Shown here in pieces: positions 1-64,000 of a stretch of 64,000 nt of DNA. A program made the translations under genes and the position numbers. Within the stretch, counting starts at the first letter, position 1; every line of letters begins with the position of its first letter. Below the pieces are notes generated by a model. The model saw nothing but the letters and a program-made list of their open reading frames with translations. It was not told the DNA's origin and did not search any database. Source of the stretch: a virus; the IMG/VR virus record IMGVR_UViG_3300020084_000003, positions 1-64,000 of that record; one strand, written 5' to 3'.

Positions 1-9
1 CATATTATT

Positions 10-279
10 TTAGAAGGAAGCTCCATTCAAGCTATTTCCACTATTCATACTTGGGACGGCCAAGTATGAAAGTGTTTCGGATTGTGTAAAATCAACAATT
101 ACTGGTCTAGCATTTGCTGATGGTGTTATAGTTGGACCTTCGGTTAAAGAATAAATTCTATATGGTGTATTATTTGAAAATCCAGTTATTGTGCTACCTT
201 GTGTAGCGTTTGGATAAAATCTTGCATTAGATATATCTCTATTTTCTTCGTCGTTAGACGGTATTAAAAAATACGGCAT
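10..279 (-). CDS. Small hypothetical protein, possibly virion-associated
   Basis: An 89-residue protein of unknown function, rich in Ser, Thr, Asn and Pro and without a signal peptide or membrane segment. The ATG at 279 is preceded by an AGGAG ribosome binding site about 5 nt upstream; a TTG immediately before it could also be read but is less likely. It lies directly downstream of the large glycosidase-like virion gene on the same strand, with about 13 nt between them, so the two are probably co-transcribed. The composition would suit a short tail-fibre accessory or decoration protein, but this is inference from position only. Confidence 0.6.
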   Translation of the reverse strand: MPYFLIPSNDEENRDISNARFYPNATQGSTITGFSNNTPYRIYSLTEGPTITPSANARPVIVDFTQSETLSYLAVPSMNSGNSLNGASF

Positions 280-292
280 CAATTCTCCTAAT

Positions 293-2707
293 TCAATTTA
301 ATTGTGGTGGTGTTGGTGGGGTCCATGTTGACCCATCAAGCCACCCTATAAAGTCTGATTCATCTCTCCCGGCTGGACCGGGAACTGTTCTATTGTATTG
401 GACTACTGCATTCCATCTTGGGTTATTATCACCAACATATCTTGTAGCACCCCAAATTCCATGTCTTCCCGGTCTAGTCATTTCAACGAATACGTTGAAG
501 AAAATGCCACCGGAATCCTTAAATCTTTTCATTATCTCTCGATATAGTTCACCCATCTGTTCAGAATAGTGGAATCTTACATAAAAATCAAATAATGATG
601 GATCGGCATCTATTGCAGCATGGTTTGGAACCACATGGCTACCACCTTCATACATTATCAATCCTAGACCAGCACTATCTGCCAGTTGTTTATTTCTGCG
701 CCAAATATCTTGAAGAGCATCAAAATCATTAATATCTTGCGATTTAATATATCTTGAACTCATGATTTGATCGCGCAATCTATTAAACACTTCTGTTTCA
801 CTATATTGTCTACGCCATTGCTTGATTACTTCAACATTTGCGGGATTGTTTAGACCGCCATCAAAATATCCTGTAACTGCGTAAAAATCATGATATTCTT
901 TTGGTGCTTTTCTACCGCCACCAAGAGCTACCCAATTAGGAGCATTCAACATACCTGAGTTTAAATCTACCCAACCGGTATGTGCGCTCAATACTGTGTA
1001 GAATTTCTTGTTAGAGTTTTTATACACATCTCGAATTATCATTGCCATTTCAGATGATCTTGCGCCGTAATATTGAACCCAAGCATCACCAACGTTATTT
1101 CCAAACAATTGCTGACCCATGCGATGAGCGTGGTGCGCTTGCTGGAACTGCCAATTCCAAACTTCATTTGAATATTCAAAATAAGGTCTTAGCTTTGGAT
1201 TTAATTGACTTTCCACATATGTTGCATACTTTCTGATATAGTCATCGGTAGCCAAATGTGGAATGTTGAACCAAGGATCAACGCCAATTTTATTACTTAG
1301 TGCAACCATTACTTCTACTGGAACACCAACTGCCCAAGTAAAATATGATGGTTTTGTTCTTGAATTCCAATCTGATTGAGTGGAATCATTTGTTGCTGCC
1401 CAATCCATGAATCGAACAACTCTAAAATCTTTAATCATATTCATCCATTGTGGTCTGAATATTTCGCCCCTGTCGTATATTTCACGCAAATCATTCTTGA
1501 CGCATTCAATATTTCTTATACCACCGGTGCCTCTTATTTGGTAAACATCTACTGTTACAATTCCGCCGCCATTTGCGACAAAATCAAATTCTTTCCAGTT
1601 TGAACCTGACGTAACGTTTCTAACATTTCCACCTACTCTTATATCAGCATCGCCGTCCCATGTCAAGCGATATCTTCCATTTATTGAAGTGTTGTCAGTA
1701 GCAATTTCACATAAAATGATAGCACTTACATGTGTGCAATCGCTCGGAACGGCAACTGGATAACCGTCGCTGTTCAAGAAACCATTATCTCTAAGATTGT
1801 TGAAGCTTCTTTGGCCGAAACTAGTTGCTGATCTACCTTCCCATCTTCTGCTACATTTCATTACGTTTATGAAAGGTTGTGCTGCTTCCCAATCTGCGAT
1901 ACCATTTAATCCTAATGCAACGGAAGGGCCAGAATTTGTTGAAACTGGTGGCTCTACTTGAACATTACCTTCACCCACAATAATTCCACCATTTGCAGCA
2001 TGTGCTTTAGGTGTTGACGGGAAAGGAGATGATTTAATGGTTGCTTCGTTATTAGAAACAGAAACATCCCACCCAAGGGCAGGTTCTTCCGGTTCTTCTG
2101 GTTCTACGGGAGGTTCTTCTTGATAATCACCTTCGCCTACAATAATTCCGCCATTTGCAGCATGTGCTTTTGGACTAGATGGGAAAGGTGAATTAAGAAT
2201 TTCTATTGAATTATCTTTAACAGATACATTCCAACCATTTGTCGGCTCTTCGGGATCGACAGGATCAACCGGGTCAACAGGTTCTTCTGGATCAATTGGA
2301 TCAACAGGTTCTTCTTTTTTCAGTATAATTGCTTGTGCCTCAAAAGTATAATCAGGTTCTATTGAATTAGAAGCTTTAACTACCCAAATCAAATCACCAT
2401 CTGTAGTTGAAGTATATTTTCCGTCTACAATTTCACTTGATATATCATGACCATCTATGTATAAGAACCCTTCGACTTTGATTGGTTGAGTGCCTGAATA
2501 CTCACCTAAATCTAATTCGTATACTGTTCCTACTTCTCCAATTGAAGGTCTTATTGATGGAATTTCAACAACTTTTGGTGCTACTTGTTCTGGTAACGGT
2601 TCTTCTTCTCCACTGTCCAAATCCTTTAGTGCAGTTTTAAACCATAATAAAAGAGCCTCTATGGCTTTAATAAAATCGTTTATCAGTTTTCTTATTTCAT
2701 TATTCAT
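293..2707 (-). CDS. Putative virion protein with glycoside-hydrolase (GH-A-like) domain
   Basis: An 804-residue protein. Residues 10-30 form a hydrophobic/amphipathic helix. Residues about 132-156 are a Pro/Asp/Glu repeat linker. Two near-identical modules follow (about 157-195 and 211-247), each starting Gly-Trp and containing SPFPS.PKAHAANGG. Residues 260-804 look like a TIM-barrel glycosidase: the motif SNEVWN places an Asn-Glu pair at 514-515, as in clan GH-A acid/base sites, and LIMYEGG gives a candidate nucleophile Glu near 687. I infer a tail-associated polysaccharide-degrading or receptor-binding protein. The start is supported by AAAGGA 10 nt upstream. Alternatively it may be a non-catalytic carbohydrate-binding fibre. 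No family was confirmed. Confidence 0.6.
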   Translation of the reverse strand: MNNEIRKLINDFIKAIEALLLWFKTALKDLDSGEEEPLPEQVAPKVVEIPSIRPSIGEVGTVYELDLGEYSGTQPIKVEGFLYIDGHDISSEIVDGKYTSTTDGDLIWVVKASNSIEPDYTFEAQAIILKKEEPVDPIDPEEPVDPVDPVDPEEPTNGWNVSVKDNSIEILNSPFPSSPKAHAANGGIIVGEGDYQEEPPVEPEEPEEPALGWDVSVSNNEATIKSSPFPSTPKAHAANGGIIVGEGNVQVEPPVSTNSGPSVALGLNGIADWEAAQPFINVMKCSRRWEGRSATSFGQRSFNNLRDNGFLNSDGYPVAVPSDCTHVSAIILCEIATDNTSINGRYRLTWDGDADIRVGGNVRNVTSGSNWKEFDFVANGGGIVTVDVYQIRGTGGIRNIECVKNDLREIYDRGEIFRPQWMNMIKDFRVVRFMDWAATNDSTQSDWNSRTKPSYFTWAVGVPVEVMVALSNKIGVDPWFNIPHLATDDYIRKYATYVESQLNPKLRPYFEYSNEVWNWQFQQAHHAHRMGQQLFGNNVGDAWVQYYGARSSEMAMIIRDVYKNSNKKFYTVLSAHTGWVDLNSGMLNAPNWVALGGGRKAPKEYHDFYAVTGYFDGGLNNPANVEVIKQWRRQYSETEVFNRLRDQIMSSRYIKSQDINDFDALQDIWRRNKQLADSAGLGLIMYEGGSHVVPNHAAIDADPSLFDFYVRFHYSEQMGELYREIMKRFKDSGGIFFNVFVEMTRPGRHGIWGATRYVGDNNPRWNAVVQYNRTVPGPAGRDESDFIGWLDGSTWTPPTPPQLN

Positions 2708-2727
2708 TCGGGTGTCCTTTTAAAAAT

Positions 2728-2758
2728 AAAAACATGTCATGTATCATGACATGTTTTT
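2728..2758. terminator. Bidirectional hairpin terminator
   Basis: A perfect 14-bp stem (arms 2728-2741 and 2745-2758) with a 3-nt TAT loop. A-runs on one side and T-runs on the other make it a Rho-independent terminator readable in both directions. The distal arm overlaps the stop codon of the small minus-strand gene ending at 2744, so transcription of that gene would end before the large virion gene. Confidence 0.85.
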
Positions 2759-2986
2759 TAGTGTTCGAAAAAGAGTTTGAGAGGACACTTTGTCTAGTTT
2801 ATCTTCGTTTGTTTCTAAAAATTCTTTTGGAACCACAAAAGTATCTTTTTTGAACCATGAACTCTTGATACCTAGCTCACTTGCCATTCTCTTCATATTC
2901 TCAATTGAATATGGATGGCAAATGATGTTTTCTTTTCCATCTGTTAGAAACAGAATTTCTTCTACAGACTTTTCTTTTGTCATCAT
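2744..2986 (-). CDS. DUF4031-like small protein
   Basis: An 80-residue protein. The central stretch (residues about 23-45: a His-Pro-Tyr turn, then a Met-Ala-x-Glu-Leu-Gly-Ile helix, then Trp-Phe-x-Lys-Asp) resembles the small DUF4031 family, common in phages and bacteria and of unknown function. The start has GGAG about 8 nt upstream. Its stop codon lies inside the 2728-2758 terminator, so it probably ends its own transcript. The family match is from memory of the motif, not a search. Confidence 0.6.
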   Translation of the reverse strand: MMTKEKSVEEILFLTDGKENIICHPYSIENMKRMASELGIKSSWFKKDTFVVPKEFLETNEDKLDKVSSQTLFRTLKNMS

Positions 2987-3001
2987 TTATACTCTCCATT
3001 A

Positions 3002-3030
3002 TTGACTTATATTTTATATTGTGATATTAT
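3002..3030 (+). promoter_or_regulatory. Sigma70-type promoter
   Basis: TTGACT at 3002-3007, a 17-nt spacer, and TATTAT at 3025-3030, 24 nt before the GIY-YIG-like gene at 3054. It is probably an early promoter used by unmodified host RNA polymerase. Confidence 0.7.
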
Positions 3031-3053
3031 GTATTTTTACGAAAGGAAATGTT

Positions 3054-3341
3054 ATGAGCTTTTTATACGTCATAGGCAACAATACAAATAGACAGAAGAT
3101 CGGTTTCAGTAAAGATGTTAGTAAAAGACTAAAGCAGTTACAAACTGGAAATCCCGATGAGCTATTTGTTCATTACAAAATAGAATGTTCCACTGACAAA
3201 ACCAGACAACTTGAAAAGAAAATCCATTTAGAACTTTCATACAAGAGACTGTCTGGCGAGTGGTTTAATATGACACCTGATGAAGCTAAAAACTACTTAG
3301 AATTTGCAAGAATTACTTGGTTAGATAAAATTATCATCTAA
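3054..3341 (+). CDS. T5orf172/GIY-YIG superfamily protein
   Basis: A 95-residue protein matching the T5orf172 (MUG113) branch of the GIY-YIG fold: a YVIG strand near the N-terminus, KIGFSKDVSKRLKQLQTGNP, then an LEKKIH helix and a GEWF motif. Such proteins are single-domain nucleases or DNA-binding modules in phages. The start at 3054 is chosen because GAAAGGAAA lies just upstream; an earlier ATG at 3021 lacks a site. It is transcribed alone on the plus strand from its own promoter, and its 3' end overlaps the convergent gene at 3321 by 21 nt. It could be a mobile nuclease or a small host-takeover factor. Confidence 0.75.
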   Translation: MSFLYVIGNNTNRQKIGFSKDVSKRLKQLQTGNPDELFVHYKIECSTDKTRQLEKKIHLELSYKRLSGEWFNMTPDEAKNYLEFARITWLDKIII

Positions 3342-3722
3342 ATCGTAATCAAATTTTTGCTTTACGCTTTCTTTAAAAACTTCTTTAAACTCTCGCTTCG
3401 CTTCGTCAGTCCAGCCATATGACGGCCATTTAGAATACCTTTTTTGTGTAACTGTCTTAGCAATAGCATCGAAGAAATTTTCGCGCAAAAGAGTGTCGCC
3501 ACTAATCCCACGTGCATAATCTTTTCTATCTCCCCATCTATACCATTCACCGTAAACTTCGCTAGTAATTATATTATCTGATGCAACAAAATCAACCAGC
3601 TTTTGAAAATCTACTTCAATGATTTCTTGAAGTTCAACCGCCGCAGATAGAACGAAAACCTTTAACGGGTCTATCATTACATCCTCGTTTATCTCATTCA
3701 CATCGACAAAATGATATTCCAT
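3321..3722 (-). CDS. Hypothetical protein
   Basis: A 133-residue soluble protein with no motif I recognise. It has an acidic N-terminal half and a Trp/Tyr/Arg-rich middle (EWYRWGDRKDYARG), with an aromatic-rich C-terminal segment. The start at 3722 follows GGAG, which is embedded in the end of the upstream deaminase gene (stop at 3725), indicating translational coupling. An in-frame ATG at 3734 is less likely. Its 3' end overlaps the convergent plus-strand gene. Confidence 0.65.
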   Translation of the reverse strand: MEYHFVDVNEINEDVMIDPLKVFVLSAAVELQEIIEVDFQKLVDFVASDNIITSEVYGEWYRWGDRKDYARGISGDTLLRENFFDAIAKTVTQKRYSKWPSYGWTDEAKREFKEVFKESVKQKFDYDLDDNFI

Positions 3723-3724
3723 AA

Positions 3725-4153
3725 TTAACTCCATTCACTAAACGTATAGGACAGGTTGAAAGTTTCGGTGTTATTCGTATAATATACATTTTTAATACCA
3801 TGAGCGGAAATACACTTAGAGCAACCAGAGCAAGGTTTGGCGATACCAAACGTATCTTTCTTTCGCGTAACATCCTTTTTGACCCTGCAAATGTAGATCG
3901 AAGACTTGGAAAGCTCCGCTGCACTTAGACGTTTCTTAGCCTTGTTGATAGCATCAACTTCGGCATGAAGATACACCGCATGGTCGTTTTTCTTATACTC
4001 ATTCTGAAAAGGATGAGTTTTGTATTGCGACATACCAATAGCCACAATACGCTTTTTATAAACAATACAGGCAACTACTTTAGCCTTGCTCACTGGCTCA
4101 AGGTCTTTAGCTACATCCGCCAAGACTTCAAAATAGCGATTGTTCCTGCACAT
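3725..4153 (-). CDS. Cytidine/deoxycytidylate deaminase-like protein
   Basis: A 142-residue protein with the zinc-dependent deaminase signature: HAEVDAI supplies the zinc His and catalytic Glu, and PCSGCSKC supplies the two zinc Cys residues. The family deaminates cytosine or adenine in nucleosides, nucleotides or nucleic acids. A second, clearly dCMP-type deaminase is encoded at 44504, so this one may act on another substrate. The ATG at 4153 is chosen because AGAAGGG lies 7-8 nt upstream. That site is part of one arm of an 11-bp inverted repeat (4163-4200), so translation may be controlled by mRNA folding. Confidence 0.8.
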   Translation of the reverse strand: MCRNNRYFEVLADVAKDLEPVSKAKVVACIVYKKRIVAIGMSQYKTHPFQNEYKKNDHAVYLHAEVDAINKAKKRLSAAELSKSSIYICRVKKDVTRKKDTFGIAKPCSGCSKCISAHGIKNVYYTNNTETFNLSYTFSEWS

Positions 4154-4162
4154 GAAAATACC

Positions 4163-4200
4163 CTTCTGTTGTGATACATTCTTATACACCACAACAGAAG
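4163..4200 (-). promoter_or_regulatory. Inverted repeat that can sequester a ribosome binding site
   Basis: Perfect 11-bp arms at 4163-4173 and 4190-4200 with a 16-nt loop. On the minus-strand transcript the proximal arm ends in AACAGAAG and runs into the AGAAGGG ribosome binding site of the deaminase gene that starts at 4153. Folding would hide this site, as known for T4 genes whose early read-through transcripts are not translated. The loop contains TATAAGAA, a weak resemblance to a late promoter. Confidence 0.55.
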
Positions 4201-4205
4201 AGTTG

Positions 4206-5102
4206 TCAATAGTAACCGTGCTTGTTCAGCAAAGAAATCATTTCTTTTGCTAAATGATCGCCCTCTCTGTTCAGCACTACAGCAGCATCCATACTCCCGT
4301 AATGCATTTCTAGACATTCTAGAAGAACTCTCTTGATAGCATCTTCATCTGGCTTGTTTTGAAGAGTTGATTTTGAATACAATTCTTCAAGCGCACGTTC
4401 CTTATCATTGAACCATTGATTAATTTTTTCAAAGGACCATTCACCACGACGAACAGACTTCAAAATCTCCGAGTTTGCTTCAATATCAAGATCATGATTA
4501 ATCAAGATATATTCTGCCTCAAGTGCCAAGCGAACGATGTGATATGCAAATTTAACGTCAAAACCAAATTTATCAATAGATTCTTGACGCTTTGGGTTGG
4601 AAGAGTTTGATTTACTTTCAATCTTTTTCAACTGTGAATATGCATATCCACGGAATTTGTGGTATGAACCCTTGTGCAAAAACATCTTGCGACGATCCCT
4701 GACGTGCTGTGCAATTTTACTTGCAAACAACACACAGCGTTGCGGAACGAAAAGAGTGTCCACCATGTTTGGGTTGTTATCCATACATAGATCAAAGAAC
4801 TTGACAATGCTGTAAATAGTAAAGTCATATTCTTGATTTTTGTCTTTATCAAAAACATGGTGTTGCTGAAATTGCTCAAACCTTTGTTTTTGCTGACCAA
4901 AACCCGGAATATCGCCCGCTAGATGCGGAAAGATCAACTCCTTCGGAGGAATGCAAAATCCAACTACGTCCATGTCTGACGTGTCACTAGAAACCGCATA
5001 TGCAGTAGAACCAGTGATAACTTCATAATGAACATTGTCAGGTAGCCATTTTGGAGGATGGATTAATCCTTTTTTGCTTGTTTCACTGATTCTAGATGCC
5101 AT
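4206..5102 (-). CDS. Predicted nucleotidyltransferase (DNA polymerase beta superfamily)
   Basis: A 298-residue protein. GSTAYAVSSDTSDMDVVG near residues 31-48 is the G-S...D-x-D core of minimal nucleotidyltransferases (COG3541-like). Such phage proteins probably transfer a nucleotide to RNA or protein, but substrates are unknown. The rest is helical, with RGYAYSQLKK and a C-terminal metal-poor helical tail. The start has AAGGAT upstream. A shorter relative with the same core is encoded at 5632, so the phage carries a pair within about 2 kb. Confidence 0.8.
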   Translation of the reverse strand: MASRISETSKKGLIHPPKWLPDNVHYEVITGSTAYAVSSDTSDMDVVGFCIPPKELIFPHLAGDIPGFGQQKQRFEQFQQHHVFDKDKNQEYDFTIYSIVKFFDLCMDNNPNMVDTLFVPQRCVLFASKIAQHVRDRRKMFLHKGSYHKFRGYAYSQLKKIESKSNSSNPKRQESIDKFGFDVKFAYHIVRLALEAEYILINHDLDIEANSEILKSVRRGEWSFEKINQWFNDKERALEELYSKSTLQNKPDEDAIKRVLLECLEMHYGSMDAAVVLNREGDHLAKEMISLLNKHGYY

Positions 5103-5108
5103 GATATA

Positions 5109-5294
5109 TTATCCTTCTTTAAAGTGTTCTTCTAAAACTTTGATTACTTCACTAGTGTTTGTATTAAACATTGCTAGAATAATGGCGTAATTTACACCTA
5201 GTTCCACCAACCGTTCTTTTTCTTCGTCAGTAACTTCAATGGTGAAAGTAGCTGACCCATCTTCATGTTCCTCTACATTTTCTACTACGCTCAT
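5109..5294 (-). CDS. Small acidic hypothetical protein
   Basis: A 61-residue, strongly acidic protein. It has a short beta-rich start (GSATFTIEVTDEE) followed by an amphipathic helix, and no recognised family. GAAAGGAA precedes the ATG. It overlaps the end of the upstream gene by 4 nt, as expected for a translationally coupled operon member between the two nucleotidyltransferase genes. Confidence 0.65.
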   Translation of the reverse strand: MSVVENVEEHEDGSATFTIEVTDEEKERLVELGVNYAIILAMFNTNTSEVIKVLEEHFKEG

Positions 5295-5623
5295 AATTTA
5301 TTCCTTTCGATGAAAGATTTCAGTTTAAGTGCAAAGTGTTCTTCTCGTTCTTTTTTTGACCCATTTTGTAAAATAAGCCAATCTTTCTTTTCTAGTTTCT
5401 CTCCTGTCAAAGTTTCGTAACATACACCTGTATGAGTAGCAATAGCATGAGGGGCAAACCCCAAAAATTTTTCTAGTTCATAATCATAAAATGTCGTGGC
5501 AGTGAAATTGATAAGAGGCTTAACTTTTTTCTTATGACATTGTGTCGGACCCATTACAACCACTTCACCCGGAATCATTTTTGAAGCTTCAATGTAGCCT
5601 TCTTCTACTGACATTAATTTCAT
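5291..5623 (-). CDS. Hypothetical protein
   Basis: A protein of about 110 residues with no motif I can assign. There are several possible starts: ATG at 5623, 5614 or 5638. I chose 5623 because it sits just after the upstream stop (5632) and the spacing allows coupling, but no ribosome binding site is convincing. The middle contains FAPHAIATHTGVCYETLTGE and the C-terminus is basic and helical. It overlaps the next gene by 4 nt. Confidence 0.55.
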   Translation of the reverse strand: MKLMSVEEGYIEASKMIPGEVVVMGPTQCHKKKVKPLINFTATTFYDYELEKFLGFAPHAIATHTGVCYETLTGEKLEKKDWLILQNGSKKEREEHFALKLKSFIERNKL

Positions 5624-5631
5624 CAAAATAA

Positions 5632-6177
5632 TTACCAAGTTTTAGGAACAAGAACTCGAAACTCACTTTGCTTCTGGTTCATTAAAGGTTTATATGTATC
5701 TACCAGTCTTTGATGAGACTTTCCAGACAAAACGATATCATCATAAAATTCGTTCGCTTCTGTAAAATCTACCACTTTGCCATGCTTGGCAATCTGAATG
5801 CCGAACATCAAAATTCTTATAGAATGCCACATAGACTTTCGCCCAATATAGTCGTCACCTTGAGCCATCTTCTTTTTTGCCTTCACCCAACTGTTGGATA
5901 CAACAGCAGAGATTGAACGGCGAAGTTTCTCACTATCTACTACGAATTTAAAATCATTCTGAACAGCATCAGAATGAGAGTAAACTTCTATAGCAGCAAT
6001 ATCGTGATTGTCAAGCATCTCTTGGAAATGATAACTACCAACATCGTGATAATCAGAACCATCAACAATCTTGTTTTTATATCCAGATGTTCCAAAAGAA
6101 ATCATATAGAAATCTTTGTCAGAATTTTCTGTGGTCTTACCGTAAACTTGACTGCCAAACGGCACTACAATGAACAT
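5632..6177 (-). CDS. Predicted nucleotidyltransferase, short form
   Basis: A 181-residue protein starting almost directly with the nucleotidyltransferase core: FGSQVYGKTTENSDKDFY (residues 7-24) has the G-S and the D-x-D-type acidic pair. It is a shorter paralogue-like companion of the protein at 4206. Helical C-terminal segments follow, with IGRKSMWHSIRILMFG. The substrate is unknown. AGGAG lies 6 nt before the ATG. Confidence 0.75.
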   Translation of the reverse strand: MFIVVPFGSQVYGKTTENSDKDFYMISFGTSGYKNKIVDGSDYHDVGSYHFQEMLDNHDIAAIEVYSHSDAVQNDFKFVVDSEKLRRSISAVVSNSWVKAKKKMAQGDDYIGRKSMWHSIRILMFGIQIAKHGKVVDFTEANEFYDDIVLSGKSHQRLVDTYKPLMNQKQSEFRVLVPKTW

Positions 6178-6186
6178 GTCAATCTC

Positions 6187-6444
6187 CTATACTTCACGCG
6201 ATCCCTTAAAATCAGTTTCGTCTACCAAAGTGATATCCGAATCAGTCTCTATGTAAGCTTTCGCTCCACATGCGAGTCCACTAGGGTTGTATACCATCTT
6301 GCAAGGCCCGTCAATAGAAATCTCATTGGCGTAGCGAGCTTTTGTGTAACCCTTTGACTTAACAGTATAAACAGGACGATTTTTGCCGTCCTGTTTGTTC
6401 ATTGCAATATTTTGTCTGTTCACGTGGATGATATGTTTAGACAT
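6187..6444 (-). CDS. Hypothetical protein
   Basis: An 85-residue basic, beta-rich protein with a single Cys pair (GPCKMVYNPSGLACGAK) and no recognised family. It starts 2 nt after the topoisomerase gene 52 stop, with AAAGGA upstream, and lies just before the short nucleotidyltransferase. Probably co-transcribed with the topoisomerase genes. Confidence 0.6.
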   Translation of the reverse strand: MSKHIIHVNRQNIAMNKQDGKNRPVYTVKSKGYTKARYANEISIDGPCKMVYNPSGLACGAKAYIETDSDITLVDETDFKGSREV

Positions 6445-6445
6445 T

Positions 6446-7765
6446 TTATAGTCCTTTCAAATCAGATAGATATTGCTCTTCAACCGTTGTATCTTTCCAG
6501 AATTTAAGAGTTTCACTAGATGCAAGTATCTCGGAAGCTAGTTCTGAAACCATCTCAGATGTAAGGCTGATAATGTTTGTTCTTAGAAGCTTGTCAATAT
6601 CTTCTTCCTTAACACCCTTGACTTCTTTCATGATTTGTGCAGCTACATCATCCTTTGTCTTGTTCTTGAACTTGATCTTATCATCCAAAACTGCCATGAT
6701 GAAATACATCTTGACTTTCTTCCAACGCATTTCTTCTGAAATTTCAGAAACCTTGGTATCAATGCGCTTTTGAAGGATGGTCTTCTTATACTCACAGAAA
6801 TCTTTAATCAATTCCTTAACATCATCATAGACCTTTAGCTTGCCTTCATGATTGATTACAGTGATGTTTTCAGTCTCAGTTGTTTGAAGTTTCAATTCTT
6901 TGATGATTCGCTCATCACTCCAACCACCATTCGCCTGCTTCAACTTGACTTCAAAACGAAAACCTGATTTATCACACTTATCAACATATGACATGATTAC
7001 GCCATCGTCTTCAAGCTTGTTCAATACGTTAACAAATTTCTCACGGTCGTATCCATAAGGAACCTCTGTCACCGTAAACTCTGTCTTGTTTTTTCTAACA
7101 ATCTTTCCAGTAATGTATAGTCGCCCATCATCACCAAATTCTGCCGTTCCGTTAAATTGCGGAAACTTGACCCTCGGCGTAGTCTTGATCTTTCCAGTTT
7201 TGATATATTCAGCACATGCTTTCGCCACTTCTTTTTCATCGCGAGGAAGAATGTTTGTGGCAAACCCTGTAGCAATACCTTTTGCTCCATTAATCAAAAC
7301 CATAGGAATGATAGGGACATAGAACGTAGGAGGCAAATGCTCTGGATCATAATGGACCGGAGATAGATCAAAGTCAGTGTAATATTTGTAGAAATTTTCA
7401 TGCAATCTAGTGTAAGTATAGCGCGGCGCACCAGCCTCTTGAACAAGACGGGAACCAAAGCTACCTTCACTCTCAATAATAACTACATTGTTATACCAAT
7501 CTGCTGCCATTAGCTGACCGGCACCGGCACATGAAGTCTCACCATGATTGTATCCATATTTCGATACAACACCAGAAATTGCACTTACTTTCTCAAATAT
7601 TTTCTTTGAGTTTACAATTGATGAATATAGATAAAACCTTTGAACCGGTTTCAAACCATCAATCATGTTGGGAATTGCGCGAGATTCAACTGTATAAAGA
7701 GCGAAGTTTTTCCACTCTTTATTAGCCAATTCTACAATATCATATATTTTATCTGCACTTGTCAT
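6446..7765 (-). CDS. 52: DNA topoisomerase II medium subunit (gp52-like)
   Basis: A 439-residue GyrA/ParC-type DNA cleavage subunit, close to the T4 gp52 length. It has the winged-helix entry (SRAIPNMIDGLKPVQRR-like), and GAPRYTYTRL near residue 112 contains the candidate catalytic Tyr that forms the covalent DNA link. IATGFATNILPRD marks the tower region. It lacks the C-terminal DNA-wrapping domain of gyrase, as expected for T4-type topoisomerase. Its ATG overlaps the gp39 stop (ATGA), so the two subunits are translationally coupled. With gp39 it relaxes supercoils for phage replication. Confidence 0.95.
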   Translation of the reverse strand: MTSADKIYDIVELANKEWKNFALYTVESRAIPNMIDGLKPVQRFYLYSSIVNSKKIFEKVSAISGVVSKYGYNHGETSCAGAGQLMAADWYNNVVIIESEGSFGSRLVQEAGAPRYTYTRLHENFYKYYTDFDLSPVHYDPEHLPPTFYVPIIPMVLINGAKGIATGFATNILPRDEKEVAKACAEYIKTGKIKTTPRVKFPQFNGTAEFGDDGRLYITGKIVRKNKTEFTVTEVPYGYDREKFVNVLNKLEDDGVIMSYVDKCDKSGFRFEVKLKQANGGWSDERIIKELKLQTTETENITVINHEGKLKVYDDVKELIKDFCEYKKTILQKRIDTKVSEISEEMRWKKVKMYFIMAVLDDKIKFKNKTKDDVAAQIMKEVKGVKEEDIDKLLRTNIISLTSEMVSELASEILASSETLKFWKDTTVEEQYLSDLKGL

Positions 7766-9597
7766 TTAAACATAAACTCCTTGCGAACATCTGCATTATT
7801 ACCAAACATCATCTCTAGAAGAGATGGATCACTCACCGCAAGCGTGTCTAGTGTAGGCTTGTTAATCACCACATCATACTCCTTCTCTCGCAAAGACGCA
7901 AGACCTTTGATATAACGATGAGTATATCCTTTTGAATCAGTTTTAAACTCATTTGCGCTATCATAGGAATAGAACCACTTGGTATCTTTCCCATTTGTAG
8001 AAATCATGATTGGCGTTCTAGTCAGCTTTAATCTACCATCTTTCACCATACCCGGCCAGAATTTATAAAAGAAACCTAGAAGCAAGGTTGCAATCTTCTC
8101 ACCATCATGGTCTGCGTCTGACAAAATAGCCACATTCTGGTATGTCATATTTTTATATGAATTGGGGTCATTAATATTCAAACCAAGGATATTGATTAGG
8201 TCGCTAAACTCTTTGTTTGCCAGAACCTTTGCAGGGGTTTCTGTCCAAGCATTAAGAGAAACACCGCGAAGCGGGAAGAACCCTGTAGTATCTGGATTTC
8301 TGATCTTAATGCCAAAGCCTAGAGCCGAATCACCCTCTACCAAGAATAGAGTTGCATTTTTTCCACTTGCAGCAATGTGCTTGGCTACTTTTACCTTTTT
8401 AAGTTTCTTTTGTGCAATAGCTGCTTCACGTGCAGCTTCCGCTTCTTTTTTGTTAAGTTGAGCTTCAACAATGGGACCAATAACGTCTTCCATGTCCATG
8501 ATCTTCTTTGCGATATACTTGAAGTCGTATTTAAAAGACTTCTGGAAGTGGTCACGCACCTGTGTCATAGTATTGGTCAGGCGTTCTTTGGTTTGAGAAT
8601 CATACTTTGGATTGACGAAATTTCTTGCGAAAATTACAAAGGTGATGCCATTCTTGATAGTCGATTTGGATACTTCCACTTTATACTTGCGCTTAATCAT
8701 GGCAGTCATTTCATCAATAGTGCCATTAATGACATAATCGACGTATGCGCCACCAAGACGAGTATTCACACCGTTGATGAAGCAATTTTGACGGAAACCA
8801 TCTTCTGAGCCAGTAATGAGGAATGAAACATCATCAGTTGATGAGACAAATTGACTTCCGCCTTCTGGACCAAATTTTTCAGCATAAGCTTTGAATGTGG
8901 TGACACCATCGAAGAAATCTTTTTTACCGTTGAAAGTAAACTTTATTTCAGGGAAACACATTGAAAGGGAAATTAGTCGATCTTTAAGAAGACGAATGGT
9001 ATCAAAATCATTAATTGAATTGCATTCCATAAGATCATAGTCAGGAATAAATGAAACCTGTGTTCCGTTTCCTGCTTTGGTTGATTTTGTAGTTTTAATA
9101 TTAAGGCCACCATCAGAACATTTTACTGTCACCGACTGACCATCTCTCCAAGTTTTTCCTACAAAAGTTTTCGACATGAAGTTTGTGCATGAGCTACCTA
9201 CACCGTTAGCACCGATTGTTGTTCTTTCGTCATCAAAAGACGTGCCAGCATTAACGCGGGTCCATGCTGCTTCTGGACGCAATAGTTTTACGCCATTAGA
9301 ATCTACAACTTCATCTTGTGGAATACCGCGACCATTATCTGTAATGGTTATCTCTTCGCCATCAATGGAAACATCAATCTTATTCGCAAATTTAAATTGT
9401 GTTCTAATTGCTTCATCGACAGAGTTATCTAAAATTTCTGATATGATTTTCAGAACTGCTGGAACATATGTTACCTTCTCGTATTTTCCTAGAACAAAAC
9501 CTTCAATTGTTTCTTTGGAAACAGAACCTACATACATTCCCGGTCTTTTCCTCACATGCTCACGTGGGGATAAGATTTCGAATTTTTCTTTACTCAT
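7762..9597 (-). CDS. 39: DNA topoisomerase II large subunit (gp39-like, with TOPRIM)
   Basis: A 611-residue GyrB-type ATPase subunit. The GHKL ATPase motifs are EILDNSVDEA, DNGRGIP and GANGVGSS in the first 125 residues. A TOPRIM domain follows, with LFLVEGDSA near 417 and DADHDGEKI near 492. In T4 this subunit is split into genes 39 and 60; here both parts are in one continuous frame. The start at 9597 is chosen over 9615 because AGAAGGAAA lies just upstream. A consensus promoter at 9646-9674 lies immediately before it. Confidence 0.95.
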   Translation of the reverse strand: MSKEKFEILSPREHVRKRPGMYVGSVSKETIEGFVLGKYEKVTYVPAVLKIISEILDNSVDEAIRTQFKFANKIDVSIDGEEITITDNGRGIPQDEVVDSNGVKLLRPEAAWTRVNAGTSFDDERTTIGANGVGSSCTNFMSKTFVGKTWRDGQSVTVKCSDGGLNIKTTKSTKAGNGTQVSFIPDYDLMECNSINDFDTIRLLKDRLISLSMCFPEIKFTFNGKKDFFDGVTTFKAYAEKFGPEGGSQFVSSTDDVSFLITGSEDGFRQNCFINGVNTRLGGAYVDYVINGTIDEMTAMIKRKYKVEVSKSTIKNGITFVIFARNFVNPKYDSQTKERLTNTMTQVRDHFQKSFKYDFKYIAKKIMDMEDVIGPIVEAQLNKKEAEAAREAAIAQKKLKKVKVAKHIAASGKNATLFLVEGDSALGFGIKIRNPDTTGFFPLRGVSLNAWTETPAKVLANKEFSDLINILGLNINDPNSYKNMTYQNVAILSDADHDGEKIATLLLGFFYKFWPGMVKDGRLKLTRTPIMISTNGKDTKWFYSYDSANEFKTDSKGYTHRYIKGLASLREKEYDVVINKPTLDTLAVSDPSLLEMMFGNNADVRKEFMFK

Positions 9598-9645
9598 TAG
9601 AGTTTCCTTCTTCATATTTTACTTGTGATTCTCAAAACAGCCTTC

Positions 9646-9674
9646 ATCATACACGATGTGCATGATGTTGTCAA
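9646..9674 (-). promoter_or_regulatory. Consensus sigma70-type promoter for gp39/gp52
   Basis: On the minus strand TTGACA (9669-9674), a 17-nt spacer, and TATGAT (9646-9651). It lies about 50 nt before the gp39 start. A GANTC site (9627-9631) falls in the early transcribed region. Confidence 0.85.
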
Positions 9675-9758
9675 CCATGTTATAACAGTAATAAATGAAA
9701 AAGAATCATAAGATTCTATAACGACTCTATAGAATCTAACAGAATCAAATAATTATGA

Positions 9759-9788
9759 CGGGCGAAGCCCGAAAACGCGAAGCGTTTT
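9759..9788. terminator. Two tandem GCGAAGC mini-hairpins, terminator-like
   Basis: CGGGC-GAA-GCCCG (9759-9771) is followed directly by AAAACGC-GAA-GCGTTTT (9772-9788). Both cores are GCGAAGC, a DNA heptamer known for forming exceptionally stable mini-hairpins. On the minus-strand transcript the first hairpin met is followed by UUUUC, so it could terminate transcription arriving from uvsW. Confidence 0.6.
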
Positions 9789-9913
9789 TCATTACTTTAC
9801 AGAATCTTACGACTCTATAAGACTCATTAAGAATCATAAGATTCTATACATAATACTAGACTCTATAGTAATATTAGTATTATGATTCTTTATGATTCTT
9901 AGGGATTATAAAT

Positions 9914-9942
9914 GTTATAACGTAAATCGAGCCAAGAGTCAA
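9914..9942 (-). promoter_or_regulatory. Sigma70-type promoter with GANTC in its -35 box
   Basis: On the minus strand TTGACT (9937-9942), a 17-nt spacer, and TATAAC (9914-9919). The -35 box extends to TTGACTC and so contains a GANTC site (9936-9940). It would transcribe the GANTC-rich leader toward gp39. Confidence 0.6.
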
Positions 9943-9988
9943 GAAGAAAATTGAACTTTGTCGATTTATTTTTTTCTTCTTGACTCTT
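9934..9988. repeat. Perfect 17-bp inverted repeat
   Basis: Arms 9934-9950 and 9972-9988 are exact reverse complements around a 21-nt spacer. Each arm contains TTGACTC reading outward from the centre, giving candidate divergent -35 boxes. TAAATCGA (9923-9930) can alternatively pair with TCGATTTA (9961-9968) in the spacer, so two mutually exclusive folds are possible. Confidence 0.75.
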
Positions 9989-10036
9989 ACCCTATTTTAG
10001 AGTAGATTATAATAACCATAGTGACAGTGATTCGCA

Positions 10037-11554
10037 CTATAGGTCTACAGTGTAGACTTTAACCTCAAAACCTTCTTCTGCATATATCTCAAGTCTTTTA
10101 GCAAAATGCTGGTATGAATAGTTACCATTGTTTGTGCTGCTTGTCAATAGGTCGCCTATGTCATAAAGGACAGTATCATCTGATCCATTACCTTTTCTAA
10201 GTAATCTACCTATAGACTGCAATGTTTTAACTTCACCTTTGGTTCCAGATGCAAATATGGCATTGTCAATTCTTTTAATTGAAACACCAGTAGACGTGGT
10301 TCCTGATGAAGCAACAATATCATATACTTTTTCTGGATTAGATTCTATCTGCTGTCTCATTTCTTCTCTAACGTCAACATCTACTTTGCCATGAATAAAG
10401 AATACTACTCTTCCTTCTCTTTCAAACATTTCAGCAAGTATTTTACCATGAGTGTCTACATCATCAAACAAAATCAAATTGTTCTTCCCATCTAATGATG
10501 CAACAAGATTTTTAATGAACTCATTTCTAGAATCACTAGCCTTCAAAAATGCTTTCTCCAAAGGATATTTCATCTTACCTTTTTTGCTATTATGAATCTT
10601 GTTGTCATTCTCTAGCTGTTTCAATGCTTCTCTAAATCTTTTCTTTTCATCTTTTGTATGATTTAACAGTATTGCCTTGATTTTGAATTTTGCAGTTACG
10701 TTATTGTCAATCATCTCTTTAGTAGAAATGTATTTGCGTATCTTGCCAAACATGCCTTCAAGGTTCAGTCTATGCACTTTTGATTCGGAAGATATTGTTC
10801 CAGTAAATCCATGTCTGAAATAACATTCTGGCAAAGAGTCCATTATTGTTGTGAGTGATTTAGAGTCGAACGTATGCGCTTCATCTCCCAACACACATCC
10901 AAATTCAGAAAAGAACTTGCTGTCCTTTTTGACCAAAGTATGCCATGTTGAAACAACTATTTTTGTGCCGGGATCATCATTAACGCCATCGCCCATCATC
11001 CCTATGAATTCTCTTGGGCAATTATATGAAACAAAGTCGCTGACCATTTGTTTAGTCAACTGTATTCTAGGAACTACAATCAAAACTCTTACATCATAAT
11101 TTATGATATAAAACATTGCGATGATATATTGAATTAAAGATTTACCGGAACTGGTCGGACTGAGGTTCAAGCTTCTGCCATCTTTTATCGCGTCGGTAAT
11201 ATATTTCGCTTGATAGTCGTGCAGAGTGTATGGTATCTTTAGCTTGGTAGCGAGATTCGTGATATCTTCCTCGGTTACAGCGTCACCGTAAAACACATCC
11301 TTGTGTATGTCAATAGTGTATTCACGTTCATCCGCAAACTTTTTTAATAAATTTATGAGGCCAACATACAAGCTCTGGTCTTTGGTAGAGAATATACGTA
11401 TATAACCATCCCAGATGCGATTGCGGTATTTTGGGTGGTGTTGGTAGTTTTTTGGTCTGAAAGTGAAATAATCAGAAATTTCCTGTAAAATGCCTCTATC
11501 AGCTTCTACATGAAGATGTATAGCATTTTTGATAGTTACCTTAATATCAGCCAT
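10037..11554 (-). CDS. uvsW: UvsW-like RNA/DNA helicase
   Basis: A 505-residue superfamily 2 helicase, near the T4 UvsW length. The N-terminal substrate-binding domain contains RPKNYQHHPKYRNRIWDG. Walker A is PTSSGKS (133-139) and motif II is DEAH near 224. Motif III is FTGTI, and the C-terminal motif VI is SIGRLLRKG. UvsW unwinds R-loops and branched DNA and shuts off origin-dependent replication when recombination-dependent replication starts. The start overlaps the end of the inserted GIY-YIG gene by 8 nt. It sits downstream of uvsY as in T4. Confidence 0.93.
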   Translation of the reverse strand: MADIKVTIKNAIHLHVEADRGILQEISDYFTFRPKNYQHHPKYRNRIWDGYIRIFSTKDQSLYVGLINLLKKFADEREYTIDIHKDVFYGDAVTEEDITNLATKLKIPYTLHDYQAKYITDAIKDGRSLNLSPTSSGKSLIQYIIAMFYIINYDVRVLIVVPRIQLTKQMVSDFVSYNCPREFIGMMGDGVNDDPGTKIVVSTWHTLVKKDSKFFSEFGCVLGDEAHTFDSKSLTTIMDSLPECYFRHGFTGTISSESKVHRLNLEGMFGKIRKYISTKEMIDNNVTAKFKIKAILLNHTKDEKKRFREALKQLENDNKIHNSKKGKMKYPLEKAFLKASDSRNEFIKNLVASLDGKNNLILFDDVDTHGKILAEMFEREGRVVFFIHGKVDVDVREEMRQQIESNPEKVYDIVASSGTTSTGVSIKRIDNAIFASGTKGEVKTLQSIGRLLRKGNGSDDTVLYDIGDLLTSSTNNGNYSYQHFAKRLEIYAEEGFEVKVYTVDL

Positions 11555-12413
11555 TCAATATCCAATCTCTACATTTCTTAGTTTTGTTTGTTAACAGGTT
11601 GCTTACACTTGTTACTGGTATATTAGTATTTTTAATAAATTCGTGTCTAGTGCATTCCATTGTTTCTTTTGTTTTTGTGTTAAAAAACTTGTATATTTTA
11701 ACATCTTTGTTAAAGTTTTTAGTTCTATCAAAATCATCTATTGTAGATGCTAGTTTCCAACCTTTGTAGCTTTTCTCTTTGCCATTTAAAAGGTTTGTTA
11801 ATGAAGCAACATTTCCTGATAGTTTATTAAATTCACTTCTAGTGAGGGACATTTTTTCACCATTAGGTGAAATGAAATCATATTTATTTTTATCTAATTT
11901 ATAGTGATGGTCGTTTATTCTAAGTTTATAATTCAAGTAATCCTCAGTTATTGTGTCATTTTCTTCCATAATGAACCAGTTTTTATAGCTTCTTATGATA
12001 TTTAGCTTAACTTGACTAAAACCAGTTTTACTATTATATTTCTTAGACATGTCGTAAATCGTCGCATATTCCACTCTTCCATCTGCATTACCCCATTTAT
12101 ATATTGTAGGATCATACATAGGATGCGTTTTACCAGAATATTTCGGTGGATTGGCATTCAAGCACAAGTTCATACATAAACTATTTTGATAGTTATTTAG
12201 TATATGAAATTCTTCTCTAACTACATTTTCTTCGTCCGATCCACAATATTCTATGACTTCTTTAGTTAAGTTTGTCTTATTTTCATGAGTTTGTATCCAT
12301 TTACCGCTACCTAAATATGGGTCTTCAAGAGCATCTTCATATCTAGATGTAGTTCTTTTTCCAATATAAAATCTGCCATCTATGTCTGTGACTTTATAAA
12401 CATAGTGAATCAT
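11547..12413 (-). CDS. GIY-YIG homing endonuclease with DNA-binding repeats
   Basis: A 288-residue protein. The N-terminal GIY-YIG nuclease has YVYKVTDIDGRFYIGKRT and a downstream Glu-containing helix; the C-terminal part carries repeated NUMOD-like recognition modules (two SxxxLLxxKxKxxxGW-type units). These are typical of free-standing phage homing endonucleases that copy themselves into related genomes. It is inserted exactly between uvsY and uvsW and overlaps both by a few bases, so it has been fitted into the operon without disrupting either gene. Confidence 0.88.
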   Translation of the reverse strand: MIHYVYKVTDIDGRFYIGKRTTSRYEDALEDPYLGSGKWIQTHENKTNLTKEVIEYCGSDEENVVREEFHILNNYQNSLCMNLCLNANPPKYSGKTHPMYDPTIYKWGNADGRVEYATIYDMSKKYNSKTGFSQVKLNIIRSYKNWFIMEENDTITEDYLNYKLRINDHHYKLDKNKYDFISPNGEKMSLTRSEFNKLSGNVASLTNLLNGKEKSYKGWKLASTIDDFDRTKNFNKDVKIYKFFNTKTKETMECTRHEFIKNTNIPVTSVSNLLTNKTKKCRDWILNG

Positions 12414-12862
12414 CAGGCTACTCCTGACACAAATTTTTCGTATTCTATGATGTTTTTTATATCGAATGATCTTTGGTTTAGCTTTTTAACTATGTCTTCT
12501 AGGTATCTTATGCAATTATCGGTTTCCGCAATAGTTTCGATAAACTTTATTATGTCTGGGTCTGCGTCCATCACTTTTGATACTTCTGATTTAACTAGAC
12601 GTTTGCCATAAACAGGCCAGCCAAGTTCTTTCATTTTTGGTAGGTCCATTTCACCAGAGTAATAATCTATTTTGTTGGATTTTAATTCTGCATATAGAGA
12701 ATTTAGTTTATTCTTCTTAGACACCATCTTGACCAACATGCTGTAGTATTTCTGGTGCAAACTAAGCTGATTTCTGGAATGTTTTGATAGGTCGGGGTCT
12801 GTTCTAAAATCTTCGGAATCTTTGGACCACTCTTCATTTATAGTGTCAATTGTAATAGCCAT
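12413..12862 (-). CDS. uvsY: UvsY-like recombination mediator
   Basis: A 149-residue protein matching T4 UvsY (137 aa) in length, acidic N-terminus and helical organisation. YSMLVKMVSKKNKLNSLYAE corresponds to the lysine-rich DNA-binding region. UvsY helps load UvsX recombinase onto gp32-coated single-stranded DNA. AAAGGATAT precedes the ATG at 12862; an earlier in-frame ATG at 12919 lies inside the upstream gene. The position between a structural gene and uvsW agrees with T4 order. Confidence 0.85.
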   Translation of the reverse strand: MAITIDTINEEWSKDSEDFRTDPDLSKHSRNQLSLHQKYYSMLVKMVSKKNKLNSLYAELKSNKIDYYSGEMDLPKMKELGWPVYGKRLVKSEVSKVMDADPDIIKFIETIAETDNCIRYLEDIVKKLNQRSFDIKNIIEYEKFVSGVA

Positions 12863-12875
12863 ATTATATCCTTTA

Positions 12876-13361
12876 TTAATATCTTTCAATAGTGTAATAA
12901 TTATAGTTAAATGTAGCATCTACTATTAAAGGCTTAGTGTCTGTAAGAGCATTATCAAAGTTAAGATCGCTCAATCCAGACGGGAAAGCATCAAAGAATG
13001 TTACATTTATAGCAGGGTTTTTGCTGCTGTTAAGTATAATAACACTTATATCAGATTTTAGATCATATTTCAAGTCATTTTTCTTGTATTGTGAATGATC
13101 TTGTGGGAAAGCTATGTGATGCATCCAATCAAATAATTCCATATAGTTTTCCATTTTCTCATCAACAAGAAAAGACCATGTTAGCTCATGATAATCCAAC
13201 TTATCATAAGGCACTCTTAGTGGGTTCAATGGTGTTGGCTGAGTTATTGCGTTTGCAGAAATTGATGGAATATTTGTCTTCTGCAAAGTGAATGTTGTAT
13301 TGGGCAATCTCTTGACACTTCCAATGAAATTGTTGGGCGTCATGTAATTTATGAAGGGCAT
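12876..13361 (-). CDS. Tail-tube/tube-initiator family (gp19-like) structural protein
   Basis: A 161-residue protein. The pattern SVKRLPNTTFTLQKTNIPSI, then QPTPLNPLRVPYDKLDY.ELTWSFLVDE, then a C-terminal FFDAFPSGLSDLNFD segment is typical of the phage tail-tube fold seen in T4-like gp19 relatives. It probably forms part of the tail tube or its baseplate initiator. The start at 13361 has AAGAGGAAA upstream. Marine T4-like phages carry such a gene next to uvsY (from memory). Confidence 0.65.
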   Translation of the reverse strand: MPFINYMTPNNFIGSVKRLPNTTFTLQKTNIPSISANAITQPTPLNPLRVPYDKLDYHELTWSFLVDEKMENYMELFDWMHHIAFPQDHSQYKKNDLKYDLKSDISVIILNSSKNPAINVTFFDAFPSGLSDLNFDNALTDTKPLIVDATFNYNYYTIERY

Positions 13362-13371
13362 ATGTTTCCTC

Positions 13372-13400
13372 TTGACATGGAATGGATATAAGTCTATAGT
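13372..13400 (+). promoter_or_regulatory. Sigma70-type promoter
   Basis: TTGACA (13372-13377), 17 nt, TATAGT (13395-13400), 28 nt before the sirtuin start. It begins the plus-strand accessory operon and diverges from the uvsY operon. Confidence 0.85.
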
Positions 13401-13428
13401 GTTCTTCTGAATGAAAAGGAGAAGAATC

Positions 13429-14151
13429 ATGAATATATTTATACTCACCGGAGCAGGAATTTCCGCAGATAGTGGAATGCAAACATTTCGGGACGTTAAT
13501 TCTGGAATCTGGGCGAATCACAATCTTCAAGATGTTTGCGTTGCTGGCGCTTTTGAAAAAAATCCAGAACTGGTGAACAATTTCTACAACATGCGGCGGC
13601 ATGAATCTGATTCGCATGAACCGAATGCGGCGCATTACGCTATTGCGGAATATCAGAAGAAAACCAAAAATAATGTTGTTTTGGTTACGCAAAATATCGA
13701 CAACTACCATGAGCTTGCTGGTTCGCCAGTAATCAAAATGCATGGTGATCTATACAAGATGTATTGCATCAATTGCGGCGAATATTTCCGGGTAACAAAA
13801 GGCTATGTTCACGATATCAATGAAGCTTGCCGGGATTGCGGTCAAACTCGGTCAATTCGGCCAGACGTTGTTTTCTTTGGTGAAGACATTGAAATCAACG
13901 AATTTGAATTGAATCGGTTTTTGCGGAAAGATGCAAATGGGGAACGGCTTGCCTACTTCATTGCCATTGGAACCTCTGGAAACGTCTATCCGGCTGCTGG
14001 TATGGTCAAGAAAGCACATTTTCACTCCAAGAAGGTGTATATCAACTTGACTCCTGACCATGCATCGCATATCTTCAATGACAAGCGAATCGGTCGGGCC
14101 AAAGATACTGTTCCGGCATTTTTTGAAGAGCTATATTTGATGCATGGTTAG
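13429..14151 (+). CDS. Sir2-family NAD-dependent deacylase (sirtuin)
   Basis: A 240-residue compact sirtuin. Diagnostic motifs: GAGISADSG (8-16) for NAD binding, TQNIDNYH (87-94), catalytic His105 in KMHGD, zinc Cys pairs at 113/116 and 134/137, RPDVVFFGE (144-152) and GTSGNVYPA (171-179). Sirtuins remove acyl groups from lysines or consume NAD. The start at 13429 follows AAAAGGAGAAG. By eye nearly every Arg codon is CGG (about 11 of 12), unlike neighbouring genes that use CGT or AGA, suggesting recent acquisition. Possible roles are altering host protein acylation or NAD-based defence. Confidence 0.92.
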   Translation: MNIFILTGAGISADSGMQTFRDVNSGIWANHNLQDVCVAGAFEKNPELVNNFYNMRRHESDSHEPNAAHYAIAEYQKKTKNNVVLVTQNIDNYHELAGSPVIKMHGDLYKMYCINCGEYFRVTKGYVHDINEACRDCGQTRSIRPDVVFFGEDIEINEFELNRFLRKDANGERLAYFIAIGTSGNVYPAAGMVKKAHFHSKKVYINLTPDHASHIFNDKRIGRAKDTVPAFFEELYLMHG

Positions 14152-14160
14152 GAGAATAAA

Positions 14161-15378
14161 ATGAGCGTTAGGACTTACATGGTTGGTGGTGCAGTTCGGG
14201 ACATGCTGATGGGCATCGAACCCAAGGATATTGATTATGTGGTCGTAGGCGCTACTCCTGATTACATGGAAAATGTTCTTGGAATGAAACGTGTCGGGCA
14301 GGACTTTCCAGTTTTTCTTGATGAAAATGGCGACGAATATGCTCTGGCGCGTCGTGAGCGTTCTACCGGTGAAGGCTATGTTGACTTTCAATTTGAAGTT
14401 GACGGTGTTTCTCTGGCCGAGGATTTGCTTCGTCGTGACCTGACCATCAATGCAATCGCTAAAAATAAGGACATTGGTAATATCTTTGATCCTTATGGTG
14501 GTCGTGCAGATATCGAAGATAAAATCTTCCGTCCTGTGTCGGATGCTTTCATGGAAGACCCGGTGCGCGTTCTGCGCGTTGCACGTCTACGTGCGCGTTA
14601 CGGCGCGGATTGGACCCTTTCTGACGAGCTACGTATTATGGTAAAAAAGATGGTGAAAAAAGGTGTTCTTTCAAATCTTCAACCTGATCGAGTTTGGAAA
14701 GAAATGAGCCGTGCGCTCATGGAACCAAACCCTCGCCTTTTCTTTGATACTCTATATGAATTGGATGCTTTACATGTAGTTTTTCCTGAGATTTATAAAA
14801 TGTTGACTTCGTTGGAGCCAATTTTTTATCATCCTGAAAAAAATACGTATGAACATACCATGTTGGTTCTTACTCAAGCTGCTAATTTTGGATATGATAT
14901 TGAAACCCGATTTTCATGCTTGATGCATGACATTGGCAAAACTCTGACGACTTTTGATAAATTTCCTGCACATTATGGTCATGATATTAAAGGTGTAGAG
15001 CTTGTTGAACAATTTGGACACAAATATAAAATTCCGAGTAAGATGATTAAAATAGCAAAATTTGCTACCAGATATCATATGTATGGGCATAAGCTTGGAG
15101 AAATGAATCCAAAGACAATAGTAAAAATGTTTGATGAAATCAATCTTTCTTCCCAGAAAATTGATTTCGTTGTAAATCTAAAAAACGTTTTTGAATGTGA
15201 CGAAAGAGGTCGGCTTGGTTACGAACATGTAATTGTAGATGATAAATCAATTATCATTGATTGGGCTAATTCTTATATCGGTGTTAAATTTGATGATGTG
15301 TTTCCTAATGGAGAAACAAATGTTAATAAGATTAAAGATGGGATGTTTAGAAAAAGATGTGCAGCGATAAAGAAATAG
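14161..15378 (+). CDS. cca: CCA-adding tRNA nucleotidyltransferase with HD domain
   Basis: A 405-residue protein, close to bacterial CCA enzymes (about 410). GGAVRD (9-14) and DIDYVVVG (23-30) are the class II nucleotidyltransferase core; RRDLTINAIA follows; a C-terminal HD phosphohydrolase motif (LMHDIGK, near 254-260) is as in the multifunctional bacterial enzyme. It would add or repair the 3' CCA of tRNAs. Arg codons switch from CGT/CGC to AGA after about 14750, so the 3' third has different codon use. The 3' end overlaps a GIY-YIG gene by 22 nt but ends with a normal-looking C-terminus. Confidence 0.93.
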   Translation: MSVRTYMVGGAVRDMLMGIEPKDIDYVVVGATPDYMENVLGMKRVGQDFPVFLDENGDEYALARRERSTGEGYVDFQFEVDGVSLAEDLLRRDLTINAIAKNKDIGNIFDPYGGRADIEDKIFRPVSDAFMEDPVRVLRVARLRARYGADWTLSDELRIMVKKMVKKGVLSNLQPDRVWKEMSRALMEPNPRLFFDTLYELDALHVVFPEIYKMLTSLEPIFYHPEKNTYEHTMLVLTQAANFGYDIETRFSCLMHDIGKTLTTFDKFPAHYGHDIKGVELVEQFGHKYKIPSKMIKIAKFATRYHMYGHKLGEMNPKTIVKMFDEINLSSQKIDFVVNLKNVFECDERGRLGYEHVIVDDKSIIIDWANSYIGVKFDDVFPNGETNVNKIKDGMFRKRCAAIKK

Positions 15379-16298
15379 TTGGTTATGTGTATAAGACAAC
15401 AAGAATTTCCACAGGTGAATTTTATATAGGAAGGCACCTGTGGAAATCAGAAACTATAGACGAAGAATATTTCGGAAGTGGTTTATGGGTTGAGAACTAT
15501 AAGAAGAAATATAAAAGAATTTGGAAAAATGACTTAAAATGTGAAGTAATAGAGTATCATACAGATATTGTTGATTTATATAAATCAGAGATTGAACATA
15601 TAAGAAGAAACTATAAAGATGTTTTAAATAAAAATTTATCAATGAGCGGAGATGGGACGTTAAGTCCTCAATATAAATCGGATAAGTTTTTTTGGATCAA
15701 TATAGAAACTGGTGAATGTATCCATGCAACCCGATTGGAAATGTTTCATAGGATAGGTTCTAAAAGAACTCAAATAACTGGCTGTATAACCGGAAGATAT
15801 TATTCCGTTTCTGGATGGTTCTTCATGGGTAAAGAAAAGATGAACGTAGATTTGAATGTTATTATTAATAAAATTAAAAGAATGGGAGAATACGCCTATA
15901 ATTTTGATTCTAAAGAATATAAATGGATAAATTCTAATGGTGATATTGTATACAAAAATCAGACACAAATGGCTGAGTTATTGCACTGCAATAAGTCTAT
16001 GGTAAATCAAGCTATCAAAGGAACTAAATTGTCAGTAAAGGGTTGGTATTTATTCGACAGATATGATCCTGATATTGTAAATAAAAGCGATCAAGTAGGA
16101 AAATACTCCTCTTCATATGTAAAAGAAACTTTCGATTGGGTATATCCGAATGGAGATATAGTATTTTCAAAAACACCTTATGAAGTTTTTATAGAATTGG
16201 AGTTGAAAAGCAGAAGCCATGTTGGAAGAGTATCTAGAGGATTAATTTCACAATATAGAGGTTTAAAATTATACCGTGGCAGCGAAAAAAGTTCTTGA
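15357..16298 (+). CDS. GIY-YIG homing endonuclease with three recognition repeats
   Basis: A 313-residue protein. The N-terminal GIY-YIG domain has VGYVYKTTRISTGEFYIGRH and a catalytic Glu-bearing helix (KSEIEHI). Three C-terminal repeats share an FxWIN/YPxGD motif followed by a helical module and a GW end, resembling NUMOD DNA-binding units. It overlaps the end of cca by 22 nt in another frame. A perfect 12-bp inverted repeat (15406-15417/15435-15446) lies at codons 17-30. Probably a free-standing homing endonuclease targeting cca. Confidence 0.88.
   Translation: MCSDKEIVGYVYKTTRISTGEFYIGRHLWKSETIDEEYFGSGLWVENYKKKYKRIWKNDLKCEVIEYHTDIVDLYKSEIEHIRRNYKDVLNKNLSMSGDGTLSPQYKSDKFFWINIETGECIHATRLEMFHRIGSKRTQITGCITGRYYSVSGWFFMGKEKMNVDLNVIINKIKRMGEYAYNFDSKEYKWINSNGDIVYKNQTQMAELLHCNKSMVNQAIKGTKLSVKGWYLFDRYDPDIVNKSDQVGKYSSSYVKETFDWVYPNGDIVFSKTPYEVFIELELKSRSHVGRVSRGLISQYRGLKLYRGSEKSS
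15406..15446 (+). promoter_or_regulatory. Intragenic 12-bp hairpin near 5' end of GIY-YIG gene
   Basis: Perfect arms at 15406-15417 and 15435-15446 with a 17-nt loop, inside codons 17-30. One of several 5'-proximal coding-region hairpins in the window. Confidence 0.6.
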
Positions 16299-16323
16299 CG
16301 AATCGCTTCCCCGGAACTATAAA
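16295..16323 (+). promoter_or_regulatory. Sigma70-type promoter with GANTC abutting the -35
   Basis: TTGACG (16295-16300), 17 nt, TATAAA (16318-16323). GAATC (16300-16304) overlaps the last base of the -35 box. A stretch of about 24 nt (16284-16307) is shared almost exactly with the promoter at 23385. Confidence 0.85.
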
Positions 16324-16357
16324 GACAGTCCAAGCAAGAAACAGAAGGAGAATTGAT

Positions 16358-16498
16358 ATGCATCTAGTTGTAGCAACCATCGCTGGCGTTGAAGTAGCTG
16401 TTAAAACTACTAACAAACCAGAAGAAGCAAAAAACCTTCTAAAGCATCAATATGCTAATACTGGTGTGCGAATCAGCGTTCAACCTCTGAACGCATAA
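16358..16498 (+). CDS. Small hypothetical protein
   Basis: A 46-residue protein with a beta-alpha-beta look (MHLVVATIAGVEVAVKTT, then an Ala/Glu/Lys helix, then RISVQPL). No family recognised. AGAAGGAG lies 8 nt before the ATG. It is the first gene after the 16295 promoter and precedes the TilS-like gene. Confidence 0.65.
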   Translation: MHLVVATIAGVEVAVKTTNKPEEAKNLLKHQYANTGVRISVQPLNA

Positions 16499-16514
16499 CA
16501 GGGAAATCTGGACC

Positions 16515-17165
16515 ATGATTAAATTGCTAGGCTCCCTACCTCGCGGGAAAACAATTTCTATTGCATTCTCAGGGGGTGTGGATAGTGTAGTTGCTCTTGA
16601 CTTCATTTCAAGGCGACACCCTGTTGAAATCTTGTATTTCAATCATGGTCCAGAAGACCCAACTTCACAGTCTATGGAAGACTTTGCTATTAGTAAAGCT
16701 AACACTTATAACTGTGAATTTAAGATCGGCCATGTTGAAAAAGAACGACTTAAAGGACAATCTCTTGAAGAATATTGGCGCGATTCGCGTTATGCATGGT
16801 TTGATACTATGCCAGACAAATTCATTGTAACTGGTCATCATCTAGATGATTGTGTAGAGACTTGGATTTGGTCTAGTCTTAATGGAACAGGTAAAACCAT
16901 TCCATACAAGAGGAATGAGAATGTTTATAGGCCATTTCTGCTAAACAAAAAAGCAGAATTGCAAAATTGGGCAGATAGAAATAACATGGCCTATAAGTAT
17001 GATCCAACAAATGAAGACAATTCTAAAACACGCAATTACATTCGTAATGTCATGATGCCACATTGTCTAAAAGTAAATCCGGGGCTTCACAAGATGGTGA
17101 AGAAAAAAGTTATCATCGACAGTGAAAAATACTTGACAAGTGACCCCGACTCGTATATAACTTGA
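16515..17165 (+). CDS. tilS: TilS/PP-loop ATPase (tRNA(Ile)-lysidine synthetase-like)
   Basis: A 216-residue N-type ATP pyrophosphatase. SGGVDS (19-24) is the PP-loop; VTGHHLDDCVETW near residue 110 and the C-terminal KTRNYIRNVMMPHC (R-N-x-I-R) match the TilS family, which converts C34 of tRNA-Ile(CAU) to lysidine. It is about half the bacterial length and lacks the C-terminal tRNA-binding domains, as seen in short TilS forms. The tRNA-Ile here (23442) has anticodon GAU, so the substrate would be a host or elsewhere-encoded tRNA. It lies close to cca, consistent with tRNA maturation. Confidence 0.85.
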   Translation: MIKLLGSLPRGKTISIAFSGGVDSVVALDFISRRHPVEILYFNHGPEDPTSQSMEDFAISKANTYNCEFKIGHVEKERLKGQSLEEYWRDSRYAWFDTMPDKFIVTGHHLDDCVETWIWSSLNGTGKTIPYKRNENVYRPFLLNKKAELQNWADRNNMAYKYDPTNEDNSKTRNYIRNVMMPHCLKVNPGLHKMVKKKVIIDSEKYLTSDPDSYIT

Positions 17166-17223
17166 TGCTCAAGGTTGAACGCAGCAGTGTTCAAAATCAA
17201 AATCAACCTGAAAGGAATATAAA

Positions 17224-18660
17224 ATGGTAAAATTTTCAAAAGCAGTTTCACAACTTTCTTCTGATGAAATCAGCCGCACAGAAAACGGCATGAAAGCCTT
17301 CGCTACTAGCGATTCAAAGGTTTTGGACCTTTTCGGTCGTGTTGGTTCCGCACGTGCAATCGGCGGAAAAGCTCTTTCTGGTATTTTCTCTGCCGCACTA
17401 GCGGAAGATGAAGAAAAAGCCATTCGTGTGTTGCTGTGGGCGCGTGACGTTCGCGGTGGTGCTGGTGAGCGTAAAGTTTTCCGTGAACTTCTAGAAGTTC
17501 TGGAAGCTTCTAACCCTTCCTTGGCTAATCGCATTATGCCAAAAATTCCTTTCTTGGGTCGTGTAGACGATCTATTTTCCTATAAAGACCCCATCAACCG
17601 CAAAGATGCCCTTGACATGTTTGCCGATGGCCTAATGGCTGGTGATGGTCTGTTTGCCAAGTGGGCACCGCGTGAGAAATCCGCGAAAAGCGCAATTGCA
17701 GCAGAATTGCGTAAGCACATGGGTCTTTCTCCAAAGGAATACCGTAAACTGTTGGTAAAAAATACCAACGTTGTCGAGAGCCAAATGTGTGCAAAAGAAT
17801 GGGGTGCGATTAATTTCTCCCACGTTCCTTCACTTGCTTCCGCACGTTATCAAAAGGCGTTCGGTCGCAATGCAAGTGAGCATTATGCTGCATATATTCG
17901 TGAGCTTCAAAAGCCACAAGAAGAGCGTGACCCAAAAGTGAAAATTAACGCTGGTGCGGTATATCCGTATGATGTTGTTAAGTCACTTTATCGCGGTAAC
18001 GAAGCTGTTGCTAACGCACAGTTCGATGCTCTTCCTGACTATGTTGGTGACGCGAAAATTCTACCTCTGGTAGACGTTTCCGGCTCAATGGGCGTTGGCT
18101 CAGGGGTTAATGGTGTTACTTGCATGGAAATCGCTATCGGTCTAGGTCTTTACCTTTCCGGTAAATGCACTTCTGATTTCAAGAATACGTTCTTGACTTT
18201 CAGCGAAACACCAAAACTTCAAACATTGAATGGAACGCTATCACAGCGTTACAATCAACTTCGTCGTGCGGATTGGGGCATGAATACTAACCTTCATGCA
18301 GCATTCGCAGAAGTTTTGAAAACTGCAACTAGGTATGGTGTTTCCCAAGAGGATATGCCAGACACAATTCTGATCCTTTCAGATATGCAGTTCGACCAAT
18401 GCACTCGTTACGATGACTCTGCTATGCAGATGATTAAGCGTAAGTATGCGGAAGCTGGCTATAAAATGCCTTCAATCGTATTCTGGAACCTTAATGGTCG
18501 TGTCGAAAACACTCCTGTCAAAACAAATGACAAGGGCGTTGCCTTGGTTTCAGGTTTCTCGCCTGCTATCATGGCCGCTGTTCTGGGCGCTGATCCAGAA
18601 GAGTTCACGCCTTATAAAATGATGGAAAATACCATCATGAGTGATCGCTACACATTCTGA
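17224..18660 (+). CDS. DUF2828/TROVE-like protein with VWA domain
   Basis: A 478-residue protein. The N-terminal helical repeat region (LWARDVRGGAGERKVFRELL) and a C-terminal von Willebrand A domain with MIDAS motif DVSGSMG near 283 and LSDMQFD near 387 match DUF2828, related to the Ro60/TROVE RNA-binding fold. Ro proteins bind small or misfolded RNAs. The gene is GC-richer and uses CGT Arg codons. A strong terminator follows, and a MoxR-type ATPase and a VWA-metallopeptidase-like protein are next. AAAGGAA precedes the start. Confidence 0.85.
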   Translation: MVKFSKAVSQLSSDEISRTENGMKAFATSDSKVLDLFGRVGSARAIGGKALSGIFSAALAEDEEKAIRVLLWARDVRGGAGERKVFRELLEVLEASNPSLANRIMPKIPFLGRVDDLFSYKDPINRKDALDMFADGLMAGDGLFAKWAPREKSAKSAIAAELRKHMGLSPKEYRKLLVKNTNVVESQMCAKEWGAINFSHVPSLASARYQKAFGRNASEHYAAYIRELQKPQEERDPKVKINAGAVYPYDVVKSLYRGNEAVANAQFDALPDYVGDAKILPLVDVSGSMGVGSGVNGVTCMEIAIGLGLYLSGKCTSDFKNTFLTFSETPKLQTLNGTLSQRYNQLRRADWGMNTNLHAAFAEVLKTATRYGVSQEDMPDTILILSDMQFDQCTRYDDSAMQMIKRKYAEAGYKMPSIVFWNLNGRVENTPVKTNDKGVALVSGFSPAIMAAVLGADPEEFTPYKMMENTIMSDRYTF

Positions 18661-18687
18661 AAAAAGGGCCAATTGGCCCTTTTTTTC
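18660..18687. terminator. Rho-independent terminator
   Basis: A-run, GGGCC-AATT-GGCCC stem, T-run. The same 14-bp palindromic core (GGGCCAATTGGCCC) recurs in the terminator at 50065, between convergent genes. Confidence 0.92.
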
Positions 18688-18707
18688 TTATGACATGATA
18701 AAAGTAG

Positions 18708-18736
18708 TTGACATGTCCATATGGGTATGGTATGAG
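18708..18736 (+). promoter_or_regulatory. Sigma70-type promoter
   Basis: TTGACA (18708-18713), 17 nt, TATGAG (18731-18736), 32 nt before the MoxR-like ATPase gene and just after the terminator. Confidence 0.85.
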
Positions 18737-18767
18737 GACACCATTGATAACTTTGGAAGGGTAAATT

Positions 18768-20180
18768 ATGCTTAATATTGAGACTTTGAAATCATACGCA
18801 AGAGAAGGTGAAAACGTGCTTCTGCAAGGTCGTCACGGTGTGGGCAAAACCGCAATTATTAAAGAGGTATTTAACTCTACCTTTGGTGAACAAAATGTGA
18901 AATGGCGTTATTTTTCTGCACCCACGATGGACCCTTGGGTTGACTTTGTTGGCGTCCCGAAGAACTACACCCGTGAGGATGGCACAGAAGTTTTCAAAAT
19001 TATTCCGCCTGAACACTTCACCGGTGATGAGCAAATCGAAGCATTGTTCTTTGACGAATTGAACCGTGCTGACGATAAAACCCTGAACGCTCTTATGGAG
19101 CTTATTCAGTTTCGTTCGATCAACGGGCGCAAATTTCCACATCTAAAATGTATCTGGGCTGCTATCAACCCGGCATCTGATGATGATAACAATTATATGG
19201 TTCATGAACTTGATCCTGCACAGATGGATCGTTTTGATAAGCAAATTTCAATTCCTTATGAGCTTGATATGACGTATTTTACCACTAAATTTGGTAAAGA
19301 TATCGCGAATGTCGCCAATGCATGGTGGAACGGTCATGAGCGTAAGCGTGTGATTTCTCCGCGTAAACTTGAAGGTATTTTGTCAAGCTTCATGAAGGGT
19401 CATGATATTTCAGACTGCACGTTGCTTGCAAACGTAGAAGAATTGAAGCAGAACCTTGATTCTGTGGGCAGGATTGAGGTTCTAAAGACTGCCGCGCGTT
19501 CTGGCGATCCCGCGCGTATTCGTGATACATTCACGCTTGATAAAATCCGTGAATATGAAAATATCATCGTATCTGCCGATAGAAGTCAGGAAATTTTCAC
19601 TCTGATTTATCCGCATATCTCTAAAGAGATTCAAGACTTCATTAAGGATACCTATAAATTTAACTATGTTTCTGATGTTGAGCGTAAGCTAACACCGGGA
19701 CAATCAAAAATTTTGAAAGACAATGCTGGTTCCAAAATTGCATTTACTCTAGGCAATGGAGTGAAAATCAAGTCTAAAATGAAAGATATCTCGAAAAATT
19801 TCACTGTTGATGATATCCTTAGTAAATTGATTGGGATGACTGATGCAAATGAAGTGTTTCCATTCATCTATGATGAAGATGCAGAACAAAAAGAAATGTA
19901 TGATCTTGCTTCTTCATTCGACAAAAATGATTTCTCTGATTTTTATACACTGGCAGTCGCTATGCTGTATCAACATGTAAAAATGAATGGAAAGTATGGC
20001 ATCGAAGAAAATAATATTTGGAAATTTGTAACAAAAATTCCAGAAGATGCGAGTGTCAATGCTAACCTTCAAATCTCGGTCGTGGAGAACCATAGACTTA
20101 AAAAGGCTATCATGAATGGCGATCTTGATTATGTCTTGCGATTGATTGTAGAAACGCCTGAACAACTGTTTTATAACTAA
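18768..20180 (+). CDS. MoxR-type AAA+ ATPase
   Basis: A 470-residue AAA+ ATPase of the MoxR/dynein-related (AAA_5) type. Walker A is GRHGVGKT (21-28), Walker B is LFFDELNRAD near 94-103, and sensor 1 is WAAINPAS near 126. MoxR ATPases act as chaperones that remodel partners in concert with VWA-domain proteins, and VWA genes flank it on both sides. It has its own promoter and a GTG-started VWA gene 13 nt downstream, so the two are one operon. Confidence 0.9.
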   Translation: MLNIETLKSYAREGENVLLQGRHGVGKTAIIKEVFNSTFGEQNVKWRYFSAPTMDPWVDFVGVPKNYTREDGTEVFKIIPPEHFTGDEQIEALFFDELNRADDKTLNALMELIQFRSINGRKFPHLKCIWAAINPASDDDNNYMVHELDPAQMDRFDKQISIPYELDMTYFTTKFGKDIANVANAWWNGHERKRVISPRKLEGILSSFMKGHDISDCTLLANVEELKQNLDSVGRIEVLKTAARSGDPARIRDTFTLDKIREYENIIVSADRSQEIFTLIYPHISKEIQDFIKDTYKFNYVSDVERKLTPGQSKILKDNAGSKIAFTLGNGVKIKSKMKDISKNFTVDDILSKLIGMTDANEVFPFIYDEDAEQKEMYDLASSFDKNDFSDFYTLAVAMLYQHVKMNGKYGIEENNIWKFVTKIPEDASVNANLQISVVENHRLKKAIMNGDLDYVLRLIVETPEQLFYN

Positions 20181-20193
20181 TAAGGAGATTTAA

Positions 20194-21573
20194 GTGGAAA
20201 ATCTTGTAGACTTCAAAAGGGGTATGCTTGCAAAGGTAAACCCCTTTCTAAACAAATTTCCTGCGTATTCCTATATCTACAATTCTCAGATGGCATCTCT
20301 TGATATCGACACAACTCCACCGAAATATGGAGTTGTAAAAAGGAATGGTAGAGAAGAAAACATTATTTTCGGACGTTATACGACAGCCGCAGTCTGTTTC
20401 ACCAATAACGGCAAAAACATCAGGTTTTATTTCAACAAGTTCTTTGCTGAAAAATTGACCGAAGAAGAAATCCAATTCGTGTTTGCCCATGAAGCTCTGC
20501 ACGTTCTTCTAAATCATGGCAAAAAGGGTGATGAGTTTTTAAAATCACTGCCCGAAGAACAGCGCAGTCATTCTATTTTGAACAAGGCTATGGATATTTG
20601 TATCAACGAAATCCTGATAGAGACTGCATTCAAGGATAGATTCAAGTATATGTATAACTTGAATGATACGCTATGCACCATCCGAACTATTTTCGAAAGG
20701 CGTGGAATTGCAGTAAATCGTGATGAAAACTTCAAGTATTACTACATGAAGATTTTGGAAAACATCAAAGATGATGAAAATGACGATGATTTCACAATGT
20801 TTGGCGATATTCAGGAATCTTACGGTGGTCTGCCGCAAGAAAGCAAAGAAAACGCGGATGAAATGTCTAAAGGCGGTGGGGTTGATGATGATAACGTGAA
20901 GGAGAAGATGACCGGTGGTGGCTTTAAGGAAAGCTCTGGTTCAGAAAAGTTTAAAGAGGTCGTCACCCAATTCAAGAAAATGTCTCTTGAAGACGCTATC
21001 ACTCGTTATATCAAACCAAGAAACATGGCTATGGTGGATTTTACTATTGCACCAAAAGTGAAGTATGAATGGCACAAGACCAATCGTAGATTTGCTATGG
21101 CAAAGTCTAAAGATACAACTGTTCCAAATAGAAGCGTAAAATATACACATAAGAAAATGAATGTCGTTGTGTATTGTGACGTTTCAGGTTCGGTTGAGGC
21201 TTATACTAAAAGATTTCTTTCCATCATTGATATGATTGACAACGAACGTGTAAACGTGATACCTTATGTTTGGGCCGATTCGGTTTCGGAAGCCGTAAAG
21301 ATTGCTGATGATAAGTTTTCTTGGAAAGCTTGTGGTGGCGGGACTAACATTGCTTCTGTGATTTCCCACTACACTAAAAACTATTCAGACGATAAAATTG
21401 ATAGTGTGGTTGTCTTGACAGACGGTGAGTATAGAGATATATCTAATATGAAGTTGGGTCGCAGATTTAATCACCAAAAGTGGGTATTTTTGATGACAGG
21501 CTCATCGCAACTGAGTAACGTTTTTGACAAGTCTGTGTCGGTAGAAATTGATTGGAGAGGTAACACTAAATGA
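20194..21573 (+). CDS. VWA-like metallopeptidase-type protein (DUF2201/COG3864-like)
   Basis: A 459-residue protein with a GTG start (AAGGAG 6 nt upstream). HEALH near 99-103 is a zinc-metallopeptidase-like HExxH motif (N-terminal DUF2201). An acidic/glycine-rich linker lies around 195-245. The C-terminal VWA domain has a degenerate MIDAS (DVSGS near 329) and VVLTDGEY. Such proteins are usually paired with MoxR ATPases, as here. Two perfect hairpins occur in the first 47 codons (8 bp at 20216-20246, 9 bp at 20311-20336). Confidence 0.85.
   Translation: MENLVDFKRGMLAKVNPFLNKFPAYSYIYNSQMASLDIDTTPPKYGVVKRNGREENIIFGRYTTAAVCFTNNGKNIRFYFNKFFAEKLTEEEIQFVFAHEALHVLLNHGKKGDEFLKSLPEEQRSHSILNKAMDICINEILIETAFKDRFKYMYNLNDTLCTIRTIFERRGIAVNRDENFKYYYMKILENIKDDENDDDFTMFGDIQESYGGLPQESKENADEMSKGGGVDDDNVKEKMTGGGFKESSGSEKFKEVVTQFKKMSLEDAITRYIKPRNMAMVDFTIAPKVKYEWHKTNRRFAMAKSKDTTVPNRSVKYTHKKMNVVVYCDVSGSVEAYTKRFLSIIDMIDNERVNVIPYVWADSVSEAVKIADDKFSWKACGGGTNIASVISHYTKNYSDDKIDSVVVLTDGEYRDISNMKLGRRFNHQKWVFLMTGSSQLSNVFDKSVSVEIDWRGNTK
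20311..20336 (+). promoter_or_regulatory. Intragenic 9-bp hairpin
   Basis: Arms 20311-20319 and 20328-20336, 8-nt loop, codons 40-47 of the VWA/metallopeptidase gene. Part of the recurring 5'-proximal hairpin pattern. Confidence 0.5.
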
Positions 21574-22079
21574 AATATGAAACTCTTGTAGAAATTGTAA
21601 ATAGTGTCAAAGGCACCAAATTTGCGTCCATTGATACTACTACAGAAGTGAAGCTAACTGGTGGCAAGAAAAACCCGTTTCAAGGTCGTGTCACCAAGAA
21701 AACTTCTAACAACATGGTAATCATGACTAATACGCCGGAAAACGTGTATTCAAATATGGTTAAAAAACGTCTTGTTGAAGAAGGTAAGGACTTCAAGGAA
21801 TTTGAACTTAAACCCCGCAAATGGGGTATTCGTGAAGGCGATACCTGCATCATTGACCATAATGGCAAGAAATATCTAGAAGCCATTTTTGTTCGCGGTG
21901 GCGATTCTGTTTACTACGTGGATGGTGTTGAAACTGATCCAGATAAAATTGAGGGTCTGCCAGAAAAGAAAATGTCAGAAGAATCTCAAGGTGGTCTGGA
22001 AGATAAGGTTATTATCAGGACATTTGCATCTGATTCTATTGACAACATTCGTATCAACCACAAGGAATATGTGGAGTAA
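21570..22079 (+). CDS. Hypothetical protein of the MoxR-VWA operon
   Basis: A 169-residue soluble protein, beta-rich with a GRVTKKTSNNMVIMTNTPENV segment and RKWGIREGD; no family recognised. Its ATG overlaps the stop of the VWA gene (ATGA), so it is translationally coupled to the MoxR/VWA pair and may be its partner or substrate adaptor. The 3' end runs into the inverted repeat at 22084. Confidence 0.7.
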   Translation: MKYETLVEIVNSVKGTKFASIDTTTEVKLTGGKKNPFQGRVTKKTSNNMVIMTNTPENVYSNMVKKRLVEEGKDFKEFELKPRKWGIREGDTCIIDHNGKKYLEAIFVRGGDSVYYVDGVETDPDKIEGLPEKKMSEESQGGLEDKVIIRTFASDSIDNIRINHKEYVE

Positions 22080-22083
22080 AAAA

Positions 22084-22123
22084 ATTCGTTCCAATGCACT
22101 TTTCTCTTGACATTGGAACGAAT
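22084..22123. repeat. Perfect 13-bp inverted repeat overlapping a promoter
   Basis: Arms 22084-22096 and 22111-22123 around a 14-nt spacer. The right arm starts inside the -35 box and covers the first part of the spacer of the 22107 promoter, and includes a GANTC site (22120-22124). No T-run follows, so it is more likely an operator than a terminator. Confidence 0.65.
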
Positions 22124-22135
22124 CAGTGCTATAAG
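22107..22135 (+). promoter_or_regulatory. Sigma70-type promoter with GANTC in spacer
   Basis: TTGACA (22107-22112), 17 nt, TATAAG (22130-22135). A TATAAATA late-type element (22139-22146) sits directly downstream. It drives a short stretch without a clear gene that ends at a terminator. Confidence 0.85.
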
Positions 22136-22141
22136 AGTTAT

Positions 22142-22316
22142 AAATAAAATACGCATATGAGCGTATCCAAAATTATTAAAAAGGTATAAAACTATCATGT
22201 ATAACGCAATTTATAAAATTGAGAAATATGAATACATTTCCGAGGGGATTATGTAAACGGATAGTCATATCTTACGTTTATTTGAAGCCCCAAGTTTGCA
22301 GACTTGGGGCTTTTTG
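22142..22316 (+). ncRNA. Putative small RNA of about 175 nt (or leader with 19-codon ORF)
   Basis: Bounded by the promoter at 22107-22135 and a strong terminator ending at 22316. The predicted transcript contains a hairpin (ATACGC/GCGTAT, 22149-22166) and a 19-codon ORF (22197-22256) with only a weak, distant ribosome binding site. No known RNA family was recognised. The boundaries are inferred from promoter and terminator positions. Confidence 0.5.
22285..22316 (+). terminator. Rho-independent terminator
   Basis: An 11-bp stem, AAGCCCCAAGT/ACTTGGGGCTT, with a 6-nt loop (22296-22301) followed by a T-run. Confidence 0.92.
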
Positions 22317-22351
22317 CTTTTTTACAATTGAATAATGAAACTATAAAGTCC

Positions 22352-22380
22352 TTGACAAGTTGATACTGGTGTAGTAGTAT
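22352..22380 (+). promoter_or_regulatory. Sigma70-type promoter
   Basis: TTGACA (22352-22357), 17 nt, TAGTAT (22375-22380); an overlapping TATAAA begins 3 nt further on. It serves the MazG-like and PCuAC genes. Confidence 0.75.
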
Positions 22381-22406
22381 AAAACGACACTATATGGAGA
22401 AATGAT

Positions 22407-22910
22407 ATGGATAATGAGTCTAACTTAACGGATGAAACCCCGATCAAGATGATCGTAGATTTTCACAGGCAAGCTATGCCTAATCCAACAGTTAGACAAA
22501 AAACAGTCCAGATTGGTCTTCATTTAGATGCTATCGCCAAGATGCTAAATGAAATGGAAGTGGTTAGATCAGGTCCATGTTGTGACGATGATCCCAACTT
22601 TGAAGTTTTTAAAAATATGGCTCAGAAAGTTGCTGACTTTCTGGTGGTGGGTTCTTTCATACCCAATATCAAAGATGACGCTAAATTTTTAGAAACTCTT
22701 GCATATCAGGATGTATCACGTGCTGGAATAGCATATACACAAGGATACAACTTAATCGGTGCTATTGAAGAAACCGCATCAAATCAATTTAAAAGATTTG
22801 ATGATAACGGAAATCCAATTCTAGATAGATTTGGTAAATTACAAGATAGCCCTAATTTCGTAGAAGTGGATTACTCCAAATATACGAATAAAATTATACA
22901 AGGAGTTTAA
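22407..22910 (+). CDS. MazG-like/PRA-PH-type helical protein
   Basis: A 167-residue protein. The N-terminal VDFHRQAMPNPTVRQKTVQ followed by an amphipathic helix resembles all-alpha NTP pyrophosphohydrolases of the MazG/phosphoribosyl-ATP group found in phages, which hydrolyse NTPs or ppGpp-related nucleotides. The metal-binding E-x-x-E/D pattern is not fully clear, so activity is uncertain. GGAG lies 8 nt upstream. The PCuAC gene starts 2 nt after its stop, indicating coupling. Confidence 0.6.
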   Translation: MDNESNLTDETPIKMIVDFHRQAMPNPTVRQKTVQIGLHLDAIAKMLNEMEVVRSGPCCDDDPNFEVFKNMAQKVADFLVVGSFIPNIKDDAKFLETLAYQDVSRAGIAYTQGYNLIGAIEETASNQFKRFDDNGNPILDRFGKLQDSPNFVEVDYSKYTNKIIQGV

Positions 22911-22912
22911 TA

Positions 22913-23362
22913 ATGAAATTAACACTAGCTTTAGCTTTTTCTCTATTTGCAACCGCATCTGTAGCTGATACTTTGACAATCACTGATGCATATATTATGA
23001 ATAGCACTCGTCCAGATATGGCGATGGGGTTTATGATGATTAATAACAATACAGATGCAGATTGTAGTCTGGTTGGTTCTAGCTCAACACGTGCCGGAAA
23101 TACAGAATTGCATGAAACATTTGAATATGAAGGTCGCACATATATGATGCAAACAGTTGAACAAATTGATATTCCTGCGGGACAATCTGTTGAACTATGG
23201 CCCGCATCTTATCATGTAATGCTGCTTGACATTGATGAAGATGCACCATTGGTGAATGGAGAGTTTGTTGATTTGACTATGGATTTTGGTAATTGCGGAA
23301 ATGTGACACTGGAAGTAGAAGTTGATACACCAGTTGCACATGAAGGACACGAAAATCATTAA
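22913..23362 (+). CDS. Periplasmic copper chaperone PCuAC
   Basis: A 149-residue exported protein. The signal peptide is residues 1-18 (MKLTLALAFSLFATASVA, cleavage before Asp19). The copper site of the PCuAC family (H-M-x10-M-x21-H-x-M) is present as His67, Met78/79, His101 and Met103, with WPASYHVMLLD matching the family core. A C-terminal His-rich tail (AHEGHENH) may add metal binding. Bacterial PCuAC delivers Cu(I) to the CuA site of cytochrome oxidase in the periplasm. In a phage it is a candidate auxiliary metabolic gene acting on host respiration or copper stress. Confidence 0.9.
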   Translation: MKLTLALAFSLFATASVADTLTITDAYIMNSTRPDMAMGFMMINNNTDADCSLVGSSSTRAGNTELHETFEYEGRTYMMQTVEQIDIPAGQSVELWPASYHVMLLDIDEDAPLVNGEFVDLTMDFGNCGNVTLEVEVDTPVAHEGHENH

Positions 23363-23384
23363 TACAGAGACTTGAAAAAAGTTG

Positions 23385-23413
23385 TTGACGAATCACTCCT
23401 GTTGATCTATGTT
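23385..23413 (+). promoter_or_regulatory. Sigma70-type promoter for tRNA segment, GANTC abutting -35
   Basis: TTGACG (23385-23390), 17 nt, TATGTT (23408-23413), about 29 nt before tRNA-Ile. GAATC (23390-23394) overlaps the -35, as in the promoter at 16295, with which it shares about 24 nt (23374-23397) and the downstream AAGAAACAG. Confidence 0.8.
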
Positions 23414-23441
23414 GCTGACATACGAAGAAACAGGAGATTGT

Positions 23442-23519
23442 GGTGATGTAGCTCAGTTGGTTAGCAGCGCACCCCTGATAAGGGTGAGGTCGGTGGTTCG
23501 AATCCACCCATCACTACCA
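23442..23519 (+). tRNA. tRNA-Ile (anticodon GAU)
   Basis: A complete cloverleaf: 7-bp acceptor with G1-U72, D-arm GCTC..GAGC-like, anticodon loop CTGATAA, T-arm GGTGG-TTCGAAT-CCACC, encoded CCA at 23517-23519. 78 nt. Confidence 0.95.
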
Positions 23520-23542
23520 AAAATTATATAATGGAGACATTT

Positions 23543-23926
23543 ATGTGGTTCAAAAAATTGAAGGAGTTTATTATGGGAACTGTTCGCATAAATGATGATG
23601 TTTATGAAGATGTGACCACTGTTAATTTTAATGGTAACAGAACTATTATTATAAATGGTAAAGATGTTTCTGGATCATATAAAACATTTCCACAAATCAA
23701 TGTGACTATTGAAGGTGATGTGAAAATCGGTGTAGTTGATGTTAATACACTTACTGTAAATGGAAGTCTTACAACGGGTAAAAATGTTGACTGTAATGAT
23801 ATTACCGTTTATGGTGATATGACTGTGAATGGTGATGTGGATTGTAATACGTTGCGTGTAGAAAAAGACTTGACATGCGGTGACGTTGATGCTAACACTG
23901 TTAAAGCAGGAAAAATGAATAAGTAG
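23543..23926 (+). CDS. Bactofilin-like beta-helix protein
   Basis: A 127-residue protein (or 117 if it starts at 23573, where AAGGAG precedes another ATG; both starts have good ribosome binding sites). After residue 40 it is made of short repeats of the form V-x-G-D/S-V-x-V-x-T/D-L-x-V-x-G, typical of right-handed beta-solenoids such as bactofilins. The long form has an amphipathic, basic N-terminal helix (MWFKKLKEFIM) that could bind membrane. It lies between two tRNA genes. Role unknown: perhaps a polymer or scaffold. Confidence 0.65.
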   Translation: MWFKKLKEFIMGTVRINDDVYEDVTTVNFNGNRTIIINGKDVSGSYKTFPQINVTIEGDVKIGVVDVNTLTVNGSLTTGKNVDCNDITVYGDMTVNGDVDCNTLRVEKDLTCGDVDANTVKAGKMNK

Positions 23927-23947
23927 GAGATGGTGGTGATTAAATAT

Positions 23948-24032
23948 GGGCGGGATGGCACAGTGGAGGGCCACCAGACTGTAAATCTGGCGCGGTAACG
24001 CATGGTAGGTTCGAACCCTACCCCGCTCACCA
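23948..24032 (+). tRNA. tRNA-Tyr (anticodon GUA)
   Basis: Class II cloverleaf of 85 nt: acceptor GGGCGGG/CCCGCTC, anticodon loop CTGTAAA in stem CCAGA/TCTGG, variable arm GCG-GTAA-CGC, T-loop TTCGAAC, encoded CCA. Confidence 0.95.
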
Positions 24033-24052
24033 ATTATTAAAGGATTTATATT

Positions 24053-24271
24053 ATGCAAATGGAAAATAAACACCCTTTTACGCAAACGGTAAATGTGCCG
24101 CAGCACATTCTTGATAAAGTAAATGCTGCAAATCCTGATAAACCAAAAATGACCGAGCTACGTCTTGTATTTGAACCCGGAACAGAAGTAACGGATGAGT
24201 TGATTGAAAAAGGCGCAATGAGCTTTCACGATTGGACTAAAAACGCTAAACTTGTTTCGGGAGTAGATTAA
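24053..24271 (+). CDS. Small hypothetical protein
   Basis: 72 residues, no family recognised. It has a PQHILDKVNAANPDKPKMTEL segment and a conserved-looking acidic middle (EPGTEVTDELIEKG). AAAGGA precedes the start; the stop overlaps the next start (TAATG). Confidence 0.65.
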   Translation: MQMENKHPFTQTVNVPQHILDKVNAANPDKPKMTELRLVFEPGTEVTDELIEKGAMSFHDWTKNAKLVSGVD

Positions 24272-24489
24272 TGGAAAAATATGCAAAAAAGTCATTGCGT
24301 TTTGTCGTGAAACTATTAGTGTCTCCTTTTGTTTTATTTGGATGGGGAATGATTTTCTTGTTTCGTTATATTGAATTATTTTACGAGTGGTTATTTGAAG
24401 TAAAACAGTCTGACTTCACGAAACAATTTAATAAAGAATATCATGAAGAATCAATGCTTAAATTTAGGCGTTTCTTCACTCAGATTTAA
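24271..24489 (+). CDS. Small membrane protein
   Basis: 72 residues with one transmembrane segment (about 12-34, LVSPFVLFGWGMIFLFRYI region) after a basic N-terminus, so N-in topology is likely; the C-terminal half is charged and cytoplasmic or periplasmic. Function unknown. It is coupled to the preceding gene. Confidence 0.65.
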   Translation: MEKYAKKSLRFVVKLLVSPFVLFGWGMIFLFRYIELFYEWLFEVKQSDFTKQFNKEYHEESMLKFRRFFTQI

Positions 24490-24499
24490 GGGGGTTAAT

Positions 24500-24709
24500 A
24501 TGGATATTAAAGAAATGGTTGCCAATGGTAAACGTGTAAAATTTACTAGGTATTTTGACGGTAATCTCTGGTATGTGACAGAAAACGGCTTTGAGTTTCC
24601 TGTTCCTGTTAGCGACATTGGGAATGCTACATTTGCGGCGGAAGACAAAGCTATGTTATTCATGCGCTATATCAGGAAGCATATTGCCACGGTAACTAAT
24701 AATGGCTAA
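24500..24709 (+). CDS. Small hypothetical protein
   Basis: 69 residues. The start at 24500 follows a GGGGG ribosome binding site. VKFTRYFDGNLWYVTENGFEFPVP looks like a small beta-sheet unit seen in short phage proteins; function unknown. Its 3' end overlaps the next gene by 8 nt. Confidence 0.65.
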   Translation: MDIKEMVANGKRVKFTRYFDGNLWYVTENGFEFPVPVSDIGNATFAAEDKAMLFMRYIRKHIATVTNNG

Positions 24710-24878
24710 AGACTATTTTAATCAAAAATTTGACCAATTTTTAGGTCATAAGCTTAGAATGGTAGAAAGAGATATGCATGGCAGATTAGTGTTGACATTC
24801 GAAGGTGACGATGATATGGTTAGGTCAGTTGCAGTGGCGGCGACCCCTATGGGCGGAATCAATATCAAAGAGGTATAA
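24702..24878 (+). CDS. Very small hypothetical protein
   Basis: 58 residues, overlapping its neighbour upstream by 8 nt and ending 1 nt before the next gene. The tight packing supports that it is real. No family recognised. It contains two Met-Arg-rich turns and a VAVAATPMGG segment. Confidence 0.55.
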   Translation: MAKDYFNQKFDQFLGHKLRMVERDMHGRLVLTFEGDDDMVRSVAVAATPMGGINIKEV

Positions 24879-24879
24879 C

Positions 24880-25194
24880 ATGTCTTTTATTTTCAACTTC
24901 CAGAAGAACCGTGCGAGAAAGAAAGGATGGAAGAAATTCTTCTATATGGGAAAACTTCATGATGTTTATACTCGCGAAGAACTGCTAGAACTCGAAAGTA
25001 AAAGATTGAAAGAATGTCAAGACGAAGCAGATGGCCTTGTTGTAGCAAGAATGATACGGGAATTTCAATCTGATTTTAGCACAATATATCCAGAACACAT
25101 CCATATTGGTCTTGGTGCTGTTGGCCCTCTACAGACTTTTTTGGGTCTAGCTATTAAAAATGGACACATCACGATAAAAGATGAGGATGATTGA
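24880..25194 (+). CDS. Hypothetical protein
   Basis: 104 residues, basic N-terminus (FNFQKNRARKKGWKKF), then helical, acidic C-terminus. No family recognised. The ATG at 24880 follows GAGGTATAAC that also closes the preceding gene. Confidence 0.65.
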   Translation: MSFIFNFQKNRARKKGWKKFFYMGKLHDVYTREELLELESKRLKECQDEADGLVVARMIREFQSDFSTIYPEHIHIGLGAVGPLQTFLGLAIKNGHITIKDEDD

Positions 25195-25195
25195 T

Positions 25196-25588
25196 ATGTT
25201 ACATATTACACAAGAAGTAATGTCTGAGGCGATGCTGAAAGTCCATTTAGGAGAAGGTCTGGTTGTGCATAGATTTAATGCACCGGATCATGGTCATCAT
25301 CATGACCATCCTTGGCCCTTCAAAAGCACTATTATTCGCGGCGGATATGTAGAAGAAGTTATGAACCGCGATGGAAGTATTGAGACAGTGGAGAGGCTAC
25401 CGGGTCAGCAATTTCTTATAGAACCCATGCACATTCACAGAATAATTCATCTGTTTGAGCCTGTAGTTTGGACTTGCATTGATTTGCAAGGTGAGAAGGT
25501 GCAGGAACCGGGATTTTATGAAGTGCGAGATGGGCAAGTTTGGTCCCGTAGATGGAACGAAAGAGAATTTAAACCGCATACTTTTTGA
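25196..25588 (+). CDS. Cupin-fold protein
   Basis: 130 residues with a cupin pattern: HGHHHDHPWPFKSTIIRGGY (His-rich metal motif 1) and a later PMHIHRIIHLF (motif 2). Cupins bind metals or small ligands in many enzymes; the substrate is unknown. GAGG lies about 8 nt before the ATG at 25196; an ATG at 25181 is possible. An 8-bp hairpin occurs at 25290-25309 but is partly explained by repeated His codons. Confidence 0.7.
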   Translation: MLHITQEVMSEAMLKVHLGEGLVVHRFNAPDHGHHHDHPWPFKSTIIRGGYVEEVMNRDGSIETVERLPGQQFLIEPMHIHRIIHLFEPVVWTCIDLQGEKVQEPGFYEVRDGQVWSRRWNEREFKPHTF

Positions 25589-25599
25589 AAAGGTCTTAT

Positions 25600-25926
25600 A
25601 TGATGAAACTACTAACAGCAGGTTACGGGGCAGGCAATGGCCCCGGAATGACCCTACTACATAAACCTTTTGTCAAAGTAGACCCAAGTATGGAAGATGT
25701 TCTGTGGAAGTATTCTTGTCATATAACTTTTGCAAGGAAAATAAGAATTTGTTTGGAAAACTCTGGTAGATACGATTGTTGGGTGCAACCCGGATGGATA
25801 TATCATCAGTATCATGAGTGTAAAAAAGATTTAGCTGATATTGGGATAAAAATGCTGATTACATCTGTCCCTGAAAGAGACAAATATGTTATTGACAAAG
25901 GAAAAGTTATAGTAGAGAGTGTGTGA
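25600..25926 (+). CDS. Hypothetical protein
   Basis: 108 residues starting MMKLLTAGYGAGNGPGM; Cys- and aromatic-rich in the middle. AAAAGG lies before the start. No family recognised; the beginning resembles a short Gly-rich phage family. Confidence 0.6.
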   Translation: MMKLLTAGYGAGNGPGMTLLHKPFVKVDPSMEDVLWKYSCHITFARKIRICLENSGRYDCWVQPGWIYHQYHECKKDLADIGIKMLITSVPERDKYVIDKGKVIVESV

Positions 25927-25928
25927 AG

Positions 25929-26096
25929 ATGGATGGTTATGAAATAGTGCAATGCGCTGTAAAATATTATGTCATATATAAAGACGAGTATAACTGTATA
26001 GGTCAGGTAGGACCATTTGTATCATACGCAGAAGCAGAAGAGAACAGTCTTGATTATGAAAACGCCATTGTTTCAAGGCAGTTAGAGGAAATATGA
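25929..26096 (+). CDS. Very small hypothetical protein
   Basis: 55 residues, with YYVIYKDEYNCIGQVGPF and an acidic C-terminal helix. It starts 2 nt after the preceding stop, where GTGTGAAG offers a weak ribosome binding site, and overlaps the following gene (ATGA). Close packing supports reality; function unknown. Confidence 0.55.
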   Translation: MDGYEIVQCAVKYYVIYKDEYNCIGQVGPFVSYAEAEENSLDYENAIVSRQLEEI

Positions 26097-26362
26097 CTGA
26101 GGTATTGGTAGTCTATTACGAGCATAATGGTTCTAGTGCAGGAATGCATATCTTGGACCGTATGCCAGAAAATGAAGAAGAATTGAATTATATTTTTGAT
26201 GAGATACTATGCATTCCAAAAGTATATAAAGATTTGTTGACTAAAGGATCAACTAACTTCGAAAGAATGAAACAAATGGGCTATTGGCAGTTTAGTTGTG
26301 ATGAAAATTGGGATGATGCTCAAATAGTGTATTTCAGTATGAAAAAGGTTAATGAGTTATGA
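26093..26362 (+). CDS. Small hypothetical protein
   Basis: 89 residues, acidic, no family recognised. It overlaps its neighbours on both sides by 4 nt. Contains HNGSSAGMHILDRMPENEEE and a Trp-rich C-terminal part. Confidence 0.6.
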   Translation: MTEVLVVYYEHNGSSAGMHILDRMPENEEELNYIFDEILCIPKVYKDLLTKGSTNFERMKQMGYWQFSCDENWDDAQIVYFSMKKVNEL

Positions 26363-26562
26363 CTGATGAAGAACAACAAAAATTTTTGGATATGGTAAGG
26401 AAAACAATGCCAGATCAAATTGCTAAAGATATTTTAGAAGTAAATGTTGTCGATCCTAATATAATGAAAGAACTTTATGAAAATAGTAAAAGTGAAGAAG
26501 AATTAGTTAAAGAAGGTTTTAAACCTGTTTCTGGTATGAAATTGGTTTGGACAAAAGAATAA
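26359..26562 (+). CDS. Small hypothetical protein
   Basis: 67 residues, acidic and helical, no family recognised. Last gene before the tRNA cluster; starts with an ATGA overlap. Confidence 0.6.
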   Translation: MTDEEQQKFLDMVRKTMPDQIAKDILEVNVVDPNIMKELYENSKSEEELVKEGFKPVSGMKLVWTKE

Positions 26563-26580
26563 AAAGTGTGTTTAATTGAG

Positions 26581-26717
26581 GACGAGAGGGCGCTGTTGGT
26601 TGGTTCCATCCGGCTTTGGACCGAAGAGTATGAAGGCTCTGTGAAGTTCAAACCTTCTAGGTCAAGATTAACCGGAGACTTAATGTCACGTGGGTTCGAT
26701 TCCCACCGGGATTACCA
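26581..26717 (+). tRNA. tRNA-like element, degenerate or interrupted
   Basis: The 3' end is a perfect T-arm (GTGGG-TTCGATT-CCCAC), a CGGGATT acceptor strand and CCA (to 26717). The 5' part (26581-26605) shares the D-arm GGGCGCTGTTGGTT with the tRNA at 26834, followed by CGG-CTTTGGA-CCG. A second T-loop-like TTCAAAC with GAAG/CTTC stem lies at 26643-26657. No single normal cloverleaf joins them: the 5' acceptor does not pair with the 3' acceptor. It may be two tRNA relics fused, or a tRNA with an insertion. Confidence 0.4.
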
Positions 26718-26734
26718 TTAAATACACTTAATAT

Positions 26735-26810
26735 GGCCCCATCGTCTAGTGGTCTAGGACGCTGCCCTTTCAAGGCAGAAACACGGATTCGAATTCCGTT
26801 GGGGCTACCA
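26735..26810 (+). tRNA. tRNA-Glu (anticodon UUC)
   Basis: Normal 76-nt cloverleaf: acceptor GGCCCCA/TGGGGCT, anticodon loop CTTTCAA, T-loop TTCGAAT, encoded CCA. Confidence 0.95.
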
Positions 26811-26833
26811 ATAAAAATAGTCTACTTTATAGT

Positions 26834-26921
26834 GGACCGAAGGGCGCTGTTGGTTTGCTCCATCTGTCTCTTAAACAGACGCCGAAAGGCTTCGCCGGTT
26901 CAATTCCGGCTCGGTTCACCA
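26834..26921 (+). tRNA. Class II tRNA, probably Leu (UAA); Lys (CUU) alternative
   Basis: 88 nt. Acceptor GGACCGA/TCGGTTC, T-arm GCCGG-TTCAATT-CCGGC, encoded CCA, and a long variable arm (GCC-GAAA-GGC) that indicates a class II tRNA. The anticodon arm pairs two ways: TCTGT/ACAGA gives loop CTCTTAA (CUU, Lys), TGTCT/AGACG gives loop CTTAAAC (UAA, Leu). The variable arm favours Leu; the D-region length favours the other register. Confidence 0.75.
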
Positions 26922-26930
26922 TAAAGTATA

Positions 26931-27584
26931 TTAAATTAGGTGTTTAACTCTCTTTCGGATTGCATTATCTGATATTCCAATTTCCCTACTAGTTTTAGAA
27001 AAGTTGAACAAATTAGATTTTAATATCTCTAAAATCTCTTCGGAAGACAAGTCTGACTTCCTAGATAAGTTTTTTATCCTACAATCGTGAGAGCAATAGG
27101 TGCTACTAGCTTTAGACTTTCTAAAAGTATTATTGCAACCTTCTGATGAACATTCTACGATCTTGTATTCTTTTTTATACCCCTTCTTCATATTTTCAAT
27201 ATCATGTAGTTCTGCAAGTCTATATACTCTTGTGTAGTTGCCTGCTCCGACTAACCCACATTTTTTTAATGCGTGCATGGGTGTAGATGATGTTCTCATT
27301 GCGTCAAGTAGTGTGTCGTCATCAACCTTTTTGTTGTGAACCGAGTAGGACGTATTATTTTTACCACAATAAGATTCTGTTTGTGAATGGCAATTTGGAC
27401 ACAAAAATCTTAGATTATCAAGTCTATTGTCGTTGTTTATCCCATTTATATGATCTAAATGTAGAGATATTGGTTTATTATTCCAACTGTCTATGTTGCA
27501 TATAGCACACTTGTAAGGTAGTAGACCATTTTTTACAATTCTGTTTTTAATTTTACTTCTAGAGCATGTCTTTGTAAATTCCAT
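26931..27584 (-). CDS. HNH homing endonuclease
   Basis: A 217-residue protein. CAICNI (25-30), LHLDHINGINNDNRLDNLRFLCPNC-type core with the HNH His-Asn-His residues and a zinc-binding Cys set; a C-terminal zinc-ribbon-like Cys cluster and a helix-turn-helix (ISDNAIRKRVK) for DNA recognition. A free-standing homing endonuclease beside tRNA genes, on the strand opposite to its neighbours, with AGAGGG upstream and its own late-type promoter at 27614. It ends 10 nt from the tRNA at 26921. Confidence 0.85.
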   Translation of the reverse strand: MEFTKTCSRSKIKNRIVKNGLLPYKCAICNIDSWNNKPISLHLDHINGINNDNRLDNLRFLCPNCHSQTESYCGKNNTSYSVHNKKVDDDTLLDAMRTSSTPMHALKKCGLVGAGNYTRVYRLAELHDIENMKKGYKKEYKIVECSSEGCNNTFRKSKASSTYCSHDCRIKNLSRKSDLSSEEILEILKSNLFNFSKTSREIGISDNAIRKRVKHLI

Positions 27585-27613
27585 TTTGAACCCTCTGTTT
27601 TGTCATTTAAGTT

Positions 27614-27621
27614 TATTTATA
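27614..27621 (-). promoter_or_regulatory. Late promoter-like TATAAATA
   Basis: TATAAATA on the minus strand, about 30 nt upstream of the HNH endonuclease start, followed by no competing gene. Matches the T4 gp55 late promoter core. The octamer is expected by chance several times in an AT-rich window, so position is the main support. Confidence 0.5.
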
Positions 27622-27642
27622 CGACGAGGGTGCAATTTTCAC

Positions 27643-27672
27643 TTGACAAAGTTGTGTGATTCGTGGTATTGT
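27643..27672 (+). promoter_or_regulatory. Sigma70-type promoter with GANTC in spacer
   Basis: TTGACA (27643-27648), 18 nt, TATTGT (27667-27672); GATTC at 27658-27662. It starts the plus-strand run of accessory genes at 27705. Confidence 0.65.
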
Positions 27673-27704
27673 TTAATCTCAATGTATTAAAATGAGGTAA
27701 AATT

Positions 27705-27917
27705 ATGAAGAAATTGGATGAAATTAAAATTTTGTTGGATGAAGCAGAAGACGAAATAAGAAATTGGACGTATGATACAGAAAAAGGCCAGCAACATGAG
27801 TTTCTAGAAGACTTACGTATTTTTGGGACTTCTAAAAGAAACATACTTGATGAGATTGTAAAATTACAAGGAAACTTAACCTTACTACATTTACAGAGGA
27901 TTGAAAAGGACACCTAA
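27705..27917 (+). CDS. Small hypothetical protein, coiled-coil-like
   Basis: 70 residues, almost entirely charged helix (heptad-like Leu/Ile spacing), no family recognised. GAGGTAAAATT lies before the ATG. It is followed directly by the next gene. Confidence 0.65.
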   Translation: MKKLDEIKILLDEAEDEIRNWTYDTEKGQQHEFLEDLRIFGTSKRNILDEIVKLQGNLTLLHLQRIEKDT

Positions 27918-28211
27918 ATGTTTCAAAGAATATATGATTATATTTTTCACCGCAATTTCCCACACCCTTCATCAAAAGATGATATGTTTCTTCTAACCTG
28001 CAAAACACCATATAAGGATTTTGATAAAGTTAAACTAGCCAAACGTCGCGGCTATAAGGGTGTTAAGCTTATGTTTGCAGGCATTCCCGGTGTAGCATCA
28101 CCAGAAGATCAGGCGGATGCTTTTGAACGGGCTTTTCTAATTCCCAATAATATGAAAATTGTAATGTCTAGTTACAAGCCATATATGGCACTTATTGACG
28201 TGGAATTTTAA
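27918..28211 (+). CDS. Hypothetical protein
   Basis: 97 residues, basic N-terminal half (HRNFPHPSSKDD) and a C-terminal VASPEDQADAFERAF helix. No family recognised. Starts immediately after the preceding stop. Confidence 0.6.
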   Translation: MFQRIYDYIFHRNFPHPSSKDDMFLLTCKTPYKDFDKVKLAKRRGYKGVKLMFAGIPGVASPEDQADAFERAFLIPNNMKIVMSSYKPYMALIDVEF

Positions 28212-28214
28212 CAC

Positions 28215-28243
28215 TTGACATACATATGAAATGCTGTTATGGT
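28215..28243 (+). promoter_or_regulatory. Sigma70-type promoter
   Basis: TTGACA (28215-28220), 17 nt, TATGGT (28238-28243). About 75 nt of untranslated leader precede the gene at 28318. Confidence 0.8.
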
Positions 28244-28317
28244 GTAATTCAGTATTGAGGATGTTTATATTGCAGCGCATGAAGTTATAATGGCTCTTTA
28301 TAATGAAAGGAAAATGA

Positions 28318-28593
28318 ATGAGTAATAATAATTTTGATGATGGTTTGCGCCGCATGTCAATTGCTAATAAGATGAGACAGCAATTAGAAACAAACCTTAA
28401 CATAATCCATAAGAAATATAATGAGGGTGAAAGCAGTTGTAGTTTCACCTACCGCGACAATTCAGAAATGTCAGCAGAAGAACAGATAGAACAGTTTACA
28501 AATATTTTTGGTGATAACCCTAGATTGACCTTTCATAAGGAAACTTATGCGGATGGCAATACAATTCTGAGTGTAAAGTTTAACAAAGTCTAA
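28318..28593 (+). CDS. Small hypothetical protein
   Basis: 91 residues. GAAAGGAAAATG precedes the start. Sequence shows a helix (DDGLRRMSIANKMRQQLE) and a beta C-terminus. It resembles the protein at 27918 in ending with an E-Q-A/I-D/E-x-F-x-x-x-F helix followed by a strand, so the two may be distant relatives. Function unknown. Confidence 0.65.
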   Translation: MSNNNFDDGLRRMSIANKMRQQLETNLNIIHKKYNEGESSCSFTYRDNSEMSAEEQIEQFTNIFGDNPRLTFHKETYADGNTILSVKFNKV

Positions 28594-28603
28594 AGGAGTT
28601 ATC

Positions 28604-29035
28604 ATGTATTTGATTGACGAACCAACCCAAGAGCAATATAAGATGATAACCGAATCTCTTATTGAAATCCTAAGAGCTTCTAAAATTATGGATTCAAACT
28701 TGGAGGGAAAAGGTATTACTGGACCACAGTTGCTTTTTGCCGCAGAAAGCTTGGTAGATTGTCTTGATGCTCAGGATGACCCAGAAGAAATTTCTTCGCA
28801 AGAAATTGAAGATGCCATTGCTCTGCATGAGGATATGAAATCTGTAGTAGAATGGTCTGTTCCTCTTGCTATCAGAACAATGGAAGATCGTAGACTTCTA
28901 CGTATGAGTGCCGGTCACATGGATATCTACGGGACTTATAAAGATGGAACAAAATACGTAGGGATTTATCAATCAGAGGTAGACCAGATTGAATTTGCTA
29001 ATGACGTTTTGAAAAGAGTGAAGGATACAAGATGA
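28604..29035 (+). CDS. Hypothetical protein
   Basis: 143 residues, acidic helical protein with a short beta C-terminus (YGTYKDGTKYVGIYQSEVDQ). No family recognised. AAAGGAG lies 7 nt upstream; overlaps the next start by 4 nt. Confidence 0.65.
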   Translation: MYLIDEPTQEQYKMITESLIEILRASKIMDSNLEGKGITGPQLLFAAESLVDCLDAQDDPEEISSQEIEDAIALHEDMKSVVEWSVPLAIRTMEDRRLLRMSAGHMDIYGTYKDGTKYVGIYQSEVDQIEFANDVLKRVKDTR

Positions 29036-29397
29036 ACAAAGAACAATTTGACAAAATATTCATGGAACACTCTTTCAAAACTGATGAAGATGGCGTTCCA
29101 ATTATCAAAGAAGAATGGAGCATCGGTGGTATTGGCGGTGGTAACTGTTGGAGTGATGGTGGACATTATGCTATTACTGGTGATACTGAGCCTGATAGTT
29201 GGGCGTTGGATGAAATTATTGAAGATCATTTTGATAAAATTTCATTTATTCAATATAAAAAATTAAATAGAACATGTGTAAAATATAATGAAAGAACATA
29301 TCGTGAATATTACGGTAACTATTCTGAATATAGGTATAAAACTATTAGACTAGATGACTTTTATGGCTTTATGAAGGAATATGGTTATGTTGATTAA
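29032..29397 (+). CDS. Hypothetical protein
   Basis: 121 residues, with a Gly/Trp-rich loop (GGIGGGNCWSDGGHYAITGD) and a Tyr-rich tail. No family recognised. Coupled to both neighbours by short overlaps. Confidence 0.65.
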   Translation: MNKEQFDKIFMEHSFKTDEDGVPIIKEEWSIGGIGGGNCWSDGGHYAITGDTEPDSWALDEIIEDHFDKISFIQYKKLNRTCVKYNERTYREYYGNYSEYRYKTIRLDDFYGFMKEYGYVD

Positions 29398-29782
29398 GCT
29401 GATTGTGGGTCTTCCCGGTAGTGGGAAGACCCATTATTTAAATAGTCTAGATGGCAATTGGATTAAAATAGATGATATTATGGACAAGGGTATATTGCCA
29501 GAGAAGTGTGATAAGCTGGCGATAGTTGATCCGTGGTTTTGTATGGAATTGTCCAGAAAACAGGCTGAGAGCTTCCTAAAAAACAAGTATCCGGGTTGTA
29601 AAATAGAAACAGTGTTTTTTAAGAATGAACCTAAAAAGTGCATAGAAAATGTTACTAGAAGAAATGACGGGCGAGAAGTAATAGGATTTATTGAAAACTT
29701 TCACAATTCATATTATCCGCCTAGTGACGCAATTCCAGTATATGATGAGGAAAAACATGGCAAGCGCGAAAAAGCAGTATGA
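29387..29782 (+). CDS. P-loop kinase/NTPase
   Basis: 131 residues. GLPGSGKTHYL (8-18) is a Walker A motif; DDIMDKG and a small predicted lid with RRNDGRE follow, as in small nucleotide or polynucleotide kinases of phages. A perfect 11-bp hairpin (29406-29416/29423-29433) coincides with the Walker A codons. The substrate is not evident; an RNA 5'-kinase role would fit the RNA ligase nearby. The start at 29387 is chosen for spacing from AAGGA; 29381 is possible. Confidence 0.7.
   Translation: MLIKLIVGLPGSGKTHYLNSLDGNWIKIDDIMDKGILPEKCDKLAIVDPWFCMELSRKQAESFLKNKYPGCKIETVFFKNEPKKCIENVTRRNDGREVIGFIENFHNSYYPPSDAIPVYDEEKHGKREKAV
29406..29433 (+). promoter_or_regulatory. Intragenic 11-bp hairpin
   Basis: Arms 29406-29416 and 29423-29433, 6-nt loop, at codons 7-16 of the P-loop kinase gene. 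Very GC-rich compared with surroundings. Confidence 0.65.
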
Positions 29783-30305
29783 AAACCCCGTTGACGTAAA
29801 GCTATATGTGCCAGATATTGGCGACCGAATTGTATTGAAAAATCCTTGGAAATTCTCACTGCACAGTGAAAGTCGAAATTCTTCTTTTAGGGAAGAATTG
29901 GCAAATAATAAAATGTTAGACTTAAATCCTGTATATGACTTCTATGAAGAAATGGTGAAGAAGTATGGTGCATGGTTTGCACAAGCGTATAATGTAGAAG
30001 ATTTTTTAAAAGAATATTTTTGGAAAATAGAGCCTCTTCAACATGCGTATAAAAACGGCTTGATTGATTATGAAACATTTGAACATCTTCGTTATCGTGG
30101 ACTAACCCCAAGGCCAGCTTTGGTAGAATTGCCAGCAGGAACTACTCTGCATGTTGACCGAATTTATATTAGAAAGGGTTTGAACGAATATTCGAGTATC
30201 ACCTTTAGGGTAGATAAGTTCCCTGAGAAAAAGAATCATAGGTTCTGGGCTAAATTGTCAGACACCAGAAACATCGAAGGCACCATTGAATCAATTATTA
30301 AGTAA
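29757..30305 (+). CDS. Hypothetical protein
   Basis: 182 residues. The start at 29757 follows GAGGAAAAAC and lies within the end of the kinase gene. The N-terminal half has IGDRIVLKNPWKFSLHSESRN; the C-terminal half is beta-rich (LPAGTTLHVDRIYIRKG), suggestive of a small beta-barrel. A family with this beta segment is common in phages but unnamed. Confidence 0.65.
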   Translation: MASAKKQYENPVDVKLYVPDIGDRIVLKNPWKFSLHSESRNSSFREELANNKMLDLNPVYDFYEEMVKKYGAWFAQAYNVEDFLKEYFWKIEPLQHAYKNGLIDYETFEHLRYRGLTPRPALVELPAGTTLHVDRIYIRKGLNEYSSITFRVDKFPEKKNHRFWAKLSDTRNIEGTIESIIK

Positions 30306-30335
30306 ATGAGGTAATATTATGAGAAGGTTAGAAAA

Positions 30336-30605
30336 ATGATGGTATCAGGTAGAAAAACAACAGTTGAAAATGTTACAGTAGATGTTGATCCAATTGCAGT
30401 TTTAAGCGGCATCTATAGCGCAACTGTTCCTCCTAAAATGGCGTTTCTTTCATTATCAGACAATCATTGGTATGTTGTATCTGGATACAATTATCATAAA
30501 AATGAGGAACAGTATGAGAAAGATCGTCCTGCCACGGAAGATGAGATTCAGATGAAGAAATCTTACGAGACTATGTATAAATTTTTGAAAGATAATAATC
30601 TGTGA
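30336..30605 (+). CDS. Small hypothetical protein
   Basis: 89 residues (ATG at 30336 or 30339). A 6-codon ORF (30319-30339, MRRLEK) with a good ribosome binding site GAGG ends on top of these start codons, suggesting a leader or re-initiation arrangement. No family recognised. Confidence 0.6.
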   Translation: MMVSGRKTTVENVTVDVDPIAVLSGIYSATVPPKMAFLSLSDNHWYVVSGYNYHKNEEQYEKDRPATEDEIQMKKSYETMYKFLKDNNL

Positions 30606-30937
30606 AATATCTAGGGGAATTTCAAACCGAAGAATATTCTAATATTTCTAAACCTGAATGGATGATGAAATATATTGAAACCTATGGTGGCTTTGATGGA
30701 AGCCACCACAAAGCTTGGGTTATAGACCAAGTTGCTCGAATTTATCATGGAACGCCTGTTATAGTTAAAGAAGCGAGATGGGAAAAGGAAGATAGTGGAG
30801 ATATTCATACTGAGATTAGGTTTAACACTGGCGAACCTTCACAAGAATATCTAAATTGGGTCAAAGAAATGCGTGGGAATTATGACGAAGAATATGACGA
30901 GTATGAATACGAATATGACGAGGGGATTGCACCATAA
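30602..30937 (+). CDS. Hypothetical protein with Asp/Glu/Tyr repeat tail
   Basis: 111 residues, GTG start overlapping the preceding stop. Ends with a DEEYDEYEYEYDEG low-complexity acidic tail. A perfect 9-bp hairpin lies at 30685-30708 (codons 28-36). The middle (ETYGGFDGSHHKAWVIDQVARI) matches a motif seen in short phage proteins. Function unknown. Confidence 0.6.
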   Translation: MKYLGEFQTEEYSNISKPEWMMKYIETYGGFDGSHHKAWVIDQVARIYHGTPVIVKEARWEKEDSGDIHTEIRFNTGEPSQEYLNWVKEMRGNYDEEYDEYEYEYDEGIAP

Positions 30938-31720
30938 ATGGTTTGGTTAGTAGAAAATCTTTTGAATGCCGAGTCTTTCAATGTGATTAAAATGGTAGAA
31001 GCTTTAGAACAAAACGGTGTTGACTATAAACTAGTCAACACCGTTCCCTTTGAGCATGTTTATCTCGATTATGTTGAAGATGTTGATCCTACATTTGTCT
31101 ATGGGTCTACTGTCACTTTAAAAGCTGCTACTAAAATAGGACATGGCAATTTGATAAGGATAGCGCCAAAGGAATCGGAATTATTAGATAATATAGGCGA
31201 TTTATATATGAACAGTGACATGGTTTCGCTTCCTTTTGAAGAATCCACTGAATATATAGAAAGCAGCAATCAAGAATTCTTTTTTGTTAAACCGGACACT
31301 GATTTAAAAAGTTTTGATGGAACAATAACAGACAAAGAAAGATATAAATTCTTCATTGAAAATTCTATGACAACGAACAACTACGACAAGACTACTAAAA
31401 TTTGTATCAGTAGTGTCAAGATTATAGAAAAAGAGTGGAGAGTTTTTGTTGTAGGAAACCAGATATCTACTTATTCTCAATACAGGCAGAATAGAAAGCT
31501 CTTTAAATCTAATAGCATTGATGATGGTGCATATGACTTGGCTAGAAAGTGTATTGACATATACCCATACTCTGATATGATGGTCATAGATGTGGCACTG
31601 ATGGATGATTCGTCATACAAGGTTATAGAATATAACACCATAAATTGCTCTGGTTTGTATGATTCTGATGTTAAAAAATTAGTGTCTGATATTAATTCTC
31701 ATATAAGAGGTTTGAAATGA
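30938..31720 (+). CDS. ATP-grasp (R2K clade-like) ligase
   Basis: A 260-residue protein. FFVKPDTDLKSFDGTI is the ATP-grasp Lys-containing strand; KEWRVFVVGNQI and MMVIDVALMDD..YKVIEYNTINCSG are the C-terminal metal/ATP motifs of R2K (formerly DUF4343) ATP-grasp proteins. These phage enzymes are predicted to modify peptides or proteins, possibly as counter-defence. A very strong 14-bp perfect hairpin (31013-31045) lies at codons 26-36. Coupled to both neighbours. Confidence 0.8.
   Translation: MVWLVENLLNAESFNVIKMVEALEQNGVDYKLVNTVPFEHVYLDYVEDVDPTFVYGSTVTLKAATKIGHGNLIRIAPKESELLDNIGDLYMNSDMVSLPFEESTEYIESSNQEFFFVKPDTDLKSFDGTITDKERYKFFIENSMTTNNYDKTTKICISSVKIIEKEWRVFVVGNQISTYSQYRQNRKLFKSNSIDDGAYDLARKCIDIYPYSDMMVIDVALMDDSSYKVIEYNTINCSGLYDSDVKKLVSDINSHIRGLK
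31013..31045 (+). promoter_or_regulatory. Intragenic perfect 14-bp hairpin
   Basis: Arms 31013-31026 and 31032-31045, 5-nt loop TAAAC, within the ATP-grasp gene (codons 26-36). The left arm contains TTGACTA but no -10 follows, so it is unlikely to be a promoter. Confidence 0.75.
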
Positions 31721-31893
31721 AAACGATTGATGACGTTTATGAACGTCTTAAAAAAGAATATAACCTTTCTAGCATCAACATCGGATTTATTGATCCAAAT
31801 GCTGATATGGAAGCTGTATACACTTCCACTAAGGCCACCTTGGATAAATTGATGGCAGGCGATTACGAAGAAGTATTAGAGGAAGATGACTGA
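31717..31893 (+). CDS. Very small hypothetical protein
   Basis: 58 residues overlapping the preceding (ATGA) and following genes. An acidic, helical protein with YERLKKEYNLSSINIGF and a Glu-rich C-terminus. Overlaps on both sides and codon use like its neighbours support it as real. Confidence 0.6.
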   Translation: MKTIDDVYERLKKEYNLSSINIGFIDPNADMEAVYTSTKATLDKLMAGDYEEVLEEDD

Positions 31894-32194
31894 TAATCTT
31901 ACTACAAAAAATTACCTAGAATGGGTAAATCATATAGAAGGTTTGCATAACCATGCTGACCTATACATTTACGGTGATGAAAAATATATATTTCACCCAA
32001 AATGGGTAGGACACTTCAAAGGTTTCATGAAACATCCTATTTCTATAAGTTCAGAAAATATGGATGTTTTGGTTTCAGAAATTGTTGTTCTTGATAGTCT
32101 CGAAGAAATTGAAAACTATTACGGGAACTACCTATACATGGTTTCACAAAGACGTGATGGAAAGATAATAATGAGATACGCACGGTCAAACTGA
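31886..32194 (+). CDS. Hypothetical protein
   Basis: 102 residues, no family recognised. ENYYGNYLYMVSQRRDGKI at the C-terminus recalls the NYYGNY-type segment in the protein at 29032 (YREYYGNYSEYRYK). Last gene before the promoter of the secreted protein. Confidence 0.6.
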   Translation: MTDNLTTKNYLEWVNHIEGLHNHADLYIYGDEKYIFHPKWVGHFKGFMKHPISISSENMDVLVSEIVVLDSLEEIENYYGNYLYMVSQRRDGKIIMRYARSN

Positions 32195-32223
32195 TTGACA
32201 CCGGAGGTTGTATTGTGTTAGAA
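32195..32223 (+). promoter_or_regulatory. Possible sigma70-type promoter
   Basis: TTGACA (32195-32200), 17 nt, TTAGAA (32218-32223); the -10 is weak. It is the only candidate before the exported protein gene at 32284. A GATTC site lies just downstream. Confidence 0.5.
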
Positions 32224-32283
32224 CATACATGCGATTCGTGCATATCGTGGCAATCATATCAACACAACAGAAGGATTTATATT

Positions 32284-33198
32284 ATGAAAATTTTGAAAAT
32301 TGCAGCACTTCTACTTCTGACTTCCGTTCCGGTATCGGCTATGGCTAACGGTGATGTTCCAAACTGTAAAGGGACTTCCATTAGTTGTAGTGACAACGGG
32401 AACAACGGAAAAGACGGTAGCACTAACCATTACAACAATACTGTAACTGGTGGTTCAAATAATCAGGGTGACATTAAAGGTGGTTCTGCTGATGGCGGAA
32501 AAAACACCACGGTCAACTCTGGTGGAAACAATTTTAATAGTGGTGGCAATGTAAACAGCAACGCGACCACAAACAGTGGTGCAATTTCAAATAATAGTGG
32601 AGTTAATAACTCTGGCAACTCTTCGAATGTCAACAAAAATTCGCAAGGTCAGGGGCAAAGCCAAGGTCAAGGCCAAGGCCAATCTCAGTCTGCAAGCTCC
32701 AATGCCAGCGGCGGTAATTCTACAAATAGCAATACTCAGGGTAACGCACAATCGACGGTCGTGAACAATTCTTCGATCAATAGGCATTCAGCCGCAAGTT
32801 CGATTGCACCTTCCATTGATGGTTGCGGCGGGACTGCTGGTGGCGGGTTCTCAGCTTCTATTCAGACTTTTGGTTGGGGCGTTTCTGCTGCACGATGCAA
32901 AGGCGACCGTTTTCAACAAATCGTAGTTGCCGAACAACTTGCAAAAGAAGGCAATAGTGCTGCCGCCGCGTATTTGGCTTCTGTTGATCGCCCTTCACGC
33001 GCCGCGCTGATTGCCGCTGGTATTGTCATTGATCGTAAGGCACGTTCTTTCAGAACAAATGAAGCTCGTCGCTGCGATGTTATTTCGCGTCATATGAACG
33101 GTATCACCAAAGAATTTCGGGCAATCCCTGCCGAGGGCTACACTTCGGATCAAGCTCTTAATTCCTGTGCAACTGCTCTAGGTCTTATTATGCAATAA
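32284..33198 (+). CDS. Exported Asn/Gly/Ser/Gln-rich protein
   Basis: A 304-residue protein. Signal peptide 1-21 (basic start, Leu-rich core, Ala-Met-Ala before the mature part). Residues about 25-185 are low-complexity (Asn, Gly, Ser, then QGQSQGQGQGQSQSA), free of large hydrophobics. The C-terminal 120 residues are globular, with three Cys and a GFSASIQTFGWGVSAARCKGDRF segment, resembling exported bacterial hypothetical proteins. It could remain at the envelope to alter the host surface or superinfection. AGAAGGA precedes the start at 32284; terminator follows. Confidence 0.8.
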   Translation: MKILKIAALLLLTSVPVSAMANGDVPNCKGTSISCSDNGNNGKDGSTNHYNNTVTGGSNNQGDIKGGSADGGKNTTVNSGGNNFNSGGNVNSNATTNSGAISNNSGVNNSGNSSNVNKNSQGQGQSQGQGQGQSQSASSNASGGNSTNSNTQGNAQSTVVNNSSINRHSAASSIAPSIDGCGGTAGGGFSASIQTFGWGVSAARCKGDRFQQIVVAEQLAKEGNSAAAAYLASVDRPSRAALIAAGIVIDRKARSFRTNEARRCDVISRHMNGITKEFRAIPAEGYTSDQALNSCATALGLIMQ

Positions 33199-33202
33199 AA
33201 AC

Positions 33203-33226
33203 AAGGCGGCATTGAATGCCGCCTTT
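33203..33226 (+). terminator. Rho-independent terminator
   Basis: AAGGCGGCA (33203-33211), 5-nt loop, TGCCGCCTT (33217-33225), then T. Ends transcription after the exported protein gene. Confidence 0.85.
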
Positions 33227-33244
33227 AAACACAAGGAATAACTG

Positions 33245-33874
33245 ATGGAGAATTTGATAAGATTTATGGGTGACACTCACGCCAAACCTATCTTACAAAG
33301 ATATAACATGACCGGGATTTCCCGGTCAATTCACGTTGGCGATGTTGGTATTGGTTTTGGAGTTGATGAAGATATTCTAAAATTGTATCAGGAGATGCCG
33401 GGGAAACACACATTCATCCGTGGCAACCACGATAATCTAAGTGTTATAAAGGAGAAATTTTCAGACTACTGGCACCAAGATGGTAGTTACGAAAAAGAAA
33501 CAAGTATGTTCTTTGTCGGGGGTGCAAAATCTGTGGATTCTTTCAACAGGATTGAAGGTAAAAACTGGTGGCCGGATGAAGAAGTTGACGAAAAAGAATT
33601 TGATAAGCTAATATTAAAATATGCTTATGCCAAACCCTCAATAGTAGTTACCCATGACATTCCTATTCAGGCTGCGGCGAAGATGTATGACAATCATGAA
33701 CCGTTTGATAGTGTTACAGCTAGAAAACTTAGTGAAATGTATGAGGCGCACCAGCCTAAATTATGGGTCGCGGGTCATTGGCATAGAAAGCGCATAAGAG
33801 ATGTTTATGGCACAAAATTTGTGGTCTGCCCTATGGATAGCTTCTTTGATATAGATATTAACTATTTCAAATGA
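33245..33874 (+). CDS. Calcineurin-like metallophosphoesterase
   Basis: 209 residues with all core motifs: GDTH (9-12), GDVG (32-35), RGNHD near 59-63, THDIP near 136 and GHWHRK near 178. Phosphoesterases of this type act on phosphodiesters, proteins or diadenosine nucleotides; the substrate is not evident. Given the RNA ligase and kinase nearby, an RNA-end or cyclic-nucleotide role is possible. An 8-bp hairpin with 2-nt loop lies at 33310-33327. The start follows AAGGAATAACTG. Confidence 0.85.
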   Translation: MENLIRFMGDTHAKPILQRYNMTGISRSIHVGDVGIGFGVDEDILKLYQEMPGKHTFIRGNHDNLSVIKEKFSDYWHQDGSYEKETSMFFVGGAKSVDSFNRIEGKNWWPDEEVDEKEFDKLILKYAYAKPSIVVTHDIPIQAAAKMYDNHEPFDSVTARKLSEMYEAHQPKLWVAGHWHRKRIRDVYGTKFVVCPMDSFFDIDINYFK

Positions 33875-33908
33875 TGAAGGTCATTTAAGTGTTGAAGTCT
33901 CTGACGAC

Positions 33909-34034
33909 ATGCTGTATAGTCTTAGGAAGACAGTAGTGGGTAATGATTCACATCTGTCAAAAATGACTTTCAAGGTTGGTGTTAAGTATACCAATAAAAG
34001 TATTGATAATTCTTGGATTAATTACAAGGAGTGA
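33909..34034 (+). CDS. Possible short protein or gene remnant
   Basis: A 41-codon ORF starting MLYSLRKTVVGN; the same frame is open upstream to about 33860 with a plausible coding sequence (VEVSDD) but no start codon, so this may be a 5'-truncated remnant. No ribosome binding site is clear. Confidence 0.3.
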   Translation: MLYSLRKTVVGNDSHLSKMTFKVGVKYTNKSIDNSWINYKE

Positions 34035-34046
34035 AATAAATATATT

Positions 34047-34319
34047 ATGATGCCAGAAAAACTATATGGATCAAGTAATAAGGAAGTGATCGCGGTCACT
34101 GACAAACCAAATGGCGCTATTTTCTATCAAAAGTTTGGTCTTCTAGTTCAAATCAAAGCTGATGTTGAATATAAAGAAGATGCCAATGGTGATGTATTTG
34201 TCGAAAGACTCATGCACGAAAACAAGCCTTATTACTACATTATTCACTCGGAAGAAGTCATGAATATTAGAAAAGAAGAAAACCCAGAACTTACGCATTC
34301 TAGGTATACTAAAGTCTAG
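34047..34319 (+). CDS. Hypothetical protein
   Basis: 90 residues, beta-rich, charged C-terminus. Start at 34047 or 34050, with AAGGAG rather far (about 15 nt). No family recognised; the VFVERLMHENKPYYYIIHSEEVMNI pattern suggests a small globular regulator or inhibitor. Confidence 0.55.
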   Translation: MMPEKLYGSSNKEVIAVTDKPNGAIFYQKFGLLVQIKADVEYKEDANGDVFVERLMHENKPYYYIIHSEEVMNIRKEENPELTHSRYTKV

Positions 34320-34322
34320 TTT

Positions 34323-34360
34323 CATACCTTTTTCCGAGATTTAAATTGGAGAAAGGTATG
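34323..34360 (+). promoter_or_regulatory. Hairpin hiding a start codon
   Basis: Perfect 9-bp arms 34323-34331 and 34352-34360 with a 20-nt loop. The right arm covers the last part of the ribosome binding site and the ATG (34358-34360) of the next gene, so folding would block initiation. Confidence 0.6.
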
Positions 34361-34585
34361 AATAAGTTAGAAATAAATGTATACGAGAACGGAGTAATAG
34401 GTGTTCGCGGATCAGGAAACAGTTACGATCAATTTTATAAATGGCAGCGACAATTGTTGTCTGCAAAGGACGTAAACTTGTCTTGGCCTTGGCACTACTT
34501 CATTCTCAATAAATCAGAAGAATATAAAGAGCTTTTTGCAAACTACAGAAATAATATATCGTTTGTGAAAAAGGATTATGTATAA
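34358..34585 (+). CDS. Small hypothetical protein
   Basis: 75 residues starting MNKLEINVYENGVIGVRG; GGAGAAAGG lies just upstream of the ATG within the hairpin arm at 34352. No family recognised. It precedes the RNA ligase gene by 12 nt. Confidence 0.65.
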   Translation: MNKLEINVYENGVIGVRGSGNSYDQFYKWQRQLLSAKDVNLSWPWHYFILNKSEEYKELFANYRNNISFVKKDYV

Positions 34586-34597
34586 GGAATTTTTATT

Positions 34598-35668
34598 ATG
34601 GAACCTCTTCTTGATAGGGACGTTGCTAAACAGAAGACATTTGAGAGAGATGGTTACAAATGTGTGATTTGTGGTCGTGCTGATCTTCCTCTAGACGCTC
34701 ATCATATCATTGAGAGGCGTCTTTGGGATGATGGTGGTTATTATCTGTCAAATTTGGCAACGCTGTGTGACGCTGGTGTTGATGGGTGCCACTACAAGGC
34801 AGAAACTACAGAGTTGTCTGTTGAAGAAATTCGTGAGGCATGTGGAATTGATAAGCCTATGCTACCAGAAGATTTTTATCATGATACTGTGTATGATAAA
34901 TGGGGTAATACCTATTTGGAAAATGGGATGAGGACTAAAGGTCCACTTTTTGACGATGAAAGTGTCCAAAAAGTTCTTAAAAACTGCTTAGAGGAATTTA
35001 CAGATTACGTAAAATATAAAAGAACATACCATGCACCTTGGAGCGAAGGTATTACAGATGATGATCGCGTATTGAAAGACATGTCTATTTTTGAAGGCTG
35101 CGAAGTTGTAGTTACAGAAAAGATGGATGGTGAAAACACCAACATTTACAAAGACTATATCCACGCGCGTTCTGTGGACGGCAGAAGTCACTACACTAGA
35201 AATTGGGCAAAATCATTCGCTTTCGGTTATTTTGCACATAATATTCCTGATAAATGGCGTGTATGTGCAGAGAATCTATATGCGAAACATTCTATTGAAT
35301 ATAAGGATTTGGACAGCTACCTTCTGGCGTTTTCTATTTGGAATGAAAAGAACGAGTGCCTTTCTTGGGATGAAAGTGTGGAATGGTTCAATCTTTTGGG
35401 CATTCCTTATGTCAAAGTTCTATATAGGGGTGTTTACGACGAAACCCTAATTAGGGGCTTGTATGATGCAAGCAAGTATGATACAATGGAGGGATATGTT
35501 GTAAGGAAGGCAGATTCTTTCCATTACAAAGATTTTAGTAAGAATGTTTTTAAATTTGTAAGAAAAGACCACGTGACCACAGAGAATCATTGGATGTATG
35601 GTTACAATAAGACGCACGACCTCAATTCTCTTAAAGAGGGTGTGACTATGGAAAATATTATAAAATGA
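34598..35668 (+). CDS. HNH nuclease-RNA ligase fusion protein
   Basis: 356 residues in two parts. Residues 15-75 form an HNH-like module: Cys22-x2-Cys25, His35-His36, a second Cys/His pair (CDAGVDGCH). Residues about 155-330 are an ATP-dependent RNA ligase: motif I KMDGENTNIY (Lys175 the probable adenylated lysine), motif Ia-like RSVDGRSHYTRNW (190s), motif IV EGYVVR (298-303), motif V FKFVRK (318-323). It could cut and reseal, or seal, RNA during tRNA repair. No stop or frameshift separates the modules. Ends 9 nt before the next gene. Confidence 0.85.
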   Translation: MEPLLDRDVAKQKTFERDGYKCVICGRADLPLDAHHIIERRLWDDGGYYLSNLATLCDAGVDGCHYKAETTELSVEEIREACGIDKPMLPEDFYHDTVYDKWGNTYLENGMRTKGPLFDDESVQKVLKNCLEEFTDYVKYKRTYHAPWSEGITDDDRVLKDMSIFEGCEVVVTEKMDGENTNIYKDYIHARSVDGRSHYTRNWAKSFAFGYFAHNIPDKWRVCAENLYAKHSIEYKDLDSYLLAFSIWNEKNECLSWDESVEWFNLLGIPYVKVLYRGVYDETLIRGLYDASKYDTMEGYVVRKADSFHYKDFSKNVFKFVRKDHVTTENHWMYGYNKTHDLNSLKEGVTMENIIK

Positions 35669-35676
35669 GGTAAATT

Positions 35677-36195
35677 ATGAAATATGAAAATGTAAGAGCA
35701 ACACTAGGCAAACTTTTTGGCGAAGAAATTGTTGCAGTGCTTGATGATGAAGAAATTAAAAGTTTGGCAACTGCACTACTTGAAGTTGCATCAAAAGAAA
35801 CACATTCTTTTGGTGTTGGCAGGCCACAAGATACTGCCAATGAGGATATGGACATTTCTGATAAAAAAGTGGTTCCTTTCAAAACCAAAGAAGCTCCTGA
35901 GAAGGAGGTTCCAGATTCAAACAAAATTACCGGAACTGTTTATATGATGAGCATGGAAAAATTTGAAACGGTTAAAAACGATATCTTTAGCAAAGAGGCT
36001 ACATCTGCAAATGTCGGTAATTTGAAAGTTATGACAAAGGACAAATATGTTGCTTTCGTTGTATCAGGTAAAGTTAATCCATCACTAATCAACATCGCTA
36101 GGTTGAAAATCTACTCAGACGTAATTTACGATGCAGACAATCGTAAAGTGGTTAAAGAAAAAACACAAAACCTACATAGAGAACTTTTTAACTAA
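35677..36195 (+). CDS. Hypothetical protein
   Basis: 172 residues: helical N-terminal 45, Asp/Lys/Pro-rich disordered linker about 45-90, and a C-terminal globular part (VGNLKVMTKDKYVAFVVSGK). No family recognised. GAGG lies before the ATG; stop overlaps the next start. Confidence 0.6.
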   Translation: MKYENVRATLGKLFGEEIVAVLDDEEIKSLATALLEVASKETHSFGVGRPQDTANEDMDISDKKVVPFKTKEAPEKEVPDSNKITGTVYMMSMEKFETVKNDIFSKEATSANVGNLKVMTKDKYVAFVVSGKVNPSLINIARLKIYSDVIYDADNRKVVKEKTQNLHRELFN

Positions 36196-36674
36196 TGCGA
36201 GAAACGTATGCTCTAGTTTCCCCCGCGCCAGCAGGTTCGGGGGAAAGATACTTTTTCTTAGGTTATCTTAATCCTAAGTATTCTCACATGGTGAACAAAC
36301 AAGATTGTATTTCTATAAATTTGGATTGGGCTAATATATCTACAAGTTATCAAGATAAAATTTCTCCTTTACGGCGAGATATTGTCGAAATACGTAGAAT
36401 TACACCTTATATACCAAGGCTTAGAAATCATATTTTTTTGATTGATGTTGCTAGTTATGAAGAAGGCAAAGATGTTTACCGCAAGATGATTGATATGGAT
36501 ATTGCGTTGGAGGATGATGGATGGTCTACCTTTGTCGGGGGTTTGGATTCAGTAGAAGATATTGTTTTGAATAGACTTGACGCAGACGAATCGCCAGAAG
36601 AAATATATAAGGATTTATTTGATGGCTACCGAGGTATAAGCTACGTTATGAGATGTGCAGTTAAATTTTTCTAG
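36195..36674 (+). CDS. Hypothetical protein
   Basis: 159 residues, no family recognised. Contains a perfect 9-bp GC-rich hairpin in the first codons (36217-36246). A middle repeat of Ile/Arg (EIRRITPYIPRLRNH) and acidic C-terminus. TAATG overlap with the upstream gene. Confidence 0.6.
   Translation: MRETYALVSPAPAGSGERYFFLGYLNPKYSHMVNKQDCISINLDWANISTSYQDKISPLRRDIVEIRRITPYIPRLRNHIFLIDVASYEEGKDVYRKMIDMDIALEDDGWSTFVGGLDSVEDIVLNRLDADESPEEIYKDLFDGYRGISYVMRCAVKFF
36217..36246 (+). promoter_or_regulatory. Intragenic 9-bp GC-rich hairpin
   Basis: Arms TTTCCCCCG (36217-36225) and CGGGGGAAA (36238-36246), 12-nt loop, codons 8-17 of the hypothetical gene at 36195. Confidence 0.6.
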
Positions 36675-36690
36675 GAGATTGTGAGGAAAA

Positions 36691-37221
36691 ATGGCTCTTT
36701 ATTATGTCTTTGTAGATATAGACGGTGTTCTTGTAACGACAAGAGCAAACTTCGATGCTATTGAAAATGACTATAAGATGCAGGCAAAATTCGATCCTGT
36801 ATGTATAGATTTTTTCAACTACATAGACAGAACATATGATGGTGTAAAGTTTGTTTTGACTTCAACTTGGAAGACACATTGTTGTGTCGATCTAGATGGC
36901 CCAGATGAAGGTATGGATTTCCATTGGGTTGTTGCGGCTTTTAGAAATGCGGGTTTCAGAGGAAATTTTGCCAAAAATTGGAAAACAGGATATAAAGATA
37001 GTATCACATATCCTAAATGGCAACGTAGCTTAGAAATTGCGAAATATCTTGAAGAAAACAGTTGTGACGATTATATCATTTTTGATGATGAAAACTTTGG
37101 ATATGATAGAATGGCTAAGAAGAGGTTCATTCAGACTAATGAACATGATGGTTTGACTTGGAAAAATATCAAAAATGCAAAGTCTATAATAGGAATGTGG
37201 AACAGGAGAGATGAGTGCTGA
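36691..37221 (+). CDS. HAD-fold phosphatase (RNA-repair HAD-like)
   Basis: 176 residues. DIDGVL (9-14) supplies the two catalytic Asp residues, TSTW near 55 motif II, and FDDENFGYD near 127 the acidic motif IV. The arrangement with the ST-W and DDE-x-F motifs resembles the HAD domain of 'Swiss army knife' RNA repair proteins, which remove phosphates from RNA ends. It stands near the RNA ligase (34598) and P-loop kinase (29387). The stop overlaps the GTG start of the next gene. Confidence 0.75.
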   Translation: MALYYVFVDIDGVLVTTRANFDAIENDYKMQAKFDPVCIDFFNYIDRTYDGVKFVLTSTWKTHCCVDLDGPDEGMDFHWVVAAFRNAGFRGNFAKNWKTGYKDSITYPKWQRSLEIAKYLEENSCDDYIIFDDENFGYDRMAKKRFIQTNEHDGLTWKNIKNAKSIIGMWNRRDEC

Positions 37222-37649
37222 AACCTATCACATCATTTAGTGGAGAATACCACTTTTTATCAAATTTCTATCCATGCCAAATCTCATCGTTTGGCGTGGT
37301 TTTTCCCACATTGGAACATGCATATGTTGCACATAAAACTGACGATCAATCTGTTAGAGAAGAAATATCTAAAATAGAAACGCCGGGCAAGGCAAAAAGG
37401 TTTGGTAGGAAAATAGAACTGATTGATGGTTGGGATGGGATGAAGCTTGATATCATGCGCCGTCTAGTGAAGCAGAAGTTTGCAGAGCCAGAATTACTAA
37501 ATAAATTACTGGCTACTCAAGGGCGTGATCTAATAGAGGGCAACTTGCACGGAGATACATTTTTTGGACAATGCCCCTTGGGTGTTGGAAGAAATGAACT
37601 AGGAAAGATATTAATGTCAATTAGAGAAACATATTTATTGTTTAATTAA
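37215..37649 (+). CDS. NADAR/YbiA-family protein
   Basis: 144 residues, GTG start with GGAG 6 nt upstream and a 7-nt overlap with the HAD gene. Motifs FLSNFYPC near 15-22, PTLEHAYVAHK near 34, and GNLHGDTFFGQCPLGVGRNELG near 116-137 are the NADAR (YbiA) signature. The family contains N-glycosidases and ADP-ribose hydrolases, some of which reverse guanine ADP-ribosylation in DarT-type systems. A 10-bp hairpin with one G-U pair lies at 37272-37299 (codons 20-29). A counter-defence role against ADP-ribosylation is plausible. Confidence 0.88.
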   Translation: MLKPITSFSGEYHFLSNFYPCQISSFGVVFPTLEHAYVAHKTDDQSVREEISKIETPGKAKRFGRKIELIDGWDGMKLDIMRRLVKQKFAEPELLNKLLATQGRDLIEGNLHGDTFFGQCPLGVGRNELGKILMSIRETYLLFN

Positions 37650-37660
37650 GGAGAAAAGAA

Positions 37661-37813
37661 ATGGCAAAGAAAAAGCTACCAAAACCAAGAAACCCATTTG
37701 TTCAGCATCTAGTCGTCAAGAAACAAGGCGCACATACTGAATCCAAAAAAGGAAAGCGTTCCAAGGATAAGGTTGCTCTTAAAAAGGAGAGACATTATGA
37801 CAAAGCAGCGTGA
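37661..37813 (+). CDS. Small basic phage protein
   Basis: 50 residues, Lys-rich, with PRNPFVQHLVVKKQGAH and SKKGKRSKDKVALKKE, a pattern shared by tiny basic proteins conserved across many tailed phages. Probably nucleic-acid binding. AAGGAG lies 8 nt before the ATG. Confidence 0.75.
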   Translation: MAKKKLPKPRNPFVQHLVVKKQGAHTESKKGKRSKDKVALKKERHYDKAA

Positions 37814-37934
37814 TTGCGCTTCTTTGTTTTGATGTTTCAAGTTGTGTAACAAAATAGTGATAAAGGAACTATAGGTAAATACGGATAAGCGGCTCTATTT
37901 ATACGATTTTTTTGGTCTTTTCGAAAGAAAAAGC

Positions 37935-37963
37935 TTTACATAACTTATAAAATATGTTATATT
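37935..37963 (+). promoter_or_regulatory. Sigma70-type promoter before gene 55
   Basis: TTTACA (37935-37940), 17 nt, TATATT (37958-37963), 36 nt before the gp55 start. The -35 differs from consensus by one base. Confidence 0.6.
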
Positions 37964-37998
37964 GCTTCTTGTATGTTGAATGCAGGAGAGAATAACGC

Positions 37999-38577
37999 AT
38001 GTCTAATTTAAAAATAGGTGAGGTTGTTGAAATTTCACCGGTAAAGAAAAAAAGAAAAAGAAATTATGTAAACAACCCAGACTTCCTAGAAGCTTTGATT
38101 ATTTACAAGAAACAATGTAATGCCGCAGATGCAGCAAAGGTCGAAAGACCAAGAATACCAAAATATATTGGCGAATGTATTTTTATGATCGCCAACAGAA
38201 TATCAACCAGAAAGAACTTTAGCGGATACGCTTTTAGAGAAGATATGGTTATGGATGGTGTTGAAACTTGCTTTCGCTATATAGACAGGTTCAAGCCAGA
38301 AAAATATAACAACCCATTTGGTTTCTTTTCAATTGTCATATGGAGAGCTTTCTTACAGAGAATAGCTAAAGAAAAAAGACAATTATATTTGAAATATAAA
38401 AACTCGCAACTAATACACGTCAATGGTGGTTCATATTATAATGATGTTAGCAGTGACGCAGGTATAAATGGTAGTGGCGTTGATATAGACTACATGAATG
38501 CTTTCATAGAAGATTATGAAAACAAAGTTGAAGAGAAAAAAATTAAAAATAAGAAGGCTAAAGAAGATAAAGAATGA
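37999..38577 (+). CDS. 55: Late transcription sigma factor gp55
   Basis: 192 residues, about the T4 gp55 length. YVNNPDFLEALIIYKK, then ANRISTRKNFSGYAFREDMVMDGVETC and FKPEKYNNPFGFFSIVIWRAFLQRI are the conserved region-2-like blocks of gp55. It directs host RNA polymerase to TATAAATA late promoters, with gp45 as activator. A Lys/Glu-rich C-terminus is present. It is immediately followed by gene 47 with ATGA overlap. Confidence 0.93.
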   Translation: MSNLKIGEVVEISPVKKKRKRNYVNNPDFLEALIIYKKQCNAADAAKVERPRIPKYIGECIFMIANRISTRKNFSGYAFREDMVMDGVETCFRYIDRFKPEKYNNPFGFFSIVIWRAFLQRIAKEKRQLYLKYKNSQLIHVNGGSYYNDVSSDAGINGSGVDIDYMNAFIEDYENKVEEKKIKNKKAKEDKE

Positions 38578-39638
38578 AGATATGCATAATTACAGATACA
38601 CACTTCGGGGGTAGATCGGGTAATCAATATCTGATAAAAAATCAGGAGAAATTCTTTACTAACACATTTTTTCCGACATTGAAAGAAAATAATGTCACCA
38701 CTATATTGCATGGTGGTGATTTATTTGATATAAGAAAATTTATTACATACCAATCGCTTCACGATACCAAAGAAATATTCCTTGACAAACTTGTAGAATA
38801 TGGTATAACTATGCACATAATTGCTGGAAACCATGATATTACATACAAAAACACAAACAAGATAAATTCTCTTGATTTGCTTTTAAAGGAATACAAAAAT
38901 ATTAATGTCTACTCTAATGATGTAGAAAATCTTGAGTTTGACAAGCTAAAAATAGCTATGGTCCCTTGGATCAATCCTGAAAACTCAGAATCAATTCAAA
39001 AGCAACTCAGAAAAAGCAGTAGTGATTACATCCTCGGTCATTTTGAAATTGAGGGTTTTGTCATGAGTGGCGGTGAAAAGTGCAAGCATGGCTTGAAGCC
39101 AGAAATATTTTCCAAATTTGACAAAGTGTATTCAGGACATTTTCACGTTCCGTCACAAAAACACAATATCGAATATATTGGTGCGCCATACCAAATGGAT
39201 TGGTCAGATTATGGTGGTGATAGAGGTTTCCTTATAATTGATAGTGAAACTCTAGAAGTCGAATTCATTTCAAATCCTTATACTATGTTCAAAGTCATAG
39301 ATTATGATGACACTGACGCCAAGGTGGATGATCTAGAGGATTTGGATGAGGAATTATTTGAAGATTCTTACGTAAAACTTAATATCAAGAAAGTCAGCAA
39401 TAAAGCTCTTTTGGAAAAATTTATCGAAAAAGTAGAAAGCTTTGATGTTGCAGATGTTAAGATAAATGAGACATACGAAGAATCAGATAATGATGAAGAG
39501 GAAAAAGAAGAGACTGCTGGAATTGAAGAGACAATATCTTTGGTGATGAGGCACATTGATGAACAAAATTATGACGAGGTAAAGAAAGAAGCTATTAAAG
39601 CCAAATTCAGAGACTTGTATAATAGAAGAGATGAATAA
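38574..39638 (+). CDS. 47: Recombination endonuclease subunit gp47 (Mre11/SbcD-like)
   Basis: 354 residues. Phosphoesterase motifs DTHFGG (7-12), GGDLFD near 46, AGNHD near 85, GHFHVPS near 188. With gp46 it resects double-strand ends and degrades host DNA. ATGA overlaps at both ends couple it to genes 55 and 46. Acidic C-terminal linker (SDNDEEEKEE). Confidence 0.95.
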   Translation: MKICIITDTHFGGRSGNQYLIKNQEKFFTNTFFPTLKENNVTTILHGGDLFDIRKFITYQSLHDTKEIFLDKLVEYGITMHIIAGNHDITYKNTNKINSLDLLLKEYKNINVYSNDVENLEFDKLKIAMVPWINPENSESIQKQLRKSSSDYILGHFEIEGFVMSGGEKCKHGLKPEIFSKFDKVYSGHFHVPSQKHNIEYIGAPYQMDWSDYGGDRGFLIIDSETLEVEFISNPYTMFKVIDYDDTDAKVDDLEDLDEELFEDSYVKLNIKKVSNKALLEKFIEKVESFDVADVKINETYEESDNDEEEKEETAGIEETISLVMRHIDEQNYDEVKKEAIKAKFRDLYNRRDE

Positions 39639-41359
39639 TGGTAATTTTTGAAAAGATTAAATATAAAAACCTACTGTCAACTGGAAACGTGTTCAACGAG
39701 ATAAACTTTGTTGAACACAAAATGAACCTGATAAGCGGAAGCAATGGCGGTGGCAAATCTACTATATTAGATGCAATAGTTTATTCCCTGTTCGGAAAGC
39801 CGTTTAGAAAAATAACCAAAGGGCTTCTTATCAATTCCATAAACAAAAAAGAACTATTGGTAGAGTTATACCTTTCTGTCGGAAACGCACAATACAAGAT
39901 AGTGAGAGGCGACAAGCCTTCTGTGTTTGAGGTTTACAAAAATGACAAGCTCATAAATCAGGAAGCCTCGTCAAGAGACTATCAGACTGTTATAGAAGAA
40001 GATATCATAAGATGTAATTACAAAACATTTACTCAAATAGTCATATTGGGATCAGCAACATATATTCCTTTCATGGAGCTAAAACTTGACGAAAAGCGTA
40101 AAGTAATCGAAGATGTTTTGGATATCGGCGTATTCAGCCAGATTGCCGCAGGACCACTAAAAGCAGACATAGACGAATGTAAAGACTTGATAAGTGAAAT
40201 TAATTCAGATATGCGCGTGACACAAACAAAACTTGATATGGCAAAAGAGCATAATGACAAAATAAAAAAGAGCAAATCTGTTGACACTTCTGATATTGAA
40301 GATGAAATCAAGAAATTGGAAGAACAGATTGAAACTGGCATTGCCACTAGAGACAAATATCAGGCCATTGTTGACGGATATGAAAAGCCTAAAGATTCTA
40401 ATGATATAAAGAAAAAGATATCCAAAAGGATAGAACTTAAAGCCGATATAAACAGCAACAAGAAAAATCTTGCCAGAGAAATCGAGTTCTTAAAAAATAA
40501 CACGACATGTCCTACCTGTAGACAGGCCATATCGGAAGATTTCAGACACGAAGTTTGTGAAACAAATGCACAATCTATTGAAGATATGGATGAGGGCTTG
40601 GAAAAGCTGGTGTCTATAATAGCTGGATTGGAAGAAGAGCTTAGAGATATTGAAGAGTATGAAGAAAGATACAAGTCAATAAAGAGCAAGCTTGAGAGGG
40701 TTGAATATACCTTGGATATGAATGAAAAACAACTTGGTTTGTATAAAAAGAAGCTAAAAGATTTTAGGGATAACGAGAAGATTTCGGTTGACTCTATAGA
40801 CGATTCGGAGTATAAGAGGACTCTTGAAGAGCAGATGCAGCGTTACAACGATGCGGTGTTTGAAAGAGAGGTTTTGGCAGAAATTGCTAAAATGATGAAA
40901 GATGAAGGCGTCAAGAGTGACATAATACAAAAATACATTCCCAAGATGAATGAGTTGATAAACAACTATCTGATTCAGTTTGATCTATATGTGAATTTCA
41001 CACTAGATGAAAACTTCAAGGCGACAATAAAATCTAGATATAGAGACAATTTCTCTTATGACAGCTTTTCACAAGGCGAGAAATTGAGAATAAACCTATC
41101 CATCATGCTTGCTTGGAAAGAGATAGCAAAGCTAAAGAATTCTATCAACACCAATTTGTTGATACTGGACGAAACTTTAGATGGCGCTCTGGATGGTGTT
41201 GGCGTAACAGACTTGGTTAAAGCTTTGAGAAATCTGGATGGCGAAAAGAATAATATTTTTGTAATATCTCACAGAGGCGATACATTAAAGGATATGTTCG
41301 ATCATCACTTAAACTTCCACAAGACAAAGAATTTTAGTGTGATGAGCGTTATAGAATAA
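39638..41359 (+). CDS. 46: Recombination endonuclease subunit gp46 (Rad50/SbcC-like)
   Basis: 573 residues. Walker A GSNGGGKST near 34-42, a long coiled coil with a zinc hook CPTCRQ near 290, ABC signature SFSQGEKLRINL near 476, Walker B LLILDETLDGALD near 507. Forms the Mre11-Rad50-type complex with gp47. A perfect 9-bp hairpin lies in codons 18-27 (39689-39718). Confidence 0.95.
   Translation: MVIFEKIKYKNLLSTGNVFNEINFVEHKMNLISGSNGGGKSTILDAIVYSLFGKPFRKITKGLLINSINKKELLVELYLSVGNAQYKIVRGDKPSVFEVYKNDKLINQEASSRDYQTVIEEDIIRCNYKTFTQIVILGSATYIPFMELKLDEKRKVIEDVLDIGVFSQIAAGPLKADIDECKDLISEINSDMRVTQTKLDMAKEHNDKIKKSKSVDTSDIEDEIKKLEEQIETGIATRDKYQAIVDGYEKPKDSNDIKKKISKRIELKADINSNKKNLAREIEFLKNNTTCPTCRQAISEDFRHEVCETNAQSIEDMDEGLEKLVSIIAGLEEELRDIEEYEERYKSIKSKLERVEYTLDMNEKQLGLYKKKLKDFRDNEKISVDSIDDSEYKRTLEEQMQRYNDAVFEREVLAEIAKMMKDEGVKSDIIQKYIPKMNELINNYLIQFDLYVNFTLDENFKATIKSRYRDNFSYDSFSQGEKLRINLSIMLAWKEIAKLKNSINTNLLILDETLDGALDGVGVTDLVKALRNLDGEKNNIFVISHRGDTLKDMFDHHLNFHKTKNFSVMSVIE
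39689..39718 (+). promoter_or_regulatory. Intragenic 9-bp hairpin in gene 46
   Basis: Arms 39689-39697 and 39710-39718, 12-nt loop, codons 18-27. Confidence 0.55.
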
Positions 41360-41375
41360 GGAAAAGTTAAGTAAT

Positions 41376-44084
41376 ATGGCTAACGCTTTTTATACCAGTG
41401 TCGAAAGACATATGAATGATATAATCTATCGGGGCTATGAAAACGGAAAACCTTTCACAAGAAAGGAGCGTTTTCAGCCCCGTCTTTTTATAGAAAAAAA
41501 GAACGCAAATAGTGGCTATTTCTCATTAGGAGAGAGAAAGCCGCTACTTGAGAAGAGATTTGATACTATGAAAGAATGCAGACAGTTCCTAGAGGAATAT
41601 GCTGACGTTGCTGGTGTCAAGATATACGGCAATTCCAACTACATTTCACAGTTTATTCATGAGAAATTTCCGGGTGAAATAAAGTTTGATATAAACAAGA
41701 TACACACATTCATGTTTGATATCGAGGTAGATATTTCAGATGGTTATCCTAACATGGAAACTGCTGATAAATCTATCACATCAATTGCAATCAAGTCTTC
41801 CAAGAGGGATGAATATCTACTTTTGGGTCTAAAGGACTATGACAAGTATAAAACTGAAACTGGTATTGATCCAGAAAAGATTCGCTTCATCAAATTTGAT
41901 GATGAGATTAAGCTATTGTCTTATTTCGTAAAATATTGGAAAAATGATTATCCTGAGATTGTGAGCGGTTGGAACGTTGAATACTTCGATATTCAATACA
42001 TCATCACAAGGCTAATCAGAATATTTGGTGAAGATGTTGCCAAATCTCTATCACCAATGAATGTCTTGAAGCAAGTCGAGAAGGAATTTTTCGGAAAGAA
42101 GCAATATACTTACCACATTTACGGAATGTCAATTCTGGATTACATGGATGCGTTCAAGAAATTTGGATATAAATATGGCACTCAGGAAAGCTATAAGCTT
42201 GACCATATTGCTCACGTGGTTTTGGGCGAAAGAAAACTATCATATGATGAATATGGTTCTTTGACAAAACTATACGAAGAAAATCCTCAGAAATACTTGG
42301 ACTATAACCTTAAAGATACACATCTTATTCAAAGATTTGAAGAAGAGACTGCACTTCTTGCACTTGTTATCACAGTTGCGTATGACGGTGGGGTTAACTA
42401 TAAAGATGCATTCGGGACCGTGGGTATTTGGGAGTCAATTCTTTACAGAAGATTGATGAGCAATTATGAGGTTCCACCTGTCAAGGGCGGGCCGGGTATG
42501 CGGGCGAATGATCTTGTCGGGGGATATGTGAAAGAACCAATTCCCGGTATGTATAAATGGGTAACATCATTCGACCTTAACAGTCTATATCCACACCTTA
42601 TGATGCAATATAACATGTCACCTGAAACTCTTGTCAAGGGCGGCAATGTCTATACTGTTATTCAAAAGATCAGAGAAAATGCAGATGATCCTGAGCATAG
42701 TGAATATGCAGAAAGAGTTCTGGAATTTATTGATAGCGGGTTGTATAACAGAATATATAGTAATATGACAACTATTTTCTTGGATAATAGTTTGACAGAA
42801 GAAGATATTGAGTTGTTCAAACTAGCCAACAAAATGCACAATTATGCAATTTGTGTTAACGGAGCATTGTTCACCAAAGATTTTGAAGGGATGATTCCAA
42901 AGATCATTAATGAGAAATATGCTGAACGTAAAGACGTTAAGACAAAGATGTTACAGAAGGAAAGCGAACTAGAAAAGATCAATTCCAAAATGGAAAAAAA
43001 TCCTAGTGAGGATTTGAAGCAACTACAAAGCAAAGTCAAGAAAGAAATAACTCAGTTGCACAATAAGCAAATGTCAGTTAAAATTCTTATGAACAGCTTG
43101 TATGGTGCCTCTGCCAACATCTACTTCCTTTACTATATTATGGAAATGGCGGAAGCTATCACCAAATCCGGTCAGCTTTCGGTGCAATGGTCAGGTAAAT
43201 ATGTAAATGAATACATGAACAAGATTCTGAAAACAGATGGCGTTGATTATGTGGTTTATATTGATACCGATTCCATTTACATAAGAATGGATGATCTTGT
43301 CAGAAAGGTCTTCAAAACAGATGACATATCCAAAGAAGATGGCGAAGATTTCTTGGATAAAGTATGTCAGGATAAGATTGAAAAAGTAATTGACAAATCT
43401 TACGATGATCTGTATAATATCTTAGGCGCATACAAAAATGCAATGAAGATGAAAAGAGAGAAGATAAACGACAAAGCTTTGTTTGTCTCTAAAAAGCGTT
43501 ATGTTTTGAATACCTTGAACAGTGAAGGAGTTCATTACGATACTCCAAAAATATCAGTTACAGGTCTAGAGCAAGTTAGGTCTTCAACACCAGAGGTTGT
43601 TAGAGACAAATTGAAAAAATCATACCATATGGTTATGAATTTCGATGAACGCACAGTTCAAAAATTCATTGGTGATTTCAAAGACGAGTTCAAGACTTTG
43701 GAGCCTGAGAAAATCGGTAAAAATTCTGGAACCGATGACATTGAAAAATATGTATTGGGTGATAGTTATGCAAAAGGATGCCCCGGCCACGTTAGAGGCG
43801 CGATCATCTATAACAATTACCTAAAGAAGTTGGGTCTTCAAAAGAAATACAATTCTATCAAGTCGGGAGACAAGATCAAGATTGTATATTTGAAGTTGCC
43901 AAATCCAGTGAGAGAAAATGTAATATCATTCCCAGAGGTATTGCCGCATGAGTTTGGTTTGCATGAATATATCGACTATGATACCCAATTTGAAAAGGTA
44001 TTTCTTGCACCGACTGAAAACATTTTGAATGTGGTTGGTTGGAGAGCAGTTAAGGTTGATTCTATTAAAGATATGTTTGAATAA
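41376..44084 (+). CDS. 43: DNA polymerase gp43 (family B)
   Basis: 902 residues, close to the T4 gp43 898. Exonuclease motif FDIEVD near 114; polymerase motif A SFDLNSLYP near 397-405; motif B KILMNSLYGA near 569; motif C YIDTDSIY near 627. It replicates the genome with gp45 and gp44/62, all encoded just downstream. A composite hairpin (41430-41482) lies in codons 19-36. The N-terminus is truncated in no obvious way. Confidence 0.97.
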   Translation: MANAFYTSVERHMNDIIYRGYENGKPFTRKERFQPRLFIEKKNANSGYFSLGERKPLLEKRFDTMKECRQFLEEYADVAGVKIYGNSNYISQFIHEKFPGEIKFDINKIHTFMFDIEVDISDGYPNMETADKSITSIAIKSSKRDEYLLLGLKDYDKYKTETGIDPEKIRFIKFDDEIKLLSYFVKYWKNDYPEIVSGWNVEYFDIQYIITRLIRIFGEDVAKSLSPMNVLKQVEKEFFGKKQYTYHIYGMSILDYMDAFKKFGYKYGTQESYKLDHIAHVVLGERKLSYDEYGSLTKLYEENPQKYLDYNLKDTHLIQRFEEETALLALVITVAYDGGVNYKDAFGTVGIWESILYRRLMSNYEVPPVKGGPGMRANDLVGGYVKEPIPGMYKWVTSFDLNSLYPHLMMQYNMSPETLVKGGNVYTVIQKIRENADDPEHSEYAERVLEFIDSGLYNRIYSNMTTIFLDNSLTEEDIELFKLANKMHNYAICVNGALFTKDFEGMIPKIINEKYAERKDVKTKMLQKESELEKINSKMEKNPSEDLKQLQSKVKKEITQLHNKQMSVKILMNSLYGASANIYFLYYIMEMAEAITKSGQLSVQWSGKYVNEYMNKILKTDGVDYVVYIDTDSIYIRMDDLVRKVFKTDDISKEDGEDFLDKVCQDKIEKVIDKSYDDLYNILGAYKNAMKMKREKINDKALFVSKKRYVLNTLNSEGVHYDTPKISVTGLEQVRSSTPEVVRDKLKKSYHMVMNFDERTVQKFIGDFKDEFKTLEPEKIGKNSGTDDIEKYVLGDSYAKGCPGHVRGAIIYNNYLKKLGLQKKYNSIKSGDKIKIVYLKLPNPVRENVISFPEVLPHEFGLHEYIDYDTQFEKVFLAPTENILNVVGWRAVKVDSIKDMFE
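41430..41482 (+). promoter_or_regulatory. Composite long hairpin at 5' end of gene 43
   Basis: Outer CGGGGC/GCCCCG (41430-41435, 41477-41482), middle TGAAAACG/CGTTTTCA (41438-41445, 41469-41476) separated by a 2-nt bulge, inner CCTTTC/GAAAGG (41451-41456, 41461-41466) with ACAA loop. In T4, gp43 represses its own mRNA through a hairpin at the ribosome binding site; here the structure lies in the coding region. Confidence 0.65.
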
Positions 44085-44094
44085 AGGAAATAAT

Positions 44095-44511
44095 ATGAGT
44101 GTATTTGAAGACATTAAGGCCATGCAACTTAAATTTGGTCATAAGCAGTGGGCCTTGGACAATAAAGACAATAAAGAGTTGATGAAAAAACTCATTGCTT
44201 ACAGAATTTGTAAAATGATGGATGAAGAAATGAATGAGCTTCGTTCTGCCGCATTTGTCGATGAAGACGCAGAAGAGATTGTTGATGCATTGATTGATCT
44301 TATGGTTTTTTCGGTGTCAATTCTAGATTTGATGGATGTTGATGGTCAAGAGGCATGGGATCGTGTTTATAAAGCCAATATGGCAAAAGAACCGGGTGTT
44401 AAACCGGGCCGTCCAAATAAATTTGGTATGCCAGATTTGCTCAAGCCCGAAGGATGGCAAGCACCAAGCAACGCAGACAACACCGGTTTCTTGAAAGATA
44501 TCTATGAGTGA
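44095..44511 (+). CDS. MazG-like nucleotide pyrophosphohydrolase
   Basis: 138 residues. The helical EEMNELRSA...DEDAEEIVDALIDLMVF pattern (E-E-x-x-E and E-x-x-D metal motifs) is a MazG/PRA-PH signature. Such enzymes hydrolyse NTPs. AAAGGAAATAAT precedes the start; stop overlaps the dCMP deaminase start region. Confidence 0.8.
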   Translation: MSVFEDIKAMQLKFGHKQWALDNKDNKELMKKLIAYRICKMMDEEMNELRSAAFVDEDAEEIVDALIDLMVFSVSILDLMDVDGQEAWDRVYKANMAKEPGVKPGRPNKFGMPDLLKPEGWQAPSNADNTGFLKDIYE

Positions 44512-44995
44512 CTTTAATGATTGGGACTATACCTTTATGCTTGAAGCCAAACTTTGGGCAACAAAAAGTAAAGACCCTAGCAGAAAAATAGGCGCTGTAA
44601 TAGTGCAAGGAAGGAAACCCGTTGCTACAGGATACAACGGGTTTCCTGAACAAATCGAGGATAAAATTGAATATCTTCAAAATAGAGAATTCAAATATCC
44701 CAGAACTATACATGCTGAGATGAATGCAATTCACAATGCGTTGGATCACGGAGTGAAAATTCGTGGCGGCGTATTGTATGTATTTGGTCTTCCTACATGT
44801 TCTACTTGTGCTATTCAAGTTATTCGTGCGGGCATAAGCCGAATAGTATTTTGTGATTTGAACTCACAAGGTAGTCAATGGGCTGATAAAATGACAATAG
44901 AACTTTGTCAAGAGTCGGGCGTTGAGATAAGTGAGATGGACAAGAAAGAACTTGACTTATACGAGAAAAAGGTGTATAGTTTCTTTCAGCAGTGA
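44504..44995 (+). CDS. cd: dCMP deaminase
   Basis: 163 residues: HAEMNAI for zinc and catalysis, PTCSTCA zinc Cys pair, and ATGYNGFPEQIEDK in the N-terminal substrate loop, all as in T4 Cd. It converts dCMP to dUMP for dTTP synthesis. A perfect 13-bp hairpin (44612-44647) falls in codons 37-48. Overlaps the MazG-like gene by 8 nt. Confidence 0.92.
   Translation: MSDFNDWDYTFMLEAKLWATKSKDPSRKIGAVIVQGRKPVATGYNGFPEQIEDKIEYLQNREFKYPRTIHAEMNAIHNALDHGVKIRGGVLYVFGLPTCSTCAIQVIRAGISRIVFCDLNSQGSQWADKMTIELCQESGVEISEMDKKELDLYEKKVYSFFQQ
44612..44647 (+). promoter_or_regulatory. Intragenic perfect 13-bp hairpin in dCMP deaminase gene
   Basis: Arms 44612-44624 and 44635-44647, 10-nt loop, codons 37-48. Confidence 0.7.
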
Positions 44996-45015
44996 AACAA
45001 TGAAGAGAGTAAATT

Positions 45016-45660
45016 ATGGTAAAATCTAGATTCGAGCTATTTCTAGACTTCGAAACTTTGTCAGAAGATGAAACTAAGGCTCCGGTAATCAACGTATCTG
45101 CTATTATCGTAGATAAAGATAAAATGATATCCGATACCCCATACATCACTAAAGATATAGTTCTTGTGAAACAATTCAAGTTATCCGTGGATGACCAAGT
45201 TGAAAATTATGGTGCAGAGGTTTCAGAATCTACACTTGAATTTTGGAAAAAACAACCCAAGGAAACAAGAGAACAACTGAAACCAAGTGAAGATGATCTA
45301 ACCGTCAAGCAATTTGTGAAAGAATTTATAGAATTTTTGAACACAGAACCGACATTGGGTAAATGTTGGGCGAGAAACATCAAGTATGATTTCGCTATAT
45401 TAAAGCGTCTTTTCTCTTACGCGGGTAAGAATATAGATGACTATATAGATCATTACATGATTAGGGATATCAGGAGTTCACTTGATGCTGTGATGGGATT
45501 TGCAGATGGTATTAATTTAAACTACTGCCCTGTTACAGATGAAGAGTTTTGGAATAAAGTTTTCAGGGCGCATGATAGCCGTTGGGATGTTATAGCTGAT
45601 GTTTTAAGATATCAGTCAGTTTTGAGAAATGATAAAGATTTGGAGCAAATTAGAAGATGA
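45016..45660 (+). CDS. dexA: Exonuclease DexA-like (DEDD 3'-5' exonuclease)
   Basis: 214 residues. LFLDFETLS (8-16) provides D-x-E, ARNIKYDFAILKR the second block and HDSRWDVIADV the third, the DEDDh signature. T4 DexA (227 aa) is a 3'-5' single-strand DNA exonuclease. Placed between the deaminase and glycosyltransferase genes. Confidence 0.85.
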   Translation: MVKSRFELFLDFETLSEDETKAPVINVSAIIVDKDKMISDTPYITKDIVLVKQFKLSVDDQVENYGAEVSESTLEFWKKQPKETREQLKPSEDDLTVKQFVKEFIEFLNTEPTLGKCWARNIKYDFAILKRLFSYAGKNIDDYIDHYMIRDIRSSLDAVMGFADGINLNYCPVTDEEFWNKVFRAHDSRWDVIADVLRYQSVLRNDKDLEQIRR

Positions 45661-46595
45661 GCAGAAAAATAAACAACAAAAATAGACCTAAGAGAGTAAA
45701 CAATCCTGCGCCTGCGCCAGTTGCTAAAGAAGAGCAAAATCTAGACAGAGTTGAAATTACTCTTGAAGAATTGCAGCAAGTGAGACTTTTTGTGGGTATG
45801 CCAATGTATGGTGGCATGTGCAATGGTCTTACTACAAAAGGATTAATTGAATTGGCTATGGCGTGTCAAAGTCATGGTATTCAATTCTCCACACACTATC
45901 TTTTTAACGAGTCACTAATTCAACGTGCAAGAAATTACATCGCAGATGAATTTATGAGAAGCAACTGCACACACATGCTTTTCATTGACGCAGATATTGG
46001 CTTTAAAGCAGATGACGTTATTGCCATGCTTGCATATAGCCTAAAACATCCAGATTGTAAAGATGTTGTAGCCGCAATTTATCCTAGAAAAACAATCGCA
46101 TGGGAAAAGGTTGACAAAGCTGCAAAATCTGGTATAGTAAGTAATCCGAACCAACTGGAAGACTACGCTGGTGACTTTGTTTTCAATTTCAAAGAAGGCA
46201 CAACTGAAATGAAAATTTCACAACCAGCCGAGGTCGCGGAAACTGGAACAGGCTTCATGTTAATTCCAAGACATGTTTTTGAGAAATTTGATGAGGCATA
46301 TCCAGAGTATAGATTTAGGCCAGACCATTTAAGATCAGCACATTTTGATGGTTCTAGAGAAATAACCGCCTATTTCCACTGTGAAATTGATAAAAATACA
46401 AAAAGATATCTTTCCGAAGATTATTTTTTCTGTAGGATGATTTCTGCTATTGGCTTGAAAACAGTCATATTGCCTTGGATTGAGCTTATGCATACTGGTA
46501 GCTATATCTATAAAGGATCAGTAGACAGAATGGCGCAATTACAGCTAGATTTGATTTCATCAGGAGTGAAAGACGGCTCAGAAGGAAGAGTATAA
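45657..46595 (+). CDS. Glycosyltransferase-like protein (GT-A fold)
   Basis: 312 residues. RLFVGMPMYGGMC (45-57) starts a Rossmann-like segment, and MLFIDADIGF contains a D-x-D metal motif. Related proteins are conserved near gene 45 in marine T4-like phages and might glycosylate modified DNA bases or proteins. A basic Pro/Ala N-terminus of about 25 residues precedes the fold. ATGA overlap with dexA. Confidence 0.8.
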   Translation: MSRKINNKNRPKRVNNPAPAPVAKEEQNLDRVEITLEELQQVRLFVGMPMYGGMCNGLTTKGLIELAMACQSHGIQFSTHYLFNESLIQRARNYIADEFMRSNCTHMLFIDADIGFKADDVIAMLAYSLKHPDCKDVVAAIYPRKTIAWEKVDKAAKSGIVSNPNQLEDYAGDFVFNFKEGTTEMKISQPAEVAETGTGFMLIPRHVFEKFDEAYPEYRFRPDHLRSAHFDGSREITAYFHCEIDKNTKRYLSEDYFFCRMISAIGLKTVILPWIELMHTGSYIYKGSVDRMAQLQLDLISSGVKDGSEGRV

Positions 46596-46601
46596 TATAT
46601 T

Positions 46602-47264
46602 ATGATAATATCGCAGAAGACTTTGCAGATTTTGAAAAACTTTCAGGGAATCAACAAGTCTCTTCTTATCAAACCGGGAAGCGAAATTAGGACCATATCA
46701 GAACATGGTTCTATTTTCGCCATTGCCAGAGTGGAAGAGGATTTTCCGAAAGAAGTTGGTATCTATGAATTGAATAAATTACTAAGCACCATTGCACTTT
46801 ATGACGAGCCAACCGTCATCTTTGGTGATAAATATATCGAAGTGTCCGAAAAGAACAAGAAAAGAAATACTAAACTTGTTCATACCGCACCTTCAATGAT
46901 ACATTCTCCCCCATATGATAAAACTCCCAAAATCCATGAGGAAAATGTGAAGTTTATTCTGTCGCAGGAAGATTTCACAGCTATCATGAAAAACGCTGCC
47001 AATTTGGGCGTTGAAGATTTTGAAATTAAAGCTGACGGGGAGAAGCTGTATGTTGGTGTATCTGACACTAACAATGTTACATCTGACGTTTTTTATATTG
47101 AATTGGGCGAAACTGAACAAAAGTTCAGATTTGTAATCAGCACCAACAATATCAAATTCATTCCAAGTGAGTATGTCATAACCGTTGGATCAGGCAAAGT
47201 TACCTTTGAAAATGACAGCATTACTTATTATGTTGCATTGGACTCAACTAAATCTAAAATGTAA
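46602..47264 (+). CDS. 45: Sliding clamp gp45
   Basis: 220 residues (T4 228) with the PCNA-like alternating strands; MIISQKTLQILKNFQGINKS is typical for gp45 N-termini. It tethers gp43 to DNA and activates late transcription through gp55. Located as in T4 next to the clamp-loader genes. Confidence 0.93.
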   Translation: MIISQKTLQILKNFQGINKSLLIKPGSEIRTISEHGSIFAIARVEEDFPKEVGIYELNKLLSTIALYDEPTVIFGDKYIEVSEKNKKRNTKLVHTAPSMIHSPPYDKTPKIHEENVKFILSQEDFTAIMKNAANLGVEDFEIKADGEKLYVGVSDTNNVTSDVFYIELGETEQKFRFVISTNNIKFIPSEYVITVGSGKVTFENDSITYYVALDSTKSKM

Positions 47265-47276
47265 AAGGAATAATAA

Positions 47277-47549
47277 ATGGCTAAAAGAGAAAGAAAAGAA
47301 GAAATTATAGAAGTGGACATTCCAGAAAGAGAAGACGATGTTGGAGAATCTGTTGGCGGTGATGCTGCTCCAATGCTACCTCTAACAATAGAAGGTGCGT
47401 TGTTCTTCCTTAACCTAATGGAATATGCTGCTAAAAATGGCGCGTTTAATATCGAACAGTATTCACAAGTATCAGAAACCCACGCCGCTGTTGTAGGATT
47501 TTTGGTAGCAAACGATGTTCTTCAAGCCAACGAAGGAGATGATAACTAA
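47277..47549 (+). CDS. Hypothetical protein in replisome operon
   Basis: 90 residues, acidic start then ALFFLNLMEYAAKNGAFNIEQYSQVSE. Its position between genes 45 and 44 suggests a replication or transcription accessory role; in T4 the region 45-rpbA holds an RNA polymerase-binding protein, but no homology is visible. Confidence 0.65.
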   Translation: MAKRERKEEIIEVDIPEREDDVGESVGGDAAPMLPLTIEGALFFLNLMEYAAKNGAFNIEQYSQVSETHAAVVGFLVANDVLQANEGDDN

Positions 47550-47551
47550 GG

Positions 47552-47580
47552 TTGACTTTAACTTGTTAATATGGTATAAT
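47552..47580 (+). promoter_or_regulatory. Sigma70-type promoter for genes 44-62-regA
   Basis: TTGACT (47552-47557), 17 nt, TATAAT (47575-47580), 50 nt before gene 44. A short GGGGCGAA...TTCGCCCC inverted repeat follows in the leader (about 47584-47607), 5-8 bp, before the ribosome binding site. Confidence 0.9.
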
Positions 47581-47629
47581 ACAGGGGCGAATGTAAAAAT
47601 TCGCCCCATTTTGAAAGGAATATTTTATT

Positions 47630-48571
47630 ATGAATAAAGATGAAACTTGGTCTGAGAAATACCGCCCAAAAACTATTGATGATGCTATCTTACCAAAAGA
47701 GATTAAAGAAAAATTCAAAAGTTACATACAAGCTGGTCAATTCCCCAATTTGGTTCTTAGTGGACCATCTGGCACAGGAAAGACCACAGCGGCATTAGCT
47801 CTAGTTTCTGAGCTTGATTGTGATAATTATTTTGTAAACGGTTCACTAAACGCTGGTATTGATCGACTGAGACATGATATAACCAATTTTGCTTCCACTA
47901 TTTCTTTTAGTGGAAAAAAGAAGGTTGTAATCATTGATGAAGCTGACGCAATGCCGAAATCAACGCAGTTGGGGTTCAGAAGCTTCACCAAACAATTTGA
48001 CGCAAACTGTAGCTTCATATTTACATGTAACTATAAGAAAAAACTTCTACCCGCTTTGATTTCACGTTTCGCTGAGATTGATTTCCATGTGGTAGAAGAT
48101 GAAAAGGCCGTGATGGCGTCAAAATTCATGAAAAGAACTGGCGAGGTTCTGGAAATGGAAAACGTGACATACGATAAAAAAGTCTTGGCACAGGTAATCA
48201 TGAAATATTACCCAGACTTTAGGAAAGTGTTGGTTGAAATTCAAGCCTACGTCAAAGACGGGCATCGCGTTCTGGATGCTGGCATTTTTGCTTCGATGAA
48301 GCATATTGATGTTAACCTAGTGTATGACTTTTTGAAGAACAAAGATTTTGACAGTATGCGCGAGTGGGTTGCCGAAAACAGTGACCAAGAGGCAAGTCTT
48401 ATTTTTAGAGAATTGTATGACAACTCAAAAGATCGCGTAGAACCTTCCACAATTCCAAACTTGGTAATGATCTTGGCTGAATATCAGTATAAAGATGCTT
48501 TGGTTGCCGATCCTGAAATCAACTTGGTTGCTTGTCTTGCAGAAATGATGGTGGAGTTATCCTTCAAATGA
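47630..48571 (+). CDS. 44: Clamp loader large subunit gp44
   Basis: 313 residues (T4 319). Walker A GPSGTGKTT (44-52), Walker B IIDEADAM near 101-108, arginine finger SRF near 144. AAA+ ATPase that loads gp45. AAAGGAA precedes the ATG. The stop overlaps the Zn-ribbon gene. Confidence 0.96.
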   Translation: MNKDETWSEKYRPKTIDDAILPKEIKEKFKSYIQAGQFPNLVLSGPSGTGKTTAALALVSELDCDNYFVNGSLNAGIDRLRHDITNFASTISFSGKKKVVIIDEADAMPKSTQLGFRSFTKQFDANCSFIFTCNYKKKLLPALISRFAEIDFHVVEDEKAVMASKFMKRTGEVLEMENVTYDKKVLAQVIMKYYPDFRKVLVEIQAYVKDGHRVLDAGIFASMKHIDVNLVYDFLKNKDFDSMREWVAENSDQEASLIFRELYDNSKDRVEPSTIPNLVMILAEYQYKDALVADPEINLVACLAEMMVELSFK

Positions 48572-48744
48572 GTGGATTTTCTTCATTGTTTAAAGCAAAG
48601 CGTGTTACATGCGTGTGCTGTAACAGAAGCGTTAAAGATAAAAATTTAGCGAAGATTGTGATAAAGACCGGTGATGGTGAGGTTTTGCGTAAAGTTTGCA
48701 AAGATTGTGAAGTAATTTTAAATGGAGTGAGCAAAGATGGATGA
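48568..48744 (+). CDS. Small zinc-ribbon protein
   Basis: 58 residues with two Cys pairs (CVCC near 16-19, CKDC near 44-47), a probable treble-clef or ribbon. Inserted between genes 44 and 62 with overlaps at both ends (ATGA at 48568; 8 nt with gene 62). Perhaps a clamp-loader accessory; function unknown. Confidence 0.7.
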   Translation: MSGFSSLFKAKRVTCVCCNRSVKDKNLAKIVIKTGDGEVLRKVCKDCEVILNGVSKDG

Positions 48745-49117
48745 AGAAAAGAAGCTGACGCCATTCGATTACGTCAAGTCCATTAACAATACTAAAAAGT
48801 ATATCTTTGATGACGGTGAAGGCTACAATGCCTTTATTGTCAACAAGCAATTGTCCTATTTTCACGATACTGTCTTGTATGCTAATGATGTAAACTTATC
48901 TTATGAGCTTACGGATGAACAGAAATATGATTATCTTTTCCATTCAATTAGAAAGAGAGATAGGTTCAAGAGTTGGCGCAAAGATAGCAATAAGAAAACT
49001 TTAGAAAATATAATGGAATATTATAGGTGCAGTAGTAAGGTAGCGAAACAATATATCAGAACCCTTACTGCCGATGAATTAGAAAATATAAATAATATAA
49101 TGGCACAACGCCAGTGA
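48737..49117 (+). CDS. 62: Clamp loader small subunit gp62
   Basis: 126 residues, shorter than T4 gp62 (187) but like the short cyanophage forms. LTPFDYVKSINNTKKYI at the N-terminus and VNKQLSYFHDTVLYANDVN are the conserved gp62 blocks. Forms the 4:1 loader with gp44. Confidence 0.88.
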   Translation: MDEEKKLTPFDYVKSINNTKKYIFDDGEGYNAFIVNKQLSYFHDTVLYANDVNLSYELTDEQKYDYLFHSIRKRDRFKSWRKDSNKKTLENIMEYYRCSSKVAKQYIRTLTADELENINNIMAQRQ

Positions 49118-49149
49118 TAAATTGTAATAATTATATAGGTGAAATTATA

Positions 49150-49548
49150 ATGGAAGACATTTTTAAAGGTGTCGGGGTTGAAGTAGAATTATATTCCCCT
49201 GACGATTTCTTAAAAATTAAAGAAACTCTGACAAGAATAGGCATTGCATCTAAAAAAGACAAGACTCTTTTTCAGTCATGCCATATCCTCCACAAAAGAG
49301 GCAAATATGCTATTCTTCATTTTAAAGAGCTATTTAAATTAGACGGTAAAATGACTGATATTTCCGAAGAGGATATATCTAGACGTGATTCGATTGCGCT
49401 ACTTTTAGATGAATGGAATCTCCTAAAGGTTGTAGGAGTTGACCGTGAAGATGATAGAGTTGATTTGAAACAAATTAAAATCGTTCCTTTCAAAGAGAAA
49501 AAGGATTGGAACTTGGAAACAAAATATAGTATTGGAAGGAAGAGATAA
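49150..49548 (+). CDS. regA: Translational repressor RegA
   Basis: 133 residues (T4 122). FLKIKETLTRIGIASKKDKTLFQSCHILHKRGKYAILHFKE-type core is conserved; only parts are quoted here: RIGIASKKDKTLFQSCHIL. RegA binds near start codons of many early mRNAs and represses them, including its own. The start at 49150 follows AGGTGAAATTATA; an ATG at 49114 lies within gene 62's end. Confidence 0.93.
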   Translation: MEDIFKGVGVEVELYSPDDFLKIKETLTRIGIASKKDKTLFQSCHILHKRGKYAILHFKELFKLDGKMTDISEEDISRRDSIALLLDEWNLLKVVGVDREDDRVDLKQIKIVPFKEKKDWNLETKYSIGRKR

Positions 49549-50066
49549 TGAGATATTATAAGGTAGACGCTGATGCAGTGCCAGATTTGGAATTTGAACA
49601 CGATCATTCCACTTTATTCAAACTACGTTCGTTTATAACACCAAAAAGCGAAGTTGTAGCATACAACCCACATCAAAAAGGACACTCCGTCCCTGTAAGA
49701 TTGAAAAATGATGTTCCATACATTTCAATCCAGCCGCAGTTTAGAGTTCTGGTATCCACTGGTATTGTATTCAGTATACCAACAAAATTCCAACTTAGAG
49801 TAACTTCAAACAAAGCTTTGGCTCTATCTAACGGAATTACATTGCTAAACGGAACTGAGATTTACGACAATGATTATACCGAAGAATTGAGACTGACTCT
49901 TTTCAATAACAGCGATACTCCTGTTCACATTTTCAATAACGAAGTAATTGCAGAGGCTACCTTGAATAAAGTTCTAGAATATACATTAGAACCTACATCT
50001 AGAAAAGTTGCTGTCAAGAATGTCGAATCAACTGAACCAGAAGACGAAGACAAAACAGACGAATAA
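49548..50066 (+). CDS. dUTPase-fold protein, probably atypical
   Basis: 172 residues of beta-structure. GIVFSIPTKFQLRVTSN, NGTEIYDNDYTEELRLTLFN and NNEVIAEATLN align with motifs 2-4 of trimeric dUTPases. The key motif 1 Asp-Leu and the usual Ser-rich motif 5 are not evident, and GRSSLA/motif 2 residues are altered, so it may be a structural or regulatory derivative. Acidic C-terminal tail. ATG overlaps the regA stop. Precedes the convergent terminator. Confidence 0.6.
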   Translation: MRYYKVDADAVPDLEFEHDHSTLFKLRSFITPKSEVVAYNPHQKGHSVPVRLKNDVPYISIQPQFRVLVSTGIVFSIPTKFQLRVTSNKALALSNGITLLNGTEIYDNDYTEELRLTLFNNSDTPVHIFNNEVIAEATLNKVLEYTLEPTSRKVAVKNVESTEPEDEDKTDE

Positions 50067-50092
50067 AAAAGGGGCCAATTGGCCCCTTTTCT
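50065..50092. terminator. Bidirectional terminator between convergent operons
   Basis: A-run, GGGGCC-AATT-GGCCCC, then T-run, with the same GGGCCAATTGGCCC core as at 18660. It ends both the replisome operon and the minus-strand tail operon. Confidence 0.9.
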
Positions 50093-50093
50093 T

Positions 50094-52277
50094 TTATTGA
50101 ATTCCCGGTCCTATGTATTGAGGCGGGCTGGATACAAAGTTATTAACACTACTATCAACTGGACCGCTTGTTGTATTAGTTATGTTGGTTCGGTTGTCAT
50201 TGTTTATTATAGTTGGTGATGATGTTCTATACTTGCTTTGCAGTCTTTCATCTACAGCATTCAAATCCAAGTTTCTAACAATTTCAGCAATGTTTCCTTG
50301 TGCTTGTCTCAAATCTTCAATAGCATTTCCAGTATCAACAAACACTGGCTGCTGTTCCATACCATAGTTTCCGTTTATATTCAGCATTTTGTTGAAGAAT
50401 TCTTGTGCGCGAGGATTTGTTCTCATCCATGCAATCACGTCTTCATCATTAGGCAAAAACTCTTCGCCTCTCTCATTTTCATACTGTTGTCTAATTGCAT
50501 GATATTCTAAGTCAGGATCGGTTATTCCACTAGAGAAATTAACTCCCAGATCATAAGGATTTCTCATGATTTCAGACAATAGACCTTTACCATCATTGGA
50601 GGTCCAGAATGAAGTGTTTCCTATATTTTGAGAAAGAATTCTACCAAAGTCTATCGCTTCCATGTCAGGAAACTTGCTTGCCAATTCTCTAATCAATTCC
50701 TGTGCTGCATCAATTTTTTCTTGTTCAGTTAGGTCATTGTTGTATTGGATGTTGTCAAACTGCCCGGTCAAATCTTCTTTGTTTTCTCTGATATAATCGG
50801 CCACATTTTGGTTTCTGGCAACATCAACTATTTCTAATCCGGGGGTTCTACTCGCATCCTCGGTAAGAATTTTATTGATTGCTTCCACAACTTTTTTATC
50901 GCCAATTCTCTCAGCCTCTTGCAATGAACTAATAAGTCCTGTTTTTTCCATGCTGGAAAGCACAAAATCTTCATTTTCTAATTGTTTTTGTAATATATCT
51001 TGTGCGTCTTGCATTTTATCTTCAATAACGCCTCTAGAATTTGTTATGTAAGAAATAAGTTTCTCACCAATAACCCAAGTCAAACCAATAGCTGCGCCTG
51101 CCAACATCCCGGTTGGTCCAAACATTGCACCATAAGTCGCAGATGTTACAACAAAATTTGCACTATCTTTAATATCGGCAACCATGTCTTCCGGTGCGCC
51201 CATTGCATCTGCGGCAGAACCTAACGCACTTGCTGCCAGAGTGCCAACAATTCCAGTGGCAATAGAAAGCAAACCATTACGAAGAAATGGTATTTTACTT
51301 AAAAATCCTCTTCTTGCAGCATCTCTTGCCACGTCAGAACCGCCGCCTGCTATGTTAGCGGCAGCGGTTGCTGCCAAAGATGCGCCTTTTCCTGCTGCCA
51401 AATTTTTAGTTAGATAAATCACAGAACCAGTTATAATGGCTCCAAACATATCTCCCAACTGCAATCCAAGAAAACCTAAATCAATATTAAGATCGAAATT
51501 GTCAAGCATATTATTGGCAAATGTAAAAGCGCCCCCTGCTATCAATCCGTAAAGACCTAGTTTTTTGCTAAAAGCTCGTCCTATTGCACCCCAAAGCATA
51601 CCACTTTTAAGAGGTTCTATAATAGGCTCAAGCAAAGCACCCAATATTGGTATTTTATCTATTTCATAATCATAAAATGCAGATTCAAGAAATTCACCGG
51701 CCAAGTCTGCCGCTACCATGCCACCCATCGCAGCAATAACTCTAAGTGGAAGTGCAGCTATTGCCAGTAATGGTCCTAGTGCGCCCAGAACTCCCATGAA
51801 TGAGCTTCCAGAACCATTTTTGTCCATAATAGGCTTTGGATTATTTTTTGGTTCTTTGTCTCTTCTTTTACGATCTTCACGATCTTCCGATTCCTGAATT
51901 CTATTCTGAATTTCTATATTTCTAAGTCTATCATGTTCGATGTATGTTTCGTTCAAGATATTCTTCAATATACTTGTTTGAATTTCCATCTCAGAATTAA
52001 TAGACTTGAAAGTATCATTAAACTTATCTAATCTTAATCCGATAGAACGTATAGAGTTGGTGCCAGTATTTCGTAGTAACTGGCCCTCATTCGTAATTTT
52101 ATCTACTAATTTTTTAGTGTTGTCGGAAAAGTTCTTGGCAAGTCTTTCGGTATCTGACATTGCAGTAGAATCATTTTGATCGCTCTGAGGTTTGGAGGCG
52201 ACAGAACGTTTGGAGGAAGACTTCTTTCCACCATCCGATTTATTTGTTTGGTCGTTTGTGCCGCCATTCTCTGCCAT
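50094..52277 (-). CDS. Tail tape-measure-like / gp29-like hub protein
   Basis: 727 residues. Charged, helical ends (N-terminal Ser/Lys/Asp-rich 60 residues; coiled coils near 95-150 and 430-560) and a hydrophobic Ala/Gly-rich central part with several membrane-like segments (about 170-420), the pattern of tail tape-measure proteins that thread DNA into the host. It lies directly after the putative tail-chaperone ORFs, as tape-measure genes do in other phages. It is probably the functional counterpart of T4 gp29, but homology was not tested. Confidence 0.7.
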   Translation of the reverse strand: MAENGGTNDQTNKSDGGKKSSSKRSVASKPQSDQNDSTAMSDTERLAKNFSDNTKKLVDKITNEGQLLRNTGTNSIRSIGLRLDKFNDTFKSINSEMEIQTSILKNILNETYIEHDRLRNIEIQNRIQESEDREDRKRRDKEPKNNPKPIMDKNGSGSSFMGVLGALGPLLAIAALPLRVIAAMGGMVAADLAGEFLESAFYDYEIDKIPILGALLEPIIEPLKSGMLWGAIGRAFSKKLGLYGLIAGGAFTFANNMLDNFDLNIDLGFLGLQLGDMFGAIITGSVIYLTKNLAAGKGASLAATAAANIAGGGSDVARDAARRGFLSKIPFLRNGLLSIATGIVGTLAASALGSAADAMGAPEDMVADIKDSANFVVTSATYGAMFGPTGMLAGAAIGLTWVIGEKLISYITNSRGVIEDKMQDAQDILQKQLENEDFVLSSMEKTGLISSLQEAERIGDKKVVEAINKILTEDASRTPGLEIVDVARNQNVADYIRENKEDLTGQFDNIQYNNDLTEQEKIDAAQELIRELASKFPDMEAIDFGRILSQNIGNTSFWTSNDGKGLLSEIMRNPYDLGVNFSSGITDPDLEYHAIRQQYENERGEEFLPNDEDVIAWMRTNPRAQEFFNKMLNINGNYGMEQQPVFVDTGNAIEDLRQAQGNIAEIVRNLDLNAVDERLQSKYRTSSPTIINNDNRTNITNTTSGPVDSSVNNFVSSPPQYIGPGIQ

Positions 52278-52282
52278 TTAAA

Positions 52283-52465
52283 TTATCCTTTTGACTGCTC
52301 TAATCTTTTTTGTTCAACTTCTTGAAGATGGTCCACCAATAGAGTATGAAATATATCACGTTCATATGGGAACATATCATCTAGGTCTGCTTTTGAGTAT
52401 TTATGATGCTGAATCAACGAAAACTGAACTTTATAGAATAGAAACAAGTCCATATGACTCAGCAT
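52283..52465 (-). CDS. Tail assembly chaperone-like ORF (probable frameshift extension)
   Basis: 60 residues. Its ATG overlaps the stop of the gp26-like gene (TAATG) and it lies 5 nt before the tape-measure gene. DDMFPYERDIFHTLLVDHL matches the MxPWERE-type motif of second tail-chaperone segments. It is in the -1 frame relative to the gp26-like gene, and a T7 heptamer (52471-52477) sits just before the stop, so it may also be made as a fusion of about 300 residues. Confidence 0.75.
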   Translation of the reverse strand: MLSHMDLFLFYKVQFSLIQHHKYSKADLDDMFPYERDIFHTLLVDHLQEVEQKRLEQSKG

Positions 52466-53184
52466 TAGATAAAAAAAGTTTCTGTTCCTTCTATGACAAA
52501 TGATTTTTCTTTACCCAGATTATTAGTATATTTTATCTCATGTCTAATTCTTGGTGTTGTTTGGAAGAATTCATTCATCGCTGCAACAGCCTTTGGATCA
52601 AGATCGTCTAGGAAATCACCAATGCTTTCATTTGTTTCGTTTGTGAAATCATATGTTGTTTCTGTAGAAACTAATTTATCCAAACAGCTAACCAAAATGT
52701 TGTATGAACGCTCCACTTCTGGCAAATCGCTTTTGTCAACTTCCATTATAGCATTTATTGTTGGGTATCTCATTACCAACATGTAATCGTCATTCAATTT
52801 TATTTTGTTTGAATGGTTTGGATATGTCTTTACTTCTATATTTTCCAAGTTCAATTTTAGAGTGACTGTTTCATCAGTCTCGTCATCTTTGATTTTGAAC
52901 TCGATTTCGTTGTCAACTGATCTTGATCTAATTCTCAAAAGAAGATATTCAATATCAAAAATAGGAAGTGTTTCCACGTCAAAAACATCTTTTTCTTTCT
53001 TCGCCCTCACACAGTTGTTCAGGATTTGCTTTGCGGAAAGAATTGCTTGTTCAAAATTCTTTGACTGTTTTGCTATAAGAAGTATTTTTTCTTCTTTAAC
53101 AGTATATGGTCTATATAGAATTTCCATTCCATTTGAAGGTAGCTTGTCTTCATAAAGAGGCATCTGTATCTTAGGTAGCGCCAT
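52465..53184 (-). CDS. 26: Baseplate hub assembly protein gp26-like
   Basis: 239 residues. PLYEDKLPSNGMEILYRPYTVKEEKILLIA is characteristic of the T4 gp26 family (only part is a motif: VKEEKILLIA). In T4-like phages this family precedes the tape-measure gene and resembles tail assembly chaperones. The last codons read ACT TTT TTT ATC TAA, giving a U UUU UUU slippery site. Starts 14 nt after the tube-initiator stop with a GGAG-type site. Confidence 0.8.
   Translation of the reverse strand: MALPKIQMPLYEDKLPSNGMEILYRPYTVKEEKILLIAKQSKNFEQAILSAKQILNNCVRAKKEKDVFDVETLPIFDIEYLLLRIRSRSVDNEIEFKIKDDETDETVTLKLNLENIEVKTYPNHSNKIKLNDDYMLVMRYPTINAIMEVDKSDLPEVERSYNILVSCLDKLVSTETTYDFTNETNESIGDFLDDLDPKAVAAMNEFFQTTPRIRHEIKYTNNLGKEKSFVIEGTETFFI
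52471..52477 (-). promoter_or_regulatory. Candidate programmed -1 frameshift heptamer U UUU UUU
   Basis: On the minus strand the frame reads A-CT T-TT-TTT-TAT before the stop: canonical X XXY YYZ with X=Y=Z=U. A -1 slip reads TAT CTA ATG and enters the 52283 ORF in frame, avoiding the gp26 stop 4 nt later. A weak 5-bp hairpin (GAGUC/GGACUU-like) follows about 13 nt downstream. Confidence 0.65.
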
Positions 53185-53198
53185 TCATTAATACTCCA

Positions 53199-53951
53199 TT
53201 ATAATAATTTGTCTAATAGTTTCTTGCCGTCATTATAGACGCGCTGTTTTATTCTTGTTTCGATATCAATAAAGTCTCGCAAAGTAGCGGAACGTGAATC
53301 GTTTGTGTGCATTGTTTTGCCGGGCTGGAAATATACGCCACTAATACCCTGCTTCAATCTATCAAGGGCTTCTGACCCATTTCCGGTTGCGCCAGCTTCC
53401 AGTTGCATACCGGAATATGAAAACTGAACTGGCATACTCACGTAATTATCATTATCATCCCAAGCTAGGTTAAGGGAAGTGACGTTTGTAGGAAATGCGT
53501 TAAAATATCTCGCTACATATTTATCATTGATATTGTCAGAACTGTAAAACCATATTTCCATAGTGGTTGCATAATCTTCCATATAACCAATTTCATACGC
53601 TGACATTCCATTGACGGTCATGTTAGGATTGCTAACATCATAATTTATAATTTCCTGCATCCATGCATGGAAAAAGCCCATCACTGCATGATTTGAATCC
53701 AGCATGAATGTGCAATTCAAAGGCTCAGATGAAATTCCATATGGTAGCATTTGAGGCAAACCATAGTTATTGTTAGCGTATTCAAATGTCTTTAGGTTCA
53801 AACCCGGTAAAGTTGTTTCTTTACAAAAAGCATGTAGATCGCCAATTCTCATTCTACCACGATCTTTGCCGTGTATAATAACTCTAAACAAGTTTGCTTT
53901 TGCAATGCCATTGTAGGCATTCAAGGTAGCTTTAAATTCGTTCATGTTCAT
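53199..53951 (-). CDS. Baseplate tail-tube initiator gp54/gp19-like protein
   Basis: 250 residues. KANLFRVIIHGKDRGR near the start and a C-terminal MPVQFSYSGMQLEAGATGNG fit the tail-tube/tube-initiator fold (gp19/gp54). The start at 53951 has AGAAGGAA about 10 nt upstream; an upstream ATG at 54041 belongs to another frame's overlap. It probably nucleates the tail tube on the baseplate. Confidence 0.75.
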   Translation of the reverse strand: MNMNEFKATLNAYNGIAKANLFRVIIHGKDRGRMRIGDLHAFCKETTLPGLNLKTFEYANNNYGLPQMLPYGISSEPLNCTFMLDSNHAVMGFFHAWMQEIINYDVSNPNMTVNGMSAYEIGYMEDYATTMEIWFYSSDNINDKYVARYFNAFPTNVTSLNLAWDDNDNYVSMPVQFSYSGMQLEAGATGNGSEALDRLKQGISGVYFQPGKTMHTNDSRSATLRDFIDIETRIKQRVYNDGKKLLDKLL

Positions 53952-54553
53952 TTTTTGATGTTCCTTCTGGAATCGGCCCAAACCTCTTCTTTGGACGCCT
54001 TTTTGAAACTTTCTACTGGCATGTATATTGCAGATTCCCATGCGCTCGGATGTATCTTCACAAACTCAGTTGTGAAATGTTTTCCCAAATATCTTTTTAT
54101 GCAAGGTTTAAAATATCGACTTTTTGCGACAGAAGCCAAAAGCTGATAGTTTATTTTCATTTTTGTTTTCTCGTCTAGATTTTTATTACTCACAGTTTCC
54201 ATTAGTGCATCTAGAAGCTTCGCTCTCATTGCAGGAGGAAGATAATGCAAATTAAGAGCTAGAATGCCGTCAGGATATCTTTCTATTGGTATTATTAATG
54301 GAAAGCTATCATAGTATTTCAGCGTATCTTTATGTTTAGGATCATAATGAACAAAATACATTTGTCCGGGTCCGACATTGGTCCACGACCTTATTTTGGT
54401 TGCACTTTCAGATTCAACTATCTTGCTTCCGCTGCGGCCTGAAATCTTGACAAGATTATCTCTGAACCAAGTAATTGATTCTTTTCTTTTAAATCTGCCT
54501 TTACCTTCGCTTACGTTTTTCTTCAATAAGTCTTGAAACAGTCTTCTAGCCAT
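53948..54553 (-). CDS. Conserved T4-like structural/DNA-end protein (gp2-like?)
   Basis: 201 residues, basic. YYDSFPLIIPIERYPDGILALNLHYLPP and a C-terminal VPVESFKKAS..VWADSRRN segment form a conserved block in cyano- and marine T4-like phages next to gene 4. It is often annotated as gp2 DNA end protector or as a hypothetical baseplate protein; I cannot tell which. Overlaps the gp54-like gene by 4 nt. Confidence 0.6.
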   Translation of the reverse strand: MARRLFQDLLKKNVSEGKGRFKRKESITWFRDNLVKISGRSGSKIVESESATKIRSWTNVGPGQMYFVHYDPKHKDTLKYYDSFPLIIPIERYPDGILALNLHYLPPAMRAKLLDALMETVSNKNLDEKTKMKINYQLLASVAKSRYFKPCIKRYLGKHFTTEFVKIHPSAWESAIYMPVESFKKASKEEVWADSRRNIKK

Positions 54554-55014
54554 TATCTAACACCCAATTCTTTCTCAGTGAATATTTCAAAGTCCCAACC
54601 TTTATCGGCACAGAACTCCCTTGCGGCCTTCCATTTAGCTTCATTTATAGCATAAGTTGCAGCTTCGCGCAAGTATCTTCTAGAAGTTCTGCCAGTTTTT
54701 GTAGCATTTTTCTTGCTAGGATCGGGCGGCATTGTCTGCGCCTTGGGCTTTATTTCTATCATTATTGTTCTGGTTTTTTTTGTTTTAGGATCGCGCAATC
54801 TAACAATAACGTCAGGAAAATACCGATGAACCCTGTTATCTTTTGGTGAAACGTATGGTATGGCTAATTCTTCACTGGACCACCAAATCACTTCTGGCCG
54901 CCTGTCCAAATATCTAAAAAACTTCGCTTCCCATAGGGAGCGATAGACTATGTTGGATGCATCACCATTATATTTTTCTGGATTCTGCGGCCTGAACATA
55001 CCCTTGTATGCCAT
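54553..55014 (-). CDS. 4: Head completion protein gp4-like
   Basis: 153 residues. VIWWSSEELAIPYVSP, HRYFPDVIV and IEIKPKAQT form a TnsA/restriction-endonuclease-like fold typical of T4 gp4 (gp50), the head-completion nuclease-like protein. An acidic-then-Lys catalytic triad D...E-I-K is present. Start preceded by GGAAATATT. A late-type promoter lies at 55057-55064. Confidence 0.85.
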   Translation of the reverse strand: MAYKGMFRPQNPEKYNGDASNIVYRSLWEAKFFRYLDRRPEVIWWSSEELAIPYVSPKDNRVHRYFPDVIVRLRDPKTKKTRTIMIEIKPKAQTMPPDPSKKNATKTGRTSRRYLREAATYAINEAKWKAAREFCADKGWDFEIFTEKELGVR

Positions 55015-55031
55015 AATATTTCCTTTTTGGT

Positions 55032-55039
55032 TATAAATA
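55032..55039 (+). promoter_or_regulatory. Late promoter TATAAATA (plus strand)
   Basis: TATAAATA 41 nt upstream of gene 48. It faces a minus-strand copy 17 bp away. Confidence 0.65.
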
Positions 55040-55056
55040 GTCTTGACTGTCAGTAA

Positions 55057-55064
55057 TATTTATA
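55057..55064 (-). promoter_or_regulatory. Late promoter TATAAATA (minus strand)
   Basis: TATAAATA on the minus strand, 43 nt before gene 4 start. The elements at 55032 and 55057 point toward each other with start sites only a few nt apart, so the two late operons diverge from nearly one point with overlapping initial transcripts. Confidence 0.65.
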
Positions 55065-55079
55065 AGGAAAATTTTCAAA

Positions 55080-56027
55080 ATGGCTACGAATATATCAAAT
55101 ATAGGAACATCTGTTCCAAAGCCAGTAAGATTGGACATGGACAATTACAGGAGAAATAGTTCAGCTTCAATGATGACATTTCCTACAGATTTGGGTGTCA
55201 ACTCTATGCTTATGGTATTTAGAAAGTATGAATACACTCCTGCTGGCACTATTGGTTTAAATTCTCTGCAAAGGGGCGATAGAGGCAACAGCGTTGTGCA
55301 AAGAGGATTGGACGCAGTTAATTTCCCAATTCCCACCAACCTTCAAGACCAAAACGAAGCCCGTCTTGGTAGATTTGATATGAGATACTTGGGTGACGTT
55401 GTAGCTCAGTCTTTTAACAGAGAAGATTTTGTTAAAATGACAAGTGCGGACGGTGCCGAGTTGTATAATATGATAAAAGGTGGAAATAAAGATGTTATGG
55501 ACGAAGCTGCATACTTGGCTAGATTTGCAGGCAGTGATTTTGCTAGAGCATTTAGTGCTGGTCGTGGTGTAGTTGCAAACCCTAAAGCATCTCTTGTCTA
55601 TGAAGGACATGAATTTAAACTGCATTCTTTCGTGTGGAATTTGGCCCCAAGATCAGAAGCAGATTCTATAATGTTGAAAAATATCACAGACGTTATTAAA
55701 AGAAATCAGCTACCCGCAACAGGTGGTCGAGTCGCAACAATGACATATTTGAGATATCCATCCATAGTAGACCTGTATCTTCTAGGTGTAGATCAAAACT
55801 TCTTCTACAAATTTAAACCGGCCATGCTAAGATCATTTAACATAAACTATTCTGGTCAGAACGCAGTCTCCATTTTGAGAGGCGGAAGACCGGCTAACGT
55901 AACAATAGAAATGAACTTCATCGAAACCGATATTCATTATAGTCATGAATATGGCGGCAGTATTGTGGATGATGTTGATATGGGCATAAATGATAATAGT
56001 AGATGGGGAACCGGCTCAGTAAGGTAA
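55080..56027 (+). CDS. 48: Baseplate tail tube cap gp48-like
   Basis: 315 residues (T4 364). FYKFKPAMLRSFNINYSG and a final GRPANVTIEMNFIETDIH are conserved gp48 C-terminal motifs; the N-terminus is Asn/Ser-rich. It caps the baseplate where the tail tube starts. AAGGAAA is close upstream. Confidence 0.9.
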   Translation: MATNISNIGTSVPKPVRLDMDNYRRNSSASMMTFPTDLGVNSMLMVFRKYEYTPAGTIGLNSLQRGDRGNSVVQRGLDAVNFPIPTNLQDQNEARLGRFDMRYLGDVVAQSFNREDFVKMTSADGAELYNMIKGGNKDVMDEAAYLARFAGSDFARAFSAGRGVVANPKASLVYEGHEFKLHSFVWNLAPRSEADSIMLKNITDVIKRNQLPATGGRVATMTYLRYPSIVDLYLLGVDQNFFYKFKPAMLRSFNINYSGQNAVSILRGGRPANVTIEMNFIETDIHYSHEYGGSIVDDVDMGINDNSRWGTGSVR

Positions 56028-56039
56028 GGGGATTTAGAA

Positions 56040-56660
56040 ATGCCAACATATTTTAACCTGTTTCCAAAGGTAAAATACAACGATAAGAGTGTGGTGGATA
56101 TCACAAGAAAATCTTCTATGATTGAGGATGCGCTAAACAACAGCTTGTTGATATTGCCTTACACTGTAGTTGACGGCGAAAGACCGGAAGATATCGCATA
56201 TGCTTATTATGGAACGATTGAATACTATTGGGTCATATTGATGGTAAACAATATCAATAACTACTATGAAGATTGGGTGATGACTTCTGACGCATTCAAC
56301 AATTATCTTATGAAAAAGTATGAAGAGCAGTCGGGCAAAAAGGGCTATGAAGTCATATCTTGGACACAAAATGAAAAGATATTGGATAATGTTTTGTATT
56401 ATTTGGATGAAGACGGAATAGAAACATCTTTGGATACTATCATAATAAATCATGTCCCAAGGCAGTTTTGGGATCAGAGAAATACATTGGAAGGGCAGAA
56501 GTTTCTTATTGAAAACTTTATAAGTAATGTTGAAGGCTTTGAACCCATCAGAATATATGATTACGAATATATTTCAAACGAAAACAAAAGAAAAATCAAA
56601 GTAATAAACAAGAATTACATTGATAGAGTAATTCAAGATTTTAAAAATAGCATGAGGTAA
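56040..56660 (+). CDS. 53: Baseplate wedge gp53-like
   Basis: 206 residues (T4 196). N-terminal FPKVKYNDKSVVDITRK and the LysM-like YTVVDGERPEDIAYAYYG segment match gp53, which binds gp48 and stitches wedges together. Follows gene 48 by 12 nt. Confidence 0.88.
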   Translation: MPTYFNLFPKVKYNDKSVVDITRKSSMIEDALNNSLLILPYTVVDGERPEDIAYAYYGTIEYYWVILMVNNINNYYEDWVMTSDAFNNYLMKKYEEQSGKKGYEVISWTQNEKILDNVLYYLDEDGIETSLDTIIINHVPRQFWDQRNTLEGQKFLIENFISNVEGFEPIRIYDYEYISNENKRKIKVINKNYIDRVIQDFKNSMR

Positions 56661-56662
56661 TA

Positions 56663-58057
56663 GTGGCAAACACAATGAGAGCAATAGGTAGTTGTGATGT
56701 TGAAGCAGCTACCCTATTTTCATATGACAATACAAATATAGTTGATATTAAATTCCTAATTGCCAATGTCAGCATTAGTGAAAGTATCAATAGAACAAAC
56801 ATGTCTGTGTATATTGATGTTTTGGATACGCAAGGTATCTTAAACCATTTCCCAATTGTCGGTGAAGAAACGTTGTTTCTGGAAATTAACGATGCTTATA
56901 CAAATACTACAACAAAGTTGGAGCTATCTGTAGTTGCCGTCACCAATATAAAAATCTTGGAAAAGAACGATGGTCTTTCCTATCGGCTTGAACTTATATC
57001 TAAAACTTCTTTCAAATCAAAATTGAGAAGAGTTTTGGCATCATTCGAAAAGCCAACATTTGAAATCGTAATAGATATTTTCAATCAAACATTTGAGAAT
57101 ATAGTGCAAAATTCTGATACCGTTGAATTTAGTGATAGATTAAGAGAAGAGATGAGAAACATCATCGGCACAAGCGGTGAGTTTGGCACATCTGAGTATA
57201 CCATTTTCAACATACCTGACGGAAGATCATTTACTGTTGAAAAAACAGACGCGGAAGTGAGATGCTTGATACCAAACTATACGCCTGAACAGGCAATGAT
57301 GTATCTCGCATCTATTTCTCTGAACCAAACCAGTAGCCCATCATGCAGCTTCAAGTTTTTCGAAACTAAAAGCGGATATTTCTTTGTTACAGATGAATTT
57401 CTAATCAGACAGGCGACACAAGAAGAAAATGAAAGTAGAATAAAACCTCTACACTACTCTAGCACAACTAGCAGAAACCCGGAAGCATTTGAAATACAAG
57501 CAAATAAACTAAAGAGTATTTCAGTTCTTAGATATGCGGACACAATGGCAGATTTATATTCTGGCGCATACAACACAAGAATAGTATCACTTGATGTTCT
57601 ATACGGAATAGCAGAAAATCTTAGATTTAACAATGAAAATGCAAAAGATACTTTTAGTGGCATAGACGTTAACGCAAAAGAAAAGCACAGTGATTCCTTT
57701 ATTGAAAACATTTTCATAGAGGAAAATGAGAGGGTTCTTACTTTCGTTAAAAACTATGACACATACGGCAACATACAAATTAAGGGCGATCAGTTTATCC
57801 CAGAAATATCATTGAACCGATCTTCATATTCTCATAGAATGAACAGCACCGTATTGTCCGCAGTTATTGATGGTCGTCTGGACATATCCGCAGGGGATGT
57901 GGTATACCTTAATTTGAACGAAATGACTTCTGCCGAGGAAAGAGAAAAGGACACCAAATTTTCTGGAAGATATTTGGTGTCAGATGTTGAGAACAATATT
58001 AAAGGTAAGACCTTGGAAACTAAAATGAAATTAATTAAGTATGGATGGGAAGACTAA
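56663..58057 (+). CDS. 27: Baseplate hub gp27-like protein
   Basis: 464 residues (T4 391), GTG start with GAGGTAATA upstream. The beta-barrel-type repeats and C-terminal GRYLVSDVENNIKGKTLETKM match gp27-like hub proteins that form the trimer on which gp5 sits. The stop overlaps the gp5-like ATG. Confidence 0.75.
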   Translation: MANTMRAIGSCDVEAATLFSYDNTNIVDIKFLIANVSISESINRTNMSVYIDVLDTQGILNHFPIVGEETLFLEINDAYTNTTTKLELSVVAVTNIKILEKNDGLSYRLELISKTSFKSKLRRVLASFEKPTFEIVIDIFNQTFENIVQNSDTVEFSDRLREEMRNIIGTSGEFGTSEYTIFNIPDGRSFTVEKTDAEVRCLIPNYTPEQAMMYLASISLNQTSSPSCSFKFFETKSGYFFVTDEFLIRQATQEENESRIKPLHYSSTTSRNPEAFEIQANKLKSISVLRYADTMADLYSGAYNTRIVSLDVLYGIAENLRFNNENAKDTFSGIDVNAKEKHSDSFIENIFIEENERVLTFVKNYDTYGNIQIKGDQFIPEISLNRSSYSHRMNSTVLSAVIDGRLDISAGDVVYLNLNEMTSAEEREKDTKFSGRYLVSDVENNIKGKTLETKMKLIKYGWED

Positions 58058-59877
58058 TGGCTGGTTTTAGTAATTTAGTATTTTTTATCGGAGTAGTTGA
58101 AAATAACTATGATGAAAGGCTTGAAGGTAGAGTTCAGGTTAGAGCTTTCGGTTTTCATGGGACAGTCGATCAGATACCAACAAGAGATTTGCCTTGGGCA
58201 ATACCAATTGCTACAGGATATGATGTAAACTATCCAATACCCCCGTTGAATTCTTGGGTATTTGGATTTTTCATGGATGGTCATGCAGCGCAGCAACCAA
58301 TGCTTTTAGGTATAATGCCAACTCAATTTGTAGAACCAATAAATCCAGAGGTTAATGGATGGGGCGTCATAGATGCGATGGACTACGATATTAGAGCAAA
58401 AGGTTTTAGACCGCAAGACGCTGGACAACCGCAAAACTCACGATTGGCTAGAGGTGAAAATCTAGAACAAACTTACAACTCTGACGTTGAAATAACCAAA
58501 GTTAGTGATGTTGTGAGTTCAAGCGGAGAAACTTGGTCTGAACCGGGATCAGCATACAGAGCAAGATATCCATATAATAGAGTTATTGAAACCGCATCCG
58601 GTCATTCAATAGAATTGGATGATACACCCGGTGGCGAAAGAATAATGATTTATCATAACAGCGGTTCATATGTTCAAGTTGATCCTGTCGGAACATCTAC
58701 GTATAAGTCCACAGGTGACAAATTTGATGTAAATGAAAGTAATATGCACGTCTATGTTGGCGGCAAATCTGACGTTACTATTTTGGGAGATTGCTATCTT
58801 AGAGTTGAAGGATCACGCTCAGAAGAAATAATGGGAGATAGCAGAACCATAGTTCACGGAAATTATGAATTGAACGTTGGTGGTTTTGCCAATATGAATG
58901 TCTCGGATGAAATGCAAATGCGTGGAGCAAGAGTAGCACTGGAAGCAAAAGTTGAAGATGTTAATATTCTTGCCGCAAAGAATTTGAACATGACAGGAAA
59001 GAAAAGTGCATCTGTAAATTCAGAAAAATCAGTATCGGTTCAGTCTAACGAGGTATTGGGTATTAAATCGCAAAATACATCAATGGAATCTGAAACTGCG
59101 ATAAATATGAAATCCGAAAGGATCAATATTGGCGGCGGCTCAAAAATCAGCCTTAACGCTTCACTAGTTTCTATTGATGATTATGTTAACTTGTCAACTG
59201 GCGATTCTGATGAACCAGAAAGCTCATTTGACGGTGTAATTGCTGATTCTGTGCAAATGACTGAACCTACCAGTAAATCAGTCTCAGGAATTGCTACCAT
59301 AGGTGGAGGCGGTGGTTCAGGTGGCGGTTCTGCCGGTGTTGTCGGCCCTACATCCTTTGAGGGAATTCCAGAAGATTTCTCTAGCAGCTTTACGTCAGAC
59401 TGTTCAACTGACCTTGTAGATAGTTTAAAAACAGAAGAGAGATTTTCTCCGAAAGCATATTGGGATTACAAGCAGTGGAGTATCGGATACGGCATTGCAA
59501 CTGACAACCCCAATGAAGTCATAAGCGAAGAAGAAGCAACTAGAAGATTGGCTGCAAGAGTTTCTACTGATAGAAATTACGTTGCAAGTTATGGCAGAAG
59601 CAGGGGTTATAACTGGAATGATTGTCAGGTTGACGCCTTGACTTCATTTGTTTATAATTTGGGGAGAGGTCAACTTGAAAACGTGACTGCATCTGGCAGA
59701 AGATCAAACGATGAGATTGCCCGTGCAATGTTAGAATATAATGGAACTGTTAAAAATGGCGTCAAGCAAGTCCTTCCCGGCCTTGTAAAAAGAAGAAGAT
59801 CAGAATCAGATTGGTTCAAAAGTGGCTCTGGCATAAAGGTAGAACCTGATGTTAACGACGATGGAGTTATGGTATAA
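58057..59877 (+). CDS. 5: Baseplate hub gp5-like protein with C-terminal lysozyme
   Basis: 606 residues. N-terminal OB-like domain (1-120, RLEGRVQVRAFGFHG, DLPWAIPIATGY), a beta-helix-like middle (about 180-400: TILGDCYLRVEGSRSE..IVHGNYELNVGG), a Gly/Ser linker around 415-430, then a lysozyme domain (453-590) with EERFSPKAYWDYKQWSIGYG carrying E-x8-D and Ser at the usual Thr position. In T4 the lysozyme lies between OB and beta-helix; here it is at the C-terminus. It digests peptidoglycan on injection. Confidence 0.88.
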   Translation: MAGFSNLVFFIGVVENNYDERLEGRVQVRAFGFHGTVDQIPTRDLPWAIPIATGYDVNYPIPPLNSWVFGFFMDGHAAQQPMLLGIMPTQFVEPINPEVNGWGVIDAMDYDIRAKGFRPQDAGQPQNSRLARGENLEQTYNSDVEITKVSDVVSSSGETWSEPGSAYRARYPYNRVIETASGHSIELDDTPGGERIMIYHNSGSYVQVDPVGTSTYKSTGDKFDVNESNMHVYVGGKSDVTILGDCYLRVEGSRSEEIMGDSRTIVHGNYELNVGGFANMNVSDEMQMRGARVALEAKVEDVNILAAKNLNMTGKKSASVNSEKSVSVQSNEVLGIKSQNTSMESETAINMKSERINIGGGSKISLNASLVSIDDYVNLSTGDSDEPESSFDGVIADSVQMTEPTSKSVSGIATIGGGGGSGGGSAGVVGPTSFEGIPEDFSSSFTSDCSTDLVDSLKTEERFSPKAYWDYKQWSIGYGIATDNPNEVISEEEATRRLAARVSTDRNYVASYGRSRGYNWNDCQVDALTSFVYNLGRGQLENVTASGRRSNDEIARAMLEYNGTVKNGVKQVLPGLVKRRRSESDWFKSGSGIKVEPDVNDDGVMV

Positions 59878-61532
59878 TGGCAGCTATATGCGATAAGAAC
59901 GTAGTAAATAAAGCAATCAATGAGGTTTCAGACAGATTGATTGCGGAATACAATAATTATGTTTCTAGTGGAGATACTGCCGCCAGAAGCCCAGAGAAGG
60001 TCAATCTATTGTATGAAAACACTGCATTGTTCAACGATTTTATCAATAGACCGGAAGTAAAGCAAAAGATTGTAGAAGAGGTTTATCCAAATATAATTGC
60101 CAGAACTGTTCAAAACGTATTCGTAACTCCATATGAAATAGATACAATGATAAATCAGTCTCTTGCAATTAAACCCGCAACAATATTCGAGGGTGTATAC
60201 ACAGAAGATTCTTACAATGAATATAAAAACATCGTAAGACAGCCTGTTGTGACGGATGGAAACACTTCAAATAATGGTGGGGTTGGCTCTGGTTCTGGTA
60301 ATACTGGCAGCACAGGTGATTCTGATGGCGTAGACTTTTCAGACATATTGATAATAAAGCCAAACGATCCTAAGATAGACGTTATTTTAAATGAATACGA
60401 GTATTACCTTGGAAACAATTTCAAGAGTAGATCATCCCTGAGTTCATTTTGTGATATGGCTCCGAGTATATTTGAGAAAATACAAAGAGTTACAGATGTA
60501 TTCAAGGGTTTCAAAAGACTAGCGGGTAAAATATCCAGCACCTTTTCAAAAATAAGTAGTGGCATTGCCTCTACCACATTTTCACAACTTAAAAATATCG
60601 TCACAGACCATGTTAAGATAGTTTTCGAAAGAGAGTTGAACAGGCTTAAAAATTTCTCATTTAAACTTGTCACAAATTCAAAAAGCATGTCCAAGAGAGT
60701 TGCCACCAAAACCAGCAAGTTGCTGGAAGACGCGAGAGCTTTTTTCACAGAAGAGAACATGAATGAGATACAAGATAGCATCAAAGCTCAAGTTGAATAT
60801 GTTCTAGATTTCTTTAAAGAACCTAGTATAGAAGAAATTCAATATATCGTATATCGCTTCTGCACACTTTTGACAACACTGGATCATGTTTTCAAGGCAA
60901 AAATATCACCATTGAAACAGGTAATTCAATCTCACGATGAGACAAGGCTTGCTCTTGAAGCGACAAGTGGCATGGCAACATCCAGAGCCATAAGAGCGGG
61001 TGCGTTCAGATTGCCGCCACAGCAATATGATGCAACAAGATCATCCTATTCTTCAAGATTAAAAAGTGTGAGTGACCAAGTTGGATCAAATTATAATCCA
61101 AATACCATTACTATAACGCCGGAAGATTTGGACGGGGTTACACCTTGGAACAATGGAAATGGAGATTCCAGAATTGGTTTTAATGGTCAATGGGTCACAA
61201 AACTAGGTGCGATTGGATGGACAGGGGTTAAACCTGAAATAAGAATTATGATAATGCAAGTTCAGGCTGAATTTGGAAAGAGACTGATTATAAACAGTGG
61301 CCTTCGCCCTGAATGGTATAATAGAACAATTCCAAACGCTGCTAAAAGAAGCTTGCACATATCTGGTGTTGCGTTGGACGTTACATGGGCTGGTTTTAGT
61401 GGATCAAATAGCACAGAAGGCAGACGTTTTATAAGTATATGTAGAAAATATGGGTTCACAGGATTTGGTCTTGGATATAGCTCTTTCATACACGTCGATA
61501 CCGGTAATAGAAACTTCGGAGGAAGATCATAA
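59877..61532 (+). CDS. Baseplate/hub protein with C-terminal M15-type peptidase
   Basis: 551 residues. N-terminal helical tail region, low-complexity GGVGSGSGNTGSTGDSDG near 138, a coiled-coil middle (190-380), and a C-terminal D-Ala-D-Ala/endopeptidase-like domain (about 420-551): SGLRPEWYN, HISGVALDVTW (His-x-x-Gly-x-Ala-x-Asp) and FIHVDTG supply the zinc ligands. It is coupled to the gp5-like gene (TAATG). Together they supply two cell-wall cutting activities. Confidence 0.82.
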   Translation: MAAICDKNVVNKAINEVSDRLIAEYNNYVSSGDTAARSPEKVNLLYENTALFNDFINRPEVKQKIVEEVYPNIIARTVQNVFVTPYEIDTMINQSLAIKPATIFEGVYTEDSYNEYKNIVRQPVVTDGNTSNNGGVGSGSGNTGSTGDSDGVDFSDILIIKPNDPKIDVILNEYEYYLGNNFKSRSSLSSFCDMAPSIFEKIQRVTDVFKGFKRLAGKISSTFSKISSGIASTTFSQLKNIVTDHVKIVFERELNRLKNFSFKLVTNSKSMSKRVATKTSKLLEDARAFFTEENMNEIQDSIKAQVEYVLDFFKEPSIEEIQYIVYRFCTLLTTLDHVFKAKISPLKQVIQSHDETRLALEATSGMATSRAIRAGAFRLPPQQYDATRSSYSSRLKSVSDQVGSNYNPNTITITPEDLDGVTPWNNGNGDSRIGFNGQWVTKLGAIGWTGVKPEIRIMIMQVQAEFGKRLIINSGLRPEWYNRTIPNAAKRSLHISGVALDVTWAGFSGSNSTEGRRFISICRKYGFTGFGLGYSSFIHVDTGNRNFGGRS

Positions 61533-61958
61533 ATGGCATTACCTAGAATACATAATAAAGTAGAAGTAAAGCGAGATGCAATCTATAGAGATTTTAATTC
61601 TACTATGGACAAAAATCTTATAACCAATGATATTCCCGCCTTGAGTGATGTTGATGCGGTAAAATCTAGTATGAAGAATATTCTTCTTACAGACAGAGGA
61701 ACTAGAGTATTTAATCCCAACTTTGGTGGAAATATCAGGAAATTCTTATTTGAGAATAAATTTTCTCCTGCGTTGACTAAATTAGTCGAAGAAGAAGTGA
61801 TAAGAGCAATAAATACCTATGAACCAAGAGTCACATTGGAAAGTGTAGAGTGTATTATGCCAATGGATGACAATATAATGCGTGTGATTATAAACTTTTA
61901 TATCATAAACAATGAGCAAATGCAGTCAACTACAATAACAATGGAAAAGATTAGATGA
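61533..61958 (+). CDS. 25: Baseplate wedge gp25-like
   Basis: 141 residues (T4 132). LTDRGTRVFNPNFGGNIRKFLFE is the GPW/gp25 signature containing an E-x-R-like conserved core. Starts directly after the preceding stop; ATGA overlap with gp6. Confidence 0.93.
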   Translation: MALPRIHNKVEVKRDAIYRDFNSTMDKNLITNDIPALSDVDAVKSSMKNILLTDRGTRVFNPNFGGNIRKFLFENKFSPALTKLVEEEVIRAINTYEPRVTLESVECIMPMDDNIMRVIINFYIINNEQMQSTTITMEKIR

Positions 61959-63778
61959 CAAATAATTTAGACACTTCTTCACTAGATTTCCAAAATTACA
62001 AATCTAGTATCAAGACATTTTTGAAAAATCAATCTCAATTCAAAGATTACGACTTTGAAGGCTCAAACATGTCTGTCTTGATAGACATTTTGGCATATAA
62101 CACTTTCCACAATGCGTTTTACAATAACATGGCGCTATCTGAGATGTTTCTTGATAGCGCACAGCTACGTTCTGCGATAACCTCTCATGCTAAATCTTTG
62201 AACTATCTCCCAAGATCAAAAAGATCAGCAACCGGTTCTCTTAAAGTCTCAATAGAAGTCGAAGATGGCGCACCATTCGTCACAATTCCTGCTAGAACTG
62301 TTTTCAATTCACCAAATTCAAATGGTAGAAGCTTCAAATTTTATACAATGGAAGCGCATACCATAACCCCTCATAACGGGATATACACTTCGGATGAGAT
62401 ACCCGTTTTTGAAGGTAATATGAAAACAGAGAAATTTTTCATATCAGACGATTTGAATAAAAAGTATCCTGTCGGTGCGGTCGATGTTGACACCACATCG
62501 TTGAAGGTATTCATCACAAATAACGATGGCATAGAAGAAGAATATATACTGGCAGAGAGCATTTATCAAATAACAGATAAAAGTAAGGTGTATTACTTGC
62601 AATTATCAAATGATACATACGAGATTTATTTTGGCATGAATGTCTTTGGACGTGCGCCAGACGTAAACTCAGTAATGCGTATAGAATATATTGTAACAAA
62701 TGGTGAAGACGCCAACGGTGTTTGTGAATTTTATTCTCAATCAAGAATAGACGGATATAAAGTTTCTCAGGTAACTCCGATCAATGTGGCGCACGGTGGA
62801 TCAAATGCAGAAAGCAATGAATCTATTAAAAAGAGCGCACCTAGATCATACCAGATGCAAGACAGGGCAATCTCTGAAAGCGATTATGTTAATATATTGA
62901 AAGATAAATTTCCAGAAGTCCAATCTATATCAGTCATTGGTGGTGAGCAACTAAGCCCGCCTGTATATGGAAGAGTTTTCATTTATGTTGATGCCAAAGG
63001 TATCGACGGCATTTCTAGTAACTTGAAAGATAAGATAAGAAACTTTATAACACCAAGAATGCCGGTGGGAATATCCGTTGACATAGAAAATCCAAACTTC
63101 TTCTTCCTTGAAGTTGTTTCTGAGGCTATATATGACGGCAAGGTAACAAACAAGTCAAAAGCAAATATCACCAAAGCTGTTTATGACAATATTAAATCCT
63201 ATGTGAATGAGAATGTAAGTGAATTTGGAATTACTTTTTATCATTCAAAAATGGAAAATGCTGTCAATAACTCAGACGGTGCTATTTTGTCTAACATGAC
63301 AAGCGTTCGCATATACAGTGAGCATGAGCTTCTAGTTGGGATCAGAAACGATTTCATCATTAATTTCGGAATGGAATTGACTCCGATAAGCGATTATGCT
63401 TATAGAGCATTTGCATCTGAAAATCCAAATATGACAAATCTTCCAGATTTGAATAGAAACTCAAATAGCAGACCTCCCACAGTTTCTTCTAGCCCATTTA
63501 CATATGGTGGTCTAGTTGCATATATTAGAGATAATGGTTCAGGAACATTACAAGTTGTTAGAAGCGTAGGTAATAGAGAAATAGTTATCAATAAAAATAT
63601 TGGAACAGTTGATTATAAAACCGGAAGAGTTAGAATAAATAAGCTTATAACTCAGGGATATAATGGCTCTGGCGTTAAATTTTACGCAGTTCCTAAGAGT
63701 AGAGATTTCTCAATACCTAAAAATACATTACTTTCAATAAGAAATGAGGATTTGAGAGTAACCGCAAAAACTAATTAA
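61955..63778 (+). CDS. 6: Baseplate wedge gp6-like (Baseplate_J family)
   Basis: 607 residues (T4 660). SNMSVLIDILAYNTFHNAFYNNMALSEMFLDSA-type N-terminus is diagnostic (quoted in part: SNMSVLIDILAYNTFHNAFY), with PRSYQMQDRAISESDYVNI in the Baseplate_J core. It forms the wedge ring that changes shape on sheath contraction. Confidence 0.93.
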   Translation: MTNNLDTSSLDFQNYKSSIKTFLKNQSQFKDYDFEGSNMSVLIDILAYNTFHNAFYNNMALSEMFLDSAQLRSAITSHAKSLNYLPRSKRSATGSLKVSIEVEDGAPFVTIPARTVFNSPNSNGRSFKFYTMEAHTITPHNGIYTSDEIPVFEGNMKTEKFFISDDLNKKYPVGAVDVDTTSLKVFITNNDGIEEEYILAESIYQITDKSKVYYLQLSNDTYEIYFGMNVFGRAPDVNSVMRIEYIVTNGEDANGVCEFYSQSRIDGYKVSQVTPINVAHGGSNAESNESIKKSAPRSYQMQDRAISESDYVNILKDKFPEVQSISVIGGEQLSPPVYGRVFIYVDAKGIDGISSNLKDKIRNFITPRMPVGISVDIENPNFFFLEVVSEAIYDGKVTNKSKANITKAVYDNIKSYVNENVSEFGITFYHSKMENAVNNSDGAILSNMTSVRIYSEHELLVGIRNDFIINFGMELTPISDYAYRAFASENPNMTNLPDLNRNSNSRPPTVSSSPFTYGGLVAYIRDNGSGTLQVVRSVGNREIVINKNIGTVDYKTGRVRINKLITQGYNGSGVKFYAVPKSRDFSIPKNTLLSIRNEDLRVTAKTN

Positions 63779-63791
63779 TGGATAATGAAAT

Positions 63792-64000
63792 ATGAACAAA
63801 CATGATGTGTCTCAATATATAAGACAGCAATTCCCCACTGCTTATGAGGAAGGTGGAGAAGGTTTTATAGCATTCGTTGAAGCTTATTACGAATATTTGG
63901 ATCAGAATCATTTCAAAAATAGAACTATGATTGAAAGTATTGATCTAGACACAACACTAGATGAGTTCGTAGTTCATTTCAAAGAAACATATCTAAAGGA
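63792..64000 (+). CDS. Baseplate/tail structural protein, N-terminal part
   Basis: Open to the window end; first 69 residues. Starts MNKHDVSQYIRQQFPTAYEE, followed by FIAFVEAYYEYLDQ and a Thr-Leu-Asp-Glu-Phe segment. This opening is common in T4-like tail proteins placed after gene 6. Identity beyond that cannot be given. Confidence 0.75.
   Translation, partial: MNKHDVSQYIRQQFPTAYEEGGEGFIAFVEAYYEYLDQNHFKNRTMIESIDLDTTLDEFVVHFKETYLK

Follow-up and report, generated by a model that had tools for sequence, protein, structure and literature searches.

A GANTC-rich hairpin array in the predicted leader of topoisomerase gene 39 of a T4-like phage: a candidate methylation-responsive element

Introduction

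GANTC is the cell-cycle methylation motif of Alphaproteobacteria, in which it is the target of CcrM. Phage regulatory DNA controlled by a host methylase is familiar from the Dam/GATC system, namely from the Mu mom promoter and from pac and oriR of P1, and the opening of GATC-rich oriC and of the P1 origins depends on methylation. In T4-like phages, early and replication genes are preceded by sigma-70-like promoters and 5′ leader structures are found, and in T4 both uvsW and uvsY are tied to origin use. For Caulobacter, YGAKTCK is the sequence context reported for activation by GcrA (PMC7987155). Alphaproteobacterial phages commonly encode methyltransferases that copy the specificity of CcrM, enzymes whose purpose the literature treats as unresolved (PMC7139368, PMC5537653). 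Small phage enzymes with an NPPW motif, from alphaproteobacterial hosts, methylate GANTC (PMC5537653).

Here we analyze a 64-kb stretch of viral DNA (the window), which is the beginning of a 284,776-bp T4-like phage record. An earlier note, based on the letters alone, had taken the DNA for that of a phage and singled out an intergenic region saturated with GANTC as a candidate methylation-controlled origin or switch. The phage assignment is borne out. The record is T4-like and encodes UvsW and the gene 39 topoisomerase. The latter is ~50% identical to gp39 of Vibrio phage KVP40 and KVP40-type phages and 55–59% identical to proteins of environmental T4-like contigs.

Results

The intergenic region, hereafter array A (9627–10033, 407 bp), contains 17 GANTC sites versus 1.14 expected from the local composition, and 13 of these fall within 196 bp (9703–9898), where 0.53 would be expected (Poisson P(≥13) 2.6e-14). 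The recount agrees with the earlier one at every position. Both copies of the palindrome noticed then were recovered (AGAATCATAAGATTCT, 9702–9717 and 9830–9845), as was the −35 box overlapping a GANTC site (TTGACTC, 9936–9942, minus strand). The spacing of the sites is regular, with nine out of 12 gaps measuring 9–11 bp (p < 2e-4 versus random placement). At the center of the array is a pair of GCGAAGC hairpins, flanked by two blocks of five GANTC each (Table 1). The predicted promoter P1 points through the array toward gene 39, and each arm of the 17-bp inverted repeat (9934–9988) contains one GANTC.

Table 1. Coordinates of array A and of its surroundings in the window
Feature	Position	Strand	Details
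Topoisomerase subunit A-like, gp52-like	6446–7765	minus	
Topoisomerase II large subunit, gp39-like (gene 39)	7762–9615	minus	downstream of array A
Predicted promoter P2, TTGACA-N17-TATGAT (11/12)	9646–9674	minus	between array A and gene 39
Predicted structured leader, if transcribed from P1	9695–9905	minus	top-ranked fold: 200-nt window 9701–9900
Left block	9703–9746		five GANTC at 9703, 9712, 9723, 9732, 9742; gaps 9–11 bp
Hairpin core, first	9759–9771		cGGGC-GAA-GCCCg
Hairpin core, second	9772–9788		AAAACGC-GAA-GCGTTTT
Right block	9802–9844		five GANTC at 9802, 9811, 9821, 9831, 9840; gaps 9–10 bp
Distal GANTC sites	9859–9898		at 9859, 9884, 9894
Predicted promoter P1, TTGACT-N17-TATAAC	9914–9942	minus	from sequence; −35 overlaps GANTC 9936–9940
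Perfect 17-bp inverted repeat AAGAGTCAAGAAGAAAA / TTTTCTTCTTGACTCTT	9934–9950 / 9972–9988		21 nt between arms
UvsW helicase (uvsW)	10037–11554	minus	upstream of array A
uvsY	12413–12919		

Array A has two sister copies. When the whole record was scanned for groups of three GANTC in which neighbors are separated by no more than 40 bp, two further dense clusters were found, B (119.09–119.23 kb) and C (156.3–156.6 kb), both weaker than A, and the scan yielded no others. Each of the three carries at least two GCGAAGC (spaced by 15 bp in A and B and by 17 bp in C), a doubling that occurs nowhere else in the record, and each lies directly downstream of a predicted minus-strand sigma-70-like promoter (TTGAC-TATAAN). 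Cluster B is the 5′ leader of an adenine methyltransferase gene of the NPPW type, reaching from the predicted start to the Shine–Dalgarno sequence and ATG of this 181-aa gene, and C precedes a small early gene. The alignment of A and B covers the hairpin pair plus the following TCATAATT...GATTCTGTTA. Within the hairpin pair, five out of 12 base pairs are altered on both sides and none is broken, as judged from two sequences only. The plus strand of A also has a terminator-like hairpin at 9771–9789, which was not accepted as the function of the array, because in B these hairpins recur between genes that diverge. The earlier note mentions neither the sister arrays nor the hairpin core, and it is likewise silent on the phage methyltransferase and the strong fold.

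We tentatively read array A as a promoter-proximal, probably methylation-responsive regulatory leader and not as an origin. Together with B and C it would form a set of three composite elements close to promoters, each placed where a minus-strand transcript is predicted to have its 5′ leader. Every copy combines GANTC sites, which in A recur at intervals of roughly a helical turn, with a pair of highly stable GCGAAGC hairpins. Methylation of these sites by the host CcrM and/or the phage methyltransferase would alter how proteins bind to the array or how its strands open, and in turn the level of transcription from the upstream promoter. In this way the supply of topoisomerase and methyltransferase could depend on how far the phage DNA is methylated. 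The methylation switch put forward in the earlier note is plausible because the array is promoter-proximal. Furthermore, several distinct stems of A are built with GANTC, and the motif turns up once more in B and C. This reuse, the helical phasing of A, the link to a methyltransferase and the fixed positions of GANTC in promoters (see below) favor a role of GANTC at the DNA level.

The strongest rival is an RNA leader. According to this explanation, the P1 transcript and its counterparts from B and C would adopt a multibranch fold containing two UUC-loop hairpins, which would control stability, translation or termination, and GANTC would be overrepresented only as a by-product of short self-complementary units serving as interchangeable stems. 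We regard this as possible, though less probable than a methylation-responsive leader. An RNA role is favored by the fold, the compensatory changes and the leader position. Among 5,744 windows of 200 nt, drawn from 144 kb, the minus-strand folds of A occupy ranks 1–3 and that of B rank 4 after GC correction, and against dinucleotide shuffles both A and B reach z = −7.3. When the GANTC sites and hairpin cores were held fixed and only the spacers shuffled, the minus strands of A and B still gave z of −4.0 and −4.8, respectively, with none of 200 shuffles folding as well, and the plus strands about −2.5. A and B thus contain genuine base pairing over and above the GANTC sites, with either RNA or DNA as its acting form. 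The five compensatory changes in the hairpin pair, with no pair broken, and the extent of B from the predicted start to the ATG of its gene point the same way. However, the strand preference is weak: the energy gap of minus over plus was reached by 42/300 shuffles for A and 11/300 for B, and strand asymmetry was accordingly rejected as proof of RNA. In addition, C folds unremarkably (z −0.9 in the spacer-only test) and its hairpins pair better on the plus strand, and a search of 104 kb against Rfam 15 at gathering score returned two tRNAs only, with no match to an array. Finally, structure alone leaves the same palindrome in separate stems, the 10-bp phasing and the GANTC of promoters unexplained.

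It is improbable that the array arose by repeated inverted duplication of the AGAATCATAAGATTCT unit and was kept by drift with no function linked to GANTC. The two identical 16-bp palindromes and the nested repeats would fit such an expansion, as would the confinement of the array to one lineage. The earlier note had held that lack of conservation in relatives, or similar density elsewhere in the genome, would refute its proposal, and both objections hold here in part. As for conservation, the only relative found to carry the array is a 99.99% identical contig; no match was obtained by blastn in 50,697 phage records. Besides that contig, searches of viral contigs with GGGCGAAGCCC-N6-GCGAAGC, with the 16-bp palindrome and with GCTTCGCCC..TCATAATT gave chance or coding matches. 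The array is absent from 80 related T4-like loci with a homologous topoisomerase, none of which exceeds 5 GANTC per 200 bp, and no comparable GANTC arrays are present in PhiLM21 and ten further phage records that encode a homolog of the methyltransferase, 11 records in all. As for density, clusters recur in the record at 119.1 and 156.3–156.6 kb, in weaker form, and a diffuse excess is seen at 127–163 kb. Against a drift-kept expansion, A, B and C retain the hairpin pair and the promoter position despite their diverged sequences, and the hairpins of A and B covary.

A replication origin with methylation-dependent opening, the other possibility raised in the earlier note, is unlikely. The DNA is AT-rich, palindromic and rich in a methylation motif, it adjoins uvsW and lies near uvsY, and stable minihairpins together with an AT-rich inverted repeat would suit an origin. 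Nevertheless, the turn in GC skew lies near 13 kb, where it goes with gene direction, and not at 9.7 kb; the record has three elements of this kind, of which at least one is clearly a gene leader; and the array is missing from the 80 T4-like loci. On account of the skew, the three copies and the lack of conservation, an origin is not supported.

Outside the array, GANTC is scarce. The whole window has 149 sites versus 258 in dinucleotide shuffles, and without the array the ratio to expectation is 0.62. This resembles contigs with the methyltransferase of alphaproteobacterial phages (0.67) and not T4-like relatives (0.95). Two palindromes of this type that served as controls are likewise underrepresented in the window (GTNAC 0.67, CTNAG 0.53), so the scarcity of GANTC alone proves little. 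The scarcity does not extend to 127–163 kb of the record, where 283 sites were found versus 136 expected. Dense sites in an otherwise GANTC-poor genome might suggest a decoy that titrates host CcrM, GcrA or the phage methyltransferase with no local effect, but this is very unlikely, since ~27 array sites are few next to the several thousand that an alphaproteobacterial chromosome carries (3,900 are given for Brevundimonas in PMC7987155) and a sink would not need placement in gene leaders. Other features of the record include several candidate stand-alone GIY-YIG-like homing endonucleases, recognized by their sequence alone (window 3021–3341, 11547–12413 and 15357–16298; L096:15866–16603), one of them between uvsW and uvsY, and a Sir2-like ORF (window 13411–14151).

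The 181-aa product of the gene after leader B (METHYLTRANSFERASE) matches the PHROG_799 DNA methyltransferase (E 5e-27) and has the motifs EPFCGRGDL (SAM-binding) and SNPPW, in which N95, P96, P97 and W98 are invariant across 11 homologs. It is distantly related to PhiLM21_p027, a GANTC-specific enzyme (hhalign probability 93%, E 2.5e-7, 83 columns; BLASTP E 4e-4). Given this distance, GANTC specificity is only inferred and the enzyme is best described as putatively GANTC-specific. Neither a CcrM-like methylase (PF01555) nor GcrA (PF07750) was found in the phage record. A PnuC-like nicotinamide mononucleotide transporter gene (L096:19342–19995) is divergent from the methyltransferase gene. Homologs of the methyltransferase in 40 phage records belong nearly all to alphaproteobacterial phages, together with two Microcystis phages, and the 65 bacterial loci with a homolog are mostly alphaproteobacterial, the few others being mostly metagenome bins. 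Because the homologs are almost confined to alphaproteobacterial phages, a CcrM-bearing alphaproteobacterial host, as the earlier note had supposed, is likely. A promoter type shared with an Erythrobacter phage (see below) suggests, without proving, a host of the Sphingomonadales type.

GANTC is also a part of predicted promoters, in the −35 of P1 and in the early region, which has two predicted classes. Class 1 is TTGAC-N17/18-TGATATTCT; all 23 strict matches have a GANTC within the 25 nt that follow the −10, versus 16% of random places. At 127–163 kb (L097–L099) it is present in at least 40 near-identical copies, many of them back-to-back with class 2 promoters. Many class 1 promoters have a terminator-like hairpin ~60 nt or less downstream and hence may yield only very short RNAs. 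Class 2 is TTGACGANTC-N19/20-GANTC, found in ten copies on the minus strand directly before the Shine–Dalgarno sequence and ATG of genes at 136–154 kb of the record (136.6–154.2 kb; L097/L098). Its two GANTC are 24–25 bp apart, with a peak at 25 bp, and both are better kept than the −10. At 127–163 kb, 57% of GANTC contexts are YGAKTCK and 32% YGATTCG, versus 37% and 14% in the window background. Array A shows no such enrichment of the GcrA-type context (YGAKTCK 6/13, YGATTCG 0/13). Single GANTC sites also occur in the TTGACGAATC −35 boxes at window positions 16295 and 23385 (plus strand), the latter directly preceding a tRNA-Ile gene (23442). At 128.3–128.4 kb, class 1 promoters converge within one long inverted repeat (TGATATTCTGAAATAGAATC...GATTCTATTTCAGAATATCA), and a terminator-like palindrome at 156.79–156.82 kb, AAGGTGATTCGGAATTTCCGAATCACCTT, consists of two TGATTCG units.

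Class 2 promoters are not restricted to this record. Contig L224, whose terminase shares 84% identity with its counterpart in Erythrobacter phage vB_EliS-L02, has 13 copies, and the unrelated phage isolate vB_EliS-L02 itself (OL955261) has 21, at 132.5–149 kb. The reversed control pattern had no matches in the record, L224 or the Erythrobacter phage. Lacusarx has four matches and other alphaproteobacterial phages zero to two; none was found in KVP40 and two other schizoT4-type phages or in phiCbK and CcrColossus. In 385 alphaproteobacterial genomes there were six matches, four of which represent one related sequence, apparently the opposite strand of sigma-factor coding sequence as judged by eye. 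In 151 Sphingomonadales genomes, the reversed control gave 24 matches and the promoter pattern itself 22. A common host promoter type was therefore rejected and, given no excess in Sphingomonadales chromosomes, class 2 is a phage promoter type. Its sharing between unrelated phages reflects descent, transfer or convergence. In the description of vB_EliS-L02 we found no mention of the paired-GANTC type.

Discussion

Several observations weigh against a methylation-responsive leader: the GcrA-type context YGATTCG is missing at the sites of array A, only a single phage lineage is known to have the element, folding beyond the contribution of GANTC indicates RNA too, and the eleven other phage records are without comparable arrays. 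The paired-GANTC promoter family is a more general and more testable discovery than the array. Taken together, the phage may control some of its genes through DNA methylation. In its broadest form, which we consider doubtful, a phage-wide transcription programme would be written in CcrM sites, with early promoters of the form TTGAC-GANTC-N19/20-GANTC, GANTC hairpin arrays in the leaders of replication and methylation genes, and a phage methyltransferase closing the loop; the promoter type is common to unrelated Sphingomonadales phages and shows no excess over control in the chromosomes of their hosts. A phage in which GANTC is mostly excluded, yet fixed in early promoters and in the topoisomerase and methyltransferase arrays, offers a direct test of methylation-read transcription, and the cultured Erythrobacter phage vB_EliS-L02, with its 21 such promoters, makes the question testable in an isolate.

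Among described systems, CcrM/GcrA-controlled promoters of Alphaproteobacteria (PMC7987155, PMC3667746) also have GANTC in promoter regions, and the early promoters of the phage have it beside the −35, often as YGATTCG. By contrast, dense hairpin arrays are not described in the available portions of those papers, the sites of the array lack YGATTCG, host chromosomes show no enrichment of the paired-GANTC promoter and the phage record encodes no GcrA. The Paracoccus prophage enzymes and PhiLM21_p027 (PMC5537653) resemble the phage methyltransferase in being small and of the m6A type, with SAM-binding and NPPW motifs, and in being encoded by phages of alphaproteobacterial hosts; the difference is the GANTC array in the leader of the present gene, which the checked homologs do not have.

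As in Mu mom, P1 pac and oriR, sites of a host methylase are clustered in a phage control region, but here the motif is GANTC and not GATC, and it occurs in three paralogous copies with a hairpin core in a T4-like phage. With the early promoters of T4-like phages the present ones share the sigma-70-like type and the placement before early and replication genes. They differ in having GANTC at fixed positions and, in class 2, in having two such sites 24–25 bp apart.
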